Origin: Thalassotalea nanhaiensis
Lineage (GTDB): Bacteria; Pseudomonadota; Gammaproteobacteria; Enterobacterales; Alteromonadaceae
Direction: 5' to 3'
Assembly (NCBI RefSeq): GCF_031583575.1
Contig: NZ_CP134146.1
Coordinates: 372,001-436,000 of the forward strand
DNA length: 64,000 nt
The notes beneath the pieces are model-generated. The model was not told where the DNA came from. It saw nothing but the letters and a program-made list of their open reading frames with translations, and did not search any database. The translations under genes and the position numbers were made by a program. Of the stretch, positions 1 to 64,000 are shown in pieces (position 1 is the first letter of the stretch; every line of letters begins with the position of its first letter).

Positions 1-237
1 TTGTGCAGCAAGGCCTGAGGTAGACATCCGTAAAAAACCACAAAACCAAGTGATAAAAGTGATGATCATTGCACCAACAGCGGTGGCACCTAAAAAGTAA
101 GCTTCAGGCAAATGACCAATTACGCCAGTATCTACCAAGCCCAATAACGGCACAGTAATATTGGATAAAATCATTGGAATGGCGAGCGCAAATAACGCCT
201 TCCGCTCCTGTTGTTGCTTGGTTGCTGTCAATGCCAC
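1..237 (-). CDS. dinF: DinF-type MATE family efflux transporter, N-terminal part (cut by window edge)
   Basis: This is the first 79 codons of a minus-strand gene that runs off the left edge of the window. The translation contains IPMILSNITVPLLGLVDTGV and, further on, FLRMSTSGLAAQ, which match the first two membrane helices of the DinF branch of MATE cation/drug antiporters. These are inner-membrane proteins that couple Na+ or H+ influx to export of toxic compounds. The start is ambiguous: GTG at 237, or TTG at 231, which has the better distance from an AAGG ribosome site. An in-frame stop lies just upstream. In E. coli dinF follows lexA; here lexA is about 11.5 kb away, so that linkage is broken. 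Confidence 0.85.
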   Translation of the reverse strand, partial: MALTATKQQQERKALFALAIPMILSNITVPLLGLVDTGVIGHLPEAYFLGATAVGAMIITFITWFCGFLRMSTSGLAAQ

Positions 238-340
238 ACCTTGGGTAGAAAATAATTATGTTTTTATTAGCAGAATCAATCAAATGACTCTATTCTGAAA
301 GTAACATAGCGGTTACCATTACTATGAAAGTTAACGAGTA

Positions 341-346
341 TATAAT
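341..346 (+). promoter_or_regulatory. Perfect -10 box TATAAT before the deacetylase gene
   Basis: TATAAT lies 25 bases upstream of the ATG at 371, a reasonable place for a sigma-70 promoter with a short leader. No convincing -35 hexamer is seen at the right spacing, so the call rests on the -10 only. Confidence 0.35.
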
Positions 347-370
347 ACGGGATCTAACGAAATATTATCT

Positions 371-1420
371 ATGAAAAATACATTATTTGTAATTTTACTC
401 TCAATGTTCTCTTCTTTTGCGCAAGCGACTGTTGTTTTGGTCTATCACCATGTAAGCGAGAAAACGCCGAAAAGTACATCAATCACTCCGACACAGTTTG
501 AACTACATCTCAATTATTTTAAAGATAATGATTTTAAAGTGATCCCACTATCTGAAATGGTTGATAAGCTAAAAGCTAAACAACCGCTGGAGGATAGAAC
601 GATCGTTATCACCTTCGATGATGGCTATAGCGATATTTTAACCAATGGCCATCCGTTATTACAAAAATTTGGCTACCCATATACTATGTTTATTAACCCA
701 AATACAGTACCCAACAAAAGTGGTATGTATTTAGATTGGGCTCAAATAAAACAAATGTCTGATGACGGTGTGATAATTGCTAACCATGGTTTAGTACACG
801 ATTCTTTAATTAAAGCGCCTAAAGGAGTAGATGCACAAACATGGCTTGAGAAAAAGCTGGATGAATTGCAGCAATCGGAGCAAATAATTAAAAATAAAGT
901 AGATCAAAATTGGAAATACTTTGCTCTACCTTACGGAGAATATACCCCACAAGCGCAGCAACAGTTGGCTTCATTGGGCTATGCTGTTTTTACTCAACAA
1001 TCTGGCCCTGTAGGCGACACTACTGATATTACTGCGATACCACGTTTTCCCGCCTCAATGCCTTATGACCAACTTGGGCCGTTAAAAGATAAGCTAAATT
1101 CATTGGCTTTTACTGTGTCCGCGAAAAGCCAAAGAGCGCAAACAATAGTGCCTTTTGGTGAGCAACCTGACAAAACGGTGGAAGTAAGCCTTAATGACTT
1201 TTATCCCAACATGCTTGCATGTTTCATTGCTGGTGGTGGTAAAGCAGAAATCACTTGGCAAGGAGAAGAAAGTTTTACCATGAATTTTGACGCTAACTTT
1301 AAACCGGGTAGAAATCGCAGTAATTGCACTGCACCGAGTATTTCAAAACCGGGTAGGTTTTATTGGTATTCAAGGCCTTGGTTTGTACCAAAAGCAGATG
1401 GAAGTTGGTATACCGATTAA
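371..1420 (+). CDS. Secreted polysaccharide deacetylase (NodB-homology, carbohydrate esterase 4 type)
   Basis: A 349-residue protein with an N-terminal signal peptide (about residues 1-19, ending SFAQA). The NodB-type domain follows. The metal/catalytic motif TFDDGY is near residue 81 and an HGLVH motif near residue 139 supplies the two metal-binding histidines. The opening VVLVYHHVS and these motifs resemble the deacetylase part of PgaB/IcaB-like enzymes, which remove N-acetyl groups from extracellular or cell-wall glycans. The last 90 or so residues are not part of the NodB fold and I do not recognise them. The substrate cannot be told from sequence. The gene stands alone, with no polysaccharide synthase next to it, and ends at a long palindrome. 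Confidence 0.82.
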   Translation: MKNTLFVILLSMFSSFAQATVVLVYHHVSEKTPKSTSITPTQFELHLNYFKDNDFKVIPLSEMVDKLKAKQPLEDRTIVITFDDGYSDILTNGHPLLQKFGYPYTMFINPNTVPNKSGMYLDWAQIKQMSDDGVIIANHGLVHDSLIKAPKGVDAQTWLEKKLDELQQSEQIIKNKVDQNWKYFALPYGEYTPQAQQQLASLGYAVFTQQSGPVGDTTDITAIPRFPASMPYDQLGPLKDKLNSLAFTVSAKSQRAQTIVPFGEQPDKTVEVSLNDFYPNMLACFIAGGGKAEITWQGEESFTMNFDANFKPGRNRSNCTAPSISKPGRFYWYSRPWFVPKADGSWYTD

Positions 1421-1425
1421 ATGAA

Positions 1426-1479
1426 AAAGGGGTCAGTGATATTTACCATTTATGATTGGTAAATATCACTGACCCCTTT
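1426..1479. repeat. REP-like palindrome, copy 1 (23-bp arms)
   Basis: Two perfect 23-base arms (AAAGGGGTCAGTGATATTTA followed by CCA, and the reverse complement) flank an 8-base loop. It lies immediately after the deacetylase stop and before the convergent YeeN-type gene. The outer 20 bases of each arm recur exactly at 31281-31333. GGGGTCAG-type palindromes of this kind occur near REP-associated tyrosine transposases (RAYT) in marine gammaproteobacteria. The hairpin could also act as a bidirectional terminator. Confidence 0.8.
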
Positions 1480-1494
1480 ATCTATATTCGTATT

Positions 1495-2220
1495 TTATCG
1501 AATTACTTCAGCGTTGTGATAAATGTTTTGCACATCATCACTGTCGTTAAGCATATCCATAAATTTATCAAACATTTTAAGATCATCTTCACCACTGATT
1601 TCTTTATAATCTTGTGGATTCCAAGTGATTTCATCTACTTCTAAAGTGAGATCTGGGTATTCTTCAGTTAGTGCTGTTTTAGTGTTGAAATACTCAGTGT
1701 GCGGCGCCGTTACAGTAATGATGCCATCTTCTAACTCAACATCGGTTACATCAACATCAGCCATCATTAATGCTTCTAGTACGGCTTCTTCGTCATCACC
1801 TTTAAAACAGAAAATAGCAACGTGGTCGAACATAAACGCGGCTGAACCTGGACCACCAATTTTTGAATCGGTTTTAGTAAATGCTTGACGTACATCTTTG
1901 ATGGTACGGTTGGTGTTATCTGTTAAACAGTCAACAATAACCATGAAGCCACCAGGGCCAAAGCCTTCATAGCGAGCTGCTTCGTAATTTTCACCACCAG
2001 CGCCACTTGCTTTGTCGATTGCATTTTGAATTACATGAGTTGGAACTTGGTCTTTCTTCGCCTTATCGATTAAACGACGAAGGGCTAAGTTGCCATCAGG
2101 ATCAAGACCACCGTTTTTAGCGACTACGTAAATTTCTTTACCGTATTTTGAATAAACTTTAGTTTTTTGTCCCGCGGTTTTCGCCATATCGGCTTTACGG
2201 TTTTGGTAAGCTCTGCCCAT
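1495..2220 (-). CDS. YebC/PmpR family protein, YeeN-like branch
   Basis: A 241-residue cytoplasmic protein of the usual YebC/TACO1 length. It opens with MGRAYQNRK and keeps the family hallmarks [20 protein letters not shown], the central EGFGPGG motif and [11 protein letters not shown]. Family members are described as DNA-binding regulators (PmpR) and, more recently, as ribosome-associated factors that relieve stalling. The MGR... opening and the [11 protein letters not shown] segment are closer to E. coli YeeN than to YebC, so a second, canonical yebC beside ruvC elsewhere in the genome is expected. The gene is monocistronic and converges on the deacetylase gene. Confidence 0.88.
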
Positions 2221-2401
2221 CTTAATTCTGCTCTTTATTTTTTAAACTGTATTGCTACTGATTTTATCAATAATAACGCCATTTATGCTAGTGCCATTTG
2301 TGCTAGCGCAACAATTATCAATGCTAATCGCAATAATGATATTTTATTAACTAGAAGATAGGGGCAAACTTAGTGCTTTTCAAGGTTAAAAGCATTCACC
2401 C

Positions 2402-3040
2402 TTATGGTTGCGTTAATTGATAAATCTTTTCAAAATCTTTCAGCATAATTTCTGAGTCAATGCTGGGGATTGCCAATGGGTCGGTTTGTACCGGTTTGAA
2501 AATTGCCTGAATTTGACCATTAGGGTTGGTCAGTATAATTGAGGCACTATGGTTTACCAGATAAAACTCGTCGCTAGTGTCTTCAACAATGCCATACATT
2601 AACCCTAAACTTCTGGCGAAGGGGAACAACACTTCGTGACCCGCCCTGAGTGCAACAAATTCCTCATTGAAATAGCGTATATAGCTGTTCAATTTTTGTT
2701 GGGTATCTCGTTTTGGATCAGCAGTCACTAATGCCACTTGCATATTGTTTTGAGTAATTTCTTTAAGCTGTGGATAGATATAATTAAGCTCTTGTAACGT
2801 TACCGGACATACATCCGGGCACGATGTATAGCCAAAAAAGAATAGCGTCCATTTGCCAAGTAGTTGTTCATTAGCAAATGAATTACCGTTATGGTCGGTA
2901 AGTTCAAAATTGGCTATGGTGCGCGGTTGCTGGTACAACAAAGCATGTTCTGGTTGCTGATTGTTAAAATGCTTTTGGTAAACAAACGCACCAATGGCTG
3001 CAGATGCAACAGCCAAAATGATGATTAATAATTTATTCAT
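2402..3040 (-). CDS. SCO1/SenC family copper chaperone for cytochrome c oxidase
   Basis: A 212-residue thioredoxin-fold protein anchored by one N-terminal membrane helix (about residues 3-21) with the domain in the periplasm. The copper-binding set is complete: CPDVC (C74 and C78) and the later histidine H164 in LVNHS. SCO proteins deliver copper to, or reduce the cysteines of, the CuA site in oxidase subunit II. It is the last gene of the SURF1-ctaA-ctaB-SCO operon, six bases after ctaB, which fits a role in maturing the oxidase encoded upstream. Confidence 0.93.
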   Translation of the reverse strand: MNKLLIIILAVASAAIGAFVYQKHFNNQQPEHALLYQQPRTIANFELTDHNGNSFANEQLLGKWTLFFFGYTSCPDVCPVTLQELNYIYPQLKEITQNNMQVALVTADPKRDTQQKLNSYIRYFNEEFVALRAGHEVLFPFARSLGLMYGIVEDTSDEFYLVNHSASIILTNPNGQIQAIFKPVQTDPLAIPSIDSEIMLKDFEKIYQLTQP

Positions 3041-3046
3041 AAAAAC

Positions 3047-3967
3047 TTATACTGCCGGTAAAATATAATGATCAGCTAATAATACAATAAATAGCACCAT
3101 TAAATGCACAATGGAAAATCTGAATGTTTTCATTGCCGTATCTTTTTCAGCGTTAAACTTTAATTTCCATGCATAAGCAAAAAATGCCAAGTTTAAAGCA
3201 CAAGCACCAATGAGATAAATCCAGCCACTCATGCCTACCAAGTACGGCATTAAGCCAACAATAAATAATAAAATGGTATACAGCAAAATTTGTGTTTTAG
3301 TGAAGGTTATACCATGGGTAACCGGCAACATTGGAATGTTTACTTTCGCGTAATCGTCACGACGATGAATTGCCAGAGCCCAAAAATGTGGCGGCGTCCA
3401 AACAAATACTAATAACACTAAAAGTAATGCATGCGGGTGGACTTCATTAGTCATTGCCGTCCAGCCTAACAGCGGTGGAATTGCTCCAGCAAGACCACCA
3501 ATGGTGATGTTTTGCGGGGTCGCGCGCTTTAAGTACAAAGTATAAATTACCGAATAACCAACTAAGCCAGCAAACGTTAACCAAGCGGTTAACGGGTTTA
3601 CTAATACATACAGCATTGCAAAACCGATAACCGATAACGCGGCAGCAAAGACAATGGCATTTTTATTACTTATGCGGCCATTAGGTAACGGACGGTTGTG
3701 GGTACGAGCCATAATGGCATCGATTTTTTGATCAACAATATGATTAATGGCGGCTGAAGCCGACGACAATAAACCTATTCCCAGCATTGAAGGTAAGAGG
3801 ATTTGCCATGGAATTGCACCCGGTACAGACAAACTCATGCCAACTAATGCGGTTAACACTAATAATGCGACAACTTTAGGTTTGGTTATTTCGTAATATT
3901 CGCGCCATGAAACAGGGCTAGTATCAACTTCTATAGTCTCAAGGGTATCTACGCTTGCTTTACTCAT
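3047..3967 (-). CDS. ctaB: Protoheme IX farnesyltransferase (heme O synthase)
   Basis: A 306-residue polytopic inner-membrane protein of the UbiA prenyltransferase superfamily. It converts protoheme to heme O by adding a farnesyl group, the step before heme A. The Asp-rich prenyl-diphosphate motif is in [20 protein letters not shown] (near residue 75). The motif [11 protein letters not shown] is typical of CtaB/CyoE. The length matches the family. It sits 8 bases downstream of ctaA, so the two consecutive heme A steps are co-transcribed. Equivalent to E. coli CyoE, but here the oxidase is aa3-type. Confidence 0.95.
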
Positions 3968-3975
3968 TTTAGCTC

Positions 3976-4998
3976 CTAAATTTTTCGTTTTAAGCTATAG
4001 CTTAAATTGATCATGCTTAACATTAACAGTGCTGCAACTACGTTGTGACTAACAGCTACTGGAAGCGGTAAAGTAAAAACAATATTACTTACGCCAAGGG
4101 CTACTTGGCAGGTTAAAATAAAGCCGATCAATACGGCAGTATTTTTGAAAAAGCTTGATTGTGCATTGCGAAACACACTGATTGCTAACCAGGCAATATA
4201 TAGCGTGGTAACGATTGCGCCAATTCGATGCATAGCATGAATGGTAATGCGTTCGGCGTGACTTAAAAAACCAAATTCATAGGTTTCACGCTCTGGTGGA
4301 ATTAAATCGAATGAATTAGCAAAGGTAAGTTGTTGCATCCAGCCATCCTGACAAATTGGCAATTGTGTACACACGAGCGCAGCGTAGTTACTTGATGTCC
4401 AACCACCGAGGGCTATTTGCAGCGTGAGTATAACCACACCAATAAACGCAAAGATTTGATACTTGCGTAATTTATAATCCCCACCTGGAACGCGAGAGGA
4501 AGAAAGACGAAGGTATAGCAGGTACAGCAAGCATAAAGTAACAAATCCACCTAATAAATGCCCCATAACTACAATGGGCATGAGCTTCAACGTAACTGTC
4601 CACATGCCAAGTGCCGCTTGGAATATTACTGTACATACCAAGGCAAAAGGCAGAAATAGCGGAAGCCCTTTATCTCGATGTTTAAATGAAAAGATAAAGA
4701 TTGCACCAATAAGCAATCCTAACGCGCCGGCAAAGTAGCGATGGATCATTTCGTTCCATGCTTTTTCTGGTTCAACTGGACGTTCAGGGAACGCTGACTC
4801 TGCAACGGCAATTTGTTCGCTAGTTTCTGGAACATCAATAAAGCCATAACATCCCGGCCAGTCTGGGCAACCTAAACCGGCGTGAGTTAAACGAGTGTAA
4901 GCCCCAAGGGTAATAACGACTAACGCTAATAAAATGGCGACAAAAACTATTTTACGAGTGCTGGCACTGTGTTTGCGATCTTGCATAGAATCGTTCAT
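3976..4998 (-). CDS. ctaA: Heme A synthase (COX15/CtaA)
   Basis: A 340-residue inner-membrane protein with about eight helices. It oxidises the methyl group of heme O to the formyl group of heme [19 protein letters not shown] near residue 36 is the COX15/CtaA signature with its cysteine pair, and a second cysteine pair occurs in [13 protein letters not shown]. Heme-ligand histidines are seen in [22 protein letters not shown] and VSHNVVA. The start codon overlaps the stop of the upstream gene by one base (TAATG), which points to translational coupling. Confidence 0.94.
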
Positions 4999-5561
4999 TA
5001 GCCAATCCTCGAGTATTTTAATAGCTTTTTCAGATCACTTAACATTGCTTTACCAAAGGCAGGAATATCTTCAACGGTCGCTGGCTGGGTGTACGTTAGA
5101 ACAATGTTACCTAATGGGTCGGCAACATATATTTGAGTTGATGATAACGAGCTTTGCGCTGCAACAGGGGTGTCAATTACACGCCAATGTTTATCGTTTA
5201 TGTGTTGCAGTTGCTCTGCGTTAAACGGCGAATTGCTCAGTGCAATTGGAGTGACTCGCGGTGTTTCTCGACCCAAAGCTAAATAAGCGTGCTCAATACC
5301 CATTAGGGTTTGTTGACAATGCTCTTCGCAGTTTTCAGGCAATGAATAAATAACAAACCATTGTTTGATGTCGGCTTTTTCAAGGCCAATTTCTTCCAGG
5401 GTTAATGGTTGTTCTAATAACTGTCCCTGGTTTGTTACGCCATAGTTAAACCATTGATTATCTAATGCGAGTTTTGCTATTACTACGGGAAGAATAAATG
5501 CAGCTAATACGAGTACTAGTGTACGCCGTGATTTTTTCTGACTATTGGTGGAAGAGGTCAT
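4998..5561 (-). CDS. Membrane-anchored thioredoxin-like protein of the oxidase assembly operon, SCO-like CxxxC
   Basis: A 187-residue protein with one N-terminal membrane helix (about residues 13-32) and a predicted periplasmic domain. ENCEEHC gives a CxxxC pair at C78 and C82, with the same spacing as the SCO chaperone in this operon. The surrounding pattern (KQWFVIYSLPENC... and later IYVADPLGNIVLTY) also aligns by eye with SCO. The SCO histidine ligand is not kept: the equivalent position reads Ser. It lies between SURF1 and ctaA. I infer a thiol-redox or accessory role in CuA assembly; the family is otherwise uncharacterised as far as I know. Confidence 0.7.
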   Translation of the reverse strand: MTSSTNSQKKSRRTLVLVLAAFILPVVIAKLALDNQWFNYGVTNQGQLLEQPLTLEEIGLEKADIKQWFVIYSLPENCEEHCQQTLMGIEHAYLALGRETPRVTPIALSNSPFNAEQLQHINDKHWRVIDTPVAAQSSLSSTQIYVADPLGNIVLTYTQPATVEDIPAFGKAMLSDLKKLLKYSRIG

Positions 5562-5621
5562 TGGGAGCCTTTTTTAATTTTTATTATTAGGTGTTTTTTT
5601 AATTAGTTTTTAATTCTGGGT

Positions 5622-6374
5622 TTAATCTTTAGAGCGATAAGTTTTGTAACTTGCCCAAATCATTAAGCTTAACCAGGCGATTGCCAGTGTTAACCACTGC
5701 AGCGCATAGCCTGTATGTTTTTCAGGCGGCATTACTACCGGTTGCCAGTTTTTTGTATAACCTATATGTTCTTTTTTATCTAAGAAAACCACAAAGGGCA
5801 AGAGCTTAATGTTAATTAGTTGTGATATTTTTTTTATGTCTATTTGTTGAATTCGCTGTGGCCATGAATCATGACTTAATTGTTCTTCAGTTAAAACAAT
5901 GCCTTGTTCGATGATCCTGATGTTACCAACCATCCGTTGACTACCATTAATGTCGTTTACGCTAGGGATAAAATTTCTATCGATTGAGCCTTGTATCCAA
6001 CCTAAATTCACTAATACCGATTTATTCGATTTTTCATCAGTAAACACCTGCAGAACTCGGTAGCCTAATTTTCCCTGATGGGTTTGGTTATCCACTAAAA
6101 ACTTGTATTGGTTATTAAAGGTGCCGTTCAGAACTACCGGGATATCGTTAAGCATTTCTGTTTTACCGTTTACATCGCTGAGTACAAAGTTGAGGTCCAG
6201 CGCTTGTTGCTTGCTTAACATTTCTATATTAGCTAAGCGTTGTTGTTTATCAGCACTGCGATCAAACTGCCAAAGACTAAGCTTGATTAATCCAAAAAAT
6301 ACAAGCAAGGTAAAGATAACCCACGGCAGATGCCATGAAGCCAAGAATGATTTAAACGTATTTTTTGTAGTCAT
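5622..6374 (-). CDS. SURF1/Shy1 family oxidase assembly protein
   Basis: A 250-residue protein with the SURF1 layout: an N-terminal helix (about 15-33) followed by LSLWQFDRSADKQQR, a periplasmic domain with LVNLGWIQGS, and a C-terminal helix preceded by HTGYALQWLTLA. SURF1 proteins help insert heme A into oxidase subunit I. It is the first gene of the assembly operon and is divergent from the small DUF2909 gene. No strong Shine-Dalgarno sequence precedes the ATG. Confidence 0.9.
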   Translation of the reverse strand: MTTKNTFKSFLASWHLPWVIFTLLVFFGLIKLSLWQFDRSADKQQRLANIEMLSKQQALDLNFVLSDVNGKTEMLNDIPVVLNGTFNNQYKFLVDNQTHQGKLGYRVLQVFTDEKSNKSVLVNLGWIQGSIDRNFIPSVNDINGSQRMVGNIRIIEQGIVLTEEQLSHDSWPQRIQQIDIKKISQLINIKLLPFVVFLDKKEHIGYTKNWQPVVMPPEKHTGYALQWLTLAIAWLSLMIWASYKTYRSKD

Positions 6375-6435
6375 TGGGTACCATTACAACAATTTTTATA
6401 ATAAAAAAAATCAAAAAATAAATGGGAGCAAAACA

Positions 6436-6645
6436 TTGGTTTATAAGATTTTCATCGCTATATTTTTAGCGTTTATGATTTACAACTTGTATCGAGCTAT
6501 GGTGGTAATGAATAAAAACTCAGCAGAGCAACCACCTATGTCTAAATATATAGGTCGTCGAGTAATATGCTCAGCTATTATTGTTTTAATCCTACTGATT
6601 GGTATAACCACAGGGTTAATTACTCCAAATCCAAGACCGTATTAA
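6436..6645 (+). CDS. DUF2909 small twin-helix membrane protein
   Basis: A 69-residue protein starting at TTG (6436), chosen because GGAG lies seven bases upstream; longer upstream reading is open but runs into the SURF1 gene. Two membrane helices are visible (about residues 4-22 and 42-60), joined by a short basic/polar loop containing YIGRRVICS, ending GLITPNPRPY. This matches the DUF2909 family, which commonly sits between SURF1 and subunit III in gammaproteobacterial oxidase loci on the opposite strand. The function is unknown, but the conserved position suggests a link to oxidase assembly. Confidence 0.8.
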   Translation: MVYKIFIAIFLAFMIYNLYRAMVVMNKNSAEQPPMSKYIGRRVICSAIIVLILLIGITTGLITPNPRPY

Positions 6646-6676
6646 ACATCGACTATCAGCCGACACACCAGTGTCG

Positions 6677-6695
6677 TCCTGAACTTGTTTCAGGA
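6677..6695. repeat. Short dispersed hairpin TCCTGAA-N5-TTCAGGA
   Basis: A 7-bp stem with a CTTGT loop. I recall this sequence as a frequent dispersed hairpin in many proteobacterial genomes. Only this copy was noticed in the window. It sits with a second small hairpin (6661-6676, CGACAC-ACCA-GTGTCG) between convergent genes. Confidence 0.45.
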
Positions 6696-6704
6696 TCTAG
6701 AATT

Positions 6705-6738
6705 AAAAAACCGCGCCTATAGTTAAGCGCGGTTTTTT
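6705..6738. terminator. Bidirectional rho-independent terminator between DUF2909 and coxC
   Basis: Twelve-base arms (AAAAAACCGCGC and GCGCGGTTTTTT) flank a 10-base loop. The A/T tails make it work on either strand, ending the coxBA-ctaG-coxC operon from the right and the DUF2909 transcript from the left. Confidence 0.92.
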
Positions 6739-6747
6739 ATTAACTTA

Positions 6748-7629
6748 CTACAGTATATAAACGAATAAAAACAGTAGTACCCATACTACATCGACAAAAT
6801 GCCAATACCAACTGGCAGCTTGGAACGCAAAATGGTTGTCAGGGCTAAAGTGACCTTTAAGCACACGAAAGAACATCACAATTAACATGATAGTACCTAA
6901 GGTTACGTGCATGCCATGGAAGCCGGTGAGCATGAAGAAAGTATTACCATAAATACCACTTGCCAGGGTTAATCCCATTGATGAGTAGGCATGAATATAT
7001 TCTTCAACTTGAAGTACTAAAAACGCTAAACCTAGTAACACTGTAATACCTAACCAAGCTTTCAATGCACCACGTTTATTTTGCTCTAAAGCTACATGAG
7101 CAAAGTGAGCAGTAACTGATGAAGTCATTAGCAAAATTGTGTTATACAGCGGTAAACCGCCCCAACCCATGGCTTCGGTAGTCGTGCCATCTGGCGTCGT
7201 TGTTAGTGGCCATGCAGCATGAAATTCAGGCCATAATACTTGGAATGTTTCCAAGTTATTACCAGCACCGCCAAGCCAAGGCACACTTAATACTCTGGCG
7301 TAAAATAATGCGCCAAAGAATGCGGCAAAAAACATTACTTCTGAAAATATAAACCAGCTCATACCTTGGCGAAATGAATTATCCATTTGCGCACTGTATT
7401 TTCCGTCCATTGATTCATCAATAACGTTACTAAACCAGCCGAATACCATATAAATTATTAACGCGATACCCGCTAATAATACCCAGCCGCCAATACCTTC
7501 ACCGGTATCCAAATTGGCCACATAGTTACCAGCACCAATTGCGATTAAAAATAATGCAACGGCGCCTATAATTGGCCATTTGCTTTGATCCGGTACGTAA
7601 TAACTTTCATAATCTTTTGTTGTTGTCAT
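6748..7629 (-). CDS. coxC: Cytochrome c oxidase subunit III
   Basis: A 293-residue polytopic membrane protein. The ATG at 7629 is preferred because AGGGG lies seven bases upstream; a start 27 bases earlier is possible but has no site. Recognisable subunit III motifs are SWFIFSEVMFFAAFFGALFY, TGFHGMHVTLGT and a C-terminal SWYWHFVDVVWVLLFL. Subunit III stabilises the heme-copper oxidase core. It is the last gene of the coxB-coxA-ctaG-coxC operon, 16 bases after ctaG. Confidence 0.95.
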   Translation of the reverse strand: MTTTKDYESYYVPDQSKWPIIGAVALFLIAIGAGNYVANLDTGEGIGGWVLLAGIALIIYMVFGWFSNVIDESMDGKYSAQMDNSFRQGMSWFIFSEVMFFAAFFGALFYARVLSVPWLGGAGNNLETFQVLWPEFHAAWPLTTTPDGTTTEAMGWGGLPLYNTILLMTSSVTAHFAHVALEQNKRGALKAWLGITVLLGLAFLVLQVEEYIHAYSSMGLTLASGIYGNTFFMLTGFHGMHVTLGTIMLIVMFFRVLKGHFSPDNHFAFQAASWYWHFVDVVWVLLFLFVYIL

Positions 7630-7645
7630 TAGTTTTCCCCTACGC

Positions 7646-8215
7646 TTAATCTGCAACTTCGGTCGACGTTTCGCTCTCTGTTATGTCATATAAGGTATAT
7701 GACAAAGTCAGCTCAGAGATATGTTCTGGCAGTTCTGGATCCACATAAAATTGCAGTGGTAACCAGGCATCTTCATTTGCTTGTAATGGTTGCTGATTAA
7801 AGCAAAAACATTCAATTTTTTGAAAATAATTAGCTGCCTGTCCTGGTGAAACAGACGGTACTGCTTGCGCAACACCATCTCGACCTGATTCATTTTTTGC
7901 GTAATATTTTACAAATTTCATTTCCCCTGGGTGAACATTGATAAAGTTCATTTCTGGCTTAAATTGCCAAGGCGCACCCTTTGCAGTGCGACTAATAAAT
8001 TGAACTCGAATTGTTCTTGATGTATCAATGCCATCTTCATTAACGGTCGCAGCAGTCGTTGCTGTTTTACCGTTTAACCCAGTGATATCACAAAACACAT
8101 CGTATAAAGGCACCAAAGCAAAGCCAAAGGCGAACATAGCAAATACAGTAACAACAAGTTTCGTTACTCCTTTTTTTACCTTCGTGTCCATTGGCTGTGC
8201 TTGGTCTTTAGTCAT
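7646..8215 (-). CDS. ctaG: Cytochrome c oxidase assembly protein CtaG/Cox11
   Basis: A 189-residue copper chaperone that inserts CuB into subunit I. One N-terminal helix (about 17-38, ending LVPLYDVFC) is followed by a periplasmic immunoglobulin-like domain. The copper site motif ECFCFNQQ near residue 135 is complete, and the PEL and SYTLYDI segments match the family C-terminus. It lies between coxA and coxC with gaps of 12 and 16 bases, the standard order. Confidence 0.95.
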   Translation of the reverse strand: MTKDQAQPMDTKVKKGVTKLVVTVFAMFAFGFALVPLYDVFCDITGLNGKTATTAATVNEDGIDTSRTIRVQFISRTAKGAPWQFKPEMNFINVHPGEMKFVKYYAKNESGRDGVAQAVPSVSPGQAANYFQKIECFCFNQQPLQANEDAWLPLQFYVDPELPEHISELTLSYTLYDITESETSTEVAD

Positions 8216-8227
8216 GTGCTTTCCCCA

Positions 8228-9820
8228 TTACTTAATTTCTGGTGGTGTTGAGAATGTGTGATAAGGCGCAGGAGATGGAACTTCCCACTCTAAGCCTTCA
8301 GCACCATCCCAAGGTTTCGCAGGCGCTTTCTCACCGCCACGAATACATTTGATCACCAACACTAAGAATATTAGTTGTGATAAACCAAAGGCAAAACCAC
8401 CTATACTTACCCACTTGTTAAAGTCTGCAAACTGTAGAGCGTAATCAGGAATACGACGAGGCATACCAGCAAGGCCCAAGAAGTGCATAGGGAAGAACAA
8501 TAGGTTTACTGAAATTAGTGAACACCAGAAATGGAATTTGCCTAACTTCTCGTTGTACATGTTGCCGGTCCATTTAGGTAACCAGTAATATGCTCCTGCA
8601 TAAATAGAGAACAATGAGCCGGTAACCAATACGTAATGGAAATGCGCTACAACAAAGTAAGTATCATGATATTGGAAATCCACCGGCGTCATCGCCAGCA
8701 TTAATCCAGAGAAACCACCAATAGTGAATAAGATCACGAAGGCAATTGAGAACAACATAGGTGTTTCAAAAGTCATCGAACCTTTCCACATGGTTGCTAC
8801 CCAGTTAAATACTTTAACCCCGGTAGGCACCGCAATTAACATGGTGCAGTACATGAAGAACAATTCACCTGCAAGCGGCATACCTGTCGTAAACATGTGA
8901 TGCGCCCATACAATAAAGGATAGGAACGCAATCGATGATGTTGCATAAACCATTGAGCTGTAACCAAATAACTTCTTGCGAGCAAACGCAGGAATAATGG
9001 TTGAAACAATACCAAAGGCTGGCAATATCATGATGTAAACTTCAGGGTGACCGAAGAACCAGAAAATATGCTGGAACATTACCGGATCACCGCCCCCGGC
9101 AGCATTAAAGAAGTCAGTACCAAAGTAAGTATCGGTTAATACCATAGTTACTGTACCTGCGAGGACCGGCATAACTGCTATTAATAAGTAAGCGGTAATG
9201 AAGAATGTCCATACAAATAATGGCATCTTCATGTAAGTCATACCTGGAGCACGTAAGTTCATTATGGTAACAACAATGTTGATTGCCCCCATAATTGACG
9301 AAATACCCATAATATGAACAGCAAATACGAAAAATGCAGTACTACCATTTGAATAGGTTGTTGATAATGGCGCGTAGAATGTCCAACCAAAGTTAGGACC
9401 ACCGCCTTCCATAAACAACGAAGCCAATAAAATGCCAAAGGCAAAAGGTAATATCCAGAATGACCAGTTATTCAAACGAGGCAGTGCCATATCTGGAGCA
9501 CCGATCATCATAGGTAACATCCAGTTAGCCAAACCGGTAAAGGCTGGCATAATGGCACCAAAAACCATGATCAAACCATGTACGGTTGTCATTTGGTTAA
9601 AAAAGTCAGGTTCTACAATTTGCAAACCGGGTTGAAATAGCTCGGCGCGTATCACCATTGCCATTGCACCACCGGTAAGCAGCATAATGAATGAGAACCA
9701 AAGATAAAGGGTACCAATATCTTTATGGTTAGTTGTGTATAACCAGCGTTTAATGCCAGTCATCTTATGATCATGATGATCGTCGTCATGATGATCCATA
9801 GTGTCAGTTGCTGTTGTCAT
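8228..9820 (-). CDS. coxA: Cytochrome c oxidase subunit I (aa3 type)
   Basis: About 530 residues with twelve membrane helices. This is the catalytic subunit carrying heme a and the heme a3-CuB centre. WFFGHPEVYIMILPAFG contains the His-Tyr crosslink, WAHHMFTTG the two CuB histidines, and DTYFVVAHFHYVL the heme a3/a ligands. The second ATG (9820) is chosen over 9826 because GGGGG lies seven bases upstream of it and only one base from the earlier ATG. A His/Asp-rich N-terminus (DHHDDDHHDHK) precedes the first helix. The gene is 12 bases from coxB, so the subunits are made together. Confidence 0.97.
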   Translation of the reverse strand: MTTATDTMDHHDDDHHDHKMTGIKRWLYTTNHKDIGTLYLWFSFIMLLTGGAMAMVIRAELFQPGLQIVEPDFFNQMTTVHGLIMVFGAIMPAFTGLANWMLPMMIGAPDMALPRLNNWSFWILPFAFGILLASLFMEGGGPNFGWTFYAPLSTTYSNGSTAFFVFAVHIMGISSIMGAINIVVTIMNLRAPGMTYMKMPLFVWTFFITAYLLIAVMPVLAGTVTMVLTDTYFGTDFFNAAGGGDPVMFQHIFWFFGHPEVYIMILPAFGIVSTIIPAFARKKLFGYSSMVYATSSIAFLSFIVWAHHMFTTGMPLAGELFFMYCTMLIAVPTGVKVFNWVATMWKGSMTFETPMLFSIAFVILFTIGGFSGLMLAMTPVDFQYHDTYFVVAHFHYVLVTGSLFSIYAGAYYWLPKWTGNMYNEKLGKFHFWCSLISVNLLFFPMHFLGLAGMPRRIPDYALQFADFNKWVSIGGFAFGLSQLIFLVLVIKCIRGGEKAPAKPWDGAEGLEWEVPSPAPYHTFSTPPEIK

Positions 9821-9832
9821 AATCATTCCCCC

Positions 9833-11377
9833 TTATTTGGCTACGTCTTTAGCTTGAACCATATCGCCGGTGCTATTGCCCCAAGCATTACGTTCATAAG
9901 TAATTACTGCTGCCATCTCTTGTGGAGATAACTGTGCAGCAAAGCCCATCATGGCAGTACCAGGTTTACCATCTACAACCATGCTAATGTGTGCATTAAC
10001 ATCGCCAGTGGCAATTGGACTACCTTTTAAGGCTGGGAATGCTGGTGGCATACCAGCGCCTGAAGCTTGGTGACAAGCGGCACAACTTGCGTTGTAAACT
10101 TCTTCACCTTTGCTCATCAACTCATCCATAGATAAGTCATCTAAATTGACTTCGGCTGCTGCAACTGGTGTTTCTACAGCCGCTTCTTCTACAACTGGCG
10201 TTGCATCACTAATTGATGCTCCATCAGTACCGTCGACAATAAATTTAACATCTGCAGGTTGAACAGCTTGACCAGTATTGTTATCCCAAGCATTACGCTC
10301 GTAAGTAACCACTGCAGCAATTTCTTTAAGTGATAATTGCTTACCGTAGCCTTGCATACCAGTACCTGAACGACCATTGAATACCACATCAATGTGCTCG
10401 CCAAGTTTGCTTGGAGCCGTTGCTAGTTCACTGCCCTTAAGCGCAGGGAATGCTGGTGGTAAACCTAAACCTGTTGGTTGGTGACACGCCGCACAGTGTG
10501 CTGCATATGTTTGCTCACCTAATGCCATTAGCTCTTCCATTGGAAGTTTAGCGGTAAGCGATTGTGCTTCGGCCTCTGCGGCTTTAGTCATGGCAATTTT
10601 TTGCTCATTAACCCATAGCTCGTAATCAACTTCAGAGCGAACATCAACAACAATAGGCATGTAACCGTGATCTTTACCACAAAGCTCAGCACATTGGCCG
10701 CGATAAATGCCAGGTTCATTCACTTTGGTCCAAGCTTCATTAATAAAGCCTGGGTTAGCATCTTGTTTAACCGCAAATGCTGGTACCCACCAAGAGTGAA
10801 TAACGTCATCAGAAGTTATTAAGAAACGAACCTTGCGATTCACTGGTATAACTAATGGCTTATCTACTTCTAAAAGATAATTTTCATTTGACCATTTCTC
10901 GCCATTGTCACCATCTCGGTTATCAAATTGAGATTTTGGTGTAGATAAAACACTATAAAATTCAATGCCTTGATCAAAATACTTATAATGCCATTTCCAC
11001 TGCGAACCAGTCACTTGCACGGTGATATCAGAATTACTGTTATCTTCCATGTCAATTAAAGTCGTAGTTGCAGGCCATGCCATACCGATAAGAATTAAAA
11101 TAGGAATAGCGGTCCAAAGAATTTCAACTTTGGTGCTTTCATGAAATGAGGCTGGTTTTGCCCCTTTAGATTTGCGGTGGAATATCATTGACCAGAACAT
11201 AGCGCCAAATACCACGACACCTATTACCGTACAAATCCACATTACCAACATATGCAATTCATAGACATTTTGGCTGACATCAGTCACACCTTTGGTCAAA
11301 TTTAATTGCGATTCTGCCCAAGCTGAACTGGAAAGTAAGCTTCCCAACAACAGCCAACCCAGGTTACGTCTCTTCAC
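9833..11377 (-). CDS. coxB: Cytochrome c oxidase subunit II with two fused cytochrome c domains (caa3 type)
   Basis: A 514-residue protein starting at GTG with AGGAG seven bases upstream. Order: signal peptide (about 1-21), two membrane helices (about 41-65 and 85-107), CuA cupredoxin domain with H194, C229, E231, C233, H237 and M240, then two class I cytochrome c domains. The heme motifs are CAACH at 295-299 and CAACH at 432-436. The c domains are similar to each other (both carry PPAFPALKGS and TYERNAW) and are joined by an Ala/Glu/Pro-rich linker. CuA and hemes c take electrons from soluble cytochrome c. A plain subunit II would end near residue 260; the tandem duplication makes this a di-heme form. 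Confidence 0.96.
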   Translation of the reverse strand: MKRRNLGWLLLGSLLSSSAWAESQLNLTKGVTDVSQNVYELHMLVMWICTVIGVVVFGAMFWSMIFHRKSKGAKPASFHESTKVEILWTAIPILILIGMAWPATTTLIDMEDNSNSDITVQVTGSQWKWHYKYFDQGIEFYSVLSTPKSQFDNRDGDNGEKWSNENYLLEVDKPLVIPVNRKVRFLITSDDVIHSWWVPAFAVKQDANPGFINEAWTKVNEPGIYRGQCAELCGKDHGYMPIVVDVRSEVDYELWVNEQKIAMTKAAEAEAQSLTAKLPMEELMALGEQTYAAHCAACHQPTGLGLPPAFPALKGSELATAPSKLGEHIDVVFNGRSGTGMQGYGKQLSLKEIAAVVTYERNAWDNNTGQAVQPADVKFIVDGTDGASISDATPVVEEAAVETPVAAAEVNLDDLSMDELMSKGEEVYNASCAACHQASGAGMPPAFPALKGSPIATGDVNAHISMVVDGKPGTAMMGFAAQLSPQEMAAVITYERNAWGNSTGDMVQAKDVAK

Positions 11378-11689
11378 TCGACATCTCCTCTGCTTTTTTT
11401 AGCCAAGAAAATACAGAAATAAGTGACAAGATACATCTTAATTCGATGTCTCTAATTTCCGTAATTTATTTTTATTATTGTGTTACGTAAAAAACCTACA
11501 TCGATGAATGGGGTAGGGAGTCTACAGCGTAATATTTGTATATTATCCACTCTAGAATTACTTAATTTTTAAACAAGGTCTAGTGCTTTGTTATAAAAAA
11601 GTTAAATTAATTAATTAAAAGTAGCTAGAGTAAATACTACTAAATTTGAATGAGTTAGGCTAAAACAAAGGGATGGGAAGAAAAGAAAA
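11378..11689. other. Gene-free leader of the cox operon
   Basis: About 310 bases of AT-rich sequence between coxB (transcribed leftward) and the lexA terminator. It must hold the cox operon promoter, since transcription is leftward and lexA is terminated before it. I see the AGGAG ribosome site at the left end and a weak 5-bp hairpin near 11430-11447, but no clear promoter hexamers or operator, and no small gene. Confidence 0.5.
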
Positions 11690-11717
11690 TGGCTAAATTA
11701 AGTACATAATTTAGCCA
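11690..11717 (-). terminator. Rho-independent terminator of lexA
   Basis: Ten-base arms TGGCTAAATT / AATTTAGCCA with an 8-base loop; read on the minus strand the stem is followed by TTTTCTTTTC. It lies about 40 bases after the lexA stop. Confidence 0.8.
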
Positions 11718-11759
11718 TTATTTATTGGTTATTTTTTATACTGCTAAAGGGGCGGCAGA

Positions 11760-12374
11760 CTACATCCAGTCAGCGTTGCGAATAACACCAACAGCAATGC
11801 CTTCAATATTAAAATTTTGACTAGTTAAGTCTACAACTATTGGTGAAAAATCTTCATTTTCAGCGTGTAAATATACGACATTACCTTCGCGTTTATAGCG
11901 TTTTACCGTTACATCGTCTTCAACGCGAGCAACTACAACTTGGCCATTATTAATGTCTGTAGTTTGATGAACCGCTAATAAATCGCCATCAAGAATACCA
12001 ATATCTTTCATGCTTTCACCGTTCACACGCAGTAAATAGTCTGCTGCAGGGTGAAATAAGCTACCATCAATTTTGTAGTGCTCTTCAACATGTTCTTGTG
12101 CCAGTATTGGCTCACCAGCAGCAACGCGACCAATTAAAGGCAACCCTTCTTCTTCAACGTGTTCTTCAGCTAAGCGAATGCCACGAGAAGTGCCCGGTAG
12201 CATTTCAATAAAACCTTTTTTCGCCAATGCCTTTAAATGTTCTTCGGCAGCATTCGCTGACTTAAAACCAAAAAATGTTGCTATTTCAGCACGTGTTGGC
12301 GGCATACCGGTTTCGCTTAGCTTTTCTTTAATGAAGCCAAATATTTGTTCTTGTCGAGCAGTAAGAGGGCGCAT
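11760..12374 (-). CDS. lexA: SOS-response repressor LexA
   Basis: A 204-residue repressor. The N-terminal winged helix (1-65, opening [15 protein letters not shown]) recognises SOS boxes and the C-terminal S24 domain carries self-cleavage. The cleavage site is A86-G87 in RVAAGEP, the nucleophile S121 in NGESMKD and the general base K158 in VTVKRYKR. All are present, so the repressor should respond to RecA filaments. Two SOS boxes overlap its promoter region, so it represses itself. No dinF follows it here, unlike in E. coli. Confidence 0.97.
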
Positions 12375-12388
12375 AATTATTTTTGAAC

Positions 12389-12404
12389 CTGTTTATCTGT
12401 ACAG
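12389..12404. promoter_or_regulatory. SOS (LexA) box, proximal to lexA
   Basis: CTGTTTATCTGTACAG fits the canonical CTGT-N8-ACAG exactly and lies 15 bases upstream of the lexA ATG. Confidence 0.9.
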
Positions 12405-12407
12405 TAA

Positions 12408-12423
12408 CTGTCAGTATATACAG
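12408..12423. promoter_or_regulatory. SOS (LexA) box, distal to lexA
   Basis: CTGTCAGTATATACAG fits CTGT-N8-ACAG. Its centre is 19 bases from the proximal box, so the two operators lie on nearly the same helix face. This gives the tandem autoregulation known from E. coli lexA. Confidence 0.93.
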
Positions 12424-12567
12424 CCACAAAATAAACGCAACTGTAAATCCTTAAAAAGGTTGAATTTTGTGTGATCCAGTTTAGAGTTAAATTTAATTCA
12501 GTTTAAATAATGCTTATTGTTTTAAATTATTTTTCAAGCAATAGGTATAACAACAAGGCAGCCTGAA

Positions 12568-13356
12568 ATGCAGATTTTTAATACATCAGAGAAAACAACA
12601 GATATTATCCAGGCCCTGTTAAAAGACGGCGGTGTTATCGTCAAGCATCAGGCACCTGATGAGCTTATTGATAATGTCAAAGCTGAATTTAGAGCAGCCT
12701 TTGACCGAGAAGGGCATTTATTTGAGAACGATTTTAACGGTTATAAAACACTGAGATTGAGTGGCATACTGGGGTTATCTCGATCTGCTGCCGAGCTTAT
12801 TGCCCACCCATTAGTCAAAGACGTTGCTGATAACATACTAAAACGCCATTGTGAGTGTTATCGCATAGGAAGCTCTACTGCGATAGAGATTTTGCCGGGT
12901 GAAGCCGATCAGGTGCTGCATCGTGATGATGATTTTTATCCCATTCGCATTCCTGATGTTGAGTTCCAAATTGCCGCAATGTGGGCGCTGGACGATTTTA
13001 CCCTAGAGAACGGTGCTACTCGCGTGGTGCCAGGGAGTCAGGATCTTCGCGAGATTGAAGATGTAAAAGCCTCTGATATTACTCAGGCGGTTATGCCAAA
13101 AGGATCGGTACTGCTTTATCTTGGTTCAACCATACATGGTGGTGGTGCCAATAACAGCCAAGCGGCTCGTTCCGGGTTAATCACTACGTATAGCCTGGGC
13201 TGGCTAAGGCAGGAAGAAAATCAATATTTAACTATTCCTCGAAAAACGGTCGACAGCTATCCTGAAAATATACGCCGTTTATTAGGTTACCAAAGCCATG
13301 GTGAAAACCTTGGTGTTTTTCCGGGCGATCCTGATGGCAATTGGTACGAGTCTTAG
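12568..13356 (+). CDS. Phytanoyl-CoA dioxygenase (PhyH) family Fe(II)/2-oxoglutarate oxygenase
   Basis: A 262-residue soluble protein with a double-stranded beta-helix oxygenase fold. The iron ligands appear as H118-R-D120 in LHRDDD and H190 in TIHGGG, with R201 as the likely 2-oxoglutarate anchor. [12 protein letters not shown] is a typical PhyH segment. Family members hydroxylate diverse small molecules (fatty acyl-CoAs, ectoine, secondary metabolites), and nothing here identifies the substrate. The gene is divergent from lexA and stands alone; the SOS boxes are nearer lexA and probably do not control it. Confidence 0.82.
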
Positions 13357-13496
13357 GTTTAACATGCAAATGTTTAAAATAATTAATCTTGTTAATAAAT
13401 AAATGCTTAAAAATGTCTCTATAGAACAACTTGTACCATTAATGCTAGAATTACGATAATTCTGAAATTTTACTTTTTATTCTGAGTTTTTTACCC

Positions 13497-15923
13497 ATGA
13501 GAGCACTGTTTTACTTTTTACTATCTTGGCCAGTACGTTTACTGGTTCGTTGTAAAATTATCCCCGATAACGTTGATGCATTAGAGCTAGGCGACAATAA
13601 AGATGTGTTTTATATCGTAAGGTATCAATCAGCGAGTGATTTAATTGCCCTACAAATGGCCTGTAAAAAACTTAATATGCCAGACCCTCTTGAAACCGTT
13701 CAGGTTAACGGTAAATCAATGAGTCGCTGTATTTGTCTAGAGAAGCCCAGCTCAGTTATTCCTTGGATAACTAGAAGTTCAACTAAAGCTATCGAACAAG
13801 GCTTAGCTTTATTGAAAGAACATGAAGCAAATACCAACAAAGATGCGAAATTGATCCCGGTAAATTTACTTTGGGGCAGAGCGCCAACAAAACAAAAAGC
13901 TAATGTTGGGCATGTGTTAGCTGATGAAGCATCGCCAAGTATGTTTCGTAAATTTTGGATGGTACTATTTTTGGGCAGAGATACCTTAGCTCGCTTCAGT
14001 GCTGCGGTATCCTTTAGAGAAATGGTAGAAACTCAAGGCAGTGACAAGGTAGCTGCTCGTAAACTTATCCGCATGGCTCGTATTCACTTTTACCGCCAAA
14101 CCGTTGCGGCAATCGGTCCCCGTTTGATGGATCGCCAACAAAAATTTACTGCTTTATTTGCGACACCCGCGATAAAGCGCTTAATAAAAGATGAAGCGAA
14201 ATCGAAAGGTAAGACAGAAGCTGAAATAAAAAAACAAGCACTTGGCATGATGAAAGAAATTGCCGCAGATTATCGCCAAACAGTGATCCGTCTGGGTGAA
14301 CGTATTTTAGGTTGGTTATGGAATCGATTATACGATGGCATTGAAGTTAAAAATGCAGATCGTTTACGTACCTTATCGGAAGAAGGTCATGAGATTATTT
14401 ATGTACCTTGTCACCGTTCGCATATGGATTATTTATTACTCACCTACGTTATTTATCATCAAGGATTAGTAACACCGAGAATTGCTGCCGGTATTAATTT
14501 GAACTTTTGGCCAGCAGGACCAATCTTCCGTAAGGCAGGCGCGTTTTTCATTCGTCGCAGCTTTAGGGGCAATCGTCTCTACTCAACTATTTTTCGTGAA
14601 TACTTAGGCTTGTTATTCAGTCGTGGTTACTCGGTTAAATATTATACTGAAGGTGGTCGCAGCCGTACGGGGCGCTTATTGCAGCCTAAAACCGGTATGT
14701 TGGCAATGACAGTTCAAAGCATGCTTAAGGGCATTGATAGGCCTTTAACGCTGGTGCCTGTGTATATTGGCTATGAACATGTTATGGAAGTGGCAAGTTA
14801 CCATAAAGAATTAAAAGGCAGCTCAAAACAAAAAGAATCGGTATTTGGCATTGTTAAAGCGATCCGTAAATTACGTAACTATGGTAAAGGTTACGTAACA
14901 TTTGGTGAGCCAATAAACATTAATGAATTCTTGAATAAAGAAGTGCCAGAATGGCGAGATAGCATAGACCCTATTGATCCGCCTAAACCTAAATGGTTAA
15001 CACCAGCTGTTAATGTAATGGCAAATCAGGTCATGACTGAGATTAACAAAGCGGTTGCGCTTAACTCGGTCACCTTAACGGCGCTTATTTTATTAACCGC
15101 CGAAAATAAAGCATTAACGCGTAAAGAATTGGAAGAGCAGTTAGACTTCTTCCTAGGATTACAGCGATCTGCGCCGTTCAGTAAAGAAATGTATATTCCT
15201 GAAGAGTCAGGGAAACAGTTGGTCGACTCTGTTATCCGTTTGAATAAAGTGGATGTTTGCGATGACAAGTTAGGACAGATTATTTCACTGTCAGAGCAAG
15301 CGTGTTTAGAGATGAGTTATTACCGTAATAATATTGTTCATGCCTACATGCTGCCATCGGTAGTATGTCGATTACTAAGAACATACGATAAGCTCACTAC
15401 CGAAGAAATTGATCATAAAGTAGAACAGCTTGCCCAGTTGATAAAAGCTGAATTATATTTATGGCAAAGCCATGACAATATTATTGAGCAAACAGAAGCT
15501 ATTTTAGCCACCTTGCAAACACAAGGGTTAATTAAATTAAGTAAAGCGGGTTACTGGTCGATTAATGAAGATTGTAGTTCTGCTTACATGCTTAATTTAA
15601 TGTCTGCTTGTATTAGTGAAACTGTACAACGTTACACCATTGTATTGAACATTATTAAGCAAGCCGCGCCGATTAGTCGTTCATCACTTGAATCCGATGC
15701 AACCACATTAGCTCAGCGTATGTCTAAACTGCATAACATTAACGCGCCTGAATTTATTGACAGGAAAGCACAAGCGGCAGTGGTAAATGCATTACGTGAA
15801 TATGGCTATATTGAATCCGATGAAACGGGGTGCTTTATCGCTACTGACCGTTTAACCGAATTAAACGAAACCTTAGAACACTTAATTGAACCTGACGTTT
15901 TACAAAGTATTTTACATTCATAA
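13497..15923 (+). CDS. plsB: Glycerol-3-phosphate 1-O-acyltransferase
   Basis: An 808-residue inner-membrane-associated enzyme of the usual PlsB length. It makes lysophosphatidic acid, the first step of phospholipid synthesis. The acyltransferase block is intact: H306 and D311 in CHRSHMDYLL, GAFFIRRSF, YYTEGGRSRTGRLLQPKTGM and LVPVYIGYE. The N-terminal region (RALFYFLLSWPVRLLVRCK) is typical of PlsB. The gene is monocistronic and ends at a strong terminator. Confidence 0.96.
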   Translation: MRALFYFLLSWPVRLLVRCKIIPDNVDALELGDNKDVFYIVRYQSASDLIALQMACKKLNMPDPLETVQVNGKSMSRCICLEKPSSVIPWITRSSTKAIEQGLALLKEHEANTNKDAKLIPVNLLWGRAPTKQKANVGHVLADEASPSMFRKFWMVLFLGRDTLARFSAAVSFREMVETQGSDKVAARKLIRMARIHFYRQTVAAIGPRLMDRQQKFTALFATPAIKRLIKDEAKSKGKTEAEIKKQALGMMKEIAADYRQTVIRLGERILGWLWNRLYDGIEVKNADRLRTLSEEGHEIIYVPCHRSHMDYLLLTYVIYHQGLVTPRIAAGINLNFWPAGPIFRKAGAFFIRRSFRGNRLYSTIFREYLGLLFSRGYSVKYYTEGGRSRTGRLLQPKTGMLAMTVQSMLKGIDRPLTLVPVYIGYEHVMEVASYHKELKGSSKQKESVFGIVKAIRKLRNYGKGYVTFGEPININEFLNKEVPEWRDSIDPIDPPKPKWLTPAVNVMANQVMTEINKAVALNSVTLTALILLTAENKALTRKELEEQLDFFLGLQRSAPFSKEMYIPEESGKQLVDSVIRLNKVDVCDDKLGQIISLSEQACLEMSYYRNNIVHAYMLPSVVCRLLRTYDKLTTEEIDHKVEQLAQLIKAELYLWQSHDNIIEQTEAILATLQTQGLIKLSKAGYWSINEDCSSAYMLNLMSACISETVQRYTIVLNIIKQAAPISRSSLESDATTLAQRMSKLHNINAPEFIDRKAQAAVVNALREYGYIESDETGCFIATDRLTELNETLEHLIEPDVLQSILHS

Positions 15924-15931
15924 AAAAATAA

Positions 15932-15958
15932 AACAGGGCGAAAGCCCTGTTATTTTTT
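15932..15958 (+). terminator. Rho-independent terminator of plsB
   Basis: AACAGGGC-GAAA-GCCCTGTT, a perfect 8-bp stem closed by a GNRA-type loop, then ATTTTTT. It sits nine bases after the plsB stop and just before the kelch gene. Confidence 0.93.
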
Positions 15959-15969
15959 AGAGAGATTAG

Positions 15970-17031
15970 ATGCGACTCACTCTGTTTATACTGCTGATCA
16001 CAGCTTCATTCCTTATTACCGCCAAACCTCTAGTGTTACCTAACTTGCCCGAGCCGGTCACCAATAATGCTGTTGCACAAGTAACAACGTCTCAAGGTGA
16101 TTATTTCATCAGTTTTATGGGCTTGGGCGTAAATAAAACATATAAAGACGTACATAATAAAGTGTGGGCGTTGAAATTAGGTGAAAAACAATGGCAAGCT
16201 AAAACGTCTGTACCTGCGAGCTTGCCTTTATCTGAGCGCTTGGCCTCAATAGCGGTTGGTGTAGGCCCGTATGCCTATGTGTTTGGTGGTTATACTGTCG
16301 CCAGTGATCATCAAGAAATATCAAGCCCTGACGTGTATCGCTATGATGTGGTAAATGATACCTATAAAGCACTCCCTGCAATGCCTGTCCCTGTCGATGA
16401 CAGTGTGGCTCTGGTGTATAAACAGCGGTATATCTATTTAGTCAGTGGCTGGCATAACGCCGGCAATGTTAACTTGGTGCAGGTATACGACATTAAAACC
16501 AACAGTTGGCAACAGGCATCGCCTTTTCTAGGCAAGCCGGTGTTTGGCCAAGCAGGGGCAATTGTTGATAATAACTTATTAGTTTGCGATGGCGTTATTG
16601 TGCAGCCACAGTTACTAAAACGCCGAACGTATCAAGGAATTGCGCAATGTTTAAAAGGTATTATTGACGAGGGTAATCCCCTGAAAATAGACTGGCAATT
16701 GGTCGATCATCCAATGGGGCAAGGCAGATATAGAATGGCATCTGCAGTTGTTAATAAGCAAATGGTGTTTATTGGCGGCTCAACCAACCCTTATAATTTT
16801 AATGGTATGGGGTATAACGGTGTTGCGGCTCCCGCTACAGCTGAAATTTGGCTATTCAATCCCAACACTAATAGCTGGCAGGTAAAACTTGGTAGTCATG
16901 CTAAATCGATGGATCATAGGGGCCTATTAAATTACAAAAATAAGCTCATTATTGTTGGCGGAATGGATGATCACCAACAGGTTACTAATGCTGTTATAAA
17001 TATTTCTATAGACAATACAAAATCCAACTAA
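15970..17031 (+). CDS. Secreted kelch-repeat beta-propeller protein
   Basis: A 353-residue protein with a signal peptide (about 1-18, ending LITAKP). Repeated kelch motifs are visible: AYVFGGY with a following YRYDVVNDTYKALP, YLVSGWH with VYDIKTNSWQQASP, VFIGGST with WLFNPNTNSWQ, and LIIVGGMDD. Six-bladed kelch propellers of this size include NanM-type sialic acid mutarotases, and the length fits. No sialic acid genes lie nearby, so a mutarotase role is only a possibility. Confidence 0.75.
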   Translation: MRLTLFILLITASFLITAKPLVLPNLPEPVTNNAVAQVTTSQGDYFISFMGLGVNKTYKDVHNKVWALKLGEKQWQAKTSVPASLPLSERLASIAVGVGPYAYVFGGYTVASDHQEISSPDVYRYDVVNDTYKALPAMPVPVDDSVALVYKQRYIYLVSGWHNAGNVNLVQVYDIKTNSWQQASPFLGKPVFGQAGAIVDNNLLVCDGVIVQPQLLKRRTYQGIAQCLKGIIDEGNPLKIDWQLVDHPMGQGRYRMASAVVNKQMVFIGGSTNPYNFNGMGYNGVAAPATAEIWLFNPNTNSWQVKLGSHAKSMDHRGLLNYKNKLIIVGGMDDHQQVTNAVINISIDNTKSN

Positions 17032-17065
17032 TCAATTACAAAAAGACACCTAAGTTAACGCTTTG

Positions 17066-17106
17066 TTGATCTAGATCATAACGCTTATCTCTATGCTTTT
17101 TATACT
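17066..17106 (+). promoter_or_regulatory. FNR/Anr-like box with -10 element (putative class II FNR promoter)
   Basis: TTGAT-CTAG-ATCAT at 17066-17079 matches the FNR consensus TTGAT-N4-ATCAA at nine of ten positions. A good -10, TATACT, is at 17101-17106. A start site about seven bases after it (17113-17114) puts the box centre near -41, the position of class II FNR activation. The element precedes the small DUF3149 gene. Confidence 0.62.
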
Positions 17107-17146
17107 TAATCCATAAGTTTGAACAAGCTCAAAGCAGGAGATTCAC

Positions 17147-17275
17147 ATGAACAATTTATCATTTTTATTATCAGACCCAATCGTATTATTTTCTGCAGGT
17201 GGCTTAGTAACTGTTCTGGCTATTTGCACATTTTATGTGTTCTTCTTTTTAAAGAAAATTAACAACAACGAATAG
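17147..17275 (+). CDS. DUF3149 small membrane protein (42 residues)
   Basis: A short gene with an excellent ribosome site (AGGAG six bases before ATG). The 42-residue product has a single membrane helix (about residues 15-36) after the opening MNNLSFLLSDPIVLFSAGG and ends KKINNNE. The opening, the SDP motif, the helix and the basic tail match the DUF3149 family of tiny inner-membrane proteins. The function is unknown. The FNR-like promoter suggests it is made under oxygen limitation. Confidence 0.78.
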   Translation: MNNLSFLLSDPIVLFSAGGLVTVLAICTFYVFFFLKKINNNE

Positions 17276-17287
17276 GAATTTATCGAT

Positions 17288-17312
17288 AATCAGCTTATGT
17301 TTGCTGGTTTTT
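17288..17312 (+). terminator. Weak hairpin and T-run after the DUF3149 gene
   Basis: ATCAGC pairs with GCTGGT (one G-U) across an 8-base loop and is followed by TTTTT. A plausible short-transcript terminator; the remaining bases to 17533 show no further gene. Confidence 0.45.
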
Positions 17313-17533
17313 AAAACGCTCTTCACACCCTTTTGCAATGCTAAACTTTTCTCTGTGTAGTTAATAGCATTGCTTTTTTTTGCCTGTTTTTTACGGAATC
17401 CCTAAAATTTTTCCTCTTTTACCAAGCCCATTAAACTTGCATTTGTTACTAACAAGGTTAAGCTGTTGATATATATAGTTGAATAATCCAATCAATAAAA
17501 AAAATATTGCCATTATTACGGCAGGGAATTTCC

Positions 17534-19489
17534 ATGGGTAAAGTCAAAATTTTTCTAGTGTTCACTCTCGCATCGCTATTTTGTGGAGTGGCTCATGCTG
17601 CTTTAGTTAGTCAAACGATAAAAAGTGAAAAGTCGTTTAGTCTAAAAGACATGAAGATGGAAGCCATAAGCGGTGAGTTTACTTTTCTTATTGACCCTAA
17701 CAATCCAAGTAATCAACAGATTATTGATATAGAGAAAGCCCCTACTAATAGCAAAGGATTGGTTGAGGCAAAGGCAAACTTTTTTATTATTCAAAATAAA
17801 GACCCAAAACAACGTAAAGGAGCCTTAGTTGAAGTCAGTAATCGAGGTTCCAAAGCATCACTTCGATACTTTAATCATGCTGCAAGATCAGACTCTCCAA
17901 ATAAAGCATCGGCATTAGGCGATGGCCTTATTCAAGAGCTGGGTTTATCGTTGGTTTGGGTAGGTTGGCAAGGCGACTTAACCATTAATGCTACCAATAT
18001 GCATGCCTCACTTCCAAAAGTTATTGGCGTTGAAGGTTGGGTGCGTAGCGATTGGACTGTGGATTCGGCAAAATCATTATTACCGCTTGCCCATAGAGAA
18101 GGTATTAACACAATTTATCCTGTTGATTTTAGTAAGCAGCAAGATGCCTGGCTTACCAAGCGAATGGGCCGAGATAATTTACGTTCAGTCGTGCCACGTT
18201 CTATGTGGCAATTCAGCTCTGATGGTAAAAAAATCGCAGGCGACTTTTCCCCTGGCATTTATGAGTTAGTTTACCCAAGCCGGGATCCTTTAGTCGCTGG
18301 TGTTGGTTTAGCCATTCTACGTGATACAGCGGCCTATTTAAAACAGGGTGATAATGCCTTTTCAGTGCCAAAAACCATCGCGTTTGGAGTGTCACAAACC
18401 GGGCGCTTTTTACGACACTTTTTGCACCAAGGTTTTAACGAAACAGAAATGGGCACAATAGCATTTGATGGCATGTTAATTCATACTGCAGGTGCTGGTA
18501 GAGGAAGTTTCAATCACAGGTTTGCTCAGCCTTCGCGCGATGCGCATCGTATGTCGGCATTTTTATACCCTACTGATGTTTTCCCATTTACCAGTGCTCG
18601 TGTGCGTTCAAATATTACTAATAAAAAACTTGGTTTATTAAAACGCCATCATGAAGATTTTTATCCTAAAATTTTTTACACCAATACAGGCTATGAATAT
18701 TGGGGGCGAGCTGCGGGTTTAATTCATACGCACAATGTCTTCGATATAGCACCATTAAAAAATGAGCGTATTTATCACTTTGCTTCTGCTCAGCATTTTG
18801 TTGAAAATAAAAATAACCTTGTATTACTCGATGAAAAGACAGGTATGTACCGTGGTAATCCATTAGATTTCAAACTACATTTACGCGCTCTATTATCACA
18901 TTTAACTAATTGGGTTGTTAATGATGATCAACCACCGAAGAGTGCTTACCCACGCTTTGCCGATCAAACATTAACCACCTTCTCTCATTTTCAATTACCT
19001 GAATGGATAAATTTAGAAAAACCATTTAAACCTCATACTGCTTACGAGATTGATTATGGGGAAACTTGGCCGCAAGGGGTGATTACTAATCAACCGCCGG
19101 TAGTCTTGGCCGAAATTTTGCCGCCAGTTCCTAAACTCGATAACAATGGCCATGAATTAGGTGGAATTAATCACCCACTTATTAAAGCACCTATTGCTAC
19201 GTTTTTGCCTTGGGTACTTCGATACAATAAATTTTCAAGTAATGAAATTGAAGATTTTCGAGGAAGCGTTAAAAAGTGGACTAAAAAGCGCATATTTTCA
19301 CGTTATGCTGATAAGAAAGCCTATTTAAATCATTTAAATAAAATGACCCTTAAAAGCTTGGCTGATGGCTGGATCCTAGCCCGCGACGTTGCAAGGGTTA
19401 AGCAGCAAGGTAATTGGCTGTGGGAATGGAGCATGGATCAACCCGATCCAATTTACGCCTCAGAAGACACAAATTTACTAGAAGAATAA
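17534..19489 (+). CDS. Secreted alpha/beta-hydrolase-domain protein (PF20091-like)
   Basis: About 651 residues, starting at the ATG at 17534. This start has AGGGA upstream and gives a clean signal peptide (MGKVKIFLVFTLASLFCGVAHA); an ATG 27 bases earlier would spoil it. The protein resembles the large secreted alpha/beta hydrolase domain family, with KGALVEVSNRGSKA, LVWVGWQGD and a nucleophile-elbow-like AFGVSQTGRFLRHF (G-x-S-x-T-G). The later GAGRGSFNHRFAQPSRDAH and NTGYEYWGRAAGLIH segments are also typical. Substrates are unknown. The cupin gene follows 25 bases later, so the two probably form an operon. Confidence 0.78.
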   Translation: MGKVKIFLVFTLASLFCGVAHAALVSQTIKSEKSFSLKDMKMEAISGEFTFLIDPNNPSNQQIIDIEKAPTNSKGLVEAKANFFIIQNKDPKQRKGALVEVSNRGSKASLRYFNHAARSDSPNKASALGDGLIQELGLSLVWVGWQGDLTINATNMHASLPKVIGVEGWVRSDWTVDSAKSLLPLAHREGINTIYPVDFSKQQDAWLTKRMGRDNLRSVVPRSMWQFSSDGKKIAGDFSPGIYELVYPSRDPLVAGVGLAILRDTAAYLKQGDNAFSVPKTIAFGVSQTGRFLRHFLHQGFNETEMGTIAFDGMLIHTAGAGRGSFNHRFAQPSRDAHRMSAFLYPTDVFPFTSARVRSNITNKKLGLLKRHHEDFYPKIFYTNTGYEYWGRAAGLIHTHNVFDIAPLKNERIYHFASAQHFVENKNNLVLLDEKTGMYRGNPLDFKLHLRALLSHLTNWVVNDDQPPKSAYPRFADQTLTTFSHFQLPEWINLEKPFKPHTAYEIDYGETWPQGVITNQPPVVLAEILPPVPKLDNNGHELGGINHPLIKAPIATFLPWVLRYNKFSSNEIEDFRGSVKKWTKKRIFSRYADKKAYLNHLNKMTLKSLADGWILARDVARVKQQGNWLWEWSMDQPDPIYASEDTNLLEE

Positions 19490-19514
19490 TGCCCAGATAT
19501 TTTGGTCGTTCTCT

Positions 19515-19829
19515 ATGAATAATATTTTTGAGCAAATACCCAAAGATTTAAGTTCGGAAGTTTTTGAAACAATCGCAAAGAGCGATACCATTAAAATAGA
19601 ACGAATAATATCTAAAGGGCATTGTTCACCTCAGCAAGGTTGGTATATTCAACAAAATCATGAATGGGTAATTGTGTTACAAGGTGAAGCCATAATAACC
19701 TTTGCAGATAACAGTAAGGTAACGCTCAGTGCCGGCGATTACCTAAATATCAAACCTTTACAAAAGCATAAAGTGAGTTGGACAGACCCAGCTATAGAAA
19801 CAATTTGGTTGGCTATTCATTATGATTAG
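19515..19829 (+). CDS. Small single-domain cupin protein
   Basis: A 104-residue cytoplasmic protein with one cupin barrel. Motif 1 (HCSPQQGWYIQQNHEWVIVL) and motif 2 (GDYLNIKPLQKHKV) keep several potential metal-binding histidines and glutamates. Such small cupins bind metals or small ligands and range from isomerases to quercetinase-like enzymes, so no function can be assigned. It is close behind the hydrolase gene and likely shares its transcript. Confidence 0.75.
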   Translation: MNNIFEQIPKDLSSEVFETIAKSDTIKIERIISKGHCSPQQGWYIQQNHEWVIVLQGEAIITFADNSKVTLSAGDYLNIKPLQKHKVSWTDPAIETIWLAIHYD

Positions 19830-19916
19830 TACACCAAAGCGTTAACTGTTTAACGCTCATAAAATAGCTCGACTAGCTCTTCACGGTTCATTGTCTTTAG
19901 ATAGATTTTTCCAAAT

Positions 19917-21047
19917 TTACTCTTTCAAAAGCATAATCCAAGTATTAGCGTAGTCAGGCAGATGTTTGTTTGCTTGGTGATAATCACTCCAACCGTAATA
20001 GCTATCGACCAAAAAATCTAATTGAAAACGGTTATCATCAAACGCACCACCGGTATCTGCTAAAATGCCCATTTGGCTGACGGACTGGCCATTTAACGAG
20101 TAATTAATCATGATCAGCTTACCCAAGCCTAAATCCTGCATATTACCGGCAAAAGTGACTTGTGGTTTTACCGCTATTTTACTCTCTAGGGTTTTCCCGT
20201 AGCCCATAACCGAAGGTACTTCGGCAAAATACCAGTAACGAGCTTGTTCAGTTTTACCAATGCTATAGTCATAACTAATGCCATTATTGCGGTGTACGTT
20301 AAAGTATCTGGTTTTCCCTTCTACTTCTAATACACCCGTTCCTTGTAATAGTACGTCATGCAATCCATCTTCACTGATCCAAACTAACGGCTTTGCCAAG
20401 TTGAGTTCACTAATCTTGCCTTCAATTACTTCTTGGCGAGTATATTTAAACCGGGTCAAAGTACGCTTTTGCAGCTCTGCTTGTTCTGCGGTTAGCCCTT
20501 GTTCATCAAAGGGTAATGCAAATAGAGCCTGGTTAAATTCAGCTGTTTTAACGGGGCTCGCTTTTAATAACTTAGTGTAGTATTTAGTAATAAATAACTG
20601 ATTATCAGGAATGCCGGTTAACAGGCGGTTTTTAGCTGCGTTGGTACTCTTTTTACTTATATTAAGGGCAGTCGCGGTGTCAGGGTACCAACGATAAAAA
20701 TCAAAATTTTGTTTTAAAAATTCAGCATCTTGTAAGCGGCTTTTTTGTTTCGTTCTAACATCGCTAACGTAGGTTTTACAAATAAAATCCAAAGTGTTCT
20801 GTACTCGCTCGAGAGTAACATCTTCAGGTAGTACCTCGCCTTGATGTACTGCAACCGGATCAGTGTCGTTTCCTGAACTGTGGCTATTAATATAAGCATT
20901 GGAGTTTTTTGCAACAGTGCATAAATCGCTGGTTTTAAACAGCTGCATACTGCCTATACTTGGATTTGGCTCTAAAACAAAACGGGCATTGCCGGCAAAA
21001 GCATTAACGCTGATGCTGGCTAAAAGTAGGGGGATGATAAATTTCAT
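19917..21047 (-). CDS. Exported protein with MltA-like C-terminal 3D domain
   Basis: A 376-residue protein with a signal peptide (MKFIIPLLLASISVNAFA). The final 110 residues look like a 3D (double-psi barrel) domain as found at the end of MltA lytic transglycosylases: LGKLIMINYSLNG, then GILADTGGAF and FQLDFLVDSYYGW, where the conserved Asp residues sit. The N-terminal 250 residues do not show a recognisable MltA barrel. It may cleave or bind peptidoglycan, or be a stand-alone 3D protein. It lies 75 bases downstream of hemY on the same strand. Confidence 0.6.
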   Translation of the reverse strand: MKFIIPLLLASISVNAFAGNARFVLEPNPSIGSMQLFKTSDLCTVAKNSNAYINSHSSGNDTDPVAVHQGEVLPEDVTLERVQNTLDFICKTYVSDVRTKQKSRLQDAEFLKQNFDFYRWYPDTATALNISKKSTNAAKNRLLTGIPDNQLFITKYYTKLLKASPVKTAEFNQALFALPFDEQGLTAEQAELQKRTLTRFKYTRQEVIEGKISELNLAKPLVWISEDGLHDVLLQGTGVLEVEGKTRYFNVHRNNGISYDYSIGKTEQARYWYFAEVPSVMGYGKTLESKIAVKPQVTFAGNMQDLGLGKLIMINYSLNGQSVSQMGILADTGGAFDDNRFQLDFLVDSYYGWSDYHQANKHLPDYANTWIMLLKE

Positions 21048-21121
21048 GATGCTCTTAAATTTATGCTCTTACAGTGTTCATATAAAATATGATCTAGTTA
21101 TCAATTAAACTGCAGAGCAAG

Positions 21122-22306
21122 TTATTGCTGAGCAATAAGCTCTTGATATACGCGGTTAGCTTGTTGATGTTCACCCATTAACTCTAACAACTTTGCATAG
21201 CCTTGTAAGTCATCGCTGCTTTGCTCAATTTTTAGTAATGAGGTAAATGCTTTATGAGCCTTATCATATTCTTTATTGGCAACACAAAGGTGCGCGAGTG
21301 CGCTTAACCACAAAGTGTTCTCTGGTTGCTTTTGTAAAAGCTTTTGCACCGCAAAAATAATATGTTCACAATTCTGCATTGGTAATTGTTTCACTGCATT
21401 AATGAAGCTGACAGAGGCTCCTTTTTTTATCAACGGCAACACTAAGTCTTCTAAATTAGTAACTAAGCCATTGGCAATTAAACAATCAGCATAAGCCAAA
21501 ACGATTCCTTCGCTTTGACGTTCTTTTCTTGATAGTGCTTTATAATATTTAGCCACAGCTTCTACGCTGCTGGTGTGTATAAGCTCGGCAAAATATCCAC
21601 CAAACGCACGAACTTCCCAGTCAGTAATTTTTTCTTTGTCTAAGTTTTTATCTTTGCGCGCGGTTTTCAATAACTCAATTGCTTTTTCAAACTTACTTTC
21701 ATGAATGTTTATTTCAATGTCTAAGCCTAATAAGCGACCATCATGACCGATCAGTTTATGGTTTTCATCTAACAGGGCTCGCGCTTTAGAAAATTGTTTA
21801 TCGTCTAAATTTAAACGACCAGCAACCAGTAACGTTTCAAAACTAAAGTTTTCTTGAGCTTGTGGATGCTGAGCAATAAACTTTAAGTAATTTGCTGTTT
21901 TTGCCGACTCGCCGAGCTTGTTAGCCGACGATGCTGCAATCAACCAGGCGCTGTTAGTCATATCTGATTGTTCAGCACATTTAGCCATTAACTCTTCAGC
22001 CTGTTTATAGTCACCCAATAAATAAGCACCAATACCTTTTTGAAAATCTCGCTTAGCTTTGGCCCGGCTACTGAATGCTAACTTGCGCCAAGCACTGGAA
22101 CTAAACTTGAAACCAATACGAGTCCCCCAAAATAAAAAGGCGAAAACAAAGCTGGCTAAAATCATTAATAAAATGGCACTTACTACGGTAAGTTCATAAG
22201 TTAAATCGCCCATTGCGATTAAAATGTAGCCCTTTTCATCAATCAAAAACGGTGCAATGGCGATAAGTGCCAGTAATAAAACTAATTTAATTATTGAACG
22301 GATCAT
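21122..22306 (-). CDS. hemY: HemY (YfbG-type) heme-locus membrane protein with TPR region
   Basis: A 394-residue inner-membrane protein. Two helices (about 7-24 and 40-62) are followed by a helical, TPR-like cytoplasmic part (AWRKLAFSSRAKAKRDFQKG..., GRLLGLDIEIN). This is the enterobacterial-type HemY, not protoporphyrinogen oxidase; its precise role is unsettled and it may act in late heme synthesis. Its start overlaps the hemX stop by four bases (ATGA), so it is coupled to hemX. Confidence 0.9.
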   Translation of the reverse strand: MIRSIIKLVLLLALIAIAPFLIDEKGYILIAMGDLTYELTVVSAILLMILASFVFAFLFWGTRIGFKFSSSAWRKLAFSSRAKAKRDFQKGIGAYLLGDYKQAEELMAKCAEQSDMTNSAWLIAASSANKLGESAKTANYLKFIAQHPQAQENFSFETLLVAGRLNLDDKQFSKARALLDENHKLIGHDGRLLGLDIEINIHESKFEKAIELLKTARKDKNLDKEKITDWEVRAFGGYFAELIHTSSVEAVAKYYKALSRKERQSEGIVLAYADCLIANGLVTNLEDLVLPLIKKGASVSFINAVKQLPMQNCEHIIFAVQKLLQKQPENTLWLSALAHLCVANKEYDKAHKAFTSLLKIEQSSDDLQGYAKLLELMGEHQQANRVYQELIAQQ

Positions 22307-23673
22307 GCTTTACCTTCCTCTTGCGTTGGAGAAGATAACTTTTGCTCTGGTTCAACGATAGGCTCTGGCTCTACGTTAAGCTCTGTATTAGATGGCTCTA
22401 TGTTCACCGGCGTTTGAGGAGCTTGTTCTATTGTTTTTTTCGGAGCAGGCTTAACGCCACCAAGCCTTTTAACTGGTTTGTTATCCAGCATTGCTCTAAG
22501 CGCTTGCTGAGAGGCTAATGTTTGTGGGTATTCAACAGTTACCGGCATTGCTTTAATTTCAGCTAGACGAGCATTAAATTGCTGAGTTTTAACTTCGGTC
22601 ATATCAAAATGATGGCTAAGCCAGCGCTGAATATCGGTTACTGTTGCAAGGAATAAGTCTTTTTTACCTTGGCTTACCGCCCACTGCGCTTGTTGAAATT
22701 TTAGTTCCAGGTTGTGATATAAATTTTGTTCAAATTGAGGTTCCATTAACGGCTCAACATTACCTGAACGACGACGAACGGTGATAAATTCGTCTTTAAA
22801 TTTAGCCCAGCTTTTCGCTAAATTATCTTGCCAGTCACTTACATCTTCCGTCAAAGCGGTACTTTCTGTGAGCTCAGCTTCGTCAGGTAACTGAACTGTG
22901 GCTAGAGATAGACCATCTACCTGTTTACTAAGGCCCATTAGGGTTAAAATGATATCGTCACGTTGTAGTTTTGGCAGTACTTTAAGCTTTTCAATGTCTT
23001 CATGTAACAACTCTCGAACCTTCATCATACGAGGGTCTTTTAAATCTTTTATTCGAGCGTCAGCATCATTCATTAACATGATCGCTGTGCTGGTATCTTT
23101 TTCTAACCACAATACACGCCCAGCCATACGAGTTAAGTATTCGGCCTCGGTAATTTGCCAATTGTTTGGCTGGCTATCGATTAATTGTTCAATTTCTTGT
23201 TCTAATGCTGAAATACGGCTGCCACTGCGTTGCTCTACTTCATTGATTAATTTGCTAATTTGTTGTTGAGATTGCTTTTGCAATGCGCTGATTTGTTGCT
23301 GTAAATGTTGATCAAGTTCGACAACACTTGCTTTAGTATTTCCTACTAATCGTTGTTCCAACTCGATTGTTTGTTGTTGCTGCCACCAATAATGAGCACC
23401 AACACCGCCGGCAGCACCAAAGGCTACTAATAATGCTAAGACTGCCGTTTTAGAAAGTTTTTTCTGAATTGGAGAGGTTTGGATTTTTGCTTTAGGCGTT
23501 GGTTTCACTGCTTGTTTAGCTGGCGTTGGCGCTGCTTTACTCTTACTTGAGTCTTGGCTTTGCTGTTTTGCTTTTGCGGCAATTTTAGCAGCATCACTGG
23601 CACTTATTTTTGCTGAAGACTGCTCAGCTTTTTTAGGACTAGTTTGCGCTTTGTTGTTTTCTTTCTCGGTCAT
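22303..23673 (-). CDS. hemX: HemX membrane protein of the heme operon
   Basis: A 456-residue protein. It has a cytoplasmic Lys/Ala/Gln-rich N-terminus (1-70), one membrane helix (about 74-95) and a large periplasmic coiled-coil part starting with QLEQRL-type heptads. WQITEAEYLTRMAGRVLWLEKD is the typical HemX core, and the C-terminal 60 residues are Pro/Glu-rich and low complexity. It was once called uroporphyrin-III methyltransferase, but it lacks that fold. It follows hemD by 30 bases. Confidence 0.9.
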   Translation of the reverse strand: MTEKENNKAQTSPKKAEQSSAKISASDAAKIAAKAKQQSQDSSKSKAAPTPAKQAVKPTPKAKIQTSPIQKKLSKTAVLALLVAFGAAGGVGAHYWWQQQQTIELEQRLVGNTKASVVELDQHLQQQISALQKQSQQQISKLINEVEQRSGSRISALEQEIEQLIDSQPNNWQITEAEYLTRMAGRVLWLEKDTSTAIMLMNDADARIKDLKDPRMMKVRELLHEDIEKLKVLPKLQRDDIILTLMGLSKQVDGLSLATVQLPDEAELTESTALTEDVSDWQDNLAKSWAKFKDEFITVRRRSGNVEPLMEPQFEQNLYHNLELKFQQAQWAVSQGKKDLFLATVTDIQRWLSHHFDMTEVKTQQFNARLAEIKAMPVTVEYPQTLASQQALRAMLDNKPVKRLGGVKPAPKKTIEQAPQTPVNIEPSNTELNVEPEPIVEPEQKLSSPTQEEGKA

Positions 23674-23703
23674 AATAAACTTCCATTGGCCGCTTGCCGT
23701 ATT

Positions 23704-24447
23704 TTAAATAAGTGCTGTCATTGCTTTATAAATATGTTGGTGACTTGCACCTTGTGCATTAATTACCTTGATTAAACCATGAGCGTTAGCTTGCTCGGCA
23801 ATTCGTGCGCTAGCAACTATCCAATGACAACTTTTAGCCCAGTTCATATCGGTGATTAAAGACAAGGTTTTTTCTAATAATTCACTTGATGTAATAACAA
23901 TACAATTAATTTCATCTTTACGCCATTTATCAATGGTTTGCTTAGCTGTTAAAGTTATCCATTGGCGTTTGTATACTTCATTATAGGCAACTTTTGCCTG
24001 TTTAAGTTCAAGCTGTTGCTTTAACAATTCTCTACCGCCATTACCGCGGATAATTAGAACTTGCTTATTAGCAATGTTTTGTAACTCACTTAATGCCAAT
24101 AATCCTTCACTAGTTTCTAGTTCTGGAACGATGACATTTTTAATATCATGAGCAATTAATATGTTAGCGCTGGCCTGCCCAACGGCAATAAATGTGGTGT
24201 TTTTTAATTGTTCAGAAAAGTCTGTAACTTGTAGGGCAAAATTAGCCGCAGCAGGACTAATGAATATAATGAACTCTGGATTTAAATTGCTAAGTTGTTG
24301 CTTTAATGAAGGTTGTTGTTCGCCTGACTGATAGGCGAACAAAGGTGTGATCTCAATGTTGCTGACAATAGGTGCAATGACCTTTGCCAGCTGTTGAGAC
24401 TTATTTAGAGGACGAGTTAATAAAACGTTGAGTTTATTGTTGCTCAT
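23704..24447 (-). CDS. hemD: Uroporphyrinogen-III synthase
   Basis: A 247-residue cytoplasmic enzyme that closes and inverts ring D of hydroxymethylbilane. Sequence conservation is low in this family, but [14 protein letters not shown] at the start, [37 protein letters not shown] and VITSSELLE follow the HemD pattern in order. Its start overlaps the end of hemC by 14 bases, consistent with translational coupling of consecutive steps. Confidence 0.92.
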
Positions 24448-25366
24448 ATACCTGCTTTAAAATAACATCTGCGCCATCTTTTAATAGTGCTTCTGCTAGC
24501 TGCGTCCCAAGAGCATCACCCTCGGTTAACGCGCCGCGAATTTCATTGTGTAAAATTTTGCTGCCATCTGTTGCGCCAACTAAACCGCGTAAATAGATTT
24601 GTTCATTTTCAATAATGGCGTAGCTGCCAATAGGTACCTGACAACCACCTTCTAAAGATCGATTCATTGAACGTTCGGCAAGCACTCGAATACGTGTTTC
24701 ATTATGCTCAAGTGGTGCAAGTAATGCTTTAACACGCTCGTCATCTACGCGGCACTCGATACCTACAGCGCCTTGGCCGTTTGCCGGTAACATTACTTCT
24801 GGCTCAATAAATTCTTGAATACGCTCTGGCATTTCTAAACGAATTAAGCCAGCTGCTGCTAAAATAATAGCGTCGTATTGCCCATCGTCCAATTTTGCTA
24901 AACGAGTATTTACATTACCGCGTAAATCGCGAATATCTAGGTCTGGGCGTAATGCTTTAATTTGACACTGACGACGTAAACTTGATGTACCTACAATAGC
25001 ACCTTGTGGTAAGTCGGCTAGGCTGTTAATTGTATTTGATACAAATGCATCACGTGGGTCTTCACGTTCACAAACAATTTCTAAACCTAGCCCTTCAGGG
25101 AATTCTACTGGCACATCTTTCATTGAATGCACCGCGATATCAGCACGATTTTCAAGCATGGCAACTTCCAGCTCTTTAACGAATAGACCTTTTCCGCCAA
25201 CTTTTGATAATGGCGAATCGAGAATAATATCGCCTTTGGTTACCATAGGTACTAATTCAACAGTAAGGTCAGAATGGAAGTGTTCTAAACGTGCTTTTAC
25301 AAATTCAGCCTGCCAAAGGGCCAGAGCGCTTTTTCGAGTCGCTATTTTCAGCGTTTGTTGCGTCAT
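24434..25366 (-). CDS. hemC: Hydroxymethylbilane synthase (porphobilinogen deaminase)
   Basis: A 310-residue enzyme that links four porphobilinogens. It opens with [19 protein letters not shown] and carries [22 protein letters not shown] and [10 protein letters not shown]. The dipyrromethane cofactor is attached to C242 in EGGCQVPIG. All catalytic arginines and the cofactor cysteine appear intact. First gene of hemCDXY; unlike E. coli, adenylate cyclase (cyaA) is not divergent from it here, and cyaY precedes it on the same strand. Confidence 0.97.
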
Positions 25367-25398
25367 GTTGATATCCGTTAATATATTGTATTTGTTAG

Positions 25399-25719
25399 TT
25401 ATTCTGCAGTTAATTTAACTTCAGTTTGTGCTTGAACACTTACTGCTTGAGATAAAAACTGCCAGAATTCATCACCACCGCGTTTATCAATCCATTGTTC
25501 ATTTTGATAAGCAAAGTGATGGCCATTAAATTTGGTCGCTACCCATATTTCATGTAGAGGAGCTTGTTTATTGATAATAATTTTTGTGCCATTCACAAAG
25601 GCTAAAGTTAATAAACCACTTACACTTTCATAGTCTATGTCTACACCACAATCTTCTATTGCTTCTTCAACGGCTAAAAGTAAGTCATCTGCAATGAGAT
25701 TATATTGGCTATCGTTCAT
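25399..25719 (-). CDS. cyaY: Frataxin-like iron protein CyaY
   Basis: A 106-residue acidic protein of the frataxin family, which binds iron and modulates Fe-S assembly through IscS. The acidic first helix ([21 protein letters not shown]) and the sheet core ([25 protein letters not shown], then FHFAYQ-like [13 protein letters not shown]) are typical, as is the length. It is 33 bases upstream of hemC and may be co-transcribed. It is divergent from lptM. Confidence 0.94.
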
Positions 25720-25858
25720 TATTTACCCTTGTTTATTATCATTTTGTTCAGAATAATTGATTATACCTAATTAATCTGAGCAACAACTTGGTATTTATTG
25801 TATCGCATGCGATTATATACGTGTATAAATCTATTAATCAATCGATGCGATCAATAAA

Positions 25859-26020
25859 ATGCTTAATAAAAAACTACTTGTTGTTGTATTATCATTATTA
25901 CTATGTATGGTTTCCTCTTGCGGCCTAAAAGGCCCTTTGTATGAGACCGATCCAAATGAAAAAGAAAAGGCTGAAAAGTCTAGCGAAACAGTTAGCTCAG
26001 TCAATAAGAGCAACCAGTAA
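25859..26020 (+). CDS. lptM: LptM (YifL) small lipoprotein
   Basis: A 53-residue lipoprotein. The signal sequence ends in VSSC (cleavage before C21) and is followed by the diagnostic CGLKGPLY, the LptM/YifL signature. The rest is short, charged and disordered. LptM is known to help the LptD translocon mature in the outer membrane. Its place directly before lysA-dapF and divergent from cyaY matches the conserved gammaproteobacterial order. Confidence 0.92.
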   Translation: MLNKKLLVVVLSLLLCMVSSCGLKGPLYETDPNEKEKAEKSSETVSSVNKSNQ

Positions 26021-26078
26021 ATAGCGACAACCATTTTTAACTCTTTATTATCCAATAATAAATTCAGGACTGATACCC

Positions 26079-27326
26079 GTGGACTTTTTTAACCGTCAAA
26101 ATAATTCATTGTATGCTGAAGATTGTTCAGTAACAGAATTGGCCAAAACTTATGGCACACCGCTTTATGTTTATTCTCGTGCAACCATTGAACGTCATTG
26201 GCACGCATTTGATCAAGCTGCCAAAGATATGAAACATTTGATTTGTTATGCTGTGAAAGCCAGTTCAAATATCGCTATTTTAAATGTACTCGCACGATTA
26301 GGCTCAGGTTTTGACATTGTTTCAAAAGGTGAATTAGCTCGAGTGATTCAAGCCGGTGGTGATCCAGCCAAAGTTGTATTTTCTGGTGTGGGAAAAAAGG
26401 CTGAAGAAATTGCTTATGCGTTAGAAAAAGGCATTCATTGCTTCAACGTTGAGTCAGAAGCTGAATTGGCTCGTATAAATGAAGTGGCGGCGAGTATGAA
26501 CATGCCAGCGTCAATCTCTATGCGTGTTAACCCAGACGTAGATGCGGGCACTCACCCTTATATTTCGACTGGTTTGAAAGATAACAAGTTTGGCATTCCA
26601 ATTGATCATGCGGTTGAAATTTACCAAAAAGCTGCGGCAATGTCGCATCTTGTTGTTAAAGGTGTTGATTGTCATATCGGTTCACAACTTACTGAGGTTC
26701 AGCCATTTTTAGATGCATTGGATCGAGTATTAGTATTGGTTGATAAACTTGCTGACGCAGGCATTAAATTAAGTCATATTGATGTTGGTGGTGGTTTAGG
26801 TGTGCCTTATCAGGGTGAACAGCCGCCGCACCCAAGCGAATATGCAAAAGCGATAGCTGATAAAATGCAAGGTTACGACTTAGAACTCATTTATGAGCCA
26901 GGGCGAGCTATTATGGCTAACGCGGGTATTTTAGTTACAGAAGTAGAGTTTCTAAAAACTAACCAAGATAAACATTTTGCAATTGTTGATGGTGCGATGA
27001 ACGATTTAATTCGTCCTGCGCTTTATCAAGCTTGGCAAGAAATCGTCCCGGTTGAACTTAATGCTAATGCGCCTACTCAAAATTATGATGTAGTAGGTCC
27101 GGTGTGTGAAACAGGCGATTTCTTAGGAAAAAATAGAGATTTAGCGATTGCCGCAGGTGATTTGCTTGCAGTTCGTAGTGCTGGTGCTTATGGTTTTACC
27201 ATGAGTTCAAACTACAACTCTCGCCCAAGAGCCGCAGAAGTTATGGTTGATGGTGAGCAATCTCATTTAATCCGTCAACGAGAATCCCTAGAGTCTTTAT
27301 GGCAAGGTGAAGCGGTTTTACCGTAA
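26079..27326 (+). CDS. lysA: Diaminopimelate decarboxylase
   Basis: A 415-residue PLP enzyme for the last step of lysine synthesis. It starts at GTG (26079) with AGGA nine bases upstream. CYAVKASSN supplies the PLP lysine (K60), HIGSQL and DVGGGLGVPY bind the cofactor phosphate, and GPVCETGDFLG gives the active-site cysteine of the partner subunit. It lies 58 bases after lptM and 34 before dapF, so meso-diaminopimelate production and use are encoded side by side. Confidence 0.97.
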   Translation: MDFFNRQNNSLYAEDCSVTELAKTYGTPLYVYSRATIERHWHAFDQAAKDMKHLICYAVKASSNIAILNVLARLGSGFDIVSKGELARVIQAGGDPAKVVFSGVGKKAEEIAYALEKGIHCFNVESEAELARINEVAASMNMPASISMRVNPDVDAGTHPYISTGLKDNKFGIPIDHAVEIYQKAAAMSHLVVKGVDCHIGSQLTEVQPFLDALDRVLVLVDKLADAGIKLSHIDVGGGLGVPYQGEQPPHPSEYAKAIADKMQGYDLELIYEPGRAIMANAGILVTEVEFLKTNQDKHFAIVDGAMNDLIRPALYQAWQEIVPVELNANAPTQNYDVVGPVCETGDFLGKNRDLAIAAGDLLAVRSAGAYGFTMSSNYNSRPRAAEVMVDGEQSHLIRQRESLESLWQGEAVLP

Positions 27327-27360
27327 CCTTATAAGTAGTTAAAGCTGAGTTGGTATAACA

Positions 27361-28191
27361 ATGTTAATGAATTTTTCCAAAATGCATGGTCTGGGTAACG
27401 ACTTCCTAATGTTGGATAACGTTACACAAAACATTTACTTGTCGAATGAGCAAATTCGCAAGTTGGCCGATCGCAATTTTGGTGTCGGTTTTGATCAATT
27501 ACTTGTAGTTGAGCCTCCATATGACCCAGAGCTAGACTTTCACTATCGCATTTATAATGCCGATGGCAGTGAGGTAAGCCAATGTGGTAATGGCGCTCGT
27601 TGTTTTGCTCGTTTTGTTAAAATGAAAGGCTTAACGAATAAAAACAAAATTAAAGTTACCACTACCTCTGGCAAAATGACTCTTCACATAGAACGTGATG
27701 GGCAAGTAACCGTTACTATGCCAGTGCCTGACTTTGAGCCCAAAAAAATCCCATTTACAGCACAAAAAGTAGAAGGCACTTATATATTACGTGCAGAAGA
27801 AGAAACGGTGCTTTGTGGTGCTGTGTCTATGGGCAACCCGCATTGTGTCTTAACGGTAGATTCAGTTGCTGATGCGCCAGTAGAATCTTTAGGTAAAGCA
27901 CTTGCTGAACATGAACGATTTTCTGAGGGCGCCAATGTTAGCTTTATGGAAGTTGTGTCTCCTAAGTATGTAAAACTTAGGGTTTATGAACGCGGCGCAG
28001 CTGAAACATTAGCGTGCGGCAGTGGTGCATGCGGTGCCGTTGCTGTTGGTATTACCCAAAACAAACTAGCAAATAACGTAACGGTAGAATTACCGGGCGG
28101 AAAACTTAAAATATATTGGAAAGGCCCTGGGCATCCTGTAAAAATGACCGGCCCAGCCGAACACGTATTCGATGGACAACTTTATCTATGA
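27361..28191 (+). CDS. dapF: Diaminopimelate epimerase
   Basis: A 276-residue cofactor-free racemase converting LL- to meso-diaminopimelate for lysine and peptidoglycan. The two catalytic cysteines lie in [10 protein letters not shown] (C75) and [11 protein letters not shown] near residue 219. [14 protein letters not shown] is the family N-terminus. The ATG at 27361 or the one two codons later could be used. The stop overlaps the next start by four bases (ATGA). Confidence 0.97.
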
Positions 28192-28916
28192 GTGACAACA
28201 AAGTAGCAAATAATAATAACATGCAGGATCCGATGACAGCTGCCAGTGAAATGGATGTGCTAAATGACGAGCTTGTGACTACTTACTTACAAGACAACCC
28301 GGATTTCTTCGGTAGAAATCCACAGCTACTTGCTTCATTGCGATTTAATGACAGCAAACGTGGTGTGGTGTCTTTAGTTGAAAGGCAGCAACAAATACAG
28401 CGTCAAAAAATTCATTTACTTGAAGAAGAAATTACCCAGTTATTAACTGTCGCTAATTACAACGAGCAATTATTCACTGTTTATAATGATCTGTATCTAA
28501 GCCTGATTGAAAGTTCAGATTTATCGCATTTTCTAGATTGTTTAACACAAACCACTACGCAACTTTTAAACCTTGCATCTTTTAAGCTTTATTTAACCAA
28601 TAAAGATTTTGAAATCGGCCATGACTCGATTGTTAAAAGTGATTGCAGCTCTGTTATCAATAAGCGCTTTACCAACCAAGACTATTACTTTGGTCGCTTG
28701 CAACAAGAAGAGAAAGAACTCATTTTTAGCGAGCAAGAGGTGGGCTCAGTTGTTTTAGTACAATTAACCGAGGGAGAGCAGTGCCTAGGTTTTATTGCCA
28801 TTAGCTCAAATGACGCAGAACACTTCAATCCATCTATGGATACATTATTATTAAACCAATTTCGCACACTTGTTGCTAAACTATTAGTACAACAGTTACG
28901 CAAAATAGGACTTTAA
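28188..28916 (+). CDS. DUF484 family protein (GAF-like)
   Basis: A 242-residue protein. The start at 28188 overlaps the dapF stop (ATGA); a longer reading back into dapF is not credible. It contains [22 protein letters not shown] and a [22 protein letters not shown] coiled segment, then a GAF-like part with [13 protein letters not shown]. This is the DUF484 family, encoded after dapF in most gammaproteobacteria; the function is unknown. In the common order xerC comes next, but here it does not. Confidence 0.9.
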
Positions 28917-28917
28917 T

Positions 28918-29631
28918 GTGCGTTTTTATCGAAGGTTGTCATCGTTTAAAGCTATAAGCTTTGATTTAGATGACACCTTATATGATAACCATCCGGTTAT
29001 TTCTAAAGCCGAAGAAGAACTACAACAACACCTTAGAAATGTTGCACCAGTATGCGCAACATTAAGCCCAGACTTTTGGTGGCAACATCGAAATGTTTGT
29101 TTAACCAATCAGCCGGAACTTTGCCACGACGTAACAGCCTTGCGTCTTGCCTGTATGCAATCAGGCTTTGAGGAATTAGGTTTTTCAAGCCATGAGGCCA
29201 AGCAAAAATCAACACAAGCATTTGAATACTTTTTGGCACACCGTAACAACTTACAAGTTCCAGAGTCGGTTAAAAATTTGCTTGCAAAACTACAAGATAA
29301 ATTCCCTTTAGTTGCTATTTCAAATGGTAACGTCAGCATTGAAGATATTGGTATAAGTCATTATTTCAGTGATACCTTTTTTGCCGGCAATGGCAATCTA
29401 CAAAAACCTGAAAGCGACATGTTTGTGCAAGCTTGCAATAAGCTTAATATTGAAACTAAAGAGCTTTTACATATTGGTGACTGCACCCACGCCGATATTT
29501 ATGGTGCCCTGCAAGCTGGCTGCCAAACTATTTGGATAAACAACAATGAATTTGGCATTAAAAAGAAACCATTAAAGGTGTTGCCTAATGCAGAATTTGA
29601 TCACGTTGAACAGCTAAGTATTTTTCTTTAA
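28918..29631 (+). CDS. yigB: HAD-family phosphatase, YigB-like
   Basis: A 237-residue hydrolase starting at GTG one base after the DUF484 stop. The HAD motifs are complete: FDLDDTLYD (nucleophile D16, acid D18), VAISNGN, the lysine in LQKPESDMF, and HIGDCTHADIYGALQAG. E. coli YigB acts on FMN and the pyrimidine intermediate of riboflavin synthesis; by position and similarity this is its counterpart. It is the last gene of the lptM-lysA-dapF operon. Confidence 0.88.
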   Translation: MRFYRRLSSFKAISFDLDDTLYDNHPVISKAEEELQQHLRNVAPVCATLSPDFWWQHRNVCLTNQPELCHDVTALRLACMQSGFEELGFSSHEAKQKSTQAFEYFLAHRNNLQVPESVKNLLAKLQDKFPLVAISNGNVSIEDIGISHYFSDTFFAGNGNLQKPESDMFVQACNKLNIETKELLHIGDCTHADIYGALQAGCQTIWINNNEFGIKKKPLKVLPNAEFDHVEQLSIFL

Positions 29632-29750
29632 TAATTTCTGCCATTTAGCGCTAATATCAGCTCCTTTGTCGCAATCATGTTGTATTTGCTTATTAACAAC
29701 ATTCTAATAAACTTAGTAGACTTCGTATTATTAACTATCACGAGAATCCA

Positions 29751-31265
29751 ATGAAAAACATAACAATAATAGCGTCAATGCTTTATTTTATTTCCAGTCT
29801 TGCTTTGGCAAATGACACAGACAATAGCCGTAATCTGGAAATAGACCATAAAGTGGTCACAAAACATGAAACAGAAGTAAACGGTGAAGATTTTTCTTAC
29901 ACTGCAACCGCTGGTACTCAACCGGTATGGAATGAAAACGGCGAAGCAATAGCTGCGTTACATTACACCTATTACCAGCGTGACGATGTAAAAAATAGAG
30001 CATCTCGACCATTACTTATTTCATTTAATGGTGGTCCTGGTTCTGCTTCTGTATGGATGCATGTTGCGTACACTGGACCACGTGTTTTAAACGTTGATTC
30101 TGAAGGTTACCCACTGCAACCTTATGGCGTTAAAACTAATCCATATTCTGTTTTAGATACTGCCGATATCGTATTTGTTAACCCTGTAAATACTGGCTAT
30201 TCTCGTATTTTGAAAAATAAAGAAGGTAAACTGCCTTCAAAAGAAGAGCAAAAGAAACTGTTCTTTGGTGTAAATGCTGATGTGAAATACTTAGCAGAAT
30301 GGCTAAACACGTTTGTTACTCGTAACAATCGCTGGCGCTCACCTAAATATTTAATCGGTGAAAGCTACGGTACTACACGAGTTTCAGGTTTAGCGCTTGA
30401 ATTGCAAAGCCGCCAATGGATGTATTTAAACGGCGTAGTGTTAGTATCTCCTACAGATATTGGTATTGAGCGTAATGGACCGGTAAAAGCAGCGAACCGT
30501 TTGCCTTATTTTGCCGCAGCAGCTTGGTATCACAAAGCGCTAGGATCTGATTTACAAAGTAAAGATTTAGCAGAAGTATTACCAGAAGTAGAAACATTTA
30601 CTATCAATGAGTATTTACCGGCGTTAGCAATGGGTGGTTTTATTGCTCCTGAGCACAAACAAAAAATCGCTGAGCAGGTGGCTAAGTATTCAGGTTTAAG
30701 TGTTGATGAAGTGTTGAAATCTAATTTAGATATTTCAGCTCGCTATTTTTGGAAAGAATTATTACGTGAGCGTGGTCAAACAATTGGTCGCTTGGACTCT
30801 CGTTATTTAGGTATTGATAAACAAGATGTAGGTGACAGTCCAGATTATAGTGCTGAACTTACCTCTTGGTTGCATTCATTTACCCCAGCGATTAATTATT
30901 ACATGAGTGAAGAGTTAAATTACAAAACCGACATTAAGTACAACATGTTTGGTAATGTTCACCCATGGGATAGAACGAATAATAATACCGGTGAAAATTT
31001 ACGTTTAGCTATGGCGCAAAACCCATACTTAAACGTTATGGTACAGGCCGGTTATTTTGATGGCGCAACTAACTATTTTGATGCCAAGTATACTATGTGG
31101 CAATTGGACCCAAGCAGTAAAATGAAACAGCGTTTAAGCTTTCAAGGTTACCGAAGTGGTCACATGATGTATTTACGTGCTGAAGACTTAATGAAATCAA
31201 ACAACGATTTACGTGATTTTATCAAGGCAAGCATGCCGGCTAAAGACCAAGCGGCAAAATATTAG
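29751..31265 (+). CDS. Secreted S10-family serine carboxypeptidase
   Basis: A 504-residue exported protein (signal peptide MKNITIIASMLYFISSLALA). It shows the S10 alpha/beta hydrolase layout: FNGGPGSASVWMH for the oxyanion region, IGESYGTTR with nucleophile S205, an Asp in the QAGYFDGATNYFD segment, and H471 in GYRSGHMMYLR. S10 enzymes cleave C-terminal residues from peptides and are active at acid pH in eukaryotes. The length fits. The gene stands alone and ends at the second REP-like palindrome. A role in peptide scavenging is inferred. Confidence 0.87.
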   Translation: MKNITIIASMLYFISSLALANDTDNSRNLEIDHKVVTKHETEVNGEDFSYTATAGTQPVWNENGEAIAALHYTYYQRDDVKNRASRPLLISFNGGPGSASVWMHVAYTGPRVLNVDSEGYPLQPYGVKTNPYSVLDTADIVFVNPVNTGYSRILKNKEGKLPSKEEQKKLFFGVNADVKYLAEWLNTFVTRNNRWRSPKYLIGESYGTTRVSGLALELQSRQWMYLNGVVLVSPTDIGIERNGPVKAANRLPYFAAAAWYHKALGSDLQSKDLAEVLPEVETFTINEYLPALAMGGFIAPEHKQKIAEQVAKYSGLSVDEVLKSNLDISARYFWKELLRERGQTIGRLDSRYLGIDKQDVGDSPDYSAELTSWLHSFTPAINYYMSEELNYKTDIKYNMFGNVHPWDRTNNNTGENLRLAMAQNPYLNVMVQAGYFDGATNYFDAKYTMWQLDPSSKMKQRLSFQGYRSGHMMYLRAEDLMKSNNDLRDFIKASMPAKDQAAKY

Positions 31266-31280
31266 AAAAACAGAAAATAC

Positions 31281-31333
31281 AAAGGGGTCAGTGATATTTA
31301 CCAGTTTAACGGTTAAATATCACTGACCCCTTT
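31281..31333. repeat. REP-like palindrome, copy 2 (20-bp arms)
   Basis: AAAGGGGTCAGTGATATTTA and its reverse complement flank a 13-base centre. The arms equal the outer 20 bases of the copy at 1426-1479, while the loops differ. As with the first copy, it sits between convergent genes, 15 bases after a stop codon, and may double as a bidirectional terminator. Confidence 0.82.
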
Positions 31334-31356
31334 CTTTCATCTTTCTGTGCCGCTGA

Positions 31357-31803
31357 CTATGAATAATGATCTTCTTCCGGCTCGCTCATTACTTCCAGTA
31401 AATTAATCGCGACATTAACAAAATCACTATCGGTTACTAAACCTTTTAGCATGTTATCTTCTACGACAGGTAGGCAGCCAATCTTATGCTTTTGCAAATA
31501 TAAAGCGGCTTGATGCACTGATGCTTGCGGCGGAATGGTGACTAGGTTGTTATGATAAAAATCGGCAATTTTGATGTTTTGTTCACGCTCAAGTCGTAAA
31601 TCTTTTTTTATGCCATATAAGCTGGATTCTTCTGCAGCTAATACATCTCTTTGACTGATTAAGCCAATAAGTTCGTTTTTGTCGTTAACAATTGGAATGT
31701 GGCGAATTCGCTTTTCCATCATCATTAAGCGAGCATCAGATAAACTGTGTTGTGGCGTTAACGTTAACACTTCTGTTGTCATTATTTTAGTAATACTAGT
31801 CAT
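31357..31803 (-). CDS. Two-CBS-domain protein
   Basis: A 148-residue cytoplasmic protein made of a CBS pair. The first CBS starts MTTEVLTLTPQHSLSDARLMMMEKRIRHIPIV with GLISQRDVL, and the second runs from LVTIPPQASVHQAALYLQKHKIGCLPVV to GLVTDSDF. CBS pairs bind adenine nucleotides or similar ligands and regulate a partner. No partner gene is adjacent, so the role is unknown. Confidence 0.88.
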   Translation of the reverse strand: MTSITKIMTTEVLTLTPQHSLSDARLMMMEKRIRHIPIVNDKNELIGLISQRDVLAAEESSLYGIKKDLRLEREQNIKIADFYHNNLVTIPPQASVHQAALYLQKHKIGCLPVVEDNMLKGLVTDSDFVNVAINLLEVMSEPEEDHYS

Positions 31804-32012
31804 TGTAATTTTCGCTTTTAATGTCTTTCGCTTACTTTTAAGTATGCGTTAATTTTAGAAAAATACCCGATATTTGTTGTCGATAAAGTTGCGGTAAATC
31901 AAAAATACTGTAGATATCTTATTGCGTTATAAATGTCGTTAAAATTAACCGGGTCAGATGTTCAATAATAGAATTTAAATATTTATAGGCGTTAATATTT
32001 AATATTAATTCA

Positions 32013-32028
32013 CTGTTGTTACATACAG
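32013..32028. promoter_or_regulatory. SOS (LexA) box upstream of uvrD
   Basis: CTGTTGTTACATACAG fits CTGT-N8-ACAG and lies 57 bases before the uvrD ATG. uvrD is an SOS gene in E. coli, so regulation by the LexA encoded at 11760-12374 is likely. Confidence 0.88.
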
Positions 32029-32085
32029 TGATAGACTTGGCGTATAAATCTCAATTTTTCTCTAGTTACGTGAATAAAAACAATT

Positions 32086-34257
32086 ATGGATGTTTCTGAA
32101 TTACTCGATTCTTTAAATGATAAACAGCGTGATGCTGTTGCCGCTCCTTCTAAAAATATGTTGGTTTTGGCTGGCGCTGGCTCAGGTAAAACACGAGTGT
32201 TGGTACATCGCATTGCCTGGCTTGTACAAGTAGAGCAAATATCTCCGCACAGTATATTGTCGGTAACTTTCACCAATAAAGCGGCAGCAGAAATGCGTGG
32301 CCGGGTTGAACAATCTATAGGCGGTAATATACACGGCATGTGGGTTGGCACCTTCCATGGCTTAGCTCACCGCTTGTTGCGTATGCATTTTCAAGAAGCA
32401 AAATTGCCACAGACATTCCAAGTACTCGATTCTGATGATCAATTACGAATGATTAAACGTGTCGTTCGTTCACTGCAACTTGATGAGAAAAAATGGCCTG
32501 CCAAGCAAGCAATGTACTATATCAATGGTAAAAAAGATGAAGGCCTAAGACCGCAGCACATAGATTGTCAGTTTGACCCGACCGAACAAACGTTCGTTAA
32601 AATTTATCAAACTTATCAAGATACTTGTGATCGAGCAGGCTTGGTCGATTTTGCCGAGTTATTATTGCGGGCGCATGAGCTTTGGTTAAATAATCCTATT
32701 TTATTAGAGCATTATCAGCAACGTTTTACCCGTATCTTAGTGGACGAGTTTCAAGATACCAATGCTATCCAATACGCTTGGCTAAATATGCTTGGTAAAA
32801 AGCATGGCAATGTGATGATTGTTGGTGATGATGATCAGTCTATTTATGGTTGGCGTGGCGCAAAAATTGAAAACATTCAACGTTTTGTAAAAGACTTCGA
32901 TGCCGAAACAATTCGTTTAGAACAAAACTACCGTTCTACAGCGAATATCCTTAATGCTGCCAATGCTTTGATTACCAATAATAATAATCGCTTAGGCAAG
33001 GATTTATGGACAGAAGATGATGCTGGCGAAACTATTTCATTGTATACCGCATTTAATGAAATTGACGAAGCAAGGTTCATTTCAGGACGTATAAAACAGT
33101 GGCTTGAAGACGGCAATTCGTTAGATGATGTTGCGTTATTATATCGCTCAAATGCGCAATCACGTTTGCTGGAAGAAGCATTATTGCAAGCTCGCTTACC
33201 ATATCGTATTTATGGTGGGTTGCGCTTCTTCGAACGTCAGGAAATTAAAGATGCATTAGCGTATTTACGCCTGATTAATAACCGCAATGACGATGCGTCA
33301 TTTGAACGAATTATTAATACGCCAACACGTGGCATAGGTAATAAAGCGTTAACCCTCATTAGAGATTGTGCTCGTAGCCAAGGTTCTACATTGTGGGATG
33401 CGTGTTTGCATATGATTGAAGAAAATGAATTAGCCGGACGTAGCGCTAAATCAATAAAGGCATTTGTCGATTTAATTGTACAACTTGAAGATGATTCAAC
33501 TAATTTAAACCTTGATCAACAAGCCAACCACGTCATTCAGCACAGTGGTTTAAAAGCCATGTACCAAGCTGAAAAGGGTGAACGCGCAGCAGCAAGAATT
33601 GAAAACTTAAATGAATTAGTCACCGCATGTTCTACCTATGAAGTAGACCCGGAAGTTGAAGAAGAACTAACGCCGTTAACGGCATTTTTAACTCATGCTT
33701 CACTTGAAGCAGGCGAATCGCAAGCTGACGAGTACGAGTCTGCGGTACAGCTTATGACGTTGCACTCTGCAAAAGGTCTAGAATTTCCATTAGTGTTTAT
33801 TGTCGGGATGGAAGAGGGCATGTTCCCTTCTCAGCAATCTGCTGAAGATATTGTTCGTTTAGAAGAAGAGCGTCGCCTTTGTTACGTTGGCATGACCAGA
33901 GCAATGAAAAAACTGTATTTAACCCATGCTGAATCGCGCAGGTTATATGGCCAAGAAAAGTATCATCGTCAAAGTCGTTTCTTAAAAGAAATCCCAGACA
34001 AGTTCATTGACGAAATACGAATGAAAAACCAAGTCGCTAAGCCTAAAACGACTGGTCGTTTTAGTAATACCATTACCATGGAAACCTTTGAGAATACTGG
34101 CTTTAAATTAGGTCAGCGAGTAATGCATCAAAAGTTTGGTGAAGGTGTGGTACTTAACTTTGAGGGCACTGGCGCACAATCCCGTGTGCAGGTTAACTTT
34201 AGCGAACATGGTAGTAAATGGCTGGTGGTTGCTTATGCAAGACTTGAGGCCGTATAG
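32086..34257 (+). CDS. uvrD: DNA helicase II (UvrD)
   Basis: A 723-residue superfamily 1A helicase of typical UvrD length. It unwinds DNA in nucleotide excision and mismatch repair. The helicase motifs are all visible: AGAGSGKTRVL (Walker A), LVDEFQDTNAIQ (Walker B), GDDDQSIYGWRGA, LEQNYRS, TLHSAKGLEF and YVGMTRA. The Tudor-like C-terminal tail with FGEGVVLNFEG is also present. It has its own SOS box and no close downstream partner. Confidence 0.97.
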   Translation: MDVSELLDSLNDKQRDAVAAPSKNMLVLAGAGSGKTRVLVHRIAWLVQVEQISPHSILSVTFTNKAAAEMRGRVEQSIGGNIHGMWVGTFHGLAHRLLRMHFQEAKLPQTFQVLDSDDQLRMIKRVVRSLQLDEKKWPAKQAMYYINGKKDEGLRPQHIDCQFDPTEQTFVKIYQTYQDTCDRAGLVDFAELLLRAHELWLNNPILLEHYQQRFTRILVDEFQDTNAIQYAWLNMLGKKHGNVMIVGDDDQSIYGWRGAKIENIQRFVKDFDAETIRLEQNYRSTANILNAANALITNNNNRLGKDLWTEDDAGETISLYTAFNEIDEARFISGRIKQWLEDGNSLDDVALLYRSNAQSRLLEEALLQARLPYRIYGGLRFFERQEIKDALAYLRLINNRNDDASFERIINTPTRGIGNKALTLIRDCARSQGSTLWDACLHMIEENELAGRSAKSIKAFVDLIVQLEDDSTNLNLDQQANHVIQHSGLKAMYQAEKGERAAARIENLNELVTACSTYEVDPEVEEELTPLTAFLTHASLEAGESQADEYESAVQLMTLHSAKGLEFPLVFIVGMEEGMFPSQQSAEDIVRLEEERRLCYVGMTRAMKKLYLTHAESRRLYGQEKYHRQSRFLKEIPDKFIDEIRMKNQVAKPKTTGRFSNTITMETFENTGFKLGQRVMHQKFGEGVVLNFEGTGAQSRVQVNFSEHGSKWLVVAYARLEAV

Positions 34258-34409
34258 ATCAATAACAATGCTGTAAATCTTTAAATGCATTTAGAAAATG
34301 TAATGATTCAGAAAACATTTGATCTTTTGAGTATCAGTCATATATCATCGCTCTTTAACCCTCTTTAAGTCGTATTCGCTTAATCGCAATAAGGTAAAAT
34401 CAGCAACTT

Positions 34410-36545
34410 ATGATTCATAATCAATATATGATTGGGCCTTGCCTGCTTGATTGTCAAACCATGAGTTTGTCATATCAAGAAGAGACAATTAAGCTGTCAG
34501 TAAAAGTGTTTGAACTACTTAAATTGTTTCTCATAAGTAGTGAAAATATCGTCAGCAGACAAGCTGCTATCGAATCTATTTGGCTCGGGAATGAAGGGGT
34601 TGGTAAACGTGGTTATACCAATGCCGTTTGGACCTTAAGAAAGACATTTAAAGAACTTGGCTTGGAAGAGGATGATTTATTCATTACCTTGCCGAAAGTA
34701 GGTTACCAACTTAGCTTAAATGTTGAAGCCATCAAGTTAAATGAAAGCGTAGACGAAAACGCAGATACTGCTCTAAAAGCTCAATTGAAAAGCAATAGCG
34801 CAATGAGTAAATTTAGGCTTGTAAGTGCTTTTGCATTAATTGTTGTACTCATTGCTGTTTTCTTTATGTTGAAAAATATGAATGATCACCAGCACGCTGA
34901 TTCAAACAACACAGAAATAAGTAAACCTGTTGTCCTCACCCAAAATAAAGTTACTAATTTTGAAGGAATTGAAGAACATCCTGCCGTTGCCAATAATGGC
35001 CAATACGTCGCGTTTCAATGGCTTCGTGAAAATTCCAAAGGCAAAATATATATTCAAGACTTGAAAAACAGCTCTACCCCATTGCGATTAATTACTATGG
35101 TGGATAAAGAAGAAGCGTCACCTGTTTGGTCATTCAACGACGAGTCATTAGCCTATATAAGAATTACCGAAAAAGGTAACTGTCAGGTTCGAGTGCGTCA
35201 GATAGTGACAAATAGTGACTCATTAGTTGATGACGATTGTTTTTATCAACCATTTAAGCGTGTACTTACTTGGTCAAATGCAAATGATAAAGCATTAACC
35301 TATACCAAGAGAATCAATGATGGCGTAGCATTATTTCGCTATGATTTTGAGTCAAAAGTTTCCACTCAAATAACCTATCCTTTAGCAGGAGACGTTGATT
35401 TTGCACCTCATTGGTCCGCTGATAATAAAACCTTGGCATTTATTCGAGAGCAGGGCACACAAGTAAATAATATTCTCCTGCAAGCAGAAGATAAAACGAT
35501 ACAAACTATTCTCAAAAACAAAGTAGGTATTGTCGATCTTGATTGGGATTTGGTACGAAATGAAATTTATACTAATTTGGCTGAAGATGGACGTTATGCA
35601 ATTAAGAAGATCTCATTACCAAATCTTGAAGAAACTCTAATAACAGATCATGGATTGCCGAGTAATATTTCGTTTAATAATCGTAGCGGAAAATTATTTT
35701 TTACCAATCATATATCAAAAGAATACATTGCTCAGTTATCACTGGATACTGGAAGAATAATACGTAAGATTTCTTCTTCTTCAAGAGATCTTTATGGTCG
35801 ATTTGTGGCAGAAACTGGTGACATTATTTTCCTTTCCAACCGAGCTGACAATTGGGCTCTTTGGTTGAATAATAAACAAAGCAGTATTAACTTAACGAAG
35901 GAGCTTGGCAATGCAACCGTACCAGCCGTTTCTCCTGATGGCAGAAAGTTTGCGGTAAATATTCGCTCATTTGATGATAATGAGAGAAGTTTGTACATTG
36001 GCTCGATAGAAACGCGAGATCTGCATAAAATTGATACTAACGGTATATATGCTGATAACTTAAGTTGGTCACGAGACGGTGAATCGATTTATTTCTATGG
36101 CAGTAATAAAACCAACTCAGGTATCTACAAACTCCATTTAGCGAGCAAAAAGATAGACCAAATCACCAATAAAGGTGAGCACTATGCGATCGAATCTAAT
36201 GACGGCAAACTTTATGTTAGTCGCTCAAATAAAGATGGTATCTGGTCGTTTGATCTTAAAACTGCTGAATTTAACCTTGTTACTGAAGAATTAGCTGCTT
36301 ACGATTACGCCGCGTTCTTTTTGCAAAATGGAGATATTTATTATTTAAATCGTGATGCTGATGCCGACCTACTTAAACGTATCAACAGTAAAGGCGACAC
36401 TGAAATTTTGATTTCTTATCCGAAAAATAGCATCAGAAAATTCTTCGGCATATCCTCTGCGACAGAAAATAGTTTTCTCGCCACATTGAAAATTACTAAT
36501 GAAGCTGACATCAACTCTGTAACAGTCGTTAACACCAATCAATAA
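34410..36545 (+). CDS. ToxR/CadC-like membrane transcription regulator with TolB-type propeller
   Basis: A 711-residue one-component regulator. An OmpR/PhoB-type winged helix occupies residues about 10-105 (SVKVFELLKLFLIS, NAVWTLRKTFKELG, FITLPKVGYQL). One membrane helix follows (about 136-155) and then a periplasmic domain of about 550 residues. That domain holds repeated TolB/WD40-like blades (VAFQWL, SPVWSFNDESLAYI, APHWSADNKTLAFI, VPAVSPDGRKFAVN, NLSWSRDGESIYFY). Related Alteromonadales regulators are thought to sense periplasmic signals and act on neighbouring genes. It precedes the S8 protein gene in the same direction, so that cluster is the obvious target; this is inference. Confidence 0.85.
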   Translation: MIHNQYMIGPCLLDCQTMSLSYQEETIKLSVKVFELLKLFLISSENIVSRQAAIESIWLGNEGVGKRGYTNAVWTLRKTFKELGLEEDDLFITLPKVGYQLSLNVEAIKLNESVDENADTALKAQLKSNSAMSKFRLVSAFALIVVLIAVFFMLKNMNDHQHADSNNTEISKPVVLTQNKVTNFEGIEEHPAVANNGQYVAFQWLRENSKGKIYIQDLKNSSTPLRLITMVDKEEASPVWSFNDESLAYIRITEKGNCQVRVRQIVTNSDSLVDDDCFYQPFKRVLTWSNANDKALTYTKRINDGVALFRYDFESKVSTQITYPLAGDVDFAPHWSADNKTLAFIREQGTQVNNILLQAEDKTIQTILKNKVGIVDLDWDLVRNEIYTNLAEDGRYAIKKISLPNLEETLITDHGLPSNISFNNRSGKLFFTNHISKEYIAQLSLDTGRIIRKISSSSRDLYGRFVAETGDIIFLSNRADNWALWLNNKQSSINLTKELGNATVPAVSPDGRKFAVNIRSFDDNERSLYIGSIETRDLHKIDTNGIYADNLSWSRDGESIYFYGSNKTNSGIYKLHLASKKIDQITNKGEHYAIESNDGKLYVSRSNKDGIWSFDLKTAEFNLVTEELAAYDYAAFFLQNGDIYYLNRDADADLLKRINSKGDTEILISYPKNSIRKFFGISSATENSFLATLKITNEADINSVTVVNTNQ

Positions 36546-36587
36546 TAAGATTTTAACTCAGTCAAACCCACTTAACTGATCTACCTA

Positions 36588-36627
36588 AACAGTGTTAGAT
36601 ATTTATTAACACTGTTAACGGCTTTTT
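36588..36627 (+). terminator. Hairpin after the CadC-like regulator gene
   Basis: AACAGTGTTA pairs perfectly with TAACACTGTT across a 9-base loop; CTTTTT follows at 36622-36627, a few bases from the stem. Likely the end of the regulator transcript, though the T-run is offset, so a protein-binding palindrome is an alternative. Confidence 0.55.
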
Positions 36628-36902
36628 AAATTTCTTCTAATATCTATTTAATAAACGTTTAAAATTTATCATTTCGTTAAATCTGCAATTTTTTAAAATG
36701 CTCGTAACCTATTGTCTTAACATTAATTAGACCTTTTTTTGACATTTTGTAGTGCTAATTTTGAGGTTATTTTGTCTTAAATTTGAGTTTTATCATATTG
36801 CCCTTAAATGCCGCCTTCTTTACAACAAATATAGTGCTATTCACATTAAAGAAAAGTGTGACTCTCACTAAATAATTATAAAAATGAAGGGAAGAATAAT
36901 TA
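36628..36902 (+). other. Gene-free leader of the S8 pseudoprotease gene
   Basis: Very AT-rich, about 275 bases. It contains the nonamer TTGTCTTAA twice in direct orientation at 36712-36720 and 36772-36780, exactly 60 bases apart. It probably holds the promoter of the 36903 gene and possibly the binding site of the upstream regulator. No small gene is seen. Confidence 0.4.
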
Positions 36903-39900
36903 ATGAGATTTAATAAAACGGCTATTACGCTCGGCATTAGTGCGGCGATATTAGCGAACACATCCATGGCTGAAAATGCTGTTGAAAGCAAAGCTGCTTA
37001 TTCAGCAGCGCCTGAAACAACCACTCAAATAGTGATTCGCCTTAAAGATAGCGCTGCGCTTGAACGTGGTTTTGAGGTGAGAAGCGATTACAGTAAAGAA
37101 GCGAATCAAATTAGTGAACAGCAACAACAGGTCTTTCAACAAATCCTAGCGATTGCTCCAAATGCTCAGTTGCTGGGACAAGCTCGTTTGTTGTCGAACT
37201 TTATTACTGTTCAGTTGGATGGTGATACTGATGTTATCAATAAAATTACTGAATTAAATGCGGTTCAGTCAGTTGTTAGTCAGCCACTTGAGTCTCGTTC
37301 AGTATTATCGAATAAAAGAACTTCAGTTCAAGCTCAAACTAATGCAGAAGAAAGCAGTGAAGAAGTTGCATTAATGGCACCTTATAATAATTCTGACACT
37401 GCCGGTTCAGGAGCAACAGTTGCCATTATCTCCACTGGTATTGATTACACCTTGCCAATTTTTGGTGGTAGCGGCGTATATGGTGACGATGGCGACCCTG
37501 AGACACCACCAGCTGCAGGAAGCTACATGGAAGCACTTGAAAATGGTGCCGTAGGTCCAACAATTCCAGCGGTCGAAGATGACCCTGCAACACCTGATAT
37601 TGATGAAAGTGCAGATGCCATTCCAGGCTTTGACGGTTTCCCTACTGACGTAGTCGTTGGTGGTTGGGATTTCCAAGCAGAAAACTATGGTAATGATGCC
37701 AACCCAATTGATCAGAATCACCAATACGAACATTGGAACGGTGCTACTTACCCAACAGGTATGGGTACTGAGTTAGCGAGTATCGTACATCAGCTGGCAC
37801 CAGGTGCTGGGTTATATGCTTATAAAGTATTTGATGTGAGTGAAAGCTACGGCAGTATACGCGCACGATGGGCTAGTAGAACTCAAATTTTACAAGCGAT
37901 GGAGCATGCACTGGATCCAAATCAGGATGGCGATACAAGTGATCATGTTGATGTTGTTCTATTAGACTCAATGGGCGCTGCTGCATTTTATAATAAATAT
38001 GAACAATCAGGCTCTGGGTTTATTTTAGACCAAGAAATGATCCAAAGAGCTTCGGCATTGGGTATGACAGTTGTTACTAATGCCGGTATTGGCGGACATT
38101 TAAATTCAAATGGCGAAGCAACAGCAATGAATCATCGTGGCTGGATTTCGTGGGAAGGTTCTGCTCCAGCTGCTGTAACTGTGGGTTCTGCGGTTATTGC
38201 CGATGATGGTGAAACTATTGTGCCAGCTACATGGTCACCAATGGGACCTGTACGTGGTAGCAGAGATTTAAAACCTGAGGTAATGAGTTTTGCTCAAGAC
38301 ATTCCTGTAGCAAAAATCAGTAGTGGCGACGATATGGCGCCAACAAAGGGCAAGCGTAGTGATGCAACTGTTGCCGCAGCTCGAATTGCCGCAGCTATCG
38401 CAGTTATTAAATCAGCTCACCCTGGCCTAGGCCCGGTTGAACTTAAAGCGCTATTATCAAATACAGCTAACCATAATATTAAAGAAGTTGATGTTGAAAC
38501 TGGCGAAATTCTTGAACAAGCGGAGCTTCTTCATATTGGTCATGGTGTTGAAAACATAGAAGCCGCAACAAGTTCTCCTGTCGCTGTATGGGACAATGAA
38601 AGCAATCAACCGTATGTACAGTTTGGTTTTCATGAAGTTGCAGATAAGAAAGTTATCAACAAATCGATTATGGTTCGTAACTTCTCGGATTCTGTGCAAA
38701 CTTATACATTAGGTTTCAACGCCAATGGTGATAAAGAAGCACAATCTGCGATCAGCCTAAATTATCCTGAGAGTGTATCTGTTCCAGCAAATCACTCCGT
38801 GCTAATTAATGTTGAAATGACAATTGATGGCACTATGTTGCCAGCATGGTCAATGGTTTCGTCTGAAGATTACACCAGCGAAAATTACTTACAAAGCGAA
38901 TTAAATGGTTACTTCCAATTAACGTCTGAAGGTCAACCTGAGCTAAATGTTGGTTGGATGGTGCAAGCTCGTCCAAGTAGTACCATAAATAAAAATGTTG
39001 TGGTTCAAGAGTTTCCTTTATCATTAGGCTGGAATGCAGATTTAGGCCGTAGTGAATGGCTTAACATCGGTTGGGCGGAGCAGTTTTATCCTACCACTTT
39101 TGATGAGAGTCCTCAGTATTTTGCTTTAGCGTCATCGTTTATCAACGAATCAAATACTGCAACAACCTATGAAGCGTACCCGGTGATTGTAAAAGCCGAT
39201 AATCCGCCAAAAGATAAGGCTAAAACCTTCGGTCATAAAATCAAAGCTGTTGCTGGTGGTTTATATGACGAGCCTATGTGTGAAATTTCAGGTAAAAAAC
39301 TGAGTATCGCAGTTAATTTATGGGAGCCGGCTCATGATGCTATGGCGAACTGGACCGATAAAATTGGAACCCCACTGTTTTTCTACGATATGTTTTCACA
39401 AGACGTGTTGAAAGAAACAGGTGCGGATGAAAGTTTTGCCGGCATTAGCCAATATGACGTAGCAGGTGGTGAGGCAGTTTTACTTGGCCAACCCTATGTA
39501 GACATTGATGAAAATGGTCAACCAGCGACCTTTTATATCGATTACAACATGGAGTACGTTTACCTAGGGCCTTCTCGTATCAAGAAGTCAAAACTACCGG
39601 TACGTATCACTCCAAATGGGACTAATGTTGTTTCAGAAGTATGTCTTGAAGAATTATCACATCATGACATTAGTGATGCTGTAGATGACCCTTCAATTCC
39701 GTTAATGGTGCCTGAACTAGATGAAAATGGTAACCCAATAGCTGAAATGGCAGATTGTAGTGCGGCTGGCCTTACATTAGAAGAAATGATTGAGTTCGGT
39801 TACTGGCCTGCTTACTCTAGCTATTGTACGACTAGTACTGGTACTTTTGATGCCGAAGGTTATGCTACCGATGAGAACGGCGAACGCCTGTACAACATGG

Positions 39901-41018
39901 TAGAAAATACCGAACGTGGCGTGCCTGGACAAAATGAGTTGCTAAACTATTTTGACCAAAACTTTGGTTTCCATATAGAAACTGACCGCGATGCACAATC
40001 AGAAAAATTTGCTCCTATTGCTCAGTTTAATCCAACTAAACACGGTTTCTACTCTGATCCAGAAGAAGTATGTACTAATGGTTGGTTTGGTATGGTTTGT
40101 GAAGTGGTAAATATAGACCGCACGGTACAAGTTGGCTTTGCTAAAGTTAATGATGACAATCCAATTGAAACCGCTGAGTTTAGCCATATCATTACTCTTG
40201 AACCTAATGAAGAAGCCGCTATTGTTGCATTAAGAGCCGGGACTTTCGGTGCTGAAGGCGCAGACTTTATGGTTATCAGTACCGATGATAACTACGCAAT
40301 TACCGCTCCTTCTGACTATGTTGACGAAGATGGAACTCCTATGGCTTCTGTACGAACAGAGCAAGTATTCAGCGTAATGGAAAATGCCGAAGTAGGCACC
40401 GTTGTCGGTAAAATTAAACTGGATAAAGCAGGATTCTTTGGTATGACTTCTAGCACATATTCAGAGTTTATTTTAAGCATTGTGAATGCATTGCCTGGCT
40501 CTCCATTTACTATTAATCAAGAAACATTAGAGCTGGTTGTTGCCAACCCTGAAGCATTAGATTATGAAAATAATGCAAAGTTTGAGGTGATGGTACAAGC
40601 CAGTCAGGACCTTCGAAATGCCTCACAAGCAGCAATGATTACTGTTTGGATTGATAATGCTAATGACATCGCTCCTGAAGTTACAGCAACTGTCACTTCT
40701 GTGACTTCTGTTATCACTAACTCTAGTGATGCTGAAGTAGTGATTGATATTGCCGCTATGTTTACTGATGTCGAAGGCGACAGTTTGACGTTTACCGTAA
40801 CAGGCTTACCTATGGGCTTGACCTATGCAAACGGCCTAATCTCCGGAACTACCGATGTTGAAGGTGTGCATGTTCTTACCGTTACCGCTTCTGACGGTAT
40901 CAATGAAACAAGCACAAACCTTGAACTTGTCATTGAAGACGAAACCACATCAAGTGGTAGCTTTGGTGGATTCTTATTAGCATTTGCTGGTTTGTCATTC
41001 CTGCGTCGTCGCAAATAA
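36903..41018 (+). CDS. Giant exported S8-fold protein with degenerate catalytic site (putative pseudoprotease), GlyGly-CTERM
   Basis: A 1371-residue exported protein with signal peptide ending NTSMA (about 23). Order: inhibitor-I9-like prodomain (about 40-135), subtilisin-like domain (about 165-560), a long middle region, a cadherin-like repeat (LDYEN, then NDIAPEV), a CADG/He_PIG-type Ig domain (GDSLTFTV...GLISGT), and a GlyGly-CTERM tail ending FLRRRK. The S8 sites are altered: catalytic Asp is S177 (IISTGID), His is M287 (TGMGTE), and the oxyanion Asn in AGN is I396. Only Ser seems kept (S486 in KRSDAT). An active protease is therefore unlikely; it may bind peptides or assist the neighbouring protease. 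It ends at a strong terminator. Confidence 0.85.
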   Translation: MRFNKTAITLGISAAILANTSMAENAVESKAAYSAAPETTTQIVIRLKDSAALERGFEVRSDYSKEANQISEQQQQVFQQILAIAPNAQLLGQARLLSNFITVQLDGDTDVINKITELNAVQSVVSQPLESRSVLSNKRTSVQAQTNAEESSEEVALMAPYNNSDTAGSGATVAIISTGIDYTLPIFGGSGVYGDDGDPETPPAAGSYMEALENGAVGPTIPAVEDDPATPDIDESADAIPGFDGFPTDVVVGGWDFQAENYGNDANPIDQNHQYEHWNGATYPTGMGTELASIVHQLAPGAGLYAYKVFDVSESYGSIRARWASRTQILQAMEHALDPNQDGDTSDHVDVVLLDSMGAAAFYNKYEQSGSGFILDQEMIQRASALGMTVVTNAGIGGHLNSNGEATAMNHRGWISWEGSAPAAVTVGSAVIADDGETIVPATWSPMGPVRGSRDLKPEVMSFAQDIPVAKISSGDDMAPTKGKRSDATVAAARIAAAIAVIKSAHPGLGPVELKALLSNTANHNIKEVDVETGEILEQAELLHIGHGVENIEAATSSPVAVWDNESNQPYVQFGFHEVADKKVINKSIMVRNFSDSVQTYTLGFNANGDKEAQSAISLNYPESVSVPANHSVLINVEMTIDGTMLPAWSMVSSEDYTSENYLQSELNGYFQLTSEGQPELNVGWMVQARPSSTINKNVVVQEFPLSLGWNADLGRSEWLNIGWAEQFYPTTFDESPQYFALASSFINESNTATTYEAYPVIVKADNPPKDKAKTFGHKIKAVAGGLYDEPMCEISGKKLSIAVNLWEPAHDAMANWTDKIGTPLFFYDMFSQDVLKETGADESFAGISQYDVAGGEAVLLGQPYVDIDENGQPATFYIDYNMEYVYLGPSRIKKSKLPVRITPNGTNVVSEVCLEELSHHDISDAVDDPSIPLMVPELDENGNPIAEMADCSAAGLTLEEMIEFGYWPAYSSYCTTSTGTFDAEGYATDENGERLYNMVENTERGVPGQNELLNYFDQNFGFHIETDRDAQSEKFAPIAQFNPTKHGFYSDPEEVCTNGWFGMVCEVVNIDRTVQVGFAKVNDDNPIETAEFSHIITLEPNEEAAIVALRAGTFGAEGADFMVISTDDNYAITAPSDYVDEDGTPMASVRTEQVFSVMENAEVGTVVGKIKLDKAGFFGMTSSTYSEFILSIVNALPGSPFTINQETLELVVANPEALDYENNAKFEVMVQASQDLRNASQAAMITVWIDNANDIAPEVTATVTSVTSVITNSSDAEVVIDIAAMFTDVEGDSLTFTVTGLPMGLTYANGLISGTTDVEGVHVLTVTASDGINETSTNLELVIEDETTSSGSFGGFLLAFAGLSFLRRRK

Positions 41019-41030
41019 CTTTTAAACACT

Positions 41031-41055
41031 AAGGTAAGCCCATTGGGCTTACCTT
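41031..41055 (+). terminator. Terminator between the two S8 genes
   Basis: AAGGTAAGCCC-ATT-GGGCTTACCTT, a perfect 11-bp stem with a 3-base loop, 13 bases after the stop of the first S8 gene. The following tract GTTTATT is only partly T-rich, so some readthrough to the next gene is possible. Confidence 0.75.
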
Positions 41056-41122
41056 GTTTATTAGACTCCTTAAGGTAAGTGTTTTAGCCCTTGCCTTATT
41101 CAATAGAAAAAGTTGCTTAACT

Positions 41123-44100
41123 ATGAAACCTTTTAAAACCTTACTTACACTACTTAGTGGAAGTATCTTTGCCTTTTCAGCAAATGCTGCATCCTTAAAC
41201 GATGGTCAGCAAATTCACCAACCAATCGTTGGCAAAGAAAAGATAAAATATTCCCGTTCACATAAAGCCCGTCAAGACTCGCTTTATTATATCCAATTAC
41301 ATGAACAACCATTAGCTGCCTACGATGGCAATATTAAAGGATTAACTGCGACCAGCATTACCGCTTCAAAGGGCAGCAATACTGATCAGTCTGGTATATT
41401 GAATGTCAAATCAACCAGTAGTAAAAACTACTTATCTTATTTGAGCCAGAAGCAAAACCAAATAATTTCTCTGGCAAACAAAACGCTAAAGCGTACCATC
41501 AAGGTTCGTCACAACTATAAAGTAATCGTAAATGCACTCGCGGCAGAAATTACTGCTGAAGAAGCTAAAGTTTTGGCCAAGCAACCAACTGTTAAGTCTG
41601 TAGAAAAAGTTGGTATGCATTACATTCAAACCGATAGTGGCCCTGAGTTTATCAAGGCGAAAAATATCTGGGATGGCGTGAGTGACTATGCCGGCACTAA
41701 AGGTGAAGGCGTTGTCGTTGGTATTATCGATACTGGTATTAATGCCTATCATCCATCATTTGCCGATATTGGTGGTGATGGTTACGATCATACCAACCCA
41801 CTTGGAACTGGTAACTATTTGCCGGGTGATTGTACTCTGTTCCCGCAATTTTGTAATGACAAGCTGATTGGTATTGTTAGTTATCCTGAAATAAGAGATA
41901 ACCGACCTGAAGTGGTCAATGAAAATTATGAAGAGCTTGATGACAAATTAAAAGTTGGTTACGACTTTAATGCTCATGGTAGCCATGTATCATCGACGGT
42001 TGCCGGAAATATTTTAAACGATGTTCCTTATTATTTATCTGTAGTGGATGATATTGGCAGTATCGTACAAGAAAGTGAATTTCAATTTCCTCAAGTTAGC
42101 GGTGTTGCCCCGCATGCCAATATTGTGTCTTACCAAGTATGTAACGATGAAGGTTGTTATTCAGAATTAACATTGCTTGCAGTAGAGCATGCGATTGAAA
42201 ATGGCGTTAACGTATTAAATTACTCTGTAGGTGGAGGGTATCGCGACCCTTGGACTTCAATTGATACTCTTGCCTTTTTGAATGCACGTGAAGCGGGTAT
42301 CCATGTAGCAACGTCTGCAGGTAACAGTGGCCCAGATGCTCAAACTATAGGTGCACCAGGAAACGCACCTTGGATCACAACCGTAGCCGCTTATACTCAT
42401 GATCGTGCCTTTAGTGAAAAAGCCCTAACAGCTTTTAGTGGTGGTGAAACCACTCCAGCAGATATCAGTGGTCTGGGCGCGACAAAAGCGTATACCGGCA
42501 CTGTAGTGTTGGCGAAAGATTTTGGCGATGCAATGTGTTTGGAGCCATTTGAAGAAGACACGTTCAATGGTGAAATTGTAGTTTGTCAGCGTGGTGAAAT
42601 TGCCAGAGTTCGCAAAGGTTTAAATGTTCAACTGGGTGGTGCAGGCGGTCTTATTTTAGCCAATATAGAAGGTGAAACAGCAGGCATTAACGCCGATAAT
42701 CATGTACTTCCGGCTATTCATATTAACGCGGCTAACGGTAAAGTATTAACTGACTGGATGGCCACAGGCAGTGACCATCAACTAACCATTACTGGCTCTG
42801 AGCTTATTAGTGATGAATCTTTAGGCGACATAGCGGCTTATTTCTCTTCTCGTGGTCCTAATCTACCTTATGCGAATATTTTTGCACCAGATGTGGCCGG
42901 TCCGGGTGTTGATATTTATGCTGCCAATTCAGAAGATCATCCATTTACTGAAGACGTGACTGAAGTGCCTTTTACTACGATGAGCGGTACATCGATGTCT
43001 AGCCCACATGTTGCAGGTGCCATGGCATTAATTTATGCAGTACATCCAGACTGGACACCTGCGCAAGTGCAATCTGCGTTAATGACAACTGCACAACATA
43101 ATACCCGAAAAGATGATGATTTTGATGGTGAAACAGAGCGTTCAAATTTCTTCGATCAAGGTGCGGGTAGTATTCGTGTCGATGCTGCGGTAACTGCCGG
43201 CTTGCTATTAGATATTTCTAAAGCTGAATACATAGAAGCAAACCCGCAAACAGGTGGTGATCCAACTTCGCTTAATTCATCTTCTATGGTTGGAGAAAAA
43301 TGTATTTCAGTTTGTACATGGAGCAGAACTGTAACTGCAACAGCAGATGCTACATGGACAGCAACATATGAATACATCAACCCTGGTGTTGACCTAACTA
43401 TTAGTCCGGCAAGTTTCACATTGGCTGCTGGCGAAAGCCAGGAAATCACCATAACGGCTGCTGCTAACATTGAGTTGGTTGATGAATGGACTCACAGTTT
43501 CGTTAAATTAACACCGAGCAATCGCGAAATTAGTGCAAGCCGCTTACAAGTTTTGGCTAATTTCGTTGCCGGTACTACTGATGAATTGGTCGAAGCTAAA
43601 ATTAATAATGTGCATAACATTGTTACTATCAGTGATGTACAAACGACGGGGTCAAATGATTTGCAAGTGCGTGGTTTTGGTTTATTTAAAACTCGACAAT
43701 ACACTGGTCAAGCGGCTGGTGCAGGCGAAGATAAAGAAATATTTAGAAATTTAGATACCATTTTTGCCAAGCAAATCGTCATACCGGCGTATACCAAACG
43801 TATTGTTGTAGACATCATTTCTTCTACATCTCCAGATATGGACTTATTTGTTGGCCTTGATGAAGATAACGATGGTGTACCTAATTTTTACGAATTGTAC
43901 TATTCAACACTTTGTTTAAGCGGCAACGTAGACTCTGTGGAACATTGTTATATTGAAAACCCACCAGCGGGAACCTATTGGGTATTTGCTCATAACTTTG
44001 AAGGTACAGCCGTTGGCACGATGGATGATGTCACTATTGAAATTGGGGTGGTGAATTATACTGAAGAGCCTTCATTTACGATCGAAGCGCCCGTCACTGT

Positions 44101-45007
44101 AGCCCAAGATGAGTTGTTTGATATTAATTTAATCATACAAAATGCGGTGGTGAATAATGCGCTTGATGATATTCAACCCGGCGAGAAATACTATGGTTTA
44201 GTGCAAATTGGTACAACACTTGAGCTTAAACGTAATGTTGGGGAAACATTAATAAGTTTAACCGCAATCGAAAATGAAGCGGTGCTGTCAGCAGCGCTGG
44301 AGCAAGCTGTTGCTGGCGCTGAATTAGATTATGCCATTGAACTACCTGCTAACAGTACTTCATCTGATAAAAGTTATGAGGTGAGTGTAACTTTACCAGA
44401 AGGTTTCACCTTGGTGTCTTCAACGTCTGATGCGGTGGTAACAGGTAATTTAATCGAATTTACTGTTATTCAACCGGCAAATGGCGAGATAAGTACAATT
44501 GATTTTGTTATTGCGACCACACAAATTAATGCTGCAGGTGACTACCTGTTAACTGCACAATATTCTGTCAATGGCGTTGGTAGTGTCGTATTAAATAGCG
44601 CACCAATAACTATCGAAATGCCAGTACAAGCGTTAATCAATGATAACGAAGCCCTTTCGTTATCAATAAACGAAGGTACAGCAGCCGTTACATTATCAGC
44701 CTTAAACAGTGTAAAAAGTGTGGAAACTGATGTGCTGACCTACACCTGGGTGCAAACATCAGGTACTGCTTTAGCATTGAGTGCACTAGATTCTGCAGAA
44801 GTTAGTTTTGCCACACCAACTGACTTAATTGCTTCTGGTAGCTACAGCTATGAAGTGACTGTTAGTAATGGTCGCTCTTCAGATACAGCAACAGTAACAA
44901 TCAATATTGCAAACGTTGAACCAGAAAAGAAATCTTCTGGTGGAGGCTCAACCGGTATTTTATTCATATTGATTGGCGTATTCGCCACAGTGCTAAGACG
45001 CAGGTAA
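41123..45007 (+). CDS. Secreted S8 subtilisin-like protease with PA insert and GlyGly-CTERM tail
   Basis: About 1294 residues from the ATG at 41123, which gives a clean signal peptide (MKPFKTLLTLLSGSIFAFSANA). An upstream TTG reading would start inside the terminator stem. An I9 prodomain (about 53-168) precedes the S8 domain with D203 (GIIDTGIN), H285 (AHGSHV), N401 (SAGNSG) and S624 (SGTSMSSPHVAG), all intact. A PA domain is inserted at about 460-550. A PPC-like beta domain (DMDLFVGLDEDNDG), Ig/PKD-like regions and a GlyGly-CTERM tail (SSGGG, helix, LRRR) follow. Expected to be a type II-secreted endoprotease anchored or released by a rhombosortase. Confidence 0.92.
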   Translation: MKPFKTLLTLLSGSIFAFSANAASLNDGQQIHQPIVGKEKIKYSRSHKARQDSLYYIQLHEQPLAAYDGNIKGLTATSITASKGSNTDQSGILNVKSTSSKNYLSYLSQKQNQIISLANKTLKRTIKVRHNYKVIVNALAAEITAEEAKVLAKQPTVKSVEKVGMHYIQTDSGPEFIKAKNIWDGVSDYAGTKGEGVVVGIIDTGINAYHPSFADIGGDGYDHTNPLGTGNYLPGDCTLFPQFCNDKLIGIVSYPEIRDNRPEVVNENYEELDDKLKVGYDFNAHGSHVSSTVAGNILNDVPYYLSVVDDIGSIVQESEFQFPQVSGVAPHANIVSYQVCNDEGCYSELTLLAVEHAIENGVNVLNYSVGGGYRDPWTSIDTLAFLNAREAGIHVATSAGNSGPDAQTIGAPGNAPWITTVAAYTHDRAFSEKALTAFSGGETTPADISGLGATKAYTGTVVLAKDFGDAMCLEPFEEDTFNGEIVVCQRGEIARVRKGLNVQLGGAGGLILANIEGETAGINADNHVLPAIHINAANGKVLTDWMATGSDHQLTITGSELISDESLGDIAAYFSSRGPNLPYANIFAPDVAGPGVDIYAANSEDHPFTEDVTEVPFTTMSGTSMSSPHVAGAMALIYAVHPDWTPAQVQSALMTTAQHNTRKDDDFDGETERSNFFDQGAGSIRVDAAVTAGLLLDISKAEYIEANPQTGGDPTSLNSSSMVGEKCISVCTWSRTVTATADATWTATYEYINPGVDLTISPASFTLAAGESQEITITAAANIELVDEWTHSFVKLTPSNREISASRLQVLANFVAGTTDELVEAKINNVHNIVTISDVQTTGSNDLQVRGFGLFKTRQYTGQAAGAGEDKEIFRNLDTIFAKQIVIPAYTKRIVVDIISSTSPDMDLFVGLDEDNDGVPNFYELYYSTLCLSGNVDSVEHCYIENPPAGTYWVFAHNFEGTAVGTMDDVTIEIGVVNYTEEPSFTIEAPVTVAQDELFDINLIIQNAVVNNALDDIQPGEKYYGLVQIGTTLELKRNVGETLISLTAIENEAVLSAALEQAVAGAELDYAIELPANSTSSDKSYEVSVTLPEGFTLVSSTSDAVVTGNLIEFTVIQPANGEISTIDFVIATTQINAAGDYLLTAQYSVNGVGSVVLNSAPITIEMPVQALINDNEALSLSINEGTAAVTLSALNSVKSVETDVLTYTWVQTSGTALALSALDSAEVSFATPTDLIASGSYSYEVTVSNGRSSDTATVTINIANVEPEKKSSGGGSTGILFILIGVFATVLRRR

Positions 45008-45035
45008 TAGCGTTAACACTGAGTATGAAGTTTTC

Positions 45036-45065
45036 GGAAGGGGTATTCACCCCTTCCTTTTTTTA
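45036..45065 (+). terminator. Terminator of the S8 protease gene
   Basis: GGAAGGGG-TATTCA-CCCCTTCC followed by eight T: a textbook terminator 28 bases after the stop. Confidence 0.95.
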
Positions 45066-45091
45066 AATCAATTATCTAAGGCATGAAGTAT

Positions 45092-47194
45092 ATGCTCTCA
45101 AAAATCCCACGTTTTATAATCACAGCAACGGTATGTTTGATAATAGTTGCTTGTGGAGGCGATGATAAAGCGTTAAACGCTTCGCCAACTCTAGCGATAC
45201 ATGCCCCGGTAGAATCAAACGAGCTTGAAGTTGTAGAGTTATCTGCTGTTGCAGCTGATGATGATGGCGTTATTTCATCATATTTATGGCAGCAAATAGC
45301 AGGCACGCCTGTTGTGCTAAACGGCGTTAATCATTTAACCGTTAGTTTTACGGCACCTGAAATAGCTCAGGATGAAATATTAGAATTTTCCCTTACGGTA
45401 CAAGATAACGACGGAGCTGAAGCTAGAGAAACTGTTAGCTTATCGGTGCTAAATGTGAATAAACTACCATCAATCACTATTGATGCTGTTCAACAAGTTA
45501 ACGAGTTGAGTGTGTTGAATTTAGCTGCAACAGCGAGTGATGAAGATGGCGAAATTGTCAGTTACAACTGGCAGCAAGTATCAGGAACAGCAGCAAACTT
45601 AGTGAGCAATACTGAAGCTGAATTAATGATTTTATTGCCCAATATTGAACTTGATGAGCTATTAACTTTTACCTTAACGGTTACTGATGATGCTGCTGGC
45701 CAAACAACAGAAGAAATTTCCATCTTGGTCAAAGCTTTGACTTTGGCACAGAGCAGCTCTCTTGTGGCAGAACATGTTATAGAAAACGATCCTAGTTCTT
45801 CCATATTTATTTCAGCATTCGATATCCAACTGGATGATTCTGTACTCGAAAGCGTGTCATTTTCGATTCTGGCGAAAAAACAAGCCGTTGCCTCAGAAAT
45901 TAAGGCAACATACGAGATTGAACGGCTAAGTAAAATTGATGGAGGCGTGCAACTACCAATATTTGGCATGTATCGTGGCTATAACAATACTATTGAATTA
46001 GCTTTTAAGTTTATCGATGGCTCTACAAAACTTTTAACTAAACAAGTTGAAACTGAAACACTGATTGAACCTGAAGATAGCCCGTTCAACCAGTATAAAA
46101 TATCATCACCATCTCTTTATCAATCGTCACCAAGTTATGATTATTTATTAATGAAAACGGCTAGGCATGGACCAGTCATTATGGATGTTGATGGTAATGT
46201 CCGATGGCAAGCATATATGCCTGATAATGAATTTTACAACGGTTATTCATCTATATTCGATAATGGTGCATTTAGAATAGCGTTAAAAAACAAACTCTAT
46301 ACATTAGAGCTGGACGGTACATTTTCCAGCGTTGAGATTAATCATGATGAGTTTACTGACATTGCAGCCCACCACGAATTAAGTAAGGGAAAAACAGGTT
46401 ACTTTGTTGAAGTAGACGCCAATAAATCAGGAACTACTGAGCAAATTATTGAATCAATTTTACTTGAAGTAGATGAAAGCGGCGATGTCATTAATACATG
46501 GGACTTTGCTGATATATTGTCAGATTACATGATTGAAAATGGCGATGACCCTGCAAATTTTGTTCGAAACGGAGTTGATTGGTTTCATATGAACTCGGCT
46601 ATTTACAGTGAAAGTGATGATTCAATTATCGTTTCAAGCCGTGAAAATTTTGTCATCAAAATTGATTATAAAACCGCAAAAATCAAGTGGCTGCTAGGGG
46701 ATGAAAGTAAACACTGGTATGTAAATTATCCATCGTTACGAACGTTGTCGTTATTATCAAATGATACCAAGCCAATTGGGCAACATGCGCTGTCTTTAGT
46801 TGCGGGTGAGTTATTGCTATTTAATGATGGTCAGTTCAGTTTTAACCAACCTGAAGAACAACCTGAAGGTCTTGCACTCACTTCAAGCCCTTCGGCTAAA
46901 TATGTTATTGATGAGAATACATTGACTGCTTCTGTTTCATGGGAGTATGACCCAGCTATATACAGTGATGTATGTTCAAGTATCTATCAAGATGAAAGTT
47001 CAGTTACAGGGGATTATTTAGTAAATTTTGCTGCGGTAAACCGCCTTAATTCAGAGCCCATTGCAACGATCATTCAAGGAGTAAATGAAGATAAAGAGCT
47101 AATGTTTGAATTTCAATTTGAAACTAAAGCACCTTGTGCCGCGGCATGGAATAGTAGCATTGTTTATGGGTTAACAGACTTACAGGTGAACTAG
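45092..47194 (+). CDS. Arylsulfotransferase-like (ASST) lipoprotein with two PKD-type domains
   Basis: About 700 residues. The ATG at 45092 is preferred (AAGG ten bases upstream, one base from the ATG at 45083). A lipoprotein signal ends in IVAC (cleavage before CGGDD). Two PKD/REJ-like modules follow (each with DDDG or DEDG and SYLWQQIAGT or SYNWQQVSGT). The C-terminal half resembles the arylsulfate sulfotransferase propeller: PVIMDVDGNVRWQ, NGVDWFHMNSAIYSESDDS, IIVSSRENFVIKIDYKTAKI, KWLLGD and GQHALSL. ASST enzymes move sulfate between phenols without PAPS. I cannot place the transient sulfo-histidine with certainty, so activity is uncertain. Confidence 0.75.
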   Translation: MLSKIPRFIITATVCLIIVACGGDDKALNASPTLAIHAPVESNELEVVELSAVAADDDGVISSYLWQQIAGTPVVLNGVNHLTVSFTAPEIAQDEILEFSLTVQDNDGAEARETVSLSVLNVNKLPSITIDAVQQVNELSVLNLAATASDEDGEIVSYNWQQVSGTAANLVSNTEAELMILLPNIELDELLTFTLTVTDDAAGQTTEEISILVKALTLAQSSSLVAEHVIENDPSSSIFISAFDIQLDDSVLESVSFSILAKKQAVASEIKATYEIERLSKIDGGVQLPIFGMYRGYNNTIELAFKFIDGSTKLLTKQVETETLIEPEDSPFNQYKISSPSLYQSSPSYDYLLMKTARHGPVIMDVDGNVRWQAYMPDNEFYNGYSSIFDNGAFRIALKNKLYTLELDGTFSSVEINHDEFTDIAAHHELSKGKTGYFVEVDANKSGTTEQIIESILLEVDESGDVINTWDFADILSDYMIENGDDPANFVRNGVDWFHMNSAIYSESDDSIIVSSRENFVIKIDYKTAKIKWLLGDESKHWYVNYPSLRTLSLLSNDTKPIGQHALSLVAGELLLFNDGQFSFNQPEEQPEGLALTSSPSAKYVIDENTLTASVSWEYDPAIYSDVCSSIYQDESSVTGDYLVNFAAVNRLNSEPIATIIQGVNEDKELMFEFQFETKAPCAAAWNSSIVYGLTDLQVN

Positions 47195-47221
47195 TGAACT
47201 CCTACCAAATACGACATATAA

Positions 47222-47253
47222 AAAACTCCACAACGTCACCATTGTGGAGTTTT
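47222..47253. terminator. Bidirectional terminator between the ASST-like and TonB receptor genes
   Basis: AAAACTCCACAA / TTGTGGAGTTTT, perfect 12-base arms with an 8-base loop, placed midway between two convergent stop codons. Confidence 0.93.
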
Positions 47254-47266
47254 AGCTAAGTTTTAG

Positions 47267-49903
47267 TTAGAACTTGTAACTAGCTCTTAAGTAAGCGAAT
47301 TGTCCTTGGCCGCTATGCACATTTACGGCAAAGCCCATAAAGTCATGGTAGGCAAAAGGAGGCTCTTCATTAAATAGGTTTGTTGCACCTAAAGTAAATA
47401 CTGTGTTTTCGAAACCATAGTAATTTACTGCTGCATCGACCGTTACAAATGAATCTAAAGATGAAATACCAGGTGCTTGCACAGAAGCATCTTGTTCAAA
47501 TTCATCAATATAGTTTATTGCAGCGTTTGCACCGATGTTACCGTTGCCGCTTATCCAATCTACCCCTGCAGTCCAACGAAATTCTGGTTGTTCAAAATCA
47601 CCAGCTTCCGTATCAATACGTTGACCACCGTTACCATCAGGACGTTTATCTTCATACTCAAGTACATAGTTAAGTACATAAGATAATTTGAATTGACCCA
47701 TGCCGGTGTCTAAATTCCAACGTAAATCGAAATCTAAGCCAGATGTATCTAAATCACCTATATTTTGGAATGAATCAAATATTTGTACGACCTCACCAGG
47801 ATCGCCAGGTAATGTCGATGGTAAGCGTTCTACCACATCAGGATCAGCACCAAAATTACTAAATACAAACTGCGTATCTGAGTCGATAATATCTTCAATC
47901 TCGTAACTGTAATAATCGACCGAGAAGCTTAAGTTATCGGTAACATTATATACTACGCCTAGATTGTAACTTGTTGATTCTTCTGGTCCTAAATCAGGGT
48001 TACCTTCAAATACCGCGGTATATTCTTGCGGCTCACAGGCTTTATTAATATTACCTACCGCATCACAACGTACGGTATCAACTAAGTTTGGCGATTCATC
48101 TGTACGACCTAAACCTAATTGATGTAAAGAAGGTGCTCTAAATGCGGTACCATATGAACCACGTAAACTTAGATTATCCAAAGGTGCCCATAAGAAAGAT
48201 ACTTTCGGATCGGTTGTAGTACCAAAGTCACTATAGTCTTCATGACGAACAGCTAATTGAACTTCTAATGAATCTAATACCGGAATGGCTAACTCAGCAA
48301 ATATCGCAGTATTGTCTCTACTACCATTCGCTTGAGTTGCTTCAGTACCAAATACATTACCACGTAAGAATTGATCATCAGGGTTATCGCTAATTGACTC
48401 TTCACGATATTCCGCACCTACACCAATCATTAAATCGCCCGCTGGCATTTCAAATACCGGCCCAGAAATTTTTGCATCAATGGTTTTATTGGTAGACTTA
48501 CCTACTCGGGTAGTATTAGTTTCAATATACGCAAGTGCTTCCGCTGAGTTTGATGACGGTTCAAACGGGTTCCACAGTTCGCTATCTATCGCTTCTTGTA
48601 CGCGTTGTGAGTTTGGATAACCATCTACGCCCATCTCTACAGATTCACTTTTAATGTAACTGTAGGCAGCTTCCCAGTTCCATTCACCAAATTCACCACG
48701 TAAGCCAGTAATCACTCGATAGTAATCAGTGTCTACTTCTTTCTTACGATTGCCGATATCAACCATACGGCGTCGCATAGTTAAATCTTGCATGTAAAAT
48801 GGGTGAGTTGGATCATCAGCCATAGGATGATTGGCGTTATCACCACTCATGAATAACTCATTAAAGCTTGGGCTACCGGCACCACGGATCATGGTTTTGG
48901 CGTTTTGTCCGTTAAGCTCGGTAAAGAACTCTAAATTATCATTGATTTCATATTTACCCATGTAGTTATAACTAAAGCGCTCAGTTTGTGGCACCATAGA
49001 CATGTGCGGCGCATAATCATAGCGACATAAATTATTGGCGGTATCAATATCTTCAGCTGGACAGTGATCATTACCAAAGGTATCTGGTAATCGAACTGTT
49101 GGATCTGATGCTAAAGCAATTGTGCCCGGAATACCTGATGAACTTCTAAAGTCAGTGGCAAATTCATCGTTAGGGCGTTGTGCCGCTTGGTTTGCTGATT
49201 CAGAATAATCTCGATCTGCGTATAAAATTTCTCCGCGTCGGAAGTAATCTAAAACAAAGGTATGGCTAGTGGTTTCTGTACTGTTACCCCAAACAAGGCT
49301 AACATTTTCTTCTTCACCACCACCATCAGCGGTGTCACCAATTTTAGCGCTTATTTCAACGCCTTCAATATCATCACGTAAGATAATATTAATTACACCG
49401 GCAATCGCATCAGAGCCATAAGTTGCTGATGCACCATCTTTGAGAATATCAACTCGTTTAATCGCAGCTAACGGAATGTTATTAATATCCACAAACGCTG
49501 TATCAATACCTTTAGCAAATGGGCTGACTGATACGCGGCGACCGTTGACTAGAATTAGCGTTGAATCAGCACCTAAACCACGCAATGAAACACTAGAGCC
49601 ACCATTAGCAGTGTCATCACTACTGTTTGCTTGGGTAGAGAATGTCCCTTGACCGGCAATTGGCAGTTTAGTGAATAAACTGATGAGGTCGGTAACGCCA
49701 GACTTGGCAATGTCATCGGCTGACAAGCTGGTTAACGGTGAGGGCCCTTCCATATCTGTTCGTTTGATGTGTGAGCCGGTTACTTCAATGCGTTCAATAT
49801 CTGTTTCATCTTCAGCACTTATCGCGCTAAATCCTGTTGAAGTAAATAAAGTTGCACTTGTATAGAGTAAAACTGATCGGTTTATTTTTGATAGTTTAAA
49901 CAT
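47267..49903 (-). CDS. TonB-dependent outer-membrane receptor
   Basis: An 878-residue outer-membrane protein. The signal peptide (about 1-30) is followed by a TonB box-like ERIEVTGSHIKR and a plug domain: NGGSSVSLRGLGADSTLILVNGRR, then GASATYGSDAIAGVINIILR. A 22-strand barrel is expected, ending in LRASYKF with a terminal Phe. Related receptors of Alteromonadales import peptides, glycans or siderophores; the ligand is not evident. No ExbBD or inner-membrane transporter is adjacent. Its convergence with the S8/ASST genes suggests, but does not prove, uptake of their products. Confidence 0.93.
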   Translation of the reverse strand: MFKLSKINRSVLLYTSATLFTSTGFSAISAEDETDIERIEVTGSHIKRTDMEGPSPLTSLSADDIAKSGVTDLISLFTKLPIAGQGTFSTQANSSDDTANGGSSVSLRGLGADSTLILVNGRRVSVSPFAKGIDTAFVDINNIPLAAIKRVDILKDGASATYGSDAIAGVINIILRDDIEGVEISAKIGDTADGGGEEENVSLVWGNSTETTSHTFVLDYFRRGEILYADRDYSESANQAAQRPNDEFATDFRSSSGIPGTIALASDPTVRLPDTFGNDHCPAEDIDTANNLCRYDYAPHMSMVPQTERFSYNYMGKYEINDNLEFFTELNGQNAKTMIRGAGSPSFNELFMSGDNANHPMADDPTHPFYMQDLTMRRRMVDIGNRKKEVDTDYYRVITGLRGEFGEWNWEAAYSYIKSESVEMGVDGYPNSQRVQEAIDSELWNPFEPSSNSAEALAYIETNTTRVGKSTNKTIDAKISGPVFEMPAGDLMIGVGAEYREESISDNPDDQFLRGNVFGTEATQANGSRDNTAIFAELAIPVLDSLEVQLAVRHEDYSDFGTTTDPKVSFLWAPLDNLSLRGSYGTAFRAPSLHQLGLGRTDESPNLVDTVRCDAVGNINKACEPQEYTAVFEGNPDLGPEESTSYNLGVVYNVTDNLSFSVDYYSYEIEDIIDSDTQFVFSNFGADPDVVERLPSTLPGDPGEVVQIFDSFQNIGDLDTSGLDFDLRWNLDTGMGQFKLSYVLNYVLEYEDKRPDGNGGQRIDTEAGDFEQPEFRWTAGVDWISGNGNIGANAAINYIDEFEQDASVQAPGISSLDSFVTVDAAVNYYGFENTVFTLGATNLFNEEPPFAYHDFMGFAVNVHSGQGQFAYLRASYKF

Positions 49904-49923
49904 TTTCCCTGTTCCTTATAGTG

Positions 49924-49952
49924 ATTATTTTTATACTGAACTACAGCGTCAA
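49924..49952 (-). promoter_or_regulatory. Candidate sigma-70 promoter of the TonB receptor gene
   Basis: On the minus strand TTGACG (49952-49947) and AATAAT (49929-49924) are separated by 17 bases. The -10 lies about 20 bases before the ATG, giving a very short leader with AAGGAA as the ribosome site. Confidence 0.45.
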
Positions 49953-50221
49953 AAAATAATTTTTCAACAGCCGACTACAAAATCCAGTTAACAAATTATT
50001 AACAGGGTTTTCTGGGAAAAGGAAATTTGCGAGCTCTGATTTGCTGTATTATTTGTAACGAATTTTGTCCAAAGTCGATTTTTAATCGAACTTTCTGAGT
50101 AGTTTCTAGGCGAAATTGTAATAAACAACCAAGGCGCAAAAGCAAACAGTACTGGGATTTAGCTCTATTTTTTATTTAACAAAATACGCTAGACTTATTG
50201 AATGCTTATACGGGGGCAACA
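49953..50221. other. Gene-free divergent region between the receptor and DUF3052-like genes
   Basis: About 270 AT-rich bases. Apart from the receptor promoter to its left and the GGGGG ribosome site at its right end, I see no hairpin, operator or small coding region. Confidence 0.4.
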
Positions 50222-50683
50222 ATGTCAGCATTATTTAAGAAACTTAATTTAAAAGATCAACAACAACTATTAATCCTTAATGCGCCGAGAGAGTTCGAAC
50301 AAGAACTGCAGCAATTAAAAAGTATTGAAGTAGCCGGGCAGCTAGATATGAATAGCAGCTTTGATTTTGTCCTTTGCTTTGTTGAGAACCAGAAAGAATT
50401 AGATGCTTGTGGTCCACAAGTAACTGCAAATATCGTCGATGATGCGGTGTTATGGTTTGCTTATCCGAAAAAGTCATCTAAAAAATATAAAAGTGATATC
50501 AGTCGTGATCACGGTTGGCAATTATTGGGAAAGTTGGGTTATGAAGGCGTTAGACAAGTAGCGATAGATGACGATTGGTCGGCGCTACGCTTTCGAAAAG
50601 TCGAATTTATTAAATCGTTAAAGCGCAACCCTGAATGGCTGCTTTCGGAGCAAAGATTGAAAAAATCGAAAGCAGATAAGTGA
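50222..50683 (+). CDS. Conserved hypothetical protein, DUF3052-like
   Basis: A 153-residue soluble protein. The ATG at 50222 is chosen because GGGGG lies five bases upstream; an ATG 24 bases earlier lacks a site. FDFVLCFVENQKEL, AVLWFAYPKKSSKKYKSDIS and VAIDDDWSALRFRKVEFIK form a pattern I recognise from widespread small DUF3052-like proteins of unknown function. The context gives no clue. Confidence 0.6.
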   Translation: MSALFKKLNLKDQQQLLILNAPREFEQELQQLKSIEVAGQLDMNSSFDFVLCFVENQKELDACGPQVTANIVDDAVLWFAYPKKSSKKYKSDISRDHGWQLLGKLGYEGVRQVAIDDDWSALRFRKVEFIKSLKRNPEWLLSEQRLKKSKADK

Positions 50684-50921
50684 AACGCCTTATAGGGCGA
50701 ATATTCCGTTTATTGTTGTTGGTATAAAGTGGCTTCCTGCTAACAGCCAATCAACATGGCCATCGTGAAACAATTACTCGTAAATTATGAGTACATAAGC
50801 AAAACCCAAGAATAGTTACAAAATTTCCAAATCAAAGGTTGATATTTTAACGCATTGTTAACAGAATGTGTGTACTTGGACAAAAGTCCAGTAAATAATA
50901 ATAATCAAGTTGGGAAACAAC

Positions 50922-52010
50922 ATGGAAAATAACATAGAAAACCGCGCTGAAGATTCAGCCAATCATGACGTTAAGTTAATGGCCACACACCCCGTAGAAT
51001 TTAAATTTAACGGTAAAGCGGGCGAATTTTTTAAGATTTGGATAGTGAATATATTACTGTCGATTCTTACCTTAGGTATTTACTCTGCATGGGCAAAAGT
51101 AAGAACAAACCGATACTTTCAAGCGAGTACCGAAGTCGATAATCATAGCTTTTCTTATCTAGCCACACCGTTACAAATTTTAAAAGGTCGAATTATCGCA
51201 GTACTACTGTTTGGTAGTTATTATGTTGTGTCGATGATATCTCCTATTGCAGGAATGGCTATTATGGGATGTTTACTGCTCGCTATGCCTTGGCTAATTT
51301 GTGCAAGTTTGCGGTTTAAAATGCGCATGACCAGCTATCGAAATGTGCGTTTTGATTTTACTGGTAAATATGGAGAGGCATTTTTAAACTTTTTAGTTTT
51401 TCCTATCATTAGTGTGTTTACCCTTTACTTATTATTTCCTTATGCGTTAAAGCGCATGGACCAATTTATCGTGAATCATACTCGTTATGGCGATCGCCAA
51501 TTTAAAGCGGAGCTTTGTACCACCACTTATTATATGACGAGTATCGTTACTGCAGTTATGGGAATTGCCATCTTTGGTTTATTTGCTCTTGTTATTGGAA
51601 TGTCTGCTACTGATATGCAGGCTGATGCTGCTGAAGGTATGCAATGGATGACTATAGTAATATTTGCAGTTTATGTTCTGGTGTTTAGCTTTATTCAAGC
51701 ATTTTATATAACGCAAATTCGCAATCATATATTTGCTTCTACAGAGCTTGAAGATGTTGCGACCTTTAAATCGAATTTTACCTTTACCAGTCTGGCGGTT
51801 ATTCAGCTAACTAATATGTTGGCGTTGTTGTGTACACTAGGCTTGGCATTTCCATGGGTTAAAATTAGGATGATGAACTATATGGTTGATCGTACTGAAG
51901 TTCATATGAACGATAATAAAGAACAGGTACTTGATATTATCAGTGAAAACAACTCTGCAATATCTGAAGAAGTAGCGGAAGTATTTGATGTGGATGTAGC
52001 GTTAGTTTAA
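50922..52010 (+). CDS. DUF898 (YjgN-like) membrane protein
   Basis: About 362 residues, starting at ATG 50922 with GGGA six bases upstream. The DUF898 signature VEFKFNGKAGEFFKIWIVNI and LTLGIYSAWAKVRTNRYF is followed by several membrane helices, and a related half-repeat occurs later (FNFTFTSLAVIQLTNMLALLCTLGLAFPWVKIRMMNY-like region, split here by short loops). The function is unknown. The stop overlaps the M48 peptidase start by one base (TAATG), a pairing often seen, which suggests they act together in the inner membrane. Confidence 0.9.
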   Translation: MENNIENRAEDSANHDVKLMATHPVEFKFNGKAGEFFKIWIVNILLSILTLGIYSAWAKVRTNRYFQASTEVDNHSFSYLATPLQILKGRIIAVLLFGSYYVVSMISPIAGMAIMGCLLLAMPWLICASLRFKMRMTSYRNVRFDFTGKYGEAFLNFLVFPIISVFTLYLLFPYALKRMDQFIVNHTRYGDRQFKAELCTTTYYMTSIVTAVMGIAIFGLFALVIGMSATDMQADAAEGMQWMTIVIFAVYVLVFSFIQAFYITQIRNHIFASTELEDVATFKSNFTFTSLAVIQLTNMLALLCTLGLAFPWVKIRMMNYMVDRTEVHMNDNKEQVLDIISENNSAISEEVAEVFDVDVALV

Positions 52011-53044
52011 TGACTGATTTAGCTAAGTACTATTTCGCGGGCAATAATAGTGCCCGCGAAGTATATGTTTCGATTGAAAATGGTCGCATTAGCATTGCTT
52101 GCCCAAACTCTGAAGATGTTTTACTTAATCAAAACATTAACTCGTGTAAGGTCAGTTCTGCATTGGGCTCAGTCCCTTGTGAAGTAAACTTCCCTGATGG
52201 TGATTTGTTAATACTTCCAGCCGATCACCCTATGGTTACTATATTACGTGGCCAACTTCCAAAAAGTAATTACATTTTACATCTGTTCGAGCAAAGTAGG
52301 GTATTTTGGTTAATTGCCCTGTTGCTGGTACCGGTTAGTTTTTATTTATTGGTCAATTATATTATTCCTTCTATGGCTGAAGCTGTGGCTAAACAGGTAC
52401 CGCATTCAATTAAAGTTGACATAGATGATGAAGTGTTAAGTATCTATGATGGGGTGATGTTTGAAGTCAGTGACTTAGAGCTTTCTCAGCAAGAAGAAAT
52501 AAAAACTCAGTGGCAACATTTGCTTAAAGATTTAAGGTTAGACCATGGCGCTTATTCGTTACAGTTTCGTAAAGGTGAAAGCATTGGTGCTAATGCGTTT
52601 GCACTGCCTGGTGGTACGGTGGTTGTTACGGACGAGTTAGTACTCCTATTTAAAGACAAGCCAGAAGCGATTGCTGCAATATTACTGCATGAAATTGGCC
52701 ATGTTGAGCTTAATCACAGTATGAAAATTCTTGCTGAATCAGTAGGAACCACCTTGTTGATGACTTATTTTTTTGGTGATTTGGAAGGCCTGGTAGAAAT
52801 ATTTTCTGGAACAGCAGTAACATTACTACAAAATACTTATTCAAGAGATTTAGAAAGTGAAGCAGATGATTTTGCCGTTGCTAAATTATCCCTTATAGGG
52901 CAGTCGCCACAAGCGTTTGCTGATGCAATGCGGGGATTGACTGGAAAATCAGAAAAGCAGCATGCATTACTAAAGTATTTTAGTTCTCACCCTGATATTA
53001 AACAACGTATAAATAAAGCAGAAAAGGCAGCTGAAGGCTTCTAA
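52010..53044 (+). CDS. M48-family membrane metallopeptidase
   Basis: A 344-residue protein. A soluble N-terminal part (1-95) is followed by a membrane helix (about 98-120) and an M48 zinc peptidase domain. The zinc site is HEIGH (H227, E228, H231) and the third ligand probably E282 in DLESEADDFAV. The domain resembles the BepA/Oma1-type M48 peptidases that act in envelope quality control. It is translationally coupled to the DUF898 gene. The terminator stem includes the last codons and the stop. Confidence 0.9.
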   Translation: MTDLAKYYFAGNNSAREVYVSIENGRISIACPNSEDVLLNQNINSCKVSSALGSVPCEVNFPDGDLLILPADHPMVTILRGQLPKSNYILHLFEQSRVFWLIALLLVPVSFYLLVNYIIPSMAEAVAKQVPHSIKVDIDDEVLSIYDGVMFEVSDLELSQQEEIKTQWQHLLKDLRLDHGAYSLQFRKGESIGANAFALPGGTVVVTDELVLLFKDKPEAIAAILLHEIGHVELNHSMKILAESVGTTLLMTYFFGDLEGLVEIFSGTAVTLLQNTYSRDLESEADDFAVAKLSLIGQSPQAFADAMRGLTGKSEKQHALLKYFSSHPDIKQRINKAEKAAEGF

Positions 53045-53056
53045 TGAAGCCTTTTT
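53034..53056 (+). terminator. Terminator overlapping the M48 gene stop codon
   Basis: AAGGCTTC-TAAT-GAAGCCTT followed by TTT. The TAA stop of the M48 gene forms part of the loop, so the terminator and the coding end coincide. Confidence 0.8.
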
Positions 53057-53113
53057 ACTTCATAGATGAAGGAATGCAAACCGCCAGGGAAGGAATTAGA
53101 TTTGTCGCTTTTG

Positions 53114-54007
53114 TTATTCTTTTGAATGTTTAATTTTACGAATAGAATCCCAGCTGTAAATTGCAATTGCAAACCAGATAAATACAAAAGTAAGCAGCTT
53201 TTCAAAAATAAGTTGCTCTTTAAATAAAGCAATTGCCAAGATAAACATTATTGTTGGGCCAAGGTATTGGAAGAACCCTAACGTTGCCAACGATAGTCTT
53301 TTTGCGGCCGCGGTAAAGCAAATTAACGGTGCGGTAGTCACTAAGCCGGCAGCAATCAAAGTGATGTTTAGTGAAGTATCATTTACCAGCATATTGCTTG
53401 TTGGTGTATCCATAAATAGCAACCAATAAATAATTGCTAACGGCAGCATTAACGCTGACTCGATTAATAACCCTGGTACTGATTCAACCATTAACTTTTT
53501 GCGAAATAGACCATAGATACCAAAAGTACCAGCAAGACCAAGAGCAATAACCGGTATGCTGCCAATACTAATTAATTGAATAATCACGCCACACAAGGCG
53601 AAAACTACCGCAATTTTCTGCCATTTTCGTAATCGTTCACCTAGAAATAACATACCTAAGGCGACAGAAAACAGCGGGTTAATAAAATACCCTAAGCTCG
53701 CCTCTAATATAAAGTAATTGTTGATTGCCCAAATAAATATCAGCCAATTGGCCCCAAGGACTACCGAAGTTAACAGCAACCAGGCGAGCATTTTAGGATT
53801 AACCAGTATGCGTTGCACTTTTCGCCAATTTCCCATGGCTAATACAATGATAACAAGAAGGACAAAGGACCAAATTATACGGTGTACTAATATTTCAGGA
53901 GCGGATACGTGCTCAAGTAATTTGAAATATAGTGGAGCAAGTCCCCACATAGAATAAGCCGCAAGTGCGTTTAATACACCACTGTTATTTTCATTTACTT
54001 GCGTCAT
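53114..54007 (-). CDS. rarD: RarD-type EamA transporter
   Basis: A 297-residue inner-membrane protein with ten helices in two EamA halves. NNSGVLNALAAYSMWGLAPLYFKLL and APEILVHRIIWSFV at the start, NWLIFIWAINN, LGYFINPLFSVALGMLFLGERL, and FFQYLGPTIMFILAI near the end are RarD hallmarks. RarD is linked to chloramphenicol resistance in Pseudomonas; the physiological substrate is unknown. It is followed in the minus direction by nothing close, and yigI lies upstream as in E. coli. Confidence 0.92.
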   Translation of the reverse strand: MTQVNENNSGVLNALAAYSMWGLAPLYFKLLEHVSAPEILVHRIIWSFVLLVIIVLAMGNWRKVQRILVNPKMLAWLLLTSVVLGANWLIFIWAINNYFILEASLGYFINPLFSVALGMLFLGERLRKWQKIAVVFALCGVIIQLISIGSIPVIALGLAGTFGIYGLFRKKLMVESVPGLLIESALMLPLAIIYWLLFMDTPTSNMLVNDTSLNITLIAAGLVTTAPLICFTAAAKRLSLATLGFFQYLGPTIMFILAIALFKEQLIFEKLLTFVFIWFAIAIYSWDSIRKIKHSKE

Positions 54008-54087
54008 AATTTACGAGCCAATTGTTAAGAAGAACTATTCGCGCGGATCCTAACATAATAGCTCCTTAAATAGACAATATTATTCGG

Positions 54088-54540
54088 TTACACCATATAG
54101 GTACCGGTACCAAAGGCAATATGTTCACCTTTTTCATTGTGTAACTCCATGCGCGCAACAGCCACTTTGCTGCCATGACGGATGATACGAGCAGTAGCGA
54201 CAAATGATTCACCTCTACCCGGGCGAAGAAAGTCTGTGCGCAAATCAATGGTACAGAATTTACCTAATTTTTCGGCAACTTTTTGTTTATCAGGATTGTT
54301 GATGCGACTGATCATATTGGCAGATATAACCACGCCGCCAACCATATCTAAAACAGAAGCGGTAACGCCTCCATGAAGAATTTTTTGAACAGGATTCCCC
54401 ATTAACTTATCTTGCCATTCAAACTTAATTTCAGCGTACTCTTCTTCCATTTTAGTGACCGTGAAACCAAGTAATGAATTGAAGGCAATGTGTTTGTTCC
54501 ACATGTCGATTACTTGTTCGAAAATAATTTGTTTTTCCAT
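54088..54540 (-). CDS. yigI: Hotdog-fold acyl-CoA thioesterase, YigI-like
   Basis: A 150-residue PaaI-type hotdog protein. LHGGVTASVLDMVGG is the hotdog substrate/helix motif, and IDLRTDFLRPGRGESFVATARIIR and HIAFGTGTYMV complete the fold. E. coli YigI, a thioesterase for medium- and long-chain acyl-CoA, lies beside rarD and near recQ, and the same order is kept here. That supports orthology rather than just family membership. Confidence 0.88.
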   Translation of the reverse strand: MEKQIIFEQVIDMWNKHIAFNSLLGFTVTKMEEEYAEIKFEWQDKLMGNPVQKILHGGVTASVLDMVGGVVISANMISRINNPDKQKVAEKLGKFCTIDLRTDFLRPGRGESFVATARIIRHGSKVAVARMELHNEKGEHIAFGTGTYMV

Positions 54541-54658
54541 AACATCCTCAAAAATAAGCGTTTCTGTATGTAGAGTAACTTAGTTACAAGAAAAGTCTAC
54601 CGATCAACTGATGAGCTAGGTTAAAATGGGCTAATTACCTAATAATAACGATAATCTC

Positions 54659-56470
54659 TTGAAAACTGACGCTAACACCGAACAACAATTACCTGACTTG
54701 CATCATTCTTTGAATCATCATTTTGGCTATCAAAGCTTTCGCTCTGGCCAGCAGCAAGTTATTGAGCAATTATTGCAAGGTAGAGATTGCTTGGTATTAA
54801 TGCCCACCGGTGGTGGTAAATCTTTATGTTATCAATTGCCTGCAACCATAATGTCAGGGTTAACCATTGTTGTGTCACCATTAATCGCTTTAATGAAAGA
54901 CCAGGTAGATGGCTTAAGTCGACAGGGGATTTCTGCGGCCTATATTAATTCAAGTTTAGACGGGCAAACTATCAATCAAACCATGCAAAAGATTGCCAAT
55001 GGTGAGATCAAAATATTGTACGTGGCGCCTGAGCGTTTATTAAATCATTATTTTTTGCAAAGCATTCAACAAGTACAAATCAGTTTTTTTGCCATCGATG
55101 AAGCCCATTGTATTTCTTCATGGGGGCATGACTTTAGGCCATCATATACTCAACTTGGCAAGCTGAAAGAATACTTTCCTTACACGCCGGTTATTGCTTT
55201 AACAGCAACCGCAGATGTTACTACACGCAAAGATATATTAAATCAGCTGCAACTAACTAACCCGTACGTGCTGCTTGATAGTTTCGATCGACCTAATATC
55301 CGCTATACCTTAGCAGATAAATACAATGGTGAAACACAGTTGCTTGAATACCTGAAAGAAATGGGCGATGAAAGCGGTATTATTTATTGTAATAGTCGCT
55401 GGCAAGTAGATAAATTAAGTGGCTTTTTAGCCTCTAAAGGATATAACTGTGCCGGTTATCATGCCGGTATGGAAACTGAAATCCGTGGTGTTATTCAAGA
55501 CGGTTTCACTAAAGATAATATCAAGATTGTTGTAGCTACTGTGGCGTTTGGTTTAGGTATAAATAAGCCCAATGTGCGTTTTGTGGTGCACTTTGATATG
55601 CCAAGAACCTTGGAATCTTATTATCAAGAAACTGGCCGAGCAGGTCGTGACGGATTAAAAGCAGAGGCGCTGTTTTTATACGATAGCCAAGATATTGAAC
55701 GAATAAAGAAACGCATTTCGCAAAATGAAAATGAACAGCGTATTAATGTTGAATTACAACGTTTTGCCGCGATGTCAGGTTTTGCTGAAGCACAAACCTG
55801 TAGAAGGCAAGTGCTGCTAAATTACTTTGCCGAATACACCAATAATGGCTGTGGTAACTGTGATATCTGTTTAGACCCACCGAGTCGATATGATGCGACA
55901 GTTGATGCCCAAAAAGTATTATCTTGTGTGTTTAGAATAAATCAAAGCGGTGATATACATCATGTTATTGATGTGCTTCGAGGACGAGAGCTCGATAAAA
56001 TTGTCCAAAAAGAACACGATAAGGTAAGTACCTTTGGTATTGGTAAAGATAAAACTCGTGGTTATTGGTTTTCAGTAATTAGACAATTAATACATTTAGG
56101 TTTTTTACAACAAGATATCGAACAGCAATCAGCCCTGTGTTTAACCAATGCTTCCAAGGCGGCACTTAAAGGTACTGAGCCTTTAATGATGGCAAGACCA
56201 AGGTTACAAAGCCAAGGCTACTGGCAACAAAATAAAGCAACGTCGGCTTACGATAAAGTTTTATTCAAACAACTTCGTACATTGCGCAAAGATATTGCTG
56301 ATAGTGAAGATATTGCACCGTTTATTGTATTTAACGATGCATCACTAATTGAAATGGCCCGTTTAAAACCAAGAAATTCGACCGAGTTTTTGGCGATAAC
56401 CGGTGTGGGTGATACGAAACTCGCACGCTATGGCAAAGCGTTTATCGACTTGATAAAAGAGCAATCTTAG
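54659..56470 (+). CDS. recQ: ATP-dependent DNA helicase RecQ
   Basis: A 603-residue 3'-5' helicase. The TTG start at 54659 is the only reasonable one: an in-frame stop lies shortly upstream and the next Met is inside Walker A. Motifs: [47 protein letters not shown]. The RQC zinc-binding cysteines are in [10 protein letters not shown] and GCGNCDIC, and a HRDC domain closes the protein (about 525-600). It acts in recombination repair and fork processing. The ribosome site is weak, so expression is probably low. Confidence 0.96.
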
Positions 56471-56489
56471 CCGCGTAGTCAGCTTCTAA

Positions 56490-57326
56490 TTATTCTGGCA
56501 CCCAAGTGTCGCACTTATAAAAAGCCGTACCATTTTCATTAACGGCGTTAACCAATTTTGGTAAAAGCTTTTCCATTTTCGCTTTTAACGTCCATGGTGG
56601 GTTGATCACTATCATGCCAGCAGATGTCATGCCATGTTCAGCCGTATCAGCTGACAACCCCAACTCAAAACGAACAATGTCTTTGATGCCGCTATTAGCA
56701 AAGCTTTTCTCTAACTTCTCAATGCGGTGTCTATCGACAACGGGGTACCAAATAGCGTAGGTACCAGTTGGGAATTTTTTATGGGCTTTTGCAACAACTT
56801 TAAATACTTTATCGTAATCTGTTTTTATTTCGTAAGGTGGATCAATCAGTACAAAAGCACGACGTGAGATTGGTGGTACTACCGAAAGTAATCCTTCAAA
56901 ACCATCACTTTGCCTAACTTTTACCCGGCGAGTTTGTCTTATATTTTCATTTAGTAATTCAAAATCAGTAGGGTGTAATTCAAAGAGCCAGGCTTTATCT
57001 TCATTACGTAAAAAGTGTTGAGCAATTACAGGTGAACCAGGGTAATACTCTAATTGTTCGCTGTCGTTGTGTACTTTAATGGCTCTAAAATATTCTCTAA
57101 GCTCTGGAAAGTCACTTTCGTTTAATTTGGCAATACCATTTAAGTATTCTCCCAGCTTAGTCGCATGCTCAGAGTTTAAGTTGAACAGTCCTGCACCAGA
57201 GTGAGTATCGATATAGTCGAAGACTTTATCTTTTTGGCCTAAATAATCTAATATTTCCACTTGCACAATATGCTTGAGTACATCGGCAAAATTACCGGCA
57301 TGAAAAGAGTGGCGATAGCTAAGCAT
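56490..57326 (-). CDS. rlmJ: 23S rRNA (adenine-2030-N6)-methyltransferase RlmJ
   Basis: A 278-residue SAM-dependent methyltransferase. MLSYRHSFHAGNFADVLKH is the RlmJ N-terminal signature, VRQSDGFEGL and the catalytic DPPYE (near residue 163) belong to the N6-adenine methyltransferase class. It modifies A2030 of 23S rRNA. The gene converges on recQ with a 19-base gap and no obvious terminator. Confidence 0.95.
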   Translation of the reverse strand: MLSYRHSFHAGNFADVLKHIVQVEILDYLGQKDKVFDYIDTHSGAGLFNLNSEHATKLGEYLNGIAKLNESDFPELREYFRAIKVHNDSEQLEYYPGSPVIAQHFLRNEDKAWLFELHPTDFELLNENIRQTRRVKVRQSDGFEGLLSVVPPISRRAFVLIDPPYEIKTDYDKVFKVVAKAHKKFPTGTYAIWYPVVDRHRIEKLEKSFANSGIKDIVRFELGLSADTAEHGMTSAGMIVINPPWTLKAKMEKLLPKLVNAVNENGTAFYKCDTWVPE

Positions 57327-57359
57327 AGAGATCCCTAGGTGAGTGTAATAAAGGTGGCG

Positions 57360-58217
57360 TTAGTATTGAATTATTATAGCGAGTAATACAATCAATAACC
57401 CGTAATGATTGTTTAAAAACGCTTTAAAGCAATTATCCCGGTCTCTATTTTTAATTAAATGTTGTTGGTAGATGAATGAACCAGCTGCAAAAATAAGACC
57501 TAAATAATAGAACATATTAAATTGCTGAATTTGTCCAACTTTAACCAGTAGAGTCAGAACCAAAATTTGTAATAAGGCGATTATCACTTTGTCTAGTCGG
57601 CCAAAAATAATTGCGGTCGATTTGACTCCTATAAGTAGATCATCATCTTTGTCTACCATGGCATACATAGTGTCATAGGCAATAGTCCACAGAACATTAG
57701 CGAAAAACATTAACCATGCTGTAGAAGGAATGCTTTGTTGAGTTTCTGCAAACGCCATGATCATGCCCCAACTAAATGCGGCGCCTAATACCACCTGTGG
57801 AAAGTGAGTAAAACGTTTCATAAACGGGTAGCTTGCTGCCAATATTACAGCAATTACTGATAAACCAATGCTGTACCAAGAGAGCGTCAACACAAGCGCT
57901 AAAGCAACAACTAATAACGTAAAAAATAAGGCTATTGCTTCTTTAGTTGTCATTAGCCCACTAACCAAGGGGCGTTGTTCAGTTCGTTTAACTTTTCCGT
58001 CTACTTTTCTATCGGCAAAATCATTAATTACACAACCGGCGCTGCGCATAATAAATACACCCACAGCAAATACTATGGTTAGATGCCAACCTGGAAATCC
58101 TTCAGCTGCAACATATAGTGCCCAAAATGTTGGCCAAAGCAATAAATAGGTACCTATGGGTTTATCCATACGAGTAATTAATTTAGTGGCTTGCCAAGAG
58201 GGGAGTATTGCTGACAT
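57360..58217 (-). CDS. ubiA: 4-hydroxybenzoate octaprenyltransferase
   Basis: A 285-residue polytopic inner-membrane enzyme. It attaches the polyprenyl tail to 4-hydroxybenzoate in ubiquinone synthesis. Two Asp-rich motifs bind the prenyl diphosphate: NDFADRKVDGKV (N65-D73) and AMVDKDDDLLIGVKST. The opening RMDKPIGTYLLLWPTFWALY is the UbiA family start. It lies on the same strand as ubiC, but a DUF3718-like gene is inserted between them. Confidence 0.96.
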   Translation of the reverse strand: MSAILPSWQATKLITRMDKPIGTYLLLWPTFWALYVAAEGFPGWHLTIVFAVGVFIMRSAGCVINDFADRKVDGKVKRTEQRPLVSGLMTTKEAIALFFTLLVVALALVLTLSWYSIGLSVIAVILAASYPFMKRFTHFPQVVLGAAFSWGMIMAFAETQQSIPSTAWLMFFANVLWTIAYDTMYAMVDKDDDLLIGVKSTAIIFGRLDKVIIALLQILVLTLLVKVGQIQQFNMFYYLGLIFAAGSFIYQQHLIKNRDRDNCFKAFLNNHYGLLIVLLAIIIQY

Positions 58218-58311
58218 TGATTGTTCCTGAAGACTAACATTTAAAATTATTATTTGTGCTTATATTATATCAACCTTAATAAGAATACGAACCACTGTAT
58301 TTATTATCTTT

Positions 58312-58344
58312 AATAAAAAGTGGCTAAGTAAAAACTTAGCCACT
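58312..58344 (-). terminator. Terminator of the DUF3718-like gene
   Basis: AGTGGCTAAGT-AAAA-ACTTAGCCACT, 11-bp perfect stem; on the minus strand the stem is followed by TTTTTATT. It separates the DUF3718-like gene from ubiA. Confidence 0.9.
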
Positions 58345-58370
58345 AAATTAACTGTTTTTATAGAGATCGA

Positions 58371-58796
58371 TTAACGACTCGTTATCAAGATAACTTTAGG
58401 TGAATTGTTCATTCTCTGTTGTCTGGCTAAATCAATGATCTTTATTTCTTCAGCATCTAAACGATATTTTTTCAACGCCCGTTTATTGATGAATTCAAAG
58501 GTGTCTTTGGCATTGTATTGAGCGGTAAATTTAACTAAATCTGTGTCGTTACATAGTATGTCATCGCTTGCAAAACTTGTACGACCATACATACCTGTGT
58601 GAATTCCAGCCATCATCCCCAGACGACTAATATACAATTTAGTTTTCTTTAAGTCGTTGCTGACGGCTGCTACGCATAGTTTAGTAGCAATAGTGTTGTC
58701 TCCCGCCTCAAACGTAATATTTTGGTTAGCATAAGCCTTAAATGTTAATAACAGGAAAACGCTAATAAATAATAAACCTTGTGTTAAAGCCTTCAT
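58371..58796 (-). CDS. Small exported protein, DUF3718-like
   Basis: A 141-residue protein from the ATG at 58796, which has GGAGAG seven bases upstream (a start 15 bases earlier is less likely). A signal peptide ends at KAYA. The mature part has two cysteines (C in TKLCVAAVS and ILCND) that may form a disulfide, and begins with an ITFEAGDNT segment. The pattern reminds me of DUF3718, small periplasmic proteins of Alteromonadales with unknown function. It has its own terminator, so it is a separate unit between ubiC and ubiA. Confidence 0.6.
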   Translation of the reverse strand: MKALTQGLLFISVFLLLTFKAYANQNITFEAGDNTIATKLCVAAVSNDLKKTKLYISRLGMMAGIHTGMYGRTSFASDDILCNDTDLVKFTAQYNAKDTFEFINKRALKKYRLDAEEIKIIDLARQQRMNNSPKVILITSR

Positions 58797-58963
58797 AATT
58801 AATCTCTCCATGTAAAAGGTGATTAAATTCTAGGCGTTACATCGGATCTATTATGATTAAAATAGAATTTTTTTATGATAATTTTTAGAGGGATAGTATG
58901 TCTTTGAAATATTGGTGTTTTAGATAGAATCAGTAACGCTTGTGATGTTTCTGAATATTTTAA

Positions 58964-59530
58964 TCATGTTTTCAAGTAAGCTCTAGCGCTTGGCAAAAAT
59001 ACTTCTGCTACCATTAAAGGCTTATCTTCAATAAAAAATAGCGAACGTCGGCCCCATAAATTTTGCTTAACTTGTAAATTTAACATCGCGGCTAATTCAC
59101 ACACTCTTAGGCTAGGTTCAATTTCAGCTACTTCAACCACTTCGCGATGCAATTTAGGGTTATTAAACAATACCTGACCTAATGGCTGCTCTCCTAAACT
59201 TGCTAATGCTTGTTGTTCGCCGGTTAAACTTTTTAAGGGCAATAGACTTCGAGCAAACACATGCGGTACATCATCACAAAATAGTATTACTTCTCGAACC
59301 AATACTTGTTCGCCAAGAATTATGTCCGCATTCGCTTCATGTGATTGGCAAGCTTCTACGCGTTGCCCTAACACATGTACTTTAAAATCATTGCAGTGAC
59401 TTTTAAGACGAGCCGTGAGTGATGTCGGATCTAATAACCAATCATTTAATCGTGGCGTTTGTGGTGCATGTTTAGCGCTTACCCAGTTAACATCTAGACC
59501 GATGGGAAACTGCTTTGTTAATTCAAACAT
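58964..59530 (-). CDS. ubiC: Chorismate pyruvate-lyase
   Basis: A 188-residue cytoplasmic enzyme releasing pyruvate from chorismate to give 4-hydroxybenzoate, the first step to ubiquinone. [21 protein letters not shown]-type opening (around residue 31), [21 protein letters not shown] (active-site Arg and the buried strand), [11 protein letters not shown] and the C-terminal [20 protein letters not shown] follow UbiC order. Its product feeds UbiA, encoded about 750 bases downstream. It is two bases from glpG. Confidence 0.92.
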
Positions 59531-59532
59531 AG

Positions 59533-60402
59533 TTAATTAATTTTCTTTATTTTAGTCATTTGAGTAACAAACAAGGCATATAATACTCCCGAAATTAAAC
59601 CCACTAAATGCGCTGTATTAGCAACATTAATCGGCATAAACTCGGTATAACCTAACACTAACCAAAATAGCATAAAGCCAATTATGGAGTTAGATAAACC
59701 AATTCCTTTATCTGGATTTAAATAACCATACCACCAGACGAAACCTACAGTGGCATAAACAACACCAGAAAGACCGCCAAAATTTGGGCCTGACATATAA
59801 AATTGAGCAACATTAGAAAGTACAGCAGAGCCAATAAATAATAGTATGATCTTATTCAGTCCCAAGTTCTTTTCTATTTGACCACCAAGTTGCCACCACC
59901 ACATAGTATTAAAAGCAATGTGCAATAAAGAGTAATGGAACAAGGCCGGAGTGATCAGCCGCCAAGGTTGAGCTGCAGTTTGGCTTATATCTCCTGCTTG
60001 GTTGAATATAACCAATTGATACAAACTATTGCCGAATAGCAAGAATGTTGCGGCAAATACCAACCAACAAAGAATAAAAATACCTATGGTGAAAGGACCA
60101 GCTTGAGCCAAAAAATTAGCTTTAATTTGCTTAGTCAGACCTGAGCTACCATTGAGTTTGACCGACTGACCACTTTGCCAGGCAGACTGTTGATATTTTG
60201 GATGATTAGGCTGTCTAATGAATTGTTCAAATTCATACTTTGCTCTATCTATTTCTTGTGAATCACAAAGAATTGCCCAACCATCAAGGGTTTGATTATC
60301 GTTTAAGGCTGGTTTGATCTCACAGTTAATATTGATACTTTTTAAGTAATCAGCAAAGATCAAAGCGATGGATTTTTGTTCTACGTTAACCAATATTTGC
60401 AT
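59533..60402 (-). CDS. glpG: Rhomboid protease GlpG
   Basis: A 289-residue intramembrane serine protease. The N-terminal cytoplasmic domain (1-95) is followed by six helices. The catalytic dyad is S212 (GGLSGVVYA) and H265 ([11 protein letters not shown]), with N165 ([10 protein letters not shown]) in the oxyanion site. This is the housekeeping GlpG, longer than a rhombosortase, so it should not be taken as the enzyme that cuts the GlyGly-CTERM proteins. It lies between glpE and ubiC. Confidence 0.95.
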
Positions 60403-60419
60403 TTAAGATTGCACTCTAG

Positions 60420-60755
60420 TTATGCTTTTTCGATATGTTGCGGATAGCTGTTAGCCCATAATTCAAATCCACCATCTAGTGAGTAAACATCGGTGAAATC
60501 TTGGCTAATTAAAAACTGTGCGGCCTGTTGGCTGGATATACCGTGATAACAACATACAACGGTAGGCGCATCAAAATCAGCTTCTCGTAAAAAGTCGCTC
60601 AACACATCGTTGGTTAAATGGATTGCTCCGGGTATATGACTAGCCGCATATGAATTAGCATCACGAATATCTACAACCACATGTTCTTTGGTAGGTAAAC
60701 CATTTACTACATCGGCCACATTAATGTGTTTGAAGGTGCTGTCGTTTGATAACAC
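60420..60755 (-). CDS. glpE: Single-domain thiosulfate sulfurtransferase GlpE
   Basis: A 111-residue rhodanese. [21 protein letters not shown] and the active-site loop [12 protein letters not shown] carry the persulfide cysteine C69 (with C68 before it). It transfers sulfane sulfur to cyanide or thiols. The glpE-glpG pair is conserved from E. coli, and no glp regulator follows here. Confidence 0.94.
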
Positions 60756-60808
60756 AATATTCTCTTTATTTGTTATGAAAAATGTCGTTAAAGTGATTTT
60801 AACAAAAA

Positions 60809-60842
60809 AAGCCTGTTGAGCTAGTAAAAACTCAACAGGCTT
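60809..60842 (-). terminator. Terminator of the kbl-tdh operon
   Basis: AAGCCTGTTGAG / CTCAACAGGCTT, 12-base arms with a 10-base loop; on the minus strand the stem is followed directly by a T-run of seven (complement of the A-run at 60804-60810). It ends tdh and separates it from glpE. Confidence 0.94.
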
Positions 60843-60874
60843 GAATAAAAAACGCTTTAACCTAAATTTTCCGG

Positions 60875-61900
60875 TTAATCCCAGCTAAGAATAACCTTAC
60901 CAGAGTTACCTGATAACATGGCGTCAAAGCCTTGTTGAAACTCATCAATAGGGAAGTGATGGGTAATAATAGGCGATAAGTCGAGCCCAGATTGAATAAG
61001 GCTAGCCATTTTATACCAGGTTTCAAACATCTCACGGCCATAAATACCTTTGATGGTTAAGCCTTTAAAAATAACCTTGCTCCAATCAATTGCCATGTCT
61101 TGCCCTGGAATACCGAGCATGGCAATTTTACCGCCATTGTTCATGTTCTCTAACATGTCGGTAAAGGCCATAGGCACGCCAGACATTTCCATGCCAACGT
61201 CAAAGCCTTCGGTCATGCCAAGCTCATTCATAACATCTTTCAGGTTTTCGTTTGCAACATTTACTGCGCGGGTAGCACCCATTTTACGAGCTAAGTCTAA
61301 GCGGTATTCGTTAATGTCTGTAATGACTACGTGGCGAGCGCCAACATGTTTAGCAACCGCTGCAGCCATAATGCCAATAGGGCCTGCACCTGTAATAAGC
61401 ACGTCTTCACCGACCAAATCAAATGAAAGGGCGGTATGTACCGCATTACCAAACGGGTCAAATACAGCAGCTAAATCGTCAGAAATTTCATCAGGTAATT
61501 TAAATGCATTGTAGGCAGGTATTACCAAATATTCAGCAAATGAGCCGGTGCGGTCAACGCCAACACCAACAGTATTACGACATAAATGAGTGCGGCCACC
61601 ACGACAGTTACGACAATGGCCACAAGTGATATGACCTTCGCCAGAAACTCTATCGCCTACATTGAAGCCCTTAACCTCTTGACCCATACCAACCACAACA
61701 CCGGCATATTCATGACCGACAACCATAGGTACTGGAATGGTTTTTTGTGACCATTCATCCCAGTTGTAAATATGAATATCGGTACCACAAATTGCGGTTT
61801 TGTTGATTTTAATGAGTAAGTCGTTATGACCAACTTCTGGCTTTGGTGAATCAGTCATCCAAATGCCCGGTTCAGCCTTTAGTTTTGCTAATGATTTCAT
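60875..61900 (-). CDS. tdh: L-threonine 3-dehydrogenase
   Basis: A 341-residue zinc medium-chain dehydrogenase oxidising threonine to 2-amino-3-ketobutyrate with NAD+. The catalytic zinc cysteine is C38 in [15 protein letters not shown] follows, and the structural zinc cysteines are in [15 protein letters not shown]. The NAD motif is [18 protein letters not shown]. Length and motifs match Tdh throughout. It lies 24 bases after kbl, which uses its product. Confidence 0.97.
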
Positions 61901-61924
61901 TTTATAATCTCTAATTTAAGCTTA

Positions 61925-63118
61925 TTAAATTACGCCCATTTCTTTACCAATACGGGTAAATGCTTCAATGGCTTTATCGAGCTGTGCTTTTGTATGAGCC
62001 GCAGAAATTTGTGTGCGAATTCGGGCTTGGCCTTTTGGTACCACAGGGAATGAGAAGCCAATAACGTAAATGCCTTCGCTAAGTAAACGGTTTGACATAT
62101 CTGCTGCAACCTTTGCATCACCTAACATTACTGGCACAATCGCGTGGTCTGCTCCGGCACAGGTAAAGCCGGCTGCTTCCATATTGTTACGGAAATAAGC
62201 AGCGTTATCTTTTAACGTTTTACGCAATTCACCACCTTGGGCTAACATATCAATTACTTTAATTGAGGCTGTTACGATTGCTGGTGCTAATGAATTCGAG
62301 AACAAGTACGGACGAGAACGCTGACGTAACCATTCAATAACTTCTTTACTTGCAGATGTGTAACCACCTGAAGCGCCGCCCATGGCTTTTCCTAAGGTAC
62401 CTGTAATGATGTCAACTCGGTCCATTACTTCACAGTATTCGTGTGAACCACGACCATCTTCACCAACAAAACCTACCGCATGTGAGTCATCTACCATAAC
62501 CATTGCATCGTATTTGTCGGCTAAATCACATACACCTTTTAGATTGGCAATTACGCCATCCATTGAGAATACGCCGTCAGTAGCAATTAACTTAAAACGT
62601 GCTCCGGCTTCATTGGCAGCAATTAGCTGTTCTTCTAATGCGGCCATATCGTTATTGGCATAACGAAAACGTTTTGCTTTACATAAGCGAACACCGTCAA
62701 TAATGGATGCATGGTTAAGAGCATCCGAAATTATGGCATCTTCAGCGCCTAATATTGTTTCAAATAAACCGGCGTTGGCATCAAAACATGATGAATAAAG
62801 AATAGTGTCTTCCATACCCAAGAAGTTGGATAGCTTGCCTTCCAATGTTTTATGAATATCTTGTGTGCCACAAATAAAACGTACCGATGCCATGCCAAAA
62901 CCGTGGTCGTCCAAACCACCTTTAGCTGCATTAATAAGCTCAGGATGATTGGCTAAACCTAAATAGTTATTGGCACAAAAGTTAATTACTTCTTCGCCAC
63001 TGCTAACTGCTATATCGGCTTGTTGAGCAGTAGTGATAATTCGTTCAGCTTTGTACAGGCCCTCTTCTTTAACTTGATCTATTTGTTGTTGAAGGTGGTT
63101 AATAAAATTAGATGACAT
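61925..63118 (-). CDS. kbl: Glycine C-acetyltransferase (2-amino-3-ketobutyrate CoA ligase)
   Basis: A 397-residue PLP enzyme that cleaves 2-amino-3-ketobutyrate with CoA to glycine and acetyl-CoA. [41 protein letters not shown] and the PLP lysine in [13 protein letters not shown] are the alpha-oxoamine synthase signature. With tdh it forms the threonine catabolic operon. It is divergent from an Lrp-type regulator across a region with a perfect inverted repeat. Confidence 0.97.
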
Positions 63119-63265
63119 ATTAGCCTCAGTTAAATCATTTATTTAAAAAACATGATTAGTAATTGTAGTTTCTTGCGAGCATTTTGCTGCATTTTTTAAT
63201 GACACATATTATTCACCTATCAGACTATAAAAAAAAGTTTACAGATGTTCAAAATGCCTTATAAT

Positions 63266-63303
63266 CATTGCAAATTGACACCTTGCTGTGTCAATTTGCA
63301 ATG
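63266..63303. promoter_or_regulatory. Perfect inverted repeat, candidate operator of the kbl-tdh / Lrp-type regulator region
   Basis: CATTGCAAATTGACAC and GTGTCAATTTGCAATG, perfect 16-base arms around a 6-base spacer. It lies 33 bases upstream of the regulator ATG and 148 bases from kbl, inside the divergent region. The absence of a T-run and the lack of any upstream transcript to end make a terminator unlikely. Confidence 0.7.
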
Positions 63304-63336
63304 TCGGTTTTTAGTTTCATATAAGGTAATTGATGA

Positions 63337-63765
63337 ATGATCAGTGAAAAAGACGAAGAGTTGCTTTCCATTCTTAGATGTAATGCCAGGGCGAGTGTTT
63401 CAGATATCGCCAGAGCGTTAAATGTTTCAAGAACAGCCATACAAAACCGTATAAATAAGCTTGAAAGTAATGGTGTGATTAAGTCATACAGCGTTGAATT
63501 AGGCAGCAGTTACACCAAAGATTTAATTACCATAAATGTATCTTTGAAAGTTAACCCAAATTTGCGTGAGAAAATTTGCATAATTTTAAGAAAAATACAC
63601 CAGATAAGCCATATCTATTCAATCAGCGGGGAGTATGATCTGCTTGTTGTTCTGCAAATCCAATCGCTTAAACATCTTACGGCAATATTGGATAATATTT
63701 GTCATTTAGAAGGGGTAGAGCGAACGAACTCTTCAATTATTCTTGATGCAATATTTGAAAGATAA
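63337..63765 (+). CDS. Lrp/AsnC-family transcription regulator
   Basis: A 142-residue regulator. The N-terminal HTH (about 5-58) reads EKDEELLSILRCNARASVSDIARALNVSRTAIQNRI-like sequence in two halves with RINKLESNGVI, and the C-terminal RAM ligand domain (about 65-140) contains ISGEYDLLVVLQ. Lrp/AsnC proteins sense amino acids and often regulate divergent genes, so control of the threonine operon kbl-tdh is the obvious hypothesis. It is shorter than Lrp itself (164 residues) and closer in size to AsnC. Confidence 0.92.
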   Translation: MISEKDEELLSILRCNARASVSDIARALNVSRTAIQNRINKLESNGVIKSYSVELGSSYTKDLITINVSLKVNPNLREKICIILRKIHQISHIYSISGEYDLLVVLQIQSLKHLTAILDNICHLEGVERTNSSIILDAIFER

Positions 63766-63847
63766 TACTAATTCCGATAATTTATTAAGCTAATTCAGTC
63801 CGTTGTTAGTATGATGATAACGGCTCATTTATTTAGAAGAAAACACA

Positions 63848-64000
63848 TTGAACAAAGAAAAGCTGTCTTTACGCCTATATCAAATACTTATTTTATTGCT
63901 TGTACCAGTGTTATTATTGGTTCTCATCGTTCGCTCGTTTTCGCAACGAGAATACCGTCAGCGCTTAACTGAGCGATTTGGCTGGTTGCCTTCAAATATA
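63848..64000 (+). CDS. waaA: 3-deoxy-D-manno-octulosonic acid transferase, N-terminal part (cut by window edge)
   Basis: The first 51 codons of a plus-strand gene starting at TTG (63848) with AGAAG about nine bases upstream. An N-terminal membrane anchor (LYQILILLLVPVLLLVLIVR) is followed by YRQRLTERFGWLP, which matches the conserved YRxRxxERFG region of WaaA/KdtA. WaaA adds Kdo residues to lipid A on the inner face of the membrane. Closeness of kbl-tdh to LPS-core genes is also seen in E. coli. Only the N-terminus is available, so the call depends on a short match. Confidence 0.8.
   Translation, partial: MNKEKLSLRLYQILILLLVPVLLLVLIVRSFSQREYRQRLTERFGWLPSNI

Follow-up and report, generated by a model that had tools for sequence, protein, structure and literature searches.

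A predicted pseudo-subtilase of Thalassotalea nanhaiensis belongs to a conserved family encoded beside S8 proteases

The window, that is, the whole 64,000-nucleotide stretch of Thalassotalea nanhaiensis DNA that was analyzed (contig NZ_CP134146.1, positions 372,001 to 436,000), carries a gene for a long S8-type protein directly upstream of a second S8 gene. The features at this locus, numbered from the first letter of the window, are as follows.

34410..36545, + strand, CadC-like regulator (winged helix, PD40 repeats and, by eye, one membrane segment)
36903..41018, + strand, gene for the pseudo-subtilase of 1371 aa, which has a signal peptide, a prodomain-like unit, the dead S8 domain, beta modules, a cadherin domain, an Ig-like region and a GlyGly-CTERM-like tail
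37020..37283, + strand, prodomain-like unit, residues ~40-127 (AF2 secondary structure and pLDDT; without a Pfam match)
37398..38486, + strand, dead S8 domain, residues ~166-528 (Pfam and predicted fold)
37431..37433, + strand, Ser177 codon at the catalytic Asp position (family and outside S8 alignments)
37761..37763, + strand, Met287 codon at the catalytic His position (family and outside S8 alignments)
38088..38090, + strand, Ile396 codon at the oxyanion Asn position (family and outside S8 alignments)
38367..38369, + strand, Thr489 codon at the catalytic Ser position, which is not Ser486 (family, outside S8 and Vpr alignments)
40365..40652, + strand, cadherin domain, residues 1155-1250 (Pfam PF00028, 31.8 bits, cut-off 28.8)
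40950..41015, + strand, GlyGly-CTERM-like sorting tail (TIGR03501 11.3 bits, cut-off 15.5, and custom tail pattern)
41030..41056, + strand, 12-bp intercistronic stem-loop between the pseudoprotease and protease genes, terminator-like in the window copy
41123..45007, + strand, partner protease of the S8 family (D203/H285/N401/S624 intact), with an I9 prodomain, PA and PKD-like domains and a GlyGly-CTERM-like tail (custom tail pattern)
45083..47194, + strand, arylsulfotransferase-type gene directly 3' of the partner protease gene

The upstream gene reads from ATG to stop as a single frame of 1371 aa with no internal stop, at the coordinates first proposed for it. Pfam Peptidase_S8 (PF00082) matches residues 168-525 of its product with 43.3 bits (cut-off 21.8), compared with 179.6 bits for the downstream protein, and the same model is matched by all 24 pseudoproteases of the family alignment (E<=0.01). 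In fold comparison, the predicted model of the dead domain aligns to Vpr (8jmw) over 410 residues at 2.6 A (Z 30.7) and to subtilisin BPN' over ~258 residues at ~2.2 A (Z ~18), and together the profile match and the model indicate that the protein is a subtilase-fold (S8) protein. The modular architecture of the original prediction was confirmed in part. Its cadherin-like module was recovered by Pfam at residues 1155-1250, and a cadherin match at E<=0.01 occurs in 16 of the 24 family members. The prodomain holds as a predicted beta-alpha-beta-beta-alpha-beta unit at ~40-127 (block pLDDT ~78-92), but not as a recognizable Inhibitor_I9 domain, since that Pfam model was unmatched in the pseudoprotease. 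Similarly, the Ig-like region is backed by He_PIG matches (E<=0.01) in 10/24 family members, the window protein itself not being among them, and the tail is termed GlyGly-CTERM-like because its TIGR03501 score lies below the curated cut-off. At E<=1, TIGR03501 matched 5/24 pseudoproteases and 6/24 partners, with none for the window protease among the matches listed; the custom tail pattern was present in 48 of the 50 unfused pseudoproteases and in 52/52 partners. A rhombosortase (TIGR03902) is encoded in the same genome (176.8 bits, cut-off 84) and was over the cut-off in all six other genomes searched.

We next consider the catalytic site. When the protein was aligned with four intact relatives, all of which have D-H-N-S in the catalytic columns, the predicted replacements of Asp by Ser177, His by Met287 and the oxyanion Asn by Ile396 were borne out, as was Glu290 at the second His of HGTH. 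However, the proposal that Ser486 is the aligned nucleophile was rejected: it lies three residues too early, and both the family alignment and a phmmer alignment to Vpr (8jmw) place Thr489 in the column of the GTS serine, so that the whole triad is gone, nucleophile included. At the positions that define an active S8 peptidase (Asp-His-Ser plus the oxyanion Asn), the window protein has S177, M287, I396 and T489. Among the 52 full-length members that we identified, the catalytic Asp is present in 0/52, His in 3/52, Ser in 3/52 and any two of them in 0/52, and the absence of Asp is far beyond chance. Of 56 outside S8 relatives, 53 carry D-H-N-S at these positions, and the sequences of the other three are cut short ahead of the Ser. 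Alternative Asp or His residues at the triad positions were sought by sequence alignment and fold comparison and none was found; a search for homologues with a restored triad likewise gave 0/52. The His and Ser columns hold 11 and 14 different residues, respectively, in the 52 members, and four other residues (N267, K308, R451 and G452) are invariant in 52/52 and missing in the four intact relatives.

The family spans Thalassotalea, Colwellia, Shewanella, Neiella, Ferrimonas, Solimonas and relatives, and some genomes carry several paralogous pseudoprotease/protease pairs. The homologue search called for by the original prediction found the triad loss in 52/52 and the pairing in 52/52. The 52 exclude duplicate records (L095, L097, L098, L116-L118 and L209-L211), partial copies (L081 and L082) and G801, G827 and G940, whose coordinates equal loci already counted; not all rows are independent, L204 and L205 being 98% identical. 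A scan of genome contigs with the single window protein gave no relatives, and the scan was repeated with an alignment, from which the best 80 of 98 matches were taken. In the class-level search of 369 genomes, full-length members were found in the window's genome only, among the matches listed; the others listed were partial, mostly the cadherin/Ig region or S8 pieces, together with G015, an intact S8 protein. The class, family and order searches scored two candidates per genome, so the numbers of genomes and copies given are minimum values. In a quick tree of 48 rows, which omitted five S8 proteins of the window's genome without a single open frame and the interrupted L065 partner, the 20 pseudoproteases included sat together at the end of a long branch as a single group (SH-aLRT 100), and the 19 partner proteases included clustered with an S8 protein encoded elsewhere in the window's genome. 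The idea that the pseudoprotease is a duplicate of its own neighbor is unsupported, as the two group apart on this tree. Judged from its sequence, the window pseudoprotease is a member of one pseudo-subtilase clade rather than a lone mutant. Selection on the dead S8 domain is purifying: dN/dS was 0.044-0.229 in the 14 of 15 comparisons for which dS was estimable, one being saturated, and that of the whole partner protease was 0.067-0.199 in 13/15. These values and the long frames intact in 52 members agree with the earlier view that the gene is maintained, not decaying.

The partner was examined in the same way. D203, H285, N401 and S624 of the downstream protein were confirmed as its catalytic residues, its prodomain matches Pfam Inhibitor_I9 (27.4 bits), and from these residues it is apparently proteolytically active. 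An S8 gene adjoins the pseudoprotease gene in every full-length case (47 same-strand downstream, 2 fused and 3 divergent), with a median gap of 43 to the partner's longest ORF start in same-strand pairs. Partner ORFs retain His, Asn and Ser in 52/52 and Asp in 51/52, and one of the 52 has an in-frame stop. In two Solimonas species, the pseudoprotease and protease are fused in one frame, pseudoprotease first; at the junction a Gly-rich/membrane/Arg tail is followed by a second signal-peptide-like stretch, which is directly preceded by ATG in one species and not in the other. Processing of the fusion product, or internal initiation within the fused ORF, may take place. Tree distances of pseudoproteases and proteases correlate with r=0.961 over 52 pairs, a value reached in 0 of 2000 permutations, and the true pairing ranked top against all within-genome pairings in 6/6 genomes. 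Although part of this match is expected from linkage alone, the correlation of either protein with the linked regulator is much lower despite linkage (~0.60, 43/52 cassettes), and the tree comparisons indicate that the pseudoprotease co-diversifies with its partner protease. The pseudoprotease is not always needed, because the protease clade also has members that lack one: a tree of 32 of the 52 paired proteases and 13 lone ones contains six nested lone proteases. We rejected a conserved protease surface restricted to paired enzymes, since S721 alone of 159 conserved positions is changed in all six lone proteases, so that no interface signal emerged.

As for the neighboring features, the intergenic stem-loop occurs in 29 of 36 testable cassettes, a count that omitted 11 of the 47 same-strand cassettes with gaps <20 or >300 bases. 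A relative of the CadC-like regulator lies within 5 kb of 45/52 cassettes in the DNA examined; it also adjoins lone S8 genes and is therefore not pair-specific. The arylsulfotransferase-type gene accompanies just the window and L062 among the 52 cassettes and is therefore peripheral.

Taking these observations together, we consider that the pseudoprotease probably serves as the non-catalytic subunit in an extracellular protease made of two parts. Both proteins would be exported through Sec, trimmed by the same rhombosortase and delivered to the cell surface, where they would associate. Substrate would then be engaged, or the active partner gated, by the dead S8 fold together with its prodomain-like unit and the cadherin/Ig-type modules, and several pairs per genome would provide different substrate ranges. 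Substrate engagement or positioning is the role we would favor, at somewhat less than an even chance; control of activity or maturation is conceivable, and a folding or secretion chaperone and a separate, merely co-expressed function both seem improbable. The weights behind this division overlap with those given to the rival explanations below. Of the chaperone, inhibitor and substrate-capture roles originally suggested, the chaperone is the least favored, since some close relatives of the protease have no pseudoprotease. A more specific and rather speculative version is a surface two-component protein-digestion machine in which the dead subtilase is the substrate receptor and passes substrate to its own live subtilase, with CadC-type sensors linked and some copies feeding a TonB-dependent receptor. 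Such a machine would be a rough protein-eating counterpart of polysaccharide loci that have a substrate-binding partner, and, if it exists, duplication of whole pairs would have equipped each bacterium with several receptor-protease units, each specific for its substrate.

Among the alternatives, the strongest is an inhibitor or maturation factor that would block the partner's activity in the periplasm or while it is being secreted, and would itself be removed or cleaved once outside. Retention of a prodomain-like unit in a protein for which self-cleavage should be impossible is consistent with it, as is the gene order, with the pseudoprotease first in 47/52 cases (unfused, same-strand) and in both fusions; the intergenic stem-loop (29/36) could also give a surplus of the upstream product. 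However, the partner has an I9 prodomain of its own, closely related proteases are found without a pseudoprotease, and the cadherin/Ig modules and separate sorting tail would be unneeded for inhibition, and we regard this explanation as unlikely. Less likely still is a chaperone dedicated to the folding or secretion of the protease: co-inheritance with the protease, the upstream position and the fusion would fit, whereas the six nested lone proteases would have to do without it and its own sorting tail, found in 48/50 unfused members by the custom pattern, would be unneeded. We give a similarly low weight to an independent surface protein, such as an adhesin or binding protein, that is merely co-regulated with the protease. 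Its modules are indeed of adhesive type (cadherin 16/24, He_PIG 10/24, E<=0.01), but full-length members without a protease number 0/52, the Solimonas fusion joins the two, and the tree match with the protease far exceeds that with the linked regulator. That the protein is an active enzyme whose catalytic site has moved or arisen anew is very improbable; residues that are newly invariant (K308 and R451, for example) could be read in this way, but with 11 and 14 residue types in the His and Ser columns of the 52 members the old groove lacks a conserved set. Finally, an ordinary decaying pseudogene or recently inactivated protease duplicate, to which the loss of every triad residue and the two partial copies elsewhere (L081, L082) might point, was rejected as next to impossible given the purifying selection (dN/dS 0.044-0.229 in 14/15), the open frames in 52 members and the single tree group of pseudoproteases away from their partners.

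The subunit reading can be compared with known systems. To our knowledge, most pseudoproteases that partner live proteases have been described in animals and parasites, and in one system of spores. Eukaryotic iRhom with ADAM17 and the insect clip-domain serine protease homologues are likewise catalytically inactive relatives of proteases, and they direct an active protease or protease cascade; they belong to unrelated protease families. The Treponema dentilisin complex (PrtP) resembles the pairs in that a subtilase at a bacterial surface is encoded together with partner subunits, but these accessory subunits are not known to be pseudoproteases of subtilase fold. At E<=1, the PrtP model matches 20/24 partners, the window partner with 41.6 bits (cut-off 300). 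The closest solved folds of the partner are plant-type PA-domain subtilases (cucumisin and SBT3, Z 32.0 and 30.4), which are not known to have a pseudoprotease partner. Those of the dead domain are Vpr-type and C5a-peptidase-type subtilases (SpyCEP and ScpA type, Z ~20-27), which have the triad, some entries being engineered inactive, whereas the D, H, N and S of the dead domain are naturally replaced.

The nearest known case is CspBA/CspC of Clostridioides difficile, which is a different family. CspB is a subtilisin-like protease and CspA and CspC are pseudoproteases; as in our family, the genes of subtilase pseudoproteases lie next to that of an active subtilase, one protease is made as a fusion with a pseudoprotease, and CspC retains an uncleaved prodomain (PMC12880746, PMC6636752). 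The Csp proteins are spore proteins with a jelly-roll insert, and their fusion is named with the protease first, whereas the Solimonas fusion has the pseudoprotease first and a likely membrane hairpin between, and the pseudo-subtilases are Gram-negative proteins with signal peptides and sorting-type tails, present as several pairs in some genomes. The CspC and CspBA models (NF040808 and NF040809) matched 0/24 pseudoproteases at E<=1, although HMMER filters may drop very weak matches, and matched 2/24 partner proteases each (best E 9.3e-05 and 6.1e-04). Csp structures were absent among the structure-search matches listed, which is not informative on family membership. Among the top-listed papers on inactive or pseudo subtilisins in a largely open-access literature, no description of the pseudo-subtilase family was found.

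Free-living, mostly marine bacteria thus supply a conserved family that offers natural pairs, a fusion, a loss of the pairing and, in some genomes, several paralogous pairs, and with these one can directly probe the contribution of a dead protease to its live partner. Since the pseudo-subtilase ORFs match the S8 Pfam model (24/24, E<=0.01), they may receive a peptidase annotation though cutting is not expected of them.

The features at the locus, in window coordinates, are as follows:

29751-31265 (+), S10 carboxypeptidase-like gene
34410-36545 (+), CadC-like regulator gene
36903-41018 (+), S8-fold pseudoprotease gene
41030-41056, stem-loop with a 12-bp stem and a T-rich stretch after it
41123-45007 (+), S8 protease gene with intact catalytic residues (the partner)
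47267-49903 (-), TonB-dependent receptor gene

The pseudoprotease frame is unbroken over 1371 residues. Pfam's Peptidase_S8 model scored 43.3 bits (cut-off 21.8) over residues 168-525, which the partner exceeds by a wide margin (179.6 bits), and a cadherin domain was matched at residues 1155-1250. An AlphaFold2 model of residues 27-1150 made from 25 natural sequences (mean pLDDT 77.0, pTM 0.76, with parts below 50) predicted that the S8 region is preceded by a prodomain-like unit of beta-alpha-beta-beta-alpha-beta order. When the best Foldseek chains were realigned, Vpr was the top structural match (Z 30.7, 410 residues, 2.6 Å), ahead of subtilisin BPN' entries (Z about 18, about 258 residues, about 2.2 Å); Foldseek's own ranking likewise placed Vpr first. 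Alignment with four intact D-H-N-S S8 proteins put Ser177, Met287, Ile396, and Thr489 in the catalytic columns, in agreement with the original prediction that the Asp, the His, and the oxyanion Asn had been replaced by the first three. Ser486, which had been taken as the aligned nucleophile, sits three residues ahead of the catalytic position, and in a phmmer alignment the GTS serine of Vpr stands opposite Thr489 instead. Because the Ser column holds Thr489, the nucleophile is also gone.

Searches with the protein and alignments, together with examination of neighbourhoods, yielded 52 distinct full-length family members after duplicates and fragments were taken out. One of them is the window protein and 23 belong to the T. 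nanhaiensis genome and its kin; named genomes contribute 18 and wider kin the other 10. The Asp column is occupied by Ser in 29 members, Gly in 22, and Ala in one. The catalytic His is present in three (L213, L214, and L216; L numbers denote loci of relatives, each with its own coordinates), the catalytic Ser in three others (L067, L069, and L080), and the oxyanion Asn in nine, and two triad residues together were found in none of the 52 by alignment columns. The same columns read DHNS in 53 of 56 control S8 loci from many phyla, the other three ending before the Ser. Since all 52 members share N267, K308, R451, and G452, which are absent from the four intact relatives, the alignment suggests that new constraints arose after activity was lost.

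Among the best 80 of 98 matches, the named hosts were Thalassotalea, Thalassomonas, Colwellia, Shewanella, Neiella, Ferrimonas, Solimonas, and one record labelled Marinobacter. The distribution looks patchy: a full-length pseudoprotease occurred in at least 1 of 369 genomes of the class sample, among the matches listed, and matches at E ≤ 1e-60 in at least 16 of 395 genomes of the family sample and 12 of 394 of the order sample. These counts include T. nanhaiensis and are lower bounds, because two candidates were scored per genome. The T. nanhaiensis genome (4.3 Mb) has 27 S8 matches, including five pseudoprotease-protease pairs, and corresponds to about 23 S8 genes because four open frames carry two matches each. 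Partial pseudoprotease copies were seen at L081 (7944-8933) and L082 (1-1085, reaching the contig end), and the DNA examined there showed no partner protease that could be recognised.

In 47 of the 52 cases, a single type of S8 ORF directly follows the pseudoprotease on the same strand, with a gap of -68 to 712 bases (median 43, to the longest ORF start); the window gap is 104 bases to the partner ATG. The divergent neighbour is an S8 gene in three Shewanella loci (507-674 bases), and in Solimonas flava and S. variicoloris the two proteins are fused, the shared frame being 2439 and 2440 codons long:

L111 9797-17116, Solimonas pseudoprotease-protease fusion frame
L115 9716-17038, Solimonas pseudoprotease-protease fusion frame

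In both, a Gly-rich, hydrophobic, Arg-cluster sorting-like tail is directly followed by a second signal-peptide-like stretch, with an ATG at the junction in one species and none in the other. We infer that the fusion would be made as a polyprotein, contain a membrane hairpin, and be cut to two mature chains. The partner ORFs retain His, Asn, and Ser in 52/52 and Asp in 51/52; the sole exception is L065, where the Asp motif is still readable in frame, a little before the ORF start. At this locus (L065 10076-10900), the partner gene is broken by one in-frame stop and the pair is otherwise complete.

The 20 pseudoproteases used in a quick S8 tree fell into a single group with SH-aLRT 100, on a long branch and apart from the partners. 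On a tree of partner-type proteases (32 paired and 13 lone), the trait "paired" required two changes. With the outgroup used, these can be read as a single gain and a single loss, the putative loss comprising six lone proteases, sister to the divergent Shewanella arrangement. These lone partner-type proteases, a group nested among the paired ones, are at L225, L230-L233, and L235. Pseudoprotease and protease tree distances correlated with r = 0.961 over 52 pairs, a value reached in 0 of 2000 permutations. Such congruence can be obtained from linkage alone, and the linked regulator served as an internal control. For the 43 cassettes (pseudoprotease plus partner gene) with a near full-length regulator, the correlation was 0.595 for pseudoprotease-regulator and 0.612 for protease-regulator versus 0.956 for pseudoprotease-protease, although this control is imperfect because regulators switch orientation and may have been replaced. 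The true pairing ranked top among all swaps in all six multi-pair genomes; in T. nanhaiensis the runner-up swap matches it to four decimals. Nei-Gojobori dN/dS was 0.044-0.229 for the dead S8 domain in 14 of 15 comparisons (the remaining one being saturated) and 0.067-0.199 for the whole partner in 13 of 15; several of the dS values were above 1 and are rough.

Because of the pairing in 52/52 cases, the fusion, the co-diversification, and the selection on the dead domain, the pseudoprotease most likely serves the adjacent protease as a non-catalytic partner subunit. It would engage the substrate, which we rank first, or control protease activity, which we rank second. Counting against such a subunit, some related proteases lack a pseudoprotease, and a search for an interface signal in the protease found none. 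A general folding chaperone of the protease is less likely, because close relatives of the protease live alone. The nearest known system to the proposed partner subunit is CspBA/CspC of Clostridioides difficile, which would work similarly in outline. CspA and CspC are described as subtilase pseudoproteases and CspB as active, with CspB and CspA produced as a fusion (PMC12880746, PMC6636752); subtilase pseudoproteases accompanying an active subtilase, and fusion, here in Solimonas, are common to both. The CspC and CspBA models listed none of 24 pseudoproteases at E ≤ 1, so by the models tested the present family is distinct from the Csp family, and the papers listed by literature searches included no description of it.

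The gap between pseudoprotease and protease gene was testable in 36 cassettes, and 29 of these carry a stem-loop there (stem of at least 7 pairs, at least 4 of them G-C), compared with 14 of 42 control gene pairs. A folding z of ≤ -2 was reached by 27 of the 36 cassette gaps and 16 of the 42 control gaps, several controls being protease-receptor gaps from the same operons. The element may set the ratio of pseudoprotease to protease product. Besides the window, it was seen at L059, L062, L063, L072, L096, L104, L204, and others; the sequences are quite unlike each other and often lie shortly ahead of the protease start.

A relative of the CadC-like regulator lies within 5 kb of 45 of the 52 cassettes in the flanking DNA examined, some of the other seven being on short contigs or stretches. 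The same regulator type (L226 3587-5773, L227 9836-11914) also adjoins lone long S8 genes (1732-1738 aa) and is therefore not pair-specific. In one-query searches of ORFs of at least 200 aa in the DNA examined around the 52 cassettes, a TonB-dependent receptor directly follows the protease on the same strand in 10/52 (L061, L070, L071, L073, L074, and L076-L080), and upstream are an M12B-type metalloprotease in 6/52 (L061, L072, and L077-L080) and an LRR protein in 4/52 (L071 and L073-L075). Because of these neighbours, such cassettes look like protein-utilisation loci; they all lie in Thalassotalea-like genomes, and most other cassettes have none of the three. A GlyGly-CTERM-like tail was recognised by our own pattern in 48 of 50 unfused pseudoproteases and all 52 partners, and by the curated model at E ≤ 1 in only 5 of 24 and 6 of 24, respectively. 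For a Vibrio protease, surface localisation and activation are attributed to the tail and rhombosortase (PMC13393428). Rhombosortase scored over the cut-off in the T. nanhaiensis genome and in all six others searched.
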